DNA of 22,459 nucleotides from a virus. This document shows positions 1 through 22,459 of this stretch, piece by piece (positions within the stretch are counted from its first letter, which is position 1; each line of letters opens with the position of its first letter). The notes under the pieces are model-generated. The model was not told the DNA's origin. It was given only the letters and a program-made list of their open reading frames with translations, and searched no databases. A program made the position numbers and the translations under genes. The stretch spans positions 1 through 22,459 of IMG/VR virus record IMGVR_UViG_3300044630_004330; one strand, 5' to 3'.

Positions 1-964
1 CGTTTCCAGATGTTGCTCCAGTTCCGATATTTCCAGCATTTCCTGCCACCCCAGATGTGCCGGATTGTCCAACGCTGATAATTGTTCCTGCACCAGAAAT
101 GGTTTTAGCGACAATCAGAACGATTGGCCCGCCCACCCCTCCAACTCCATTGGAACCAGCATTCCCAGCATTACCTGGGTTTCCTGCTAAACCTTTAGGG
201 CCATTGGTCCCAGGGTTTCCGTGATTACCTGCTGCGCCGTTAGTACCTGGGTTTCCAGCTCCGTTGTTCCCTGTGTTTCCAGCAGCGGCGCTACTGGTGG
301 GAGAATGAAAATGATAATGTATATTGGAACCAGCATGAGCGTAGTGGCTATTAGCCGGAAGCCCAGTTCCCGCCGCGCCCGCAGTTGCGCCAGTTCCGTT
401 AGTGCCTGCGGTGGCACCAAAACCAGCCGCACCTGCCGTGCCATTAGTTGCGCCAGTTCCGATATTTCCGTCAGCTCCAGCACCACCAGTACCACCCGCA
501 CCAGCACCAGTGCCTGCGGCGCCAATATCTCCACCACGGAACTGACGAACAGTTGCTGCGTTATCTACGTAGTACCCAGTGATTGCAGACTCAAGTTCGT
601 TTAATAACGATAAAGCAACAGGGTTTGTTGATACTTGACTAAGGCTGTATGTTTCTACTGTCGAGGATTGACCAGCAACAGTGCCATCAGATATGGCAGT
701 CGTGTAACCTACGGTCGCACCTATTGTTCCGTTGTTTGTAAGGGTTCCTTTAACAAATACACGAAAACCGTTAGTAATCAAGGTGCAACTGGAATTGACG
801 GTCAAAGAGTCGTAATACATATCTCGCGTAATGACCGTCGGTGTCCCAGTGTTGGAGATAACAACTGTCCCATCGCTGCCGTTGCCATAAACAGTATCGT
901 TACCAATCTTCTGTATATATTCTTTGACCTCTGACCCAGGTCTAGTCCTAATAATTCCACTCAT
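1..964 (-). CDS. Gly-rich tail-fibre/adhesin-like protein, 3' end cut by window edge
   Basis: This frame starts with ATG at 964 and stays open to the left edge (at least 321 codons), so the gene is truncated by the window, not broken. Residues 1 to about 80 form a beta-rich head that closely parallels the head of the next gene (967-1692): both have VYG(N/S)G(S/A)DG, TRD(M/L)Y, and G(F/Y)R(V/I)FVK followed by a TIG. Next comes a long low-complexity stretch of GTGAT/GTNG-type units, a His patch (HYAH, then HYHFH, residues about 206-219), then GNPG/GNAG units and a segment PIVLIVAKTISGAGTI matching VVILAARY in the paralogue. The likely role is an adsorption or tail-fibre component at the virion tip. 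That rests on its position at the end of a tail-gene run and on composition, not on a recognised family. Several shorter frames on both strands here are shadows. Confidence 0.75.
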   Translation of the reverse strand, partial: MSGIIRTRPGSEVKEYIQKIGNDTVYGNGSDGTVVISNTGTPTVITRDMYYDSLTVNSSCTLITNGFRVFVKGTLTNNGTIGATVGYTTAISDGTVAGQSSTVETYSLSQVSTNPVALSLLNELESAITGYYVDNAATVRQFRGGDIGAAGTGAGAGGTGGAGADGNIGTGATNGTAGAAGFGATAGTNGTGATAGAAGTGLPANSHYAHAGSNIHYHFHSPTSSAAAGNTGNNGAGNPGTNGAAGNHGNPGTNGPKGLAGNPGNAGNAGSNGVGGVGGPIVLIVAKTISGAGTIISVGQSGTSGVAGNAGNIGTGATSGN

Positions 965-966
965 GA

Positions 967-1692
967 TTAAACCAACTGCATGTAAATCGAAGTGCCTGAA
1001 TTAGCACCAGTAACATCAGTAGAAACATTGGCCGGAATAGCAGATGCTGAAGAAACCACTATGACCACTCCTCCTCCTCCTGGCGATGTTGCTGGTGCCG
1101 CAATTTTAGCATTTGTGGTCGTGGCAGTACAGGACATGTAACGGGCAGCAAGAATGACCACACCGCCGCCAGCCTCGCTAGACCCACCTGCCCCACCACG
1201 CAGAAATGTTATTCCGCTGGTAGCAGTTACCGAATAACCCAATACAGCCTGGCGTGGTTGAGACCAATACTGTGTTCCGCCCTGGGATGCAGTAGGGGCA
1301 GTGGCAGTGTAAGTGCTAGCCGCGCTTCCGCCAAGACTGTTGGTAACCGAGGTTCCGACACCCACGGATGTTGCTCCGCCTTGCTGAATAGAGCCGGCGG
1401 TTGCAAAGCCTGTCGTAAAACCGATTGTTGAAGCATTGCTAAGAGTCAAAATGTTTTTTACAAAAATCCGATATCCAGCAGGATTCAAACGGACCGAAGC
1501 ATCAATCGTTAGGTCGTAGAAATACAAATCCCGTGTCATTGTATAGACAGAAGATGATGGTGCCATGGATAGGACGGTTGTTGTTCCGTCAAGGGTATAC
1601 GAACCGTCGGCACCGCTACCGTAAACACTATCGGGAGCATCTATAAATGCTCCAAATGGATTCAACACAGGATATTTAGCAATACCGGCCAT
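967..1692 (-). CDS. Tail-fibre/adhesin-like protein, paralogue of the left-edge gene
   Basis: A 241-residue protein. The start ATG at 1692 follows a GAGGTG ribosome site. The N-terminal 80 residues are beta-rich and paralogous to the gene at 1-964 (VYGSGADG, TMTRDLYFYDLTID, GYRIFVKNILTLSN). The middle is Gly/Ser/Thr/Ala-rich and the C-terminus has GGGVVILAARY and GGGGVVIVVSSASA, a pattern I associate with phage adhesins made of stacked Gly-rich sheets. No enzyme motif is visible. The stop lies 2 bases before the start of the left-edge gene, and the next gene upstream ends 2 bases before this ATG, so this is one transcript. Structural tail role inferred from context; receptor binding is plausible but unproven. 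Confidence 0.75.
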   Translation of the reverse strand: MAGIAKYPVLNPFGAFIDAPDSVYGSGADGSYTLDGTTTVLSMAPSSSVYTMTRDLYFYDLTIDASVRLNPAGYRIFVKNILTLSNASTIGFTTGFATAGSIQQGGATSVGVGTSVTNSLGGSAASTYTATAPTASQGGTQYWSQPRQAVLGYSVTATSGITFLRGGAGGSSEAGGGVVILAARYMSCTATTTNAKIAAPATSPGGGGVVIVVSSASAIPANVSTDVTGANSGTSIYMQLV

Positions 1693-1694
1693 AA

Positions 1695-2032
1695 CTACAC
1701 CTCGTAAGCAGTGACAGTTACCGAAACTGTTGTCGCACTTGCAAAGAAATACAATTTCTCGCTTGTCGTAAGTTTTAAGTTTGTATTGTACGTAATCGTT
1801 TCATTGGCGTTAATTGTTGTTGCTGAAAGAATACGGTTAGCAGCAGTATCGGATGAACCAATTCCCAATGTAATCGTGCCTGAACTAGAAGCGGTGTTGC
1901 AAAAAATAACCTGCTTGACCACTCCGACTCCTTGCGTTCCAGTACCAGCTGGGGTATAGGTGTTGGCGGGGGTTGTGTATGTCGCTACTGCCGAGACAGC
2001 AACAGGACCTAATCGAGTTGGGGTAATAGCCA

Positions 2033-2033
<1 letters not shown>
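1695..2033 (-). CDS. Short beta-sandwich-like tail-associated protein
   Basis: A 112-residue protein with alternating Thr/Val/Ala-rich segments typical of a small beta sandwich (GVVKQVIFCNTASSSGTITL, then ETITYNTNLKLTTSEKLYFF, ending VSVTVTAYEV). No signal peptide, membrane segment or catalytic motif. The ATG at 2033 overlaps the TAA of the collagen-like fibre gene (TAATG), and its GGAGG ribosome site sits inside that gene's last codons (MEVF), so translation is probably coupled. Proteins of this size and composition often follow tail-fibre genes in phages. A fibre-associated structural role is inferred from that, and no function is assigned. Confidence 0.7.
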
Positions 2034-3770
<1,737 letters not shown>

Positions 3771-3783
3771 TTGTTTTTAAAAC

Positions 3784-5097
3784 TTAACCCGTTACTACGA
3801 TAGTGTAGTCACCTGCTGTAATTGTTCCAAGAAGAGTAACTGTTACCGTGTCGGCGTTCGTGCGAGCAACGTCACCAATTACCGTAGCACCACCTGATAC
3901 TTCAAAAATCTGAACAATAACGTTCGTTGAGTTGAACATGTGGTCAACCTGGGTTGTGGAGGTTCCACCAGCGCTAGCTGCACAGCCTTTGCTTGCGATG
4001 CGAGCAAGAGCTGGAGTAGTAGTATTCGCAGTTCCTGCAGACGTTTTAATACCAAGGTTTGTGCGAGCACTTGCTGCATCTGACGCACCAGTACCACCGT
4101 CTGCGACAGCAACATCTGTACCGTTCCAAACACCAGTAGTGATTGTTCCAAGGGTTGTGATGGTGTTTTGACCAATGTACGTAGAATCGATGTCAATGGC
4201 ATCCGAAGAAACAGATATACGACCCGCTGTTCCAACAGCATTAATCGTATTTCCAGTTTTTGTGAGACCGTCACCAGCAGTGATTTGGCCAGCACCAGAG
4301 AACTGGACCCATTCGATTGCATCTGTGCCTACAGTGATGGCTCCGTTGCTTGTTACAACCCAGCCAGAGTCTGCATTTGCGGTACCTTCTTCAACAAAAG
4401 TAAACGCTCCACCGGACACTTCGCCGGTTCCATCAAAATCAGTTGCACGAACCGCAGCGCCAGTTGCCTGAACAACGTAGATACCGTTTTCAGACTGGGT
4501 GCTCTGGTTCTTTACGAGAACACGGTCCCCAGTAGCAAGAGTTACGCCATCAAGCGTGTCGCCGTTCTCTAGACCAGAAGCAAGAAGTACAGCAGTAGTA
4601 GTTGCAGCGCGAACTGACTGCTTGACGTCTAGGCCCGAGCGGGCAGCATCTACATAAGCCTTGGTAGCAGCATGTGCATCGTCAGTTGGTGTACCAAACT
4701 TTGCTTGACCGCTTCCATCTCTTATGACAAGCTTGTTTGCGGTTGCTTCAGATGCGGCATCAGCCAGCTTCGAAAAGTCTGAAGCGGACAACAAACCAGC
4801 GCTTGCAGATGTTGCAAGGTTTGGAGTAATCGTGATTTGTCCATTGGACTCAACAATGGTGAGTGCTGTGGCGTGTGAACCGCCCGCAATTACACCGGCG
4901 GCCTCGCCAACCCCGGCAACGACCTTTCGCCATGCGGCAGCGGTTAAGTCATAAATCTTGATAACACCATCGGCGCTATTGAAGTACATCCGTCCATCAA
5001 ATAGGTTTGTCGATGGGTCGCTTGCAAGCACCTCAAAGCTAGAATTAATGAGCTGATTGCGATTGAGGTCAATGTTGGTTAGAAATTTTTGCGCCAT
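3784..5097 (-). CDS. Long tail fibre protein
   Basis: A 437-residue protein. The ATG at 5097 is preceded by AAGGTGGAG. The N-terminus MAQKFLTNIDLNRNQL matches the start of the collagen-like fibre, suggesting a shared attachment tip, and continues with GRMYFNSADGVIKIYD. From about residue 140 comes a unit common in phage tail fibres: ATKAYVDAARSGLDVKQSVR, then DGVTLATGDRVLVKNQ, ENGIYVV and SGWVVTSNG. This is followed by TLGTITTGVWNGTDVAVADGG, a motif often seen before a fibre's distal domain, and a C-terminal beta domain ending AGDYTIVVTG. No enzymatic motif. It is the second-longest fibre of the run. The 59-base gap to the next gene contains the hairpin at 3751-3770. Confidence 0.85.
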   Translation of the reverse strand: MAQKFLTNIDLNRNQLINSSFEVLASDPSTNLFDGRMYFNSADGVIKIYDLTAAAWRKVVAGVGEAAGVIAGGSHATALTIVESNGQITITPNLATSASAGLLSASDFSKLADAASEATANKLVIRDGSGQAKFGTPTDDAHAATKAYVDAARSGLDVKQSVRAATTTAVLLASGLENGDTLDGVTLATGDRVLVKNQSTQSENGIYVVQATGAAVRATDFDGTGEVSGGAFTFVEEGTANADSGWVVTSNGAITVGTDAIEWVQFSGAGQITAGDGLTKTGNTINAVGTAGRISVSSDAIDIDSTYIGQNTITTLGTITTGVWNGTDVAVADGGTGASDAASARTNLGIKTSAGTANTTTPALARIASKGCAASAGGTSTTQVDHMFNSTNVIVQIFEVSGGATVIGDVARTNADTVTVTLLGTITAGDYTIVVTG

Positions 5098-5109
5098 TTT
5101 TGCTCCACC

Positions 5110-5421
5110 TTATGTGAGATATGCTTTTCCAGAAAATGCCGAAGAAAACATGACCGTAATCTGAGTATTACTATTGTATTGTACCTCACCAAATACATGG
5201 GTATCTGCAGAATCCACAATGGTTACCTGTGGCTTTCCTCCGAGCGTATGGGTTATTACCCATGTCGTTGAAGCACTCCCCTGTTCGTGAATATGGCGTC
5301 TAGTGTTTGAGGAGCCGGCTCCAGCAAACCTGACAACAACCTGATTTTGTGCATCTTGATTTACGATTACCTGATTTGGGGTATCCTCGCGAATATTTAC
5401 CTGATTTGGGACATTGCTCAT
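5110..5421 (-). CDS. Short tail-fibre-like protein with N-terminal ten-residue repeat
   Basis: A 103-residue protein whose ATG overlaps the TGA of the preceding gene (ATGA, 5418-5421). The first 30 residues are three ten-residue repeats with core NQV (PNQVNIREDT, PNQVIVNQDA, QNQVVVRFAG), mirrored in the DNA as repeated TTACCTGATTTGGG on the plus strand. The rest (HIHEQGSASTTWVITHTLGG, PQVTIVDSADTHVFGEVQY, ITVMFSSAFSGKAYLT) matches a small beta domain I recognise from many phage tail-fibre proteins, typically written W.V.H.LG..P.VTV.D..G and F..A.SG.AYL. A structural component near the fibre or baseplate is likely. Confidence 0.8.
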   Translation of the reverse strand: MSNVPNQVNIREDTPNQVIVNQDAQNQVVVRFAGAGSSNTRRHIHEQGSASTTWVITHTLGGKPQVTIVDSADTHVFGEVQYNSNTQITVMFSSAFSGKAYLT

Positions 5422-5801
5422 CTAGTAACCTCTGGGATGAGCGTAAATGCTCCTTTTATAACCTTTGACACAAAGCCACCGTTGTCAATGATTTCAAGGT
5501 CATAGACACCACTACTATTTATAGATGCCGTAACCGACGCAGACATCGACATCGCTATTAAATTTGTAGTGCCGCCAACCGGATTTATTTCCAACCCTAG
5601 GTTCTCTGTGGTCAAGGTGACTATTGCAGATGCTGACTCGATGGTTCTTCGTACCTGCATTCTCGCGGTGTAACCAGTTAAGTCAAATTCTTCGTATGTC
5701 TGACCAGTTGGGTCGGTTGCGAGGTCTGGCTGCTCTATTTCCAGGATGCGCGAAAACGACGAACCCTGCTCACAGGTTATGTTGTAGATACCAGCAATCA
5801 T
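5418..5801 (-). CDS. Baseplate/tail-type beta protein
   Basis: A 127-residue protein with ATG at 5801 and an AGGAGAG ribosome site. The sequence (GIYNITCEQGSSFSRILEIE, FDLTGYTARMQVRRTIES, IVTLTTENLGLEI, then SGVYDLEIIDNGGF and a terminal IPEVTR) matches a phage family usually annotated as hypothetical or baseplate wedge-like: an N-terminal strand with EQG, DLTGYTARMQ(V/I)R, YDLE, and a terminal EVTR. It probably sits at the base of the tail fibres. No catalytic residues. Its ribosome site lies partly within the stem described at 5812-5846. Confidence 0.75.
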   Translation of the reverse strand: MIAGIYNITCEQGSSFSRILEIEQPDLATDPTGQTYEEFDLTGYTARMQVRRTIESASAIVTLTTENLGLEINPVGGTTNLIAMSMSASVTASINSSGVYDLEIIDNGGFVSKVIKGAFTLIPEVTR

Positions 5802-5811
5802 GGGCGCGCTC

Positions 5812-5846
5812 TCCTAATCAGAAACCATAACGATTGTAGATTAGGA
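5812..5846 (-). promoter_or_regulatory. Inverted repeat overlapping the ribosome site of the baseplate-type gene
   Basis: TCCTAATC (5812-5819) and GATTAGGA (5839-5846) form a perfect 8-bp inverted repeat with a 19-base loop. On the minus-strand transcript the second arm contains four of the five bases of the AGGAG ribosome site for the gene starting at 5801. Folding would hide that site, suggesting translational control between the holin-like gene and the tail genes. Confidence 0.45.
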
Positions 5847-5851
5847 AACAG

Positions 5852-5866
5852 TCTGCTACGAGCAGA
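5852..5866 (-). terminator. Hairpin just after the holin-like gene
   Basis: TCTGCT (5852-5857) and AGCAGA (5861-5866) form a tight 6-bp stem with a three-base loop, starting 6 bases after the holin-like stop codon. On the minus strand it is followed by CTGTTTCC, a poor U-run, so it is at most a partial or attenuating terminator within the operon. Confidence 0.4.
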
Positions 5867-5871
5867 TATCA

Positions 5872-6087
5872 CTAAATAGCCGAAGCTGAATCCTTGTTTG
5901 GGCCGACCTTTTTGAGACCCATCGACATGGCTATTGAAAGCGCAACTGCCGTAACTCCGATTTTGAGGTTGTCCTGATTTAGGAGACCGTCAGAATCTGC
6001 TCCAGTTGCAATCCATGCCCCAAGGTAAGCCTGAACGAATGTTCTAGCTGCTCTTTCCGCAATGTCTTTGATAAAGGAAGTTCCCAT
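5872..6087 (-). CDS. Putative r1t-type holin
   Basis: A 71-residue protein with ATG at 6087 and GGAGA six bases upstream. The pattern AERAARTFVQAYLGAW, a polar turn, then a hydrophobic helix (IGVTAVALSIAMSMG) and a charged tail (KKVGPNKDSASAI) matches the r1t-like holin family common in phages of actinobacteria. Holins accumulate in the cytoplasmic membrane and release the endolysin at lysis time. The second helix is clearly hydrophobic; the first is amphipathic. Oddly, it heads the tail operon and is not beside the endolysin (16692-17444), where a second holin candidate exists. It could be a structural membrane-interacting protein instead. Confidence 0.65.
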   Translation of the reverse strand: MGTSFIKDIAERAARTFVQAYLGAWIATGADSDGLLNQDNLKIGVTAVALSIAMSMGLKKVGPNKDSASAI

Positions 6088-6117
6088 ATGTTTTCTCCAA
6101 TTTGTTTAGGTGTATCT

Positions 6118-6146
6118 AATTTACCACACATGATTTAGTCCTACAA
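6118..6146 (-). promoter_or_regulatory. Candidate promoter for the minus-strand tail operon
   Basis: On the minus strand, TTGTAG (6141-6146) and TAAATT (6118-6123) are separated by 17 bases and lie upstream of the holin-like ATG at 6087. Match to consensus is moderate (3 of 6 and 4 of 6). The region 6088-6175 is the only gap between the divergent operons, so promoters for both should be here. Confidence 0.4.
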
Positions 6147-6168
6147 TCCTTGCGGTACATGCTATTGT
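6140..6168 (+). promoter_or_regulatory. Candidate promoter for the glycan cassette; possibly leaderless
   Basis: Two -10-like boxes precede the ATG at 6176: TACAAT (6142-6147) and TATTGT (6163-6168). If the second is used, transcription would start at about 6175-6176, giving a leaderless mRNA. That would fit the absence of any Shine-Dalgarno sequence before this gene. The first box overlaps the -35 of the divergent minus-strand promoter candidate. Confidence 0.35.
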
Positions 6169-6175
6169 CTATCGA

Positions 6176-7273
6176 ATGGCCCCAAAGAAACGCAAGCCGA
6201 CAATTGGCTACCTAACATCAGACTGGGCCTGGGGTACTGACCCACTGCAACCCAATGGTTGTGCTTGGTACAGATGCAAGCTCCCCGCAGACCAACTGAA
6301 CAAACATGGATGGTTTGCCACTGTTGGTTTTCCGGGCTTCAACCCACAACGCGGGTTTGGGATGGTTGTCCCTGGAGACAAAGCTATCCATGGTTGGGAT
6401 ATTATTGTTTTCAAACTTCTAATGCAACGCGAAGTGCTTGAAGCGATGCCCCTTGCGCAAAAAATGGGACAGAAAATAGTAGTTGACGTCGATGACTGGT
6501 TTGACGGACTCGCCACAACAAATCAAGCATACAAAGCCACAGACCCAACGACTAATCCCGATAACAATAGAGATATTTACGCGCAGATAATAATGCAGGC
6601 AGACGCTGTAATCACTTCAACTCCATTCCTGTTTGACTATTATGCAGCAAAAAGAGAAAATGTTTTCATGGTCAGGAATGGAATAGACATAGAAAGATGG
6701 AAACCACGCACACCAAGAACGAATCATCGCTTAAGACTCGGGTGGGTTGGGGCTACCCCATGGCGCTCTGGTGACCTAGAGACGCTCTCATCATTTCTTG
6801 GTAAATACTTGGTTGATAGAAGAATAGGTTTTCATCACTCTGGGCATACAACAAATGGAGCTCCATCAGCAAACCGCCAACTCGGTATACCCGACAACAT
6901 AACAAGAACCCTCCCATTGGCTCCAATTTTGTCGTATCCAGGACTATTTCAACCGATAGACATTGGCATGGTGCCTCTAAACAACATTCCATTCAACCAT
7001 GCAAAATCTTTCATCAAAGGCCTTGAATATGCTGCTGCTGGTGTTCCTTTTATTTCCTCATACTCTCCAGAGTACAAAATTCTTGCCGACCAAGGAATTG
7101 GCCGTGTTGCGTATACTCCGGACGACTGGGTTCACCATTTAGACGAATTACGTCGAACCCATATCAGAAGAGACGAGGTTGGCCACAATCTTGAAATGCT
7201 GCAAAATTTCACGATGAACAAGCGCGGCGAAGATTGGGATGCAACAATGCGCGTCATCCTAGAAAAAATCTAG
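6176..7273 (+). CDS. GT-B fold glycosyltransferase (family 4-like)
   Basis: A 365-residue protein, normal length for this class. The N-terminal domain (1-165) begins with a basic leader and GYLTSDWAWG; the hinge-side motif NGIDIERWKP is at 168-177. The C-terminal nucleotide-sugar domain has LGWVGATP (188-195) and FNHAKSFIKGLEYAAAGVPF (273-292), the region carrying the Lys and Glu that contact the donor in GT4 enzymes. It should transfer a sugar from an activated donor to a surface glycan or virion protein; donor and acceptor cannot be read from sequence. It is the first gene of a six-gene cassette and has no ribosome site. Its stop codon lies within a hairpin that also covers the next gene's ribosome site. 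Confidence 0.85.
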   Translation: MAPKKRKPTIGYLTSDWAWGTDPLQPNGCAWYRCKLPADQLNKHGWFATVGFPGFNPQRGFGMVVPGDKAIHGWDIIVFKLLMQREVLEAMPLAQKMGQKIVVDVDDWFDGLATTNQAYKATDPTTNPDNNRDIYAQIIMQADAVITSTPFLFDYYAAKRENVFMVRNGIDIERWKPRTPRTNHRLRLGWVGATPWRSGDLETLSSFLGKYLVDRRIGFHHSGHTTNGAPSANRQLGIPDNITRTLPLAPILSYPGLFQPIDIGMVPLNNIPFNHAKSFIKGLEYAAAGVPFISSYSPEYKILADQGIGRVAYTPDDWVHHLDELRRTHIRRDEVGHNLEMLQNFTMNKRGEDWDATMRVILEKI

Positions 7274-7276
7274 GTG
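7258..7276 (+). promoter_or_regulatory. Hairpin covering a stop codon and the next ribosome site
   Basis: CCTAGA (7258-7263) and TCTAGG (7269-7274) form a 6-bp perfect stem around AAAAA. The second arm contains the stop TAG (7271-7273) of the first glycosyltransferase and most of the AGGTG ribosome site (7272-7276) of the second. A ribosome finishing the first gene would open it, which suggests translational coupling. Confidence 0.45.
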
Positions 7277-7281
7277 TTTCC

Positions 7282-7938
7282 ATGCAGGATATCGCCTGGA
7301 CATTTGGTGTAATAACCGTATACGAAGATAAGAACAGACTCAACGAGATACTCGACAGCATCCGAACCCTTGGAGTACCAGAGTACGAAATCTTGCTTGT
7401 TGGCGGCGGCGACTCAACCGGAATAGATGGTGGAGATATTGTCAAGATTAATTTTGACGAATCAGTCAAACCGCGATGGATTACTCGCAAAAAAAATATT
7501 CTTGTTCAAAATGCAAAGTATGAAAATATTGTACTGATGCACGACTATCACGTGTTTGACGCGAGATGGTATGAGGAGTTCAAGAACTTTGGTACAGACT
7601 GGGAAATTTGCTCTTGCCCACAGCACCTAATAAATGGCGACAGAAATCCAATGGATTGGTCGCTCTGGGACAAACCAGGACACGGTCGCGCATGGTCGCT
7701 TGACTACAACGACTGGACGCAAACTCAATACATGTATATATCTGGTGGCTTCTTTATTGTTAAAAAGCATGTGATGCTTGAAGAACCGCTTGACGAATCA
7801 CGTGGATGGAATGAGGCAGAAGACGTCGAATGGTCCATGCGTGTTCGCAGTAAGTACGTAATGAAATGCAACGGAAAAAGCGTTGTTCGTCACAATAAGT
7901 GGCATAGGCATGCAGGACCAAATCCAAATGAAAAATAA
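7282..7938 (+). CDS. GT-A fold glycosyltransferase (family 2-like)
   Basis: I place the start at ATG 7282, which follows AGGTG, not at the in-frame ATG 7234 inside the previous gene. This gives 218 residues. The N-terminus FGVITVYEDKNRLNEILDSI is a GT2-type first strand and helix. TRKKN at 68-72 corresponds to the position where GT2 enzymes have (A)RN. HDYH at 87-90 takes the place of the metal-binding DxD. GGFF (155-158) and EAEDVEW (178-184) match the acceptor loop and the catalytic E-D pair. It probably adds one sugar in the same pathway as its neighbours. The C-terminus (HNKWHRHAGPNPNEK) is short and basic. It overlaps the next gene by 11 bases. Confidence 0.8.
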   Translation: MQDIAWTFGVITVYEDKNRLNEILDSIRTLGVPEYEILLVGGGDSTGIDGGDIVKINFDESVKPRWITRKKNILVQNAKYENIVLMHDYHVFDARWYEEFKNFGTDWEICSCPQHLINGDRNPMDWSLWDKPGHGRAWSLDYNDWTQTQYMYISGGFFIVKKHVMLEEPLDESRGWNEAEDVEWSMRVRSKYVMKCNGKSVVRHNKWHRHAGPNPNEK

Positions 7939-9301
7939 CTTTCTCGTCATCTTTGACCTTGACGGTGTTTTGATTGAATCACGCGACGTTCATTACGATT
8001 CACTGAATATTGCCTTAAGTAGGGTTGATGTTAAATACGTAATTTCGCAAGAGGAACACCTATCAAAATATGACGGTCTTGGGACAACAACAAAGTTGAA
8101 GATGTTGACTGAAGAAAAAGGTCTTCCAGAATCGAAGCATCAGCAAATCTGGGAAGACAAGCAAAAAGCAACTCTAAAAATACTCTCAGATTTCCCCAAG
8201 AATTACGTAGCAATTGACATAATGCAGACCCTCAAGGAAAAGGGCTGGCGCATTGCTGTTGCCTCGAACGCCATACGAGATACGGTCATAACCGCGCTAG
8301 ATGCAATTGGTGTCCTCAAATACGTCAGCTACATAATGAGCAACGAGGACGTAAGAAACCACAAACCACACCCAGAGATGTACTGGCAATGTATGGTCTC
8401 CCTTGATGCAGGTCCTGCTAATACTATAATTATTGAGGATTCCCATATTGGCAGGGAGGGTGCGCTTAGCTCTGGCGCAAACCTTCATGCAATAAAGAAT
8501 GCTGCCGACCTTAACAAGGAACGTTTAATCCGTTTTGTTGAGGAAATAGAAAATAGGGGCAAAAAGCCTGTTGCGTGGAGGAATGAAAAAATGAATGTCT
8601 TGATACCGATGGCGGGAGCCGGCTCACGCTTCGCGCAAGCTGGATATACGTTTCCAAAACCTCTAATTGAAGTTAATGGGAAACCAATGATTCAGGTAGT
8701 TGTCGAGAACCTAAACATAGATGCGCACTTTATTTTCCTTGTACAAAAAGAGCACTACGAAAAATACAACTTAAAACAGGTTTTAGGACTCATCAAACCA
8801 GGGTGCGACATTGTCCTGGTTGATGGGATGACGGATGGCGCTGCTTGCACGACATTATTAGCATCTGGATTGATAGACAACGAAGAACCATTACTAATGG
8901 CCAACTCTGACCAGATAGTCGATTGGAATAGCAACGAGTGTCTTTACGCATTTGGGGCTGAGGGTATCGACGGTGGAATACTTACATTTAAGGCAACTCA
9001 CCCAAAGTGGTCTTACGCAAAACTTGGTGACGATGGCCTTGTGGATGAGGTTGCAGAAAAGAACCCAATTTCAGATAATGCAACTGTCGGAATTTATTAC
9101 TGGAAGCATGGCTCTGATTATGTTAAATATGCGAATCAAATGATTCAAAAAGACATCCGAACCAACAACGAGTTTTATGTTTGTCCAGTATTCAATGAAG
9201 CTATTGGGGATGGAAAAAAGATTCGAATTAAAGAAGTCCCTAAAATGTGGGGAATTGGAACGCCGGAAGACCTGAACTACTACCTGGAGAACAACAAATG
9301 A
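7928..9301 (+). CDS. HAD phosphatase fused to a sugar-nucleotidyltransferase
   Basis: I prefer ATG 7928 (457 residues), because the HAD core begins at once: DLDGV with D10 and D12 (nucleophile and acid/base), S113 in VASNA, K146 in NHKPHPE, and E170-D171 in IIEDSH. These are all four HAD motifs of the phosphoglycolate-phosphatase type. The second domain starts at M222 with MNVLIPMAGAGSRF, then PKPLIEVNGKPMI (P243-K244-P245), MANSDQIVDW as the metal-binding region, and a C-terminal NNEFYVCPVF and GIGTPEDLNYYL. That is a complete nucleotidyltransferase of the NDP-sugar pyrophosphorylase class. Inferred role: make an activated sugar or polyol (NDP-linked) for the neighbouring transferases, with the HAD domain removing a phosphate from a precursor or by-product. 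The exact substrate cannot be determined. Its last codons and the next gene's start share the junction repeated at 9893. Confidence 0.85.
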   Translation: MKNNFLVIFDLDGVLIESRDVHYDSLNIALSRVDVKYVISQEEHLSKYDGLGTTTKLKMLTEEKGLPESKHQQIWEDKQKATLKILSDFPKNYVAIDIMQTLKEKGWRIAVASNAIRDTVITALDAIGVLKYVSYIMSNEDVRNHKPHPEMYWQCMVSLDAGPANTIIIEDSHIGREGALSSGANLHAIKNAADLNKERLIRFVEEIENRGKKPVAWRNEKMNVLIPMAGAGSRFAQAGYTFPKPLIEVNGKPMIQVVVENLNIDAHFIFLVQKEHYEKYNLKQVLGLIKPGCDIVLVDGMTDGAACTTLLASGLIDNEEPLLMANSDQIVDWNSNECLYAFGAEGIDGGILTFKATHPKWSYAKLGDDGLVDEVAEKNPISDNATVGIYYWKHGSDYVKYANQMIQKDIRTNNEFYVCPVFNEAIGDGKKIRIKEVPKMWGIGTPEDLNYYLENNK

Positions 9302-9303
9302 GC
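9285..9303 (+). repeat. First copy of a 19-base gene-junction repeat
   Basis: TGGAGAACAACAAATGAGC occurs here and again at 9893-9911, spanning in both cases the C-terminal ENNK, the TGA stop, the overlapping ATG and the Ser codon of the next gene. It carries the GGAGA ribosome site. The two copies flank exactly one gene, the first methyltransferase (9298-9909). Confidence 0.85.
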
Positions 9304-9909
9304 GAGGGGTTGTTGCATAGTTTGGGGCTGAAGCATGGGACAGACAAATCACAACACTTATACATGGACGTCTATGAACGACATATCAAAAGAGAATCTG
9401 TTAAACGTCTGCTCGAGATTGGAGTGCAAGGGGGTTATTCTCTTAGGGCTTGGAGGGAATGGCTTCCAGAAGATTCATCGGTCCACGGGTGGGACATAGA
9501 CGAAATACCTCAAATAGAAGGATGCTTAGTACTAAAAGTTGACCAAGGCAATAGGGAACAAATTGAATCCGCAATAAATGGGCAAATATATGATGTGATA
9601 GTCGACGACGGTGGACATACTCCCGAATTGATAGAAACGTCTTTTTCTTTTTTATTCAAGTATTCAAAGATTTACATAATAGAAGACCTTCATGCGTGGT
9701 GGCTTGGTTACAAAAACCAAGACGAGGAAGCAACTGTAAATCTGTTGGAAAATATAGACAAAAATGGATGGGCTTCAAAATATTCACTACCTGATGAAGC
9801 AGAATATATTCAAAAAAATGCTGATGTTGTTGAGGTCTTCCATCGAGGTAGCCGAGATGCGCCACTATCAATGACGGCAGTTATTTACAACATGGAGAAC
9901 AACAAATGA
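9298..9909 (+). CDS. SAM-dependent methyltransferase (HGTDK type, sugar O-methyltransferase-like)
   Basis: I take ATG 9298, overlapping the previous stop (ATGA) and following GGAGA, giving 203 residues. The frame runs further upstream, but that part lies inside the fused HAD gene. Residues 11-17 (LKHGTDK) and 38-57 (a LLEIGV..GGYSLR..W motif) form the SAM site, VDDGGH (102-107) is the metal and catalytic motif, and YIIEDLH is at 126-132. This arrangement is that of class I methyltransferases related to CmcI/TylF and sugar O-methyltransferases in glycan clusters. O-methylation of a sugar hydroxyl, capping or modifying the glycan, is the likely role. The gene is flanked by identical 19-base junctions, so it may be an inserted module. 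Confidence 0.75.
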   Translation: MSEGLLHSLGLKHGTDKSQHLYMDVYERHIKRESVKRLLEIGVQGGYSLRAWREWLPEDSSVHGWDIDEIPQIEGCLVLKVDQGNREQIESAINGQIYDVIVDDGGHTPELIETSFSFLFKYSKIYIIEDLHAWWLGYKNQDEEATVNLLENIDKNGWASKYSLPDEAEYIQKNADVVEVFHRGSRDAPLSMTAVIYNMENNK

Positions 9910-9911
9910 GC
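9893..9911 (+). repeat. Second copy of the 19-base gene-junction repeat
   Basis: Identical to 9285-9303 over 19 bases. After one mismatch the next three bases also agree (AGG). It lies across the end of the first methyltransferase and the start of the second. Confidence 0.85.
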
Positions 9912-10613
9912 AAGGAAAAAGACGATTACCTAGGAATGCAGAATTCGTATTATGACGAATATGCATCAAAATGGTCGCTTGATTTTAGGGACCCAGTTGT
10001 CGGCTCGTACGACGCACACAACAACTGGTCAGACTATGACAATTTTTTATTCAAGGACTTTAATACAAATGGTCTTGTAGCACTTGAATATGGATGCGGA
10101 CCTGGAAGAAACTTGGTCAAGTTTGCAGATAGATTTGCTCGGGTTGATGGGATAGATATTTCTCATGTGAATATTGAAAAAGCATGCATAAATGTTAAGG
10201 CAAACAACATTGCCGAACCAAACCTGTATGTGACCAGTGGTGACAACCTATCCGCTATTGAGGATGATGTTTATGATGTTGTTTTCGCCGTAATCTGCTT
10301 TCAGCATATTTGTGTGCATAAAATTAGATTCGATATCTTGACCGATATCTATAGGGTCCTAAAGCCAGGCGGCAAGTTGTGTTTTCAGATGGGATACGGT
10401 GGCAAAGGCGAAATCCCAACTGCTGGGTACTACGACAACAACTATGATGCTGGAAGTACAAATGGTCACTCGGACGTGAGCATTACTGATGAGCAAGACC
10501 TAAAGGGAGACCTTGTGGATAAAATAGGATTTACAAACTATCGGTCAGATATTTGCGATACCGGCCCTGGTGATAATCACAAAAACTGGATATGGGTTCA
10601 GGTGCAAAAATGA
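9906..10613 (+). CDS. Class I SAM-dependent methyltransferase (Methyltransf_11/25-like)
   Basis: A 235-residue protein with ATG overlapping the preceding TGA. Motif I is ALEYGCGPGRNLVKFA (59-74), the acidic strand end is VDGIDIS (80-86), motif IV is YDVVFAVICFQHI (123-135), and motif V/VI is RVLKPGGKLCFQMGYG (150-165). This is a complete SAM-binding Rossmann domain. The N-terminal 50 residues (YYDEYASKW...YDAHNNWSDYDNFLF) presumably form the substrate lid. The substrate is unknown; its place between a sugar methyltransferase-like gene and the GDPD/GT fusion suggests glycan or activated-sugar methylation. Unlike the first methyltransferase, it has a GxGxG-type site and no VDDGGH, so the two are not recent duplicates despite identical upstream junctions. 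Confidence 0.8.
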   Translation: MSKEKDDYLGMQNSYYDEYASKWSLDFRDPVVGSYDAHNNWSDYDNFLFKDFNTNGLVALEYGCGPGRNLVKFADRFARVDGIDISHVNIEKACINVKANNIAEPNLYVTSGDNLSAIEDDVYDVVFAVICFQHICVHKIRFDILTDIYRVLKPGGKLCFQMGYGGKGEIPTAGYYDNNYDAGSTNGHSDVSITDEQDLKGDLVDKIGFTNYRSDICDTGPGDNHKNWIWVQVQK

Positions 10614-11884
10614 TTTACATATCCCACAGGGGAAATCTAAACGGTCCAAAGCCGGAACTCGAAAATCACCCAACATATATAGAGGAAGCAATTGCGCGCG
10701 GATTTGATGTTGAGGTTGATTTGTGGGTTAATGAATCAGGTGCCTTTCTAGGTCATGACGGTCCACAATATCTAGTTCCTCATGAATGGCTAATTGATAG
10801 AACTGACCAAATATGGATTCATTGTAAAAATTCAGAATCATTAGCTTTTGCCATGAGGCATAATTTGCATTGTTTTTTCCACAATACGGACGACTACACG
10901 ATTACCAGTAGGGGTTACATCTGGGCATTTCCTGGAAAGAAGAGGAGTTCGGAGAAGTGCATCAAGGTGCTTCCAGAATTATCCTGGTGGGAGATGGACC
11001 ATGATTGGAAGATTCAGTACTCAGGTGTTTGTTCGGATTTTGTTGCAGAGTTAAACAAACCCAAATACAAACTATCCGAATCACCCGTACTAAAACCAAT
11101 TGATTATGATAAGCATTTCGTCATAGGAACTCCACTAGTTGCCTGGAAGTGTGACGCCAAAGAACACATGAACTGGCTTGCCGATAAGGCCGAAATTTGC
11201 AGAAAGTTTCCAAACGTTAAATGGTTTGCCTCATTCGAGCTTGATAATAGAGGAATAGAACCATTCTCTGAAGTGATAGCAGCGCTTAAGGAGGTGAATG
11301 GAGACTACTGGACTTATTCGATAAACGATATGCAGAAGAAGGTTGAATCCGGAAATAGATGGATTCGAATAGAAACTGGAAGAAACCTAATTAGAGAATT
11401 TGCTCAAAGAAACAGAATAACCAGCGGTCATCACTGGGGTGAAGATTGCACAGAATTGAACTATGGAGTCGCGAATTACTCAGCAGTCCTATACATAGAC
11501 TCAGATATGTCTCTCGACTCTATCGCTATTGAAAAAATGCTTGAAGTGAACAGACCCCTAGTTGGGATGGATGTGCCCGCATATTGTCTATCTGGCCCAA
11601 TTGTCAATGAAAATCCAAGGATAGAAGAACACTGGACCACTGCGGGAGCACTTCTGGTTAATGCACCTGCCTTCTATGACCTCCCTTGGTCTCACAACGC
11701 ATACCTAAACCTAAGCGACGACCCAACATTCCAGTCAATGGCCGAAAGGCTTCTCCGTAGAGAGGGGACTGAGAATCTTGATTCCACTTACGGTATGACA
11801 TGGGTAAGGAAAGATGGAGAAGCAAAGCATCACGGAAGACTTGAGCCAGTAGAAAAAAGAAAAATAGCAGATAGGGATATTTAA
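10610..11884 (+). CDS. GDPD-like phosphodiesterase fused to a GT-A-like glycosyltransferase domain
   Basis: ATG 10610 (ATGA overlap, AGGTG upstream) gives 424 residues. Residues 1-125 are GDPD-like with the whole catalytic set in place: H6-R7-G8, ELEN at 16-19, E35-x-D37, and H49-D50. Residues about 168-400 resemble a GT-A nucleotide-sugar domain: TGRN (256-259) followed by AVLYIDSDM (292-300), the latter like the metal-binding D-x-D of GT2/Anp1-like enzymes, then a late WTTAGALLVNAP. Separate GDPD-like and GT proteins are common in capsule clusters; I do not recall this fusion. It may add or trim glycerol-phosphate or another phosphodiester group on a glycan. It ends the cassette; no clear terminator follows. 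Confidence 0.7.
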   Translation: MIYISHRGNLNGPKPELENHPTYIEEAIARGFDVEVDLWVNESGAFLGHDGPQYLVPHEWLIDRTDQIWIHCKNSESLAFAMRHNLHCFFHNTDDYTITSRGYIWAFPGKKRSSEKCIKVLPELSWWEMDHDWKIQYSGVCSDFVAELNKPKYKLSESPVLKPIDYDKHFVIGTPLVAWKCDAKEHMNWLADKAEICRKFPNVKWFASFELDNRGIEPFSEVIAALKEVNGDYWTYSINDMQKKVESGNRWIRIETGRNLIREFAQRNRITSGHHWGEDCTELNYGVANYSAVLYIDSDMSLDSIAIEKMLEVNRPLVGMDVPAYCLSGPIVNENPRIEEHWTTAGALLVNAPAFYDLPWSHNAYLNLSDDPTFQSMAERLLRREGTENLDSTYGMTWVRKDGEAKHHGRLEPVEKRKIADRDI

Positions 11885-11922
11885 ATTTCTTTTAGACGAT
11901 TATCGGTCATTGGAAAATTCGA

Positions 11923-11971
11923 TGGTCAGGTAATTTTTGGGTGGTAGAATTAGAGGTCTTTTTTAAGGAGG
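11923..11971 (+). promoter_or_regulatory. Candidate promoter and strong ribosome site for the giant surface protein
   Basis: TAGAAT (11945-11950) resembles a -10 box, with a weak TGGTCA (11923-11928) upstream. A full AAGGAGG (11965-11971) lies four bases before the ATG at 11976, the strongest ribosome site in the window. This suggests independent, high-level expression. Confidence 0.5.
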
Positions 11972-11975
11972 CCTC

Positions 11976-14900
11976 ATGTTCGTACGGCGCCGTCGCATCA
12001 ATAAACCTGCGGCCATCATGGCTGTCCCTTCAGTGTTCCTTTTGCTGGTATCAATTTTTGGCTTTTCATCCCCTGTCCAAGCCACTTTCTCCACACTTAG
12101 CCAAATAAGTGACTCTCAAGCCTTTCTCCAAGGCCAGTTTGCCGAGGTTGGCGTAAGACCAAACGGTGCCTTTGGCTCAACAAGCGTTCCTTCTGGATTT
12201 CACCAGAACTCTGGAACCTGTCTTGGCTTCCGCGTAGACCGCGCTTTTGATGGTTGGGACAACCCAGCGACTACAGACGATGGCGACTTCTTCTGTCCTG
12301 GCTCTCCGTTTGAGGGCTGGCAAATGAAGGTTGGCTCAAATCTTGCAAAGAACGATAATGGTACGACTGGCATTTCTGGTGCCGTGTCCAACCTTCAAAC
12401 TTCTGGCTCCTCACAATGTGTGTCTTGGAATAGCGCTACTGCATACAACGGCGTTTCTATAAGTCAAAGGTATTGCGTCCCAACGGATGGACAGGCACTG
12501 CATACCGACGTGACTATTAGCAATACAAGCGGTGCTGCTATTGACAACATCTACTTTGGTCGTGGGTTTGACCCAGACGACTACACCGGAACAGGAACAG
12601 TTCCTTTATGCAATGGTGTTGCAGAAGATACAAATATGTTTCAGTCATGCAATGCCGTAACGGGTCAGGGAACAGAAGCCCAAGCAACAGCGCGTTGGGG
12701 TAACGGTGCCTTTATTGCACTCCAGTCCTTTGATGCTCGCGCCCGTGTTGCTCGACAGACTGGTGGATTCTCTTCTCCTGACCCATCGGAGATTTGGACT
12801 GCTGGAGATACTTCGGCAACAACTGGAACCTACAGAGGTGACATTGGTGAGTTCTCTGCCGATGCAGGTCTTTATGTCGCGCTTAGTGTTCCAACCCTTG
12901 GTGCTGGTGCGACAACATCGTTCCGTGTTAGTTACGTTCTTTCATCGGAAGGTAATAAGGCTCCAGTTCTTGGTGCCCCAATCGCGAGCGGTATTAGCCA
13001 AACCACCGCTCATGTTTCTTCAACCATAAACCCAAAGGGTTTCTCAACTACCGCAAACCTTGTTTACTCAACTAGTTCAACTTTTTCTAACCCAACAACA
13101 GTATCCATCGGAACATTTACTGGTTCTGATGAACTCACATTTGATGTGGATATGCCAGACATAACACCAAGCACTACCTACTACGCAAAGGTTGTTGCAA
13201 CGAACGAAAAAGGCACCACTGAATCTTCTGTATTTCAAATAACAACACTCGCTGCTTCTGCGCCTACGGTTACATCAGAAGACCCAACTATTGCCATTAA
13301 TGATGGCCCGGTAACACTAAGTGGAACACTCAACCCAAATGGGTTTGCGGCTACCGCAACATTCCAATACAGCACTACACCAGACTTCTCTGGAACCGTT
13401 GTTGATATTCCGGTATCTGGAGATTTCACTGGGACATCGCCTTCAACAGTGTCGACTGTTGTATCAAGCCTCAACCTAACAACGACTTACTATTTCCGAC
13501 TCAAAGTAACCAATGCTTCTGGTTCTGCTTACGGCTCAACTATTTCTTTTGTTAATGCCGACCTAGTCGCACCAACATCACTGGTTGTTACGAGTCTTGA
13601 TGACAACACCTCGAGTGGAACTCTCCGCTGGGCAATCACCCAAGCGAATGCTACTACTGGCGGGATTTACGATGCAATCACATTTGGCGTTGACGGAACA
13701 ATCTCTCTTGGTTCTGCTCTTCCTCAAATAACACAGAACCTTACGGTCACTGGTAACGGCAGAACACAGACGATTATTGACGGACAGAATCTTTACCGTC
13801 CCTTCAATGTGGCGTCCGGTAAGTCTTTAACTGTTTCAAACATGACACTCAAACAAGGTCAGGCAACCAACGGTGGTCTTATATACAACGGCTCAGGAAC
13901 TGTAGTTGCCACGAACATCCGCTTTACGGCGATGGCTGGTGGTTCTGCTGTATTCAATAACAATAGTTGGTCAACCGCAACGTACACAAACTGCACGTTT
14001 GACTACCTTAACACTGGTATTGCTGGTGACTACGGCGACACCCCACAACTTCCAAGCGATGCAGCAAATTGGGCAGATACGCATGATTATTTATTCAACA
14101 ATAAAACCTATGTTGACAACTGCATATTCACAAACAACACCTACGGAATCAAAAACTACCGCTTCACCAAGGTGGTCAACTCGCAATTTGCAACGAATAG
14201 TTACGGTGCGAGCATAACTGGTTTGAACCGTTCACAGGTGCTGAACTCTACGTTCACTTCTAACGGTATTGGTATTTACCACAACTCCTGGATGACGGTT
14301 GGAAACAACTATGGAACAAACAACCGCTTAATCACTGGGAACACATTCAACTCAAATGGTGTGGCGATTTATCTTGACGATACGTGGAACAATGCTCGAA
14401 AGAATCAAGGTTGGTCAACCGTAACTGGGAACACTTGGGATGCTTCGGGTGTCTGGGTTCGTTACTACCAGTGGGATGGAACCACCAATGCTCAGTTCAC
14501 AGCGCGTCCATATACGACGGGAACAGCATTCGCGCAAAGCACAAACACTTTCCCAGACACGATTGGCGCACCGTCCAATCTGACTGCAACGGACACTGGC
14601 TCGGGCATACTTCTTGATTGGGATGCACCTGCATCTGGCGGTTACTCGCCCGAAAGATATGCAATCACTTGGTCTGGAAGTCTTGGCGGCGGTGGGATAG
14701 CAACAGGAAATGTTGGTGGTGCAACGGCCCTGGATACTTCAATTCTTATTTCTTACGCAACGATTTATTCGTTTGGTGTAGCAGGAGAAACATTCCCGTT
14801 CCATATTCGTTCAGATAACGATACTTTCTCAAAGTATTCTGCTAACTCCAACACTGTCTCAATGCAGGTCGGCGCTTCTGCAACTACGACTTCCAGCGTC

Positions 14901-16607
14901 CCCGATGTTCCCCTAGTTCCAGGAGTACCAACGGAGATAGTGTTACCAGAAATACCAACAACAACCATTCTAGAGACGCTGCTGCCAGAAATATTAGAGC
15001 CAATTGTAATAAGTACCACAATTCCACCAGAAGTGATAGTAACAATCCCAAGCCCATCACCTGAGTCTACCGTCCCAGTAGATGAACCAATCGATATTCC
15101 AGAACTTCCGGAGGTCGGTGAGCCAATAGCGACAGGGGACCTTGAGGATATTCTGGACACTATATTCACTCCAGACGCATCTACAGAAGAAATAACCGCG
15201 GTTCTTGATGGGCTTCTTGATGCCAAGTTGACAGGCAAGCAGTTTGACGCAGTTGTGGACGCCACTCTTGGTTCGCTTGAAGAACCGGATGCAGACGTTG
15301 GTGCCGTTGTTGATTCGTTCCTGGAAGCAGACTTGACCGATAAGGAGTTCACAAAGGTTCTTGATGCCGTGTTCTCCGAAGATGTCTCTGATGAAGTTTT
15401 CACTGAAGCACTAACAACAATGATTGATGCCGACCTTAGCGATAAGGAGTTTGACAAAGTTCTTGATGCCGCATTCTCGGAAACAACATCCCCAGAAGCG
15501 ATGGTTTCTGCACTCAGTTCAATCTTTGATGGTCCGGCAAGTGGTGAGGATATTTCAAAAGTGATGGGTGCAGTGTTTGACGAAGACATTTCTGTTGCAG
15601 ACACCATGACAGTGCTTGGCGACTTGCTTGAAACAAACTTGAGCGCGTCAGAAGCAGAAGCAGTATTTGACAATGTGTTTGACAGCGACCTCTCAGATGC
15701 AGAAACCATTGACCTCATCGTTGATGTTTTGAAAGACGGTCTAACTGCAGAGTTATTAGGCTCTGTTCTTGGTGCAGTCTTTGACGAAGAAGTAAGCACC
15801 GAGGTTTTAATTGAAACATTCACCGCTGTTTTGGATGGTGAACTAAACGCCGAATCAATCGGAGTAATCGTGGATGTGTTGGAATCGGACACAATTACGA
15901 GCGAGCAGGTTGGACAAGTAGTCACGTTAGTAATTGAACAAGAAGGCGGAATTGAATCAGGCCAAGCAACAGAACTTGCAACGAGTGCAAAGGTTCTGGA
16001 AAGCATTGACGGAGAACAAGCATTGGCAGTGTTTGCCGCAATTGTGGTATCTGAAGTTTCAGCAGAATCAGGTGCAGCTATTGCGGAAGCTCTTGTCGAG
16101 GCGCCAACCGAAGTCAAAGAATCCTTTGAAGAAGAGATAAATGTGTTCGCTGGAGTGTTCGATACTTACGAGCCATTAGGTTCAACTATCAATGTTGGGC
16201 AAAGACGAAGCGTTATTGCGGTAAACTTGGTGACTAGCACTGTGGCTCTAGCGGCTGCTGCTGGTGCAATACCAACCCCAGGTTCCAGTCCATCTGCGCC
16301 AAGACAAGATGTTGCGGTCCGAAAGGAAGAGGAGCAAGAGGAAGGCGGAGCAATCGAAGGCGAAGGCCCAGATTGGATTAAGCGGATATCTATTTACAAA
16401 TACGAGGATGGAGTGAGAGTTATGGACTGGAAGAACTTTACAAGAAAGTTTGTTTATGGAATTTTGGCATCAGGGTTCACCCTTGCTGGCGCAACAGTCA
16501 TGTACTTCACCCTTTCTGGTCTGACGCAGCAAATTGCCCTTTGGGGAACAATCCTTGCATTCACTGGTTCCATGTACCTCCACATGAAAGAACCAGACTC
16601 AGAGTAG
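11976..16607 (+). CDS. Giant secreted, membrane-anchored surface protein with Fn3-like, CSLREA-like, beta-helix and helical-repeat regions
   Basis: A 1543-residue protein. Residues 1-36 are a signal peptide (basic RRRR start, hydrophobic core, PVQA before the cut). Then: a Cys-containing beta domain (37-327); two fibronectin-III-like domains (about 328-425 and 426-525); a CSLREA-like motif with SGTLRWAITQAN (547-558); a right-handed beta-helix rich in Asn-turn repeats (about 560-860); a third Fn3-like domain (863-965); a Pro/Thr-rich stalk (966-1050); about 13 acidic 17-residue helical repeats (1052-1330); a hydrophobic stretch (1413-1433); and two C-terminal membrane helices (about 1492-1512 and 1516-1537). 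It should sit on the cell surface. From memory, unchecked, aquatic actinobacterial surface proteins have similar C-termini (FGG..D.Y.P.GS...V.QRR). Host origin is likely. Role unknown: adhesion, shielding or exclusion. Confidence 0.8.
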   Translation: MFVRRRRINKPAAIMAVPSVFLLLVSIFGFSSPVQATFSTLSQISDSQAFLQGQFAEVGVRPNGAFGSTSVPSGFHQNSGTCLGFRVDRAFDGWDNPATTDDGDFFCPGSPFEGWQMKVGSNLAKNDNGTTGISGAVSNLQTSGSSQCVSWNSATAYNGVSISQRYCVPTDGQALHTDVTISNTSGAAIDNIYFGRGFDPDDYTGTGTVPLCNGVAEDTNMFQSCNAVTGQGTEAQATARWGNGAFIALQSFDARARVARQTGGFSSPDPSEIWTAGDTSATTGTYRGDIGEFSADAGLYVALSVPTLGAGATTSFRVSYVLSSEGNKAPVLGAPIASGISQTTAHVSSTINPKGFSTTANLVYSTSSTFSNPTTVSIGTFTGSDELTFDVDMPDITPSTTYYAKVVATNEKGTTESSVFQITTLAASAPTVTSEDPTIAINDGPVTLSGTLNPNGFAATATFQYSTTPDFSGTVVDIPVSGDFTGTSPSTVSTVVSSLNLTTTYYFRLKVTNASGSAYGSTISFVNADLVAPTSLVVTSLDDNTSSGTLRWAITQANATTGGIYDAITFGVDGTISLGSALPQITQNLTVTGNGRTQTIIDGQNLYRPFNVASGKSLTVSNMTLKQGQATNGGLIYNGSGTVVATNIRFTAMAGGSAVFNNNSWSTATYTNCTFDYLNTGIAGDYGDTPQLPSDAANWADTHDYLFNNKTYVDNCIFTNNTYGIKNYRFTKVVNSQFATNSYGASITGLNRSQVLNSTFTSNGIGIYHNSWMTVGNNYGTNNRLITGNTFNSNGVAIYLDDTWNNARKNQGWSTVTGNTWDASGVWVRYYQWDGTTNAQFTARPYTTGTAFAQSTNTFPDTIGAPSNLTATDTGSGILLDWDAPASGGYSPERYAITWSGSLGGGGIATGNVGGATALDTSILISYATIYSFGVAGETFPFHIRSDNDTFSKYSANSNTVSMQVGASATTTSSVPDVPLVPGVPTEIVLPEIPTTTILETLLPEILEPIVISTTIPPEVIVTIPSPSPESTVPVDEPIDIPELPEVGEPIATGDLEDILDTIFTPDASTEEITAVLDGLLDAKLTGKQFDAVVDATLGSLEEPDADVGAVVDSFLEADLTDKEFTKVLDAVFSEDVSDEVFTEALTTMIDADLSDKEFDKVLDAAFSETTSPEAMVSALSSIFDGPASGEDISKVMGAVFDEDISVADTMTVLGDLLETNLSASEAEAVFDNVFDSDLSDAETIDLIVDVLKDGLTAELLGSVLGAVFDEEVSTEVLIETFTAVLDGELNAESIGVIVDVLESDTITSEQVGQVVTLVIEQEGGIESGQATELATSAKVLESIDGEQALAVFAAIVVSEVSAESGAAIAEALVEAPTEVKESFEEEINVFAGVFDTYEPLGSTINVGQRRSVIAVNLVTSTVALAAAAGAIPTPGSSPSAPRQDVAVRKEEEQEEGGAIEGEGPDWIKRISIYKYEDGVRVMDWKNFTRKFVYGILASGFTLAGATVMYFTLSGLTQQIALWGTILAFTGSMYLHMKEPDSE
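15129..15966 (+). repeat. Coding region of 17-residue acidic helical repeats
   Basis: Within the giant surface protein, about 13 units of 17 residues follow each other, for example LTDKEFTKVLDAVFSED, VSDEVFTEALTTMIDAD and LSDKEFDKVLDAAFSET. Each has an (L/V/I)(S/T) start, then hydrophobics at fixed positions, then an acidic end. At the DNA level, units one and three above share long runs (GATAAGGAGTT, CTTGATGCCG), so recent duplication is likely for those; the others have diverged. Confidence 0.8.
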
Positions 16608-16638
16608 TTAGTAGATAATAATTAGCGTATTCATGTTG

Positions 16639-16644
16639 TAAAAT
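16639..16644 (+). promoter_or_regulatory. Weak -10-like box ahead of the lysis block
   Basis: TAAAAT lies 48 bases before the endolysin start in the 84-base gap after the giant surface gene. No convincing -35 box is seen. The gap otherwise contains only the endolysin ribosome site (GGAGA, 16678-16682). Confidence 0.25.
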
Positions 16645-16691
16645 AAATGAGCGCTGAAAGAATGCGCCACTAACTGTGGAGATTTCTCAAC

Positions 16692-17444
16692 ATGAACAAA
16701 CTTGCATGGGACTACATCGTTCCAATGGCTATGCCTGCCGACTTGAAAGGGGTTGAACCTGGAAAACTGCCCGAATCATTGCTCAGAGCAATCTCATCTG
16801 GGGGAAAACTCCATCACCGAGCCGCAGACGCGTGGAACGCAATGGTTGCGAAAGCCAAAGCAGACGGAGTCGAGCTTAAACCCACGAGTTCCGGCGATTT
16901 ATATCGCACATACGAGAGCCAACTGGCGGGCTTCAAGCAGCGCTACGTTCTGGAACCAGTTGCAGGAACAAGCACTAAAACGTTCGAAGGAAAAACCTGG
17001 TATCTAAAAAAGGGTATGGCCATGCTGGCGACACCGGGTAAGTCGAATCATAATCTCGGTTTGGCCATTGATATTGCTAGCGCATCAGAGCCAAAGCGAC
17101 TGAATTGGCTTGTTGCAAATGTCAAAGATTTTGGCTTCAGTTGGGAAGTTGTTCCAAGTGAGCCATGGCATATACGCCTCGTAACTGGTGACAAGCCAAC
17201 ACCGGCCGTAGTCGCGTTTACTGGTGGCGCTGCCCCAGTGGTCAATCTGAACACAGCCCCACCCATCAACGACCACAAAGCCCTACAGGGAGCCCTGAAG
17301 GCAAAGGGTTTCTACAAGGGTGAAATCAACGGTCAGAAGGACGCCGCAACCGATGCTGCGATAAAAGCATTCAAGGTTGCCAACAAGCTTCCTGCAGATT
17401 CTGTTGTGGGTCCAAAAGTTAAACAAATTCTCGGACTCGGCTGA
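16692..17444 (+). CDS. Endolysin: M15 D-Ala-D-Ala carboxypeptidase-type peptidase plus peptidoglycan-binding domain
   Basis: A 250-residue protein, ATG with GGAGA nine bases upstream. The peptidase domain (about 25-165) has the VanY/M15 zinc site: H120 in SNHNLGLAID with D127, and H160 in EPWH with catalytic E157. Residues 193-248 form a PG_binding_1-type domain (LQGALKAKGFYKG, then KAFKVANKLPADSVVGPKV). There is no signal peptide, so export needs a holin. It cleaves peptide cross-links in the cell wall at the end of infection. It starts the plus-strand lysis block, and its TGA overlaps the next ATG (TGATG). A linker rich in Pro/Thr/Asn joins the domains. Confidence 0.9.
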   Translation: MNKLAWDYIVPMAMPADLKGVEPGKLPESLLRAISSGGKLHHRAADAWNAMVAKAKADGVELKPTSSGDLYRTYESQLAGFKQRYVLEPVAGTSTKTFEGKTWYLKKGMAMLATPGKSNHNLGLAIDIASASEPKRLNWLVANVKDFGFSWEVVPSEPWHIRLVTGDKPTPAVVAFTGGAAPVVNLNTAPPINDHKALQGALKAKGFYKGEINGQKDAATDAAIKAFKVANKLPADSVVGPKVKQILGLG

Positions 17445-17761
17445 TGTTCGGCGCCGAAACACTCATAACCCCAGCGATAGACATGACCGACTGGCAAAAC
17501 ATTATTGTTTCGGTAATTACGGCAAGCAGTCTTATTGCTGTTGCATATCTCCAGTTTGTTTATAAGGCTGGAAAAAGGCGCGGCGAAGAAGCCAAGGCTG
17601 AATGGGCACAGAATAAAGCAGACCATGCGACGGTAGTCAACATGATTAACCAAATGAGCAAAGGCCTTGGCAAATCAATCGACAGAAACAATGCTTCCCT
17701 AGACAGGGTTGAAGGAAAACTGGACCGTCATATCAATGACCACGCAAAGGGAGACATGTAA
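17444..17761 (+). CDS. Small membrane protein with cytoplasmic coiled-coil-like tail (lysis block)
   Basis: A 105-residue protein. A single membrane helix is at about 20-42 (IIVSVITASSLIAVAYLQFVY), followed by a basic KAGKRRGEE and a long helical tail with heptad-like hydrophobics (ATVVNMINQMSK, then SLDRVEGKLDRHINDH). This topology matches small proteins found after endolysin genes in phages and often annotated as holin, spanin-like or DUF2746-like. TGATG and TAATG overlaps link it to both neighbours. A lysis-accessory or antiholin-like role is inferred from context only. Confidence 0.65.
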   Translation: MFGAETLITPAIDMTDWQNIIVSVITASSLIAVAYLQFVYKAGKRRGEEAKAEWAQNKADHATVVNMINQMSKGLGKSIDRNNASLDRVEGKLDRHINDHAKGDM

Positions 17762-17985
17762 TGGCAAACAAACCAGCAAAGCGAAACATCTCCAACTCCG
17801 TCGCGCCAATACCTAAAGTTGACACTGGTATCAACGTGATGTACATAGGCTACAAGGGCGTAAAACATACGTGCCCTTCGTGCGGTGGCTCACGTGGAAA
17901 AGGAATGGTCCGTGAGTACAAATCAGTACTTTATTGTGGTGTTGGGTGTGTTGTCTCCCTCAAGCGCAGCGAAGATGTTCAATAA
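17761..17985 (+). CDS. Small zinc-ribbon-like protein
   Basis: A 74-residue protein with basic N-terminus (MANKPAKRNI). It holds CPSCGG (C38, C41) and YCGVGC (C59, C63), so CxxC-x17-CxxxC, a plausible four-Cys zinc site, next to a basic loop (SRGKGMVREYK). No further domain. It has TAATG overlaps on both sides and lies between two lysis-type membrane genes; its purpose there is unclear, and nucleic-acid or protein binding is possible. The tight overlaps and intact Cys pattern argue it is a real gene. Confidence 0.6.
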   Translation: MANKPAKRNISNSVAPIPKVDTGINVMYIGYKGVKHTCPSCGGSRGKGMVREYKSVLYCGVGCVVSLKRSEDVQ

Positions 17986-18257
17986 TGAAAAAGGATTTAT
18001 TCGTAAATGTCTTACTTAGAATTCTTGCTACTTTCGCCGCATCTGGTCTTGGTGTTATCGGTGCAGGAACTATCGCTGGGGTTCCAGTACTCAAGGCTGT
18101 CTTCATGGCTGGAATTGCAGGGGTTGCAATAGTCATAGAAGGTTTGTCTAGGGCATTTTTGGAAGACGGAAAACTTTCAAGTTCGGAAATCAACGATGTT
18201 TTTAATAAAGTTGACAAAAAAGCTCCAGCCAAAGCGAAGCAGAATGAAGCGGTTTAG
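17985..18257 (+). CDS. Second holin candidate
   Basis: I start at ATG 17985 (TAATG overlap with the previous stop) and not at the in-frame ATG 17934, which lies inside the zinc-ribbon gene; this gives 90 residues. The pattern is LLRILATFAASGLGVIGAGT, a turn, VLKAVFMAGIAGVAIVIEGL as a second helix, then a cytoplasmic tail with EDGKLSSSEIN and a Lys/Ala-rich end. Two membrane helices with a charged C-terminus is the class II holin layout, and similar proteins in actinophages are annotated as holins. Its position two genes after the endolysin fits better than that of the minus-strand holin candidate. Confidence 0.6.
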   Translation: MKKDLFVNVLLRILATFAASGLGVIGAGTIAGVPVLKAVFMAGIAGVAIVIEGLSRAFLEDGKLSSSEINDVFNKVDKKAPAKAKQNEAV

Positions 18258-18462
18258 CCTTGTCATCATTTCCATACTTGCTCTTGCTTCTTGTGGTTAT
18301 GACGGAAAGTATCGCTATGCGTGTCAAGACCCTGCAAATTGGGGCAAGACAGAATGTGAGCCGCCAGCATGCAAGGTAGATGGCGCGTGCACAGAGACGC
18401 TTCTTGGGTGGGACCCGAACGAAGTAACAGAAACCACGACAGGAGAGTTGGTCGCCCCATGA
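18244..18462 (+). CDS. Small phage lipoprotein
   Basis: I choose ATG 18244 (72 residues), overlapping the holin candidate by 14 bases; the ATG at 18196 has no signal-peptide logic. MKRFSLVIISILALASCGYD is a lipoprotein signal with the lipobox LASC (Cys17). The mature part has CQDPANW and three more Cys (ECEPPACKVDGACTE). I recall similar small lipoproteins with (R)Y.CQDPANW in lysis regions of aquatic phages, unchecked. It would be anchored outside the cytoplasmic membrane. In a Gram-positive-type host an Rz1-like spanin would be unexpected, so the role is open (superinfection exclusion or envelope disruption). Confidence 0.7.
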   Translation: MKRFSLVIISILALASCGYDGKYRYACQDPANWGKTECEPPACKVDGACTETLLGWDPNEVTETTTGELVAP

Positions 18463-18740
18463 AAAAGCGCTTGACACCAGCAGAGCTGGATGCCCGATTG
18501 AAGTTTGTTATTGGATGCATGCTTGGTTTTGTGTTGATGATTACCACCATTGGCGTTCTCTGGGCACTCGTATTTGTGACCCAGCCAATTGGGGCGCAGG
18601 CAGAAAATGACAAAATGTTCTTTGGTGTCCTATCATCGGTAGCGACATTCATCACTGGAACCCTTGCTGGTTTGATGATTTCAACAGGCAGAAACGCCGA
18701 AGACAAAAACGGCAATGGGATACCAGATAGCGAAGAGTAG
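18459..18740 (+). CDS. Two-helix membrane protein with C-terminal calcium-loop-like motif
   Basis: ATG 18459 overlaps the previous stop (ATGA), giving 93 residues; the longer frame from 18369 runs inside the lipoprotein gene. Membrane helices at about 16-40 (FVIGCMLGFVLMITTIGVLW) and 54-74 (FFGVLSSVATFITGTLAGLM). The tail ends DKNGNGIPDSEE (82-93), a DxNxNGxxDxxE loop like those of thrombospondin type 3 repeats and EF-hands. It may be a lysis-regulator or holin-like protein. It is the last gene of the overlapping lysis block. Confidence 0.65.
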   Translation: MKKRLTPAELDARLKFVIGCMLGFVLMITTIGVLWALVFVTQPIGAQAENDKMFFGVLSSVATFITGTLAGLMISTGRNAEDKNGNGIPDSEE

Positions 18741-18762
18741 CTTTTAGCGATAAAGTTCAGGC

Positions 18763-18984
18763 ATGCCTTTCAAGGACCCAGAACGAGCTAGGGAATACAG
18801 GAGAGAACAAAGCCGCAAAAGGTATAGCCCTGCGCGTAAGGCTTACGAGCGCGAGCGTAAGAACCGCAAGCGCGTCGAGGCATATATGAAGCTCCCCGAG
18901 CCAGAACGCTCCAGAAGGCTTGAGGCGAACGCTAGACGCAGAGCATACCAGATGAGATGGACTCTGGAAAATACCCACTTTTAA
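18763..18984 (+). CDS. Small Arg-rich protein
   Basis: A 73-residue, highly basic protein with about 20 Arg residues (MPFKDPERAREYRREQSRKR, later KNRKRVEAY and ANARRRAYQMRW). MP(F/Y)KDPE(R/K) is a start I recognise from many small phage-encoded basic proteins, some of them N-termini of HNH-related proteins, but there is no HNH here. Nucleic-acid binding is likely from charge alone. It begins 22 bases after the lysis block. Only a weak ribosome site (CAGG) is seen. Confidence 0.55.
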   Translation: MPFKDPERAREYRREQSRKRYSPARKAYERERKNRKRVEAYMKLPEPERSRRLEANARRRAYQMRWTLENTHF

Positions 18985-19072
18985 AGCATCCACTACTAGG
19001 CACAAAATAATGGTAATTTCTTTATATACACACCTGCGTTTGGGATGGGCGAGTTTTTTCAGATTTATCTAA

Positions 19073-19408
19073 ATGGCAAAAAACGACAACTCCGACATGC
19101 TCTGGCATGATGATGGTCACTCAATAACGCTGCGCATAAACAAGTCAGAACTCGAAGTATTGAGTATCTCATGTCCAGAGGACCCAGATAGAAAATGCCT
19201 ATCCGATGAGCATGACTGTGTTGTTGAGTATTACATTCAACGCTTTGGCATGGAGTGCAATGCTGGGGTATGTCCTGCCGCCGAACGCATACAAATATGC
19301 TGGACGATGCTTGGAGACCCCAAAAACCTTGACCTGGCACAGGTGTGGTTTATGCCAAAAACAGACGAATTATTCTCTGCTTGGTTGATTGCAACAAAAA
19401 AACCTTAG
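19073..19408 (+). CDS. Unrecognised Cys-containing acidic protein
   Basis: A 111-residue protein that I do not recognise. It starts MAKNDNSDMLWHDDGHSITL and holds several Cys (SISCPEDPDRKC, EHDC, MECNAGVCPAAERIQIC), possibly metal-binding, followed by WTMLGDPKNLDLAQVWFMP. No signal peptide or membrane helix. There is no Shine-Dalgarno sequence; an ATTTAT box at 19063-19068 with TTGGGA at 19040-19045 (17-base spacing) would put the transcript start almost at the ATG, so it could be leaderless. It is convergent with the regulator gene, and the two stop codons overlap by two bases (19405-19408). Confidence 0.6.
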   Translation: MAKNDNSDMLWHDDGHSITLRINKSELEVLSISCPEDPDRKCLSDEHDCVVEYYIQRFGMECNAGVCPAAERIQICWTMLGDPKNLDLAQVWFMPKTDELFSAWLIATKKP

Positions 19409-19854
19409 AACGGTTCGTCTTCCTTTTGCTGCGGTGTGGTGGTTTCCTTTTTCTTCGGCCTGTTAATCGCTGATATGGCATCGTAAAACTTGCGTATATC
19501 AGGGTGTTTTAGGACCTCTTCTTGGTTGACTTTGTAGACATTTTGTCGGTTGACTTTTGTCTTTGTAATAAACCCTGATGCAATAAGGGTTTTAACTGTT
19601 TTGTCAATCATCGTTTCGCTTAGGTTTAGGTAAACCGAAATTGCTCGTTGGGTTAGATTCGGGTCGTCAACAAGAACCACCAACACTCTCCCTGCAGTCG
19701 ACAGGAGACTAATCACATCGTCGTTGTGGTATCTAAATACTTTTTGTTTATCCAGGGCCTGCAGCACAGCCTCAAGTGTTTCATTCTTGTTACCACTACC
19801 CAGGGCGTCATGAATGGCCTTTTTGACCTCCTCTGCCCGGTTGTCATTTTTCAT
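19405..19854 (-). CDS. Winged-helix transcriptional regulator
   Basis: A 149-residue protein with ATG at 19854 and AGGT upstream on the minus strand. The helix-turn-helix is at 67-96 (LTQRAISVYLNLSETMIDKT, VKTLIASGFI) and the wing at 97-110 (TKTKVNRQNVYKVN), as in MarR/ArsR-type winged helices. The N-terminal 50 residues are helical and charged, and the C-terminus is Lys/Glu/Pro-rich (RPKKKETTTPQQKEDEPF). It is the only minus-strand gene between 6088 and the terminator region near 22370, and it faces a divergent control region with an inverted repeat, which suggests autoregulation and control of the operon at 19995. It may be a repressor of early or middle genes; effector and timing are unknown. 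Confidence 0.75.
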   Translation of the reverse strand: MKNDNRAEEVKKAIHDALGSGNKNETLEAVLQALDKQKVFRYHNDDVISLLSTAGRVLVVLVDDPNLTQRAISVYLNLSETMIDKTVKTLIASGFITKTKVNRQNVYKVNQEEVLKHPDIRKFYDAISAINRPKKKETTTPQQKEDEPF

Positions 19855-19873
19855 AAAATCTACCTAAGTGTGT

Positions 19874-19898
19874 CTACACTAAAATCACAATGGTGTAG
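19874..19898. promoter_or_regulatory. Operator-like inverted repeat upstream of the regulator
   Basis: CTACAC (19874-19879) and GTGTAG (19893-19898) are perfect inverted half-sites with centres 19 bases apart, about two helical turns. This spacing suits a dimeric winged-helix protein. The left arm also overlaps a smaller GTGT-CT-ACAC symmetry (19870-19879). It lies 20-44 bases upstream of the regulator's start codon. Confidence 0.5.
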
Positions 19899-19920
19899 TA
19901 TCTCTGTGTGGCCACTGATA

Positions 19921-19932
19921 CCGCACTTGCGG
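19921..19932. promoter_or_regulatory. Short palindrome in the divergent control region
   Basis: CCGCA (19921-19925) and TGCGG (19928-19932) flank two bases. It could be a second regulator site or a tight hairpin near the start of the plus-strand transcript. On its own it is short and may be chance. Confidence 0.3.
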
Positions 19933-19966
19933 CCTTGGTGAGCGAGTATAGAACTAACTCATAAGA

Positions 19967-19980
19967 CCTACAATTAGGAG
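19967..19980 (+). promoter_or_regulatory. Candidate -10 box for the plus-strand operon
   Basis: CCTACAAT (19967-19974) contains the -10-like TACAAT and is the same octamer as at 6140-6147 in the other divergent region. It is followed by AGGAG at 19976-19980, which is rather far from the ATG at 19995; GCAGGT closer to the start is the better ribosome site. No good -35 is visible. A TATAGA at 19948-19953 is an alternative. Confidence 0.35.
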
Positions 19981-19994
19981 ATTAGCAGGTAAAT

Positions 19995-20270
19995 ATGTCA
20001 CTCAAAGACACACTCAAATCAATTGCAGACGGCTCACTGGCCGGCTCATTTTGTAAGTTTGGAAAAATCTACCATGGAATGGATGATGACACCAAAGAAG
20101 CAATGCGTAGCGCGATGGCTAGTAGCGCATCAACTATGGATATTTGTCGGGCACTGAACGACGATGGAATAAAGGTGCGTCGAGAGTTCATCGGGGAAAA
20201 AAGAAAGTGCTTTACATCCCAGTCAGCAGCATGCTGTTTAAACCAGAACAACAATGGAGAAAAAAAGTGA
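19995..20270 (+). CDS. Small HTH protein paired with the metallophosphoesterase
   Basis: A 91-residue protein. It starts MSLKDTLKSIADGSLAGSFC, then a helical segment (DDDTKEAMRSAMASSASTMD) and a helix-turn-helix-like stretch ICRALNDDGIKVRREFIGEK, with a Cys-containing C-terminus (KRKCFTSQSAACCLN). Small HTH proteins of this type, next to a metallophosphoesterase, recur in actinophages as I remember them. It may bind DNA or assist packaging or repair; nothing in the sequence decides this. The next gene starts with a GTG overlapping its stop codon. Confidence 0.65.
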   Translation: MSLKDTLKSIADGSLAGSFCKFGKIYHGMDDDTKEAMRSAMASSASTMDICRALNDDGIKVRREFIGEKRKCFTSQSAACCLNQNNNGEKK

Positions 20271-21481
20271 CAACACAAAAACCAAAATCAAGCATCGCCA
20301 AGTTGGCTGATTCACAGCGCAAAAATGACTCAAATTCAGCACTTGCTGCCCAGCTGGCTGATTTGATAATGAAGAACAATATTGACCTGGATGAAATCGG
20401 CAATATCCAAAAGGTTTCAATTAAGCACAACATAGGGCCTGACAAGAATGGCGTCCCACAAGGGAAGACCACAACAAGCATTCAGCTATCTCCGAAGTGG
20501 GATACTGGTCCGGAATGGCCTTTAATTACGCCTGCTCCAAGGCCTGCAAAGCAACAACAAAAGGCAAATACAAAACCGAAGTCCATGAAGGGGTGGGAGA
20601 CTGCTGTAATCATACCTGATATACAGTTCGGTTTCTATAAAACTGGAGTCGCTCACGACGCTCCAATAGCCGCAATTCATGACGATGAAGCCATCTCGGT
20701 TGCATTGCAGGTAGTGAAGGATGTAAACCCAGACCAAGTAGTAATGGTTGGGGATAACCTAGATTTTGCAGAGTTTGGCAAATATCTAACTGCACCAACC
20801 TTTAAACAGATGATTCAGCCAGCAATCGATAGGGCTGCTCAGTTCCTTGAGGACCTCAGAATCGCTGCACCAAATGCCAGAATCACTTGGATTCAGGGCA
20901 ACCACGAGAAGCGACTTCCGATGTATATACAAAGCAACGCCGAGGCAGCCTTCGGAATCACAAGAGGGAAGACCAAGCAAACTTCGCTTAGGGACAACTG
21001 GCCGGTGCTATCACTCCCTGTGTTGCTGTGGATGGATGACCTGGAAATCAACTATTTGTCAGGATATCCAGAAGCCGCTTACTACATCAACTCAAATCTA
21101 CGCATTGTCCACGGCGACAAGGTTGTTTCGAACGGCAGCACGACAAACAAATACCTGAATACAAACTCCGTTTCAGTTATTTATGGGCACATCCATAGAA
21201 ATGAGCTTGCTTATCAAACGAGAGAAACCGACCAAGGACCACGAACAATCATGGCTGCAAGCCCTGGATGTCTGTGCCGCATAGATGGCGCAGTTCCTTC
21301 GGTCAAATCAGGACTTGACGAGTTTGGTGTTCCTGTATTGCAAGGAGCAGAGAACTGGCAACAAGGTCTTGGGGTTGTCCAGTACCAGCCAAAGGGAGTT
21401 GGTGGAGAATACTTCAACTACGAGCCAATGTGGATTTTTAAAGGCAGAGGTATCTTCAGAGGTCAGGAATACGTTGCGTAA
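20267..21481 (+). CDS. Metallophosphoesterase (calcineurin-like)
   Basis: The best start is GTG 20267, with GGAGA six bases upstream and a GTGA overlap with the previous stop, giving 404 residues. The in-frame ATG at 20144 lies inside the HTH gene. After a polar N-terminal region (1-110), the catalytic motifs follow in order: PDIQFG (117-122), GDNLD (162-166), GNHEKR (211-216), VHGD (281-284) and YGHIH (306-310). Motif I has Asp-x-Gln where most family members have Asp-x-His; I recall the same Gln in actinophage homologues. It probably hydrolyses phosphodiester or phosphomonoester bonds, perhaps in nucleic-acid metabolism or end processing; the substrate is unknown. Start choice confidence is high. 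Confidence 0.85.
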   Translation: MTTQKPKSSIAKLADSQRKNDSNSALAAQLADLIMKNNIDLDEIGNIQKVSIKHNIGPDKNGVPQGKTTTSIQLSPKWDTGPEWPLITPAPRPAKQQQKANTKPKSMKGWETAVIIPDIQFGFYKTGVAHDAPIAAIHDDEAISVALQVVKDVNPDQVVMVGDNLDFAEFGKYLTAPTFKQMIQPAIDRAAQFLEDLRIAAPNARITWIQGNHEKRLPMYIQSNAEAAFGITRGKTKQTSLRDNWPVLSLPVLLWMDDLEINYLSGYPEAAYYINSNLRIVHGDKVVSNGSTTNKYLNTNSVSVIYGHIHRNELAYQTRETDQGPRTIMAASPGCLCRIDGAVPSVKSGLDEFGVPVLQGAENWQQGLGVVQYQPKGVGGEYFNYEPMWIFKGRGIFRGQEYVA

Positions 21482-21696
21482 TGGATGGAGAGGATTTGGA
21501 GCGCAAAGTAATCACCGAAACCCTTGACGAGTGCATAAAGCTTGGATTAATCGAGGTTGTCGGGATTAACGAAGCCGGGGAATGGTTGTATGGTGCAACG
21601 GAAAAGGGCATCAAGGTTCTAAACTCTGCTCAAGGCTACAAGGCTGTATATGAAGCCATTCTTGCAACGAGAGAAGATAACGAAGACGAGGAATAA
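21481..21696 (+). CDS. Small winged-helix-like protein
   Basis: A 71-residue protein whose ATG overlaps the previous TAA (TAATG). LIEVVGINEAGEWLYGATEKGIKVLN looks like the end of a winged helix (recognition helix, then the two-strand wing W.YGAT..G). The N-terminus (ERKVITETLDECIKLG) would give the preceding helix. The C-terminus is acidic (TREDNEDEE). No function is assigned; small DNA-binding or adaptor proteins of this kind are common in phages. Confidence 0.6.
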   Translation: MDGEDLERKVITETLDECIKLGLIEVVGINEAGEWLYGATEKGIKVLNSAQGYKAVYEAILATREDNEDEE

Positions 21697-21701
21697 GTGC
21701 C

Positions 21702-22325
21702 ATGACAACAATCATTGGAATACAGGGGGATGGATTCGCGTTTGCGTGTGTTGATTCCCAGGTTTCCGATGTTGACAACAATGGATACGCAACCCAGATA
21801 GCAACTCTCCGCGAGTCATCGTCAAAACTTAGCTACAACGGTAGATACCTTCTTGGGGCAGCCGGAGATGTAAGGGCAATAAACATCCTGCATCACGCTT
21901 TTAACCCTCCAGTCTGTCCACCGACTTTAAGGGGAAAGAAGCTTGACCACTTCGTTACAGTTAAATTTATCCCGTCGTTAAGGGAATGCTTCGAAACACA
22001 CGGCTACAACTCTCCACAGAACGAGAACTCAGAGCACGTCGCAGAACACGGTTCCGTTATTTTTATGGCAGTCAATGGGACGATATACATAATCGACGGT
22101 GACTACTCATGGATATCTGACATGAATGGCGTATATGCAATAGGTACCGGCGCGCAATATGCCCTGGGAGCCCTGCATGTATTGATGCCAAAGACAAAGA
22201 TGACAATAACCCTTGCCAAAAGGATAGGCATTAAGGCCATATCGACGGCCGCTAGATACGACCCGTACACGGGCGCGCCGTATCACTCATTCTCTACAGG
22301 TTCCGAGAAGAAGCCAAAACCTTAA
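21702..22325 (+). CDS. Proteasome-beta/HslV-like Ntn hydrolase
   Basis: A 207-residue protein with GAGGAA eight bases before the ATG. After removal of the initiator Met, Thr2 becomes the N-terminal residue of TTIIGIQGDGFAFACVDSQV. This matches the HslV/20S-beta start: Thr1 nucleophile, then Asp at position 17 exactly. Lys41 of SSKLSYNGRYLLGAAGD fits the catalytic Lys33 position with an eight-residue insertion, and GAAGD matches the Gly47 region. A later IGTGAQYALGAL resembles the conserved GSG..YA.GAL of proteasome beta subunits. It has no propeptide (like HslV, unlike actinobacterial PrcB). No ATPase partner lies in the window. Possible roles: prohead or other virion protease, or interference with the host Pup-proteasome system. 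The active site looks complete. Confidence 0.8.
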   Translation: MTTIIGIQGDGFAFACVDSQVSDVDNNGYATQIATLRESSSKLSYNGRYLLGAAGDVRAINILHHAFNPPVCPPTLRGKKLDHFVTVKFIPSLRECFETHGYNSPQNENSEHVAEHGSVIFMAVNGTIYIIDGDYSWISDMNGVYAIGTGAQYALGALHVLMPKTKMTITLAKRIGIKAISTAARYDPYTGAPYHSFSTGSEKKPKP

Positions 22326-22366
22326 CTTACGTACTAGTAAGAGTAAGTTGTTTTTATTCTCTTTTT
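22324..22366 (+). terminator. Intrinsic terminator of the plus-strand operon
   Basis: AACTTAC (22324-22330) and GTAAGTT (22343-22349) form a 7-bp stem, with GTTTTTATTCTCTTTTT at 22350-22366 after it. The first arm begins inside the stop codon of the Ntn hydrolase. The stem is AT-rich and the loop is 12 bases. CTTAC (22326-22330) can also pair with GTAAG at 22337-22341. Confidence 0.6.
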
Positions 22367-22369
22367 AAA

Positions 22370-22404
22370 CAGTGTCTAGATAGATTTATCCAGACCTTCC
22401 ACTG
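22370..22404 (-). terminator. Hairpin after the right-edge minus-strand gene
   Basis: GTCTAGATA (22374-22382) and TATCCAGAC (22387-22395) form a 9-bp stem (one G.U) with a four-base loop; CAGT (22370-22373) and ACTG (22401-22404) can extend it after a small bulge. On the minus strand it starts two bases after a stop codon and is followed by TTTAAAA. Together with 22324-22366 it separates convergent transcripts. Confidence 0.5.
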
Positions 22405-22405
22405 A

Positions 22406-22459
22406 TTAACGCCTGCTCCTCATAATGTCTGCCCGTGTCATGGCTTCTCCGAATACACC
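22406..22459 (-). CDS. 3' end of a minus-strand gene entering from the right edge
   Basis: From the right edge, the minus strand reads 17 codons (GVFGEAMTRADIMRSRR) to TAA at 22408-22406. The hairpin directly after the stop and the terminator of the facing operon support a real gene end here. It is too short to identify. A competing plus-strand ATG at 22425 has no ribosome site. Confidence 0.4.
   Translation of the reverse strand, partial: GVFGEAMTRADIMRSRR

Follow-up and report, generated by a model that had tools for sequence, protein, structure and literature searches.

A 22,459-base viral record from IMG/VR (IMGVR_UViG_3300044630_004330, positions 1 to 22,459; hereafter the window) contains an uninterrupted reading frame of 1543 aa at positions 11976-16607, as an earlier note on this DNA had placed it. 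Judged by sequence, the product appears to be one of a large and previously undescribed family of adhesin-like proteins that freshwater actinophages encode and that are exported and anchored. Comparison across the family revealed an export signal, a C-terminal anchor, modular exchange of an N-terminal head domain, a single conserved gene copy and a distribution among phages. We consider it very probable that the protein is displayed on the infected cell.

Table 1. Features of the surface-protein gene and its flanks in the window
Feature	Position	Strand	Basis
Glycan-modification cassette	6176..11884	+	Directly 5'; glycosyltransferase-like, HAD and sugar nucleotidyltransferase, methyltransferases
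Extended -10-like element TGNTAGAATTNGNGG	11942..11956	+	20-34 nt 5' of the start codon
Shine-Dalgarno TAAGGAGG	11964..11971	+	Longest anti-SD match among the window's 22 candidate starts
Signal peptide, residues 1-36	11976..12083	+	Basic n-region, hydrophobic core, VQA↓TF
Exchangeable head domain, residues 37-330	12084..12965	+	Homologues in phage loci, distant relatives on other anchors
Two FN3-like domains, residues 331-530	12966..13565	+	Weak Pfam FN3/PhoD_N matches; netrin-receptor FN3 match
Probable right-handed beta-helix, residues 531-862	13566..14561	+	Sequence pattern; separate module under unrelated heads
Third FN3-like domain, residues 863-967	14562..14876	+	Pfam fn3 E 2.9e-4
Thr/Pro/Glu-rich linker, residues 968-1055	14877..15140	+	Composition; length differs among relatives
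Acidic stalk, 17-residue helical repeats, residues 1056-1330	15141..15965	+	Periodicity test
Conserved C-terminal anchor domain, residues 1335-1543	15978..16604	+	A1 profile
Hydrophobic segment 1, residues 1412-1432, predicted stop-transfer	16209..16271	+	Conserved, 3' of VGxRR
Hydrophobic segment 2, residues 1492-1513	16449..16514	+	Hydropathy, conserved
Hydrophobic segment 3, residues 1518-1536	16527..16583	+	Hydropathy, conserved
VanY-type peptidoglycan peptidase with PG-binding domain, endolysin candidate	16692..17444	+	Pfam VanY 2.3e-15, PG_binding_1 4.9e-10

Export signal, stalk and anchor

The signal peptide described in the earlier note was present, with an RRRR n-region, a hydrophobic core starting at residue 14 and a VQA↓TF cleavage motif. 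An export signal with an AxA-type site was found in 55/55 distinct complete members of the family, in the same organisation. Upstream of the gene, TAAGGAGG is separated from the ATG by 4 nt, and comparison of all candidate starts bore out the claim that this is the strongest ribosome site in the window. A second element, TGNTAGAATTNGNGG, is conserved 5' of those relatives that share the window's signal-peptide type. It matched exactly once per genome, and always at the surface-protein gene, in 6/6 phages. The element resembles the extended -10 sequence of a host sigma-70 promoter, and because it occurs once in each of these genomes, at this gene, the gene seems to be served by a promoter of its own, of the host-polymerase type. 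Such a promoter would permit early expression too, and hence superinfection exclusion.

The FN3-like domains claimed previously gave Pfam matches that were weak yet repeated (E 2.9e-4 at residues 865-901 and 1e-3 at residues 391-431, both under the gathering scores), and the netrin-receptor FN3 match (E 0.008) spanned residues 381-517. The proposed beta-helix stood in part: the Asn-rich, beta-helix-like pattern of residues 531-862 fits a right-handed beta-helix, which we regard as probable, but the best PDB sequence match to this region was weak (E 0.36). The label CSLREA-like could not be confirmed, because NCBIfam gave no match in the window protein even at E 0.1. The acidic 17-residue repeats were clearly supported, with a hydropathy autocorrelation in the stalk of 0.50 at lags 17 and 34 compared to a permutation 99th percentile of 0.16. 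The stalk contains 68 acidic and 8 basic residues among 275, and the number of repeats differs between relatives.

The three C-terminal hydrophobic segments are likewise present in the window protein and conserved across the family. The anchor domain occurs in all 55 distinct complete members, and in each of them a hydrophobic segment comes after a VGxRR-type motif. A subgroup of one-segment variants (among L102-L117, e.g. L102, L103, L110, L114) stops after segment 1 and closes on a basic tail (for example RQRRARQRARVK); members outside this subgroup have two further hydrophobic segments after the first. A strongly basic tail following a single segment is what classically marks a membrane protein as N-out, C-in, and the conserved segments, considered with the basic-tail variants, suggest a membrane anchor. 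The window protein sequence contains no LPXTG sortase motif, and it gave no Pfam match to an autotransporter C-terminal beta-barrel. In one relative (L096:6566-10495), a single in-frame TAA lies within the anchor domain, such that this member stops after the first hydrophobic segment.

Exchange, fold and other anchors of the head domain

The window head is 71-80% identical in ~40 phage loci, and a module table across the family revealed a mosaic of signal peptide, head, beta-helix and anchor. L079 has the head in common with the window (79%) but not the signal peptide, while in L017 the signal peptide (91%) and the anchor (92%) correspond and the head does not. In L078 the beta-helix is retained (77%) and the head is a legume-type lectin (Pfam Lectin_L-type 4e-41). 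The head of L086 matches PA14 (7.5e-12) and GLEYA, and those of L106 and L115 match PA14; the window head itself had no Pfam match to a lectin family (L-type, PA14/GLEYA). Exchange was also evident between close relatives. In L005 and L033, c31, c32, c11 and VanY are 98-99% identical and the heads 19%, and L005, L026, L033 and L020, which have c30-c32 and c11 in common, encode at least three head types. When head swaps were compared with fibre similarity, the tail fibres were found to differ as well (59-73%), making this test of receptor matching suggestive rather than decisive. Surface parts under diversifying selection typically show this kind of head exchange on a kept anchor.

The head domain has no Pfam name. 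A model of the homologous head from L176, based on an alignment with 32 diverse rows, was all-beta (pLDDT 88.7, pTM 0.90), and the PDB structures that it matched best were the supersandwich domains found in glycosidases and sugar phosphorylases (E 4e-7, TMq 0.5-0.67). The model of the window head itself, from a shallow alignment, had a pLDDT of 47 and was set aside. Carried over from the confident L176 model, of a homologue at ~21% identity, the fold of the window head would be a galactose-mutarotase-like supersandwich. Such a fold favours sugar binding without proving it; it also occurs in proteins with another main role, and one of these, the YidC periplasmic domain, was among the PDB fold matches of the L176 head. 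We consider it rather likely that the window head binds carbohydrate. The modelled head also matched in fold (E 1.6e-11, 20% identity) a BFVD entry from an uncultured Caudovirales phage, A0A6J5P167 ('Fibronectin type III'), which at 1422 aa is near the window protein in length and is annotated by FN3 only.

Distant relatives of the head occur on different anchors. L175 carries a window-type head on an Autotransporter barrel (2.7e-19), and the 642-kb phage LR756502, the only deposited phage matching the window head, carries one on a T9SS signal (CHU_C 7e-17). The barrel-type head had no match among deposited phages. The two head groups were linked by tblastn (E 1e-12 to LR756502, against the whole phage collection) and by hhalign (probability 96%). 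Among complete proteins with the distant head, 45/48 end in F or W, as in outer-membrane barrels. The phage contigs encoding them reach 364 kb, with an above-threshold terminase in 7/18 tested. In L177, a head protein is encoded between CsgF (1.3e-15) and CsgG (4e-56), beside a curlin-repeat protein and FecR.

Two phage curli operons (L177:3198-8142 and L178:5302-10219; CsgF, CsgG, curlin repeat, FecR) contain a relative of the window head, as an extra protein between CsgF and CsgG with a signal peptide, the head and an outer-membrane barrel. The portions of the published phage curli descriptions available to us make no mention of it. A different arrangement was found in L183 (4468-6855), where a subtilase joined to the head, without an export signal, is encoded in a T4-like structural region and has terminase and tail-sheath genes as neighbours. 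Given this location, the head may at least once have been placed on a virion.

The head was also found in ~1% of sampled cellular genomes (Pseudomonadota 5/399, Bacteroidota 3/297), while plasmids gave no match. The sampled cells mount it as phages do, on Autotransporter (5.9e-28), T9SS (CHU_C 2.2e-9) or PEP-CTERM-like (1.5e-3) anchors. These bacterial adhesins share with the window protein a signal peptide, an N-terminal head and a surface-anchoring C-terminus; the window anchor differs in consisting of a stalk and membrane segments, so far found in phages only. Surface-type proteins of ~1000-2200 aa with a window-type head were observed in four bacterial genomes (L270, L272, L273, L274). In a tree, the phage head from Bacteroidota groups with a cellular one from the same phylum (0.93) and the actinophage heads form a separate long branch, which, with thin sampling, suggests that phage heads arose from separate captures.

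Distribution and gene neighbourhood

Relatives of the window protein are encoded by 48 IMG/VR loci (tblastn E-values from the related-locus search refer to candidate stretches), and the C-terminal 215 residues, the anchor domain, were detected in at least 404 IMG/VR viral contigs. A pattern scan of 84,980 host genomes for the anchor, which may miss diverged forms, including in the likely host phylum (actinobacteria), returned two matches. One of them, L051 (JAURLY010000091.1), is filed under a gammaproteobacterial MAG and shows the full phage gene order c1, c2, c4, c8, c5, c12, c6, c3, which makes it clearly a misbinned phage contig. The other, L052 (CALKUW010000343.1) from a Flavobacteriales MAG, combines a short anchor match with one phage-type neighbour gene and is likely misbinned as well. 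These counts leave two claims of the earlier note unsupported: acquisition from a host, at least a recent one, and a C-terminus resembling surface proteins of aquatic actinobacteria. Within these searches the anchor is phage-specific, and the head alone has cellular relatives.

The phages that carry the gene are large, with several contigs of 140-216 kb, and each record contains exactly one copy (17/17). WhiB, a regulator known only from actinobacteria and their phages, is encoded by 13/15 carriers tested, and terminase by 12/14; these results indicate that the carriers are real actinophages. No tyrosine integrase was found among 15 carrier records, and a serine recombinase was detected in 1/14, DSL-LC01. 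This complete circular actinophage genome is the only deposited phage with the anchor domain. Its protein WJZ48438.1 (PMC10611076) shares the anchor domain and signal peptide with the window protein, has a different head and is annotated as hypothetical. The window protein had no PHROG match, no named virion family was found among 33 family members, and literature searches turned up no account of a comparable lectin or adhesin in an actinophage.

The order of the glycan-modification cassette is kept in L012, L020, L033 and L103. In the window, this cassette includes a fusion (7883-9301) of a HAD-type sugar phosphatase with a domain like sugar-1-phosphate nucleotidyltransferases; an alginate lyase assignment for 6176-7273 (E 0.005) was dismissed as sub-threshold. 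Positions 10592-11884 encode a 430-aa protein (PHROG 34507), the start of which (MIYISHRGNLNG...) we take to be like glycerophosphodiester or PI-PLC-type phosphodiesterases. The VanY-type gene is the next gene 3' and is retained as a neighbour in many relatives, and small membrane proteins are also encoded downstream of the surface-protein gene. The opposite strand carries tail-fibre genes 6 kb upstream. In L031 (3037-9930), the surface-protein gene directly follows the genes of two large proteins, of 1627 and 622 aa, which match VanY weakly. Elsewhere in the window, positions 21702-22325 encode a Proteasome-fold/HslV-type peptidase (Pfam Proteasome 3e-6, PHROG 1040).

Proposed role on the infected cell

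We propose a model in which the infected actinobacterium would export the phage-encoded protein through the general secretion pathway and the C-terminal anchor would fix it in the cytoplasmic membrane. The acidic helical stalk, the flexible linker and the FN3/beta-helix spacers would span the cell wall, with the exchangeable head, most likely glycan-binding, exposed outside. Infected cells could then stick to their siblings, to particles or to surface glycans, and their adhesion would set progeny free beside new hosts. The model infers topology (from hydropathy), surface exposure, glycan binding by the window head, timing and benefit. 'Sibling capture' of this kind has been proposed for phage curli (PMC7029224, PMC9599517). 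That adhesion is the main purpose of the displayed protein has, in our estimate, close to an even chance, and we favour adhesion or sibling capture over receptor masking. Support comes from lectin and flocculin-like heads, the long stalk and the curli co-location of distant relatives. Against adhesion counts the curli-bearing methylophage Melnitz, which caused no clumping in culture (PMC9004378).

The protein might instead act in receptor masking or superinfection exclusion, its head binding host surface glycan in cis, shielding the receptor from competing phages and keeping progeny off debris; we regard this as possible but rather unlikely. To our knowledge, the known exclusion proteins are all far smaller than a long stalked protein of >1000 residues, and both size and stalk argue against such a role. 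Heads differ fast between near-identical phages, as receptor-tracking parts do, yet they switch without a matching wholesale switch of the tail-fibre set, although the fibres also differ. Early expression at a high level would be permitted by the dedicated host-RNAP-like promoter element and strong SD, and the adjoining glycan-modification cassette is also consistent with masking, but the curli co-location in distant relatives points to adhesion. Masking has a precedent in T5 Llp, acting on FhuA (PMC9586334), and a counterpart in the S-layer hypothesis for Melnitz (PMC9004378). If the masking reading is right, the window protein would resemble Llp in being phage-encoded, exported and active at the host surface. 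The two differ in kind, Llp being a small lipoprotein whose receptor is known and the window protein a giant, modular, adhesin-like one.

A function in lysis or at the cell wall, with the anchored protein positioning or timing the adjacent VanY peptidase and holin-like genes, appears improbable. VanY-type genes do adjoin in several lineages, 3' in the window, L012 and L033 and 5' in L031 (weak VanY matches), but they are non-adjacent in L008 and DSL-LC01. Moreover, the surface-protein gene has its own promoter-like element and SD, and swappable lectin heads would be senseless for the timing of lysis.

We think it very improbable that this is a virion protein, such as a minor tail or head-fibre adhesin, despite the upstream tail-fibre genes and the L183 fusion. 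Export signals in every complete member, the conserved membrane anchor, lectin heads in relatives, host-type anchors in distant relatives and the failure to match a PHROG or virion family agree with the earlier description of an envelope adhesin that is not part of the virion. Least probable of all is that a host surface protein was captured recently, which we hold to be very unlikely. Cellular relatives of the head do occur on surface anchors in Pseudomonadota and Bacteroidota, but the window head lacks a plasmid match and forms its own long phage branch, and set against at least 404 viral contigs the host-genome matches to the anchor number two, one of them clearly phage.

Adhesion by a displayed protein has a parallel in the phage curli (type VIII secretion) of pelagiphages and methylophages, where an aquatic phage likewise encodes an exported adhesive structure of the host surface (PMC7029224, PMC9599517, PMC9004378). 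The window gene differs from these: it encodes one membrane-anchored protein with a monoderm-type architecture, lacks amyloid repeats as well as CsgG/CsgF, and belongs to a family in which heads are traded for unrelated lectins. Tentatively, and with less than even confidence, we suggest a general display system in which phages of several phyla would mount one pool of glycan-binding heads on the anchor routes of their host clades, and adhesive infected cells would steer progeny. The routes would comprise a membrane stalk in actinobacteria, an autotransporter or curli-linked barrel in proteobacteria and a type IX signal in Bacteroidota.

The family occurs in virulent-looking phages of freshwater actinobacteria, and the head is common across phyla and re-anchored per host. 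Because distant viruses put the same head on host-specific anchors, host-surface remodelling looks like a widespread viral strategy. If display is confirmed, 'sibling capture' would become directly testable, the presence of a costly giant single-copy gene would be explained, and the remodelling of the host surface by lytic phages would gain a concrete, diversifying molecule.
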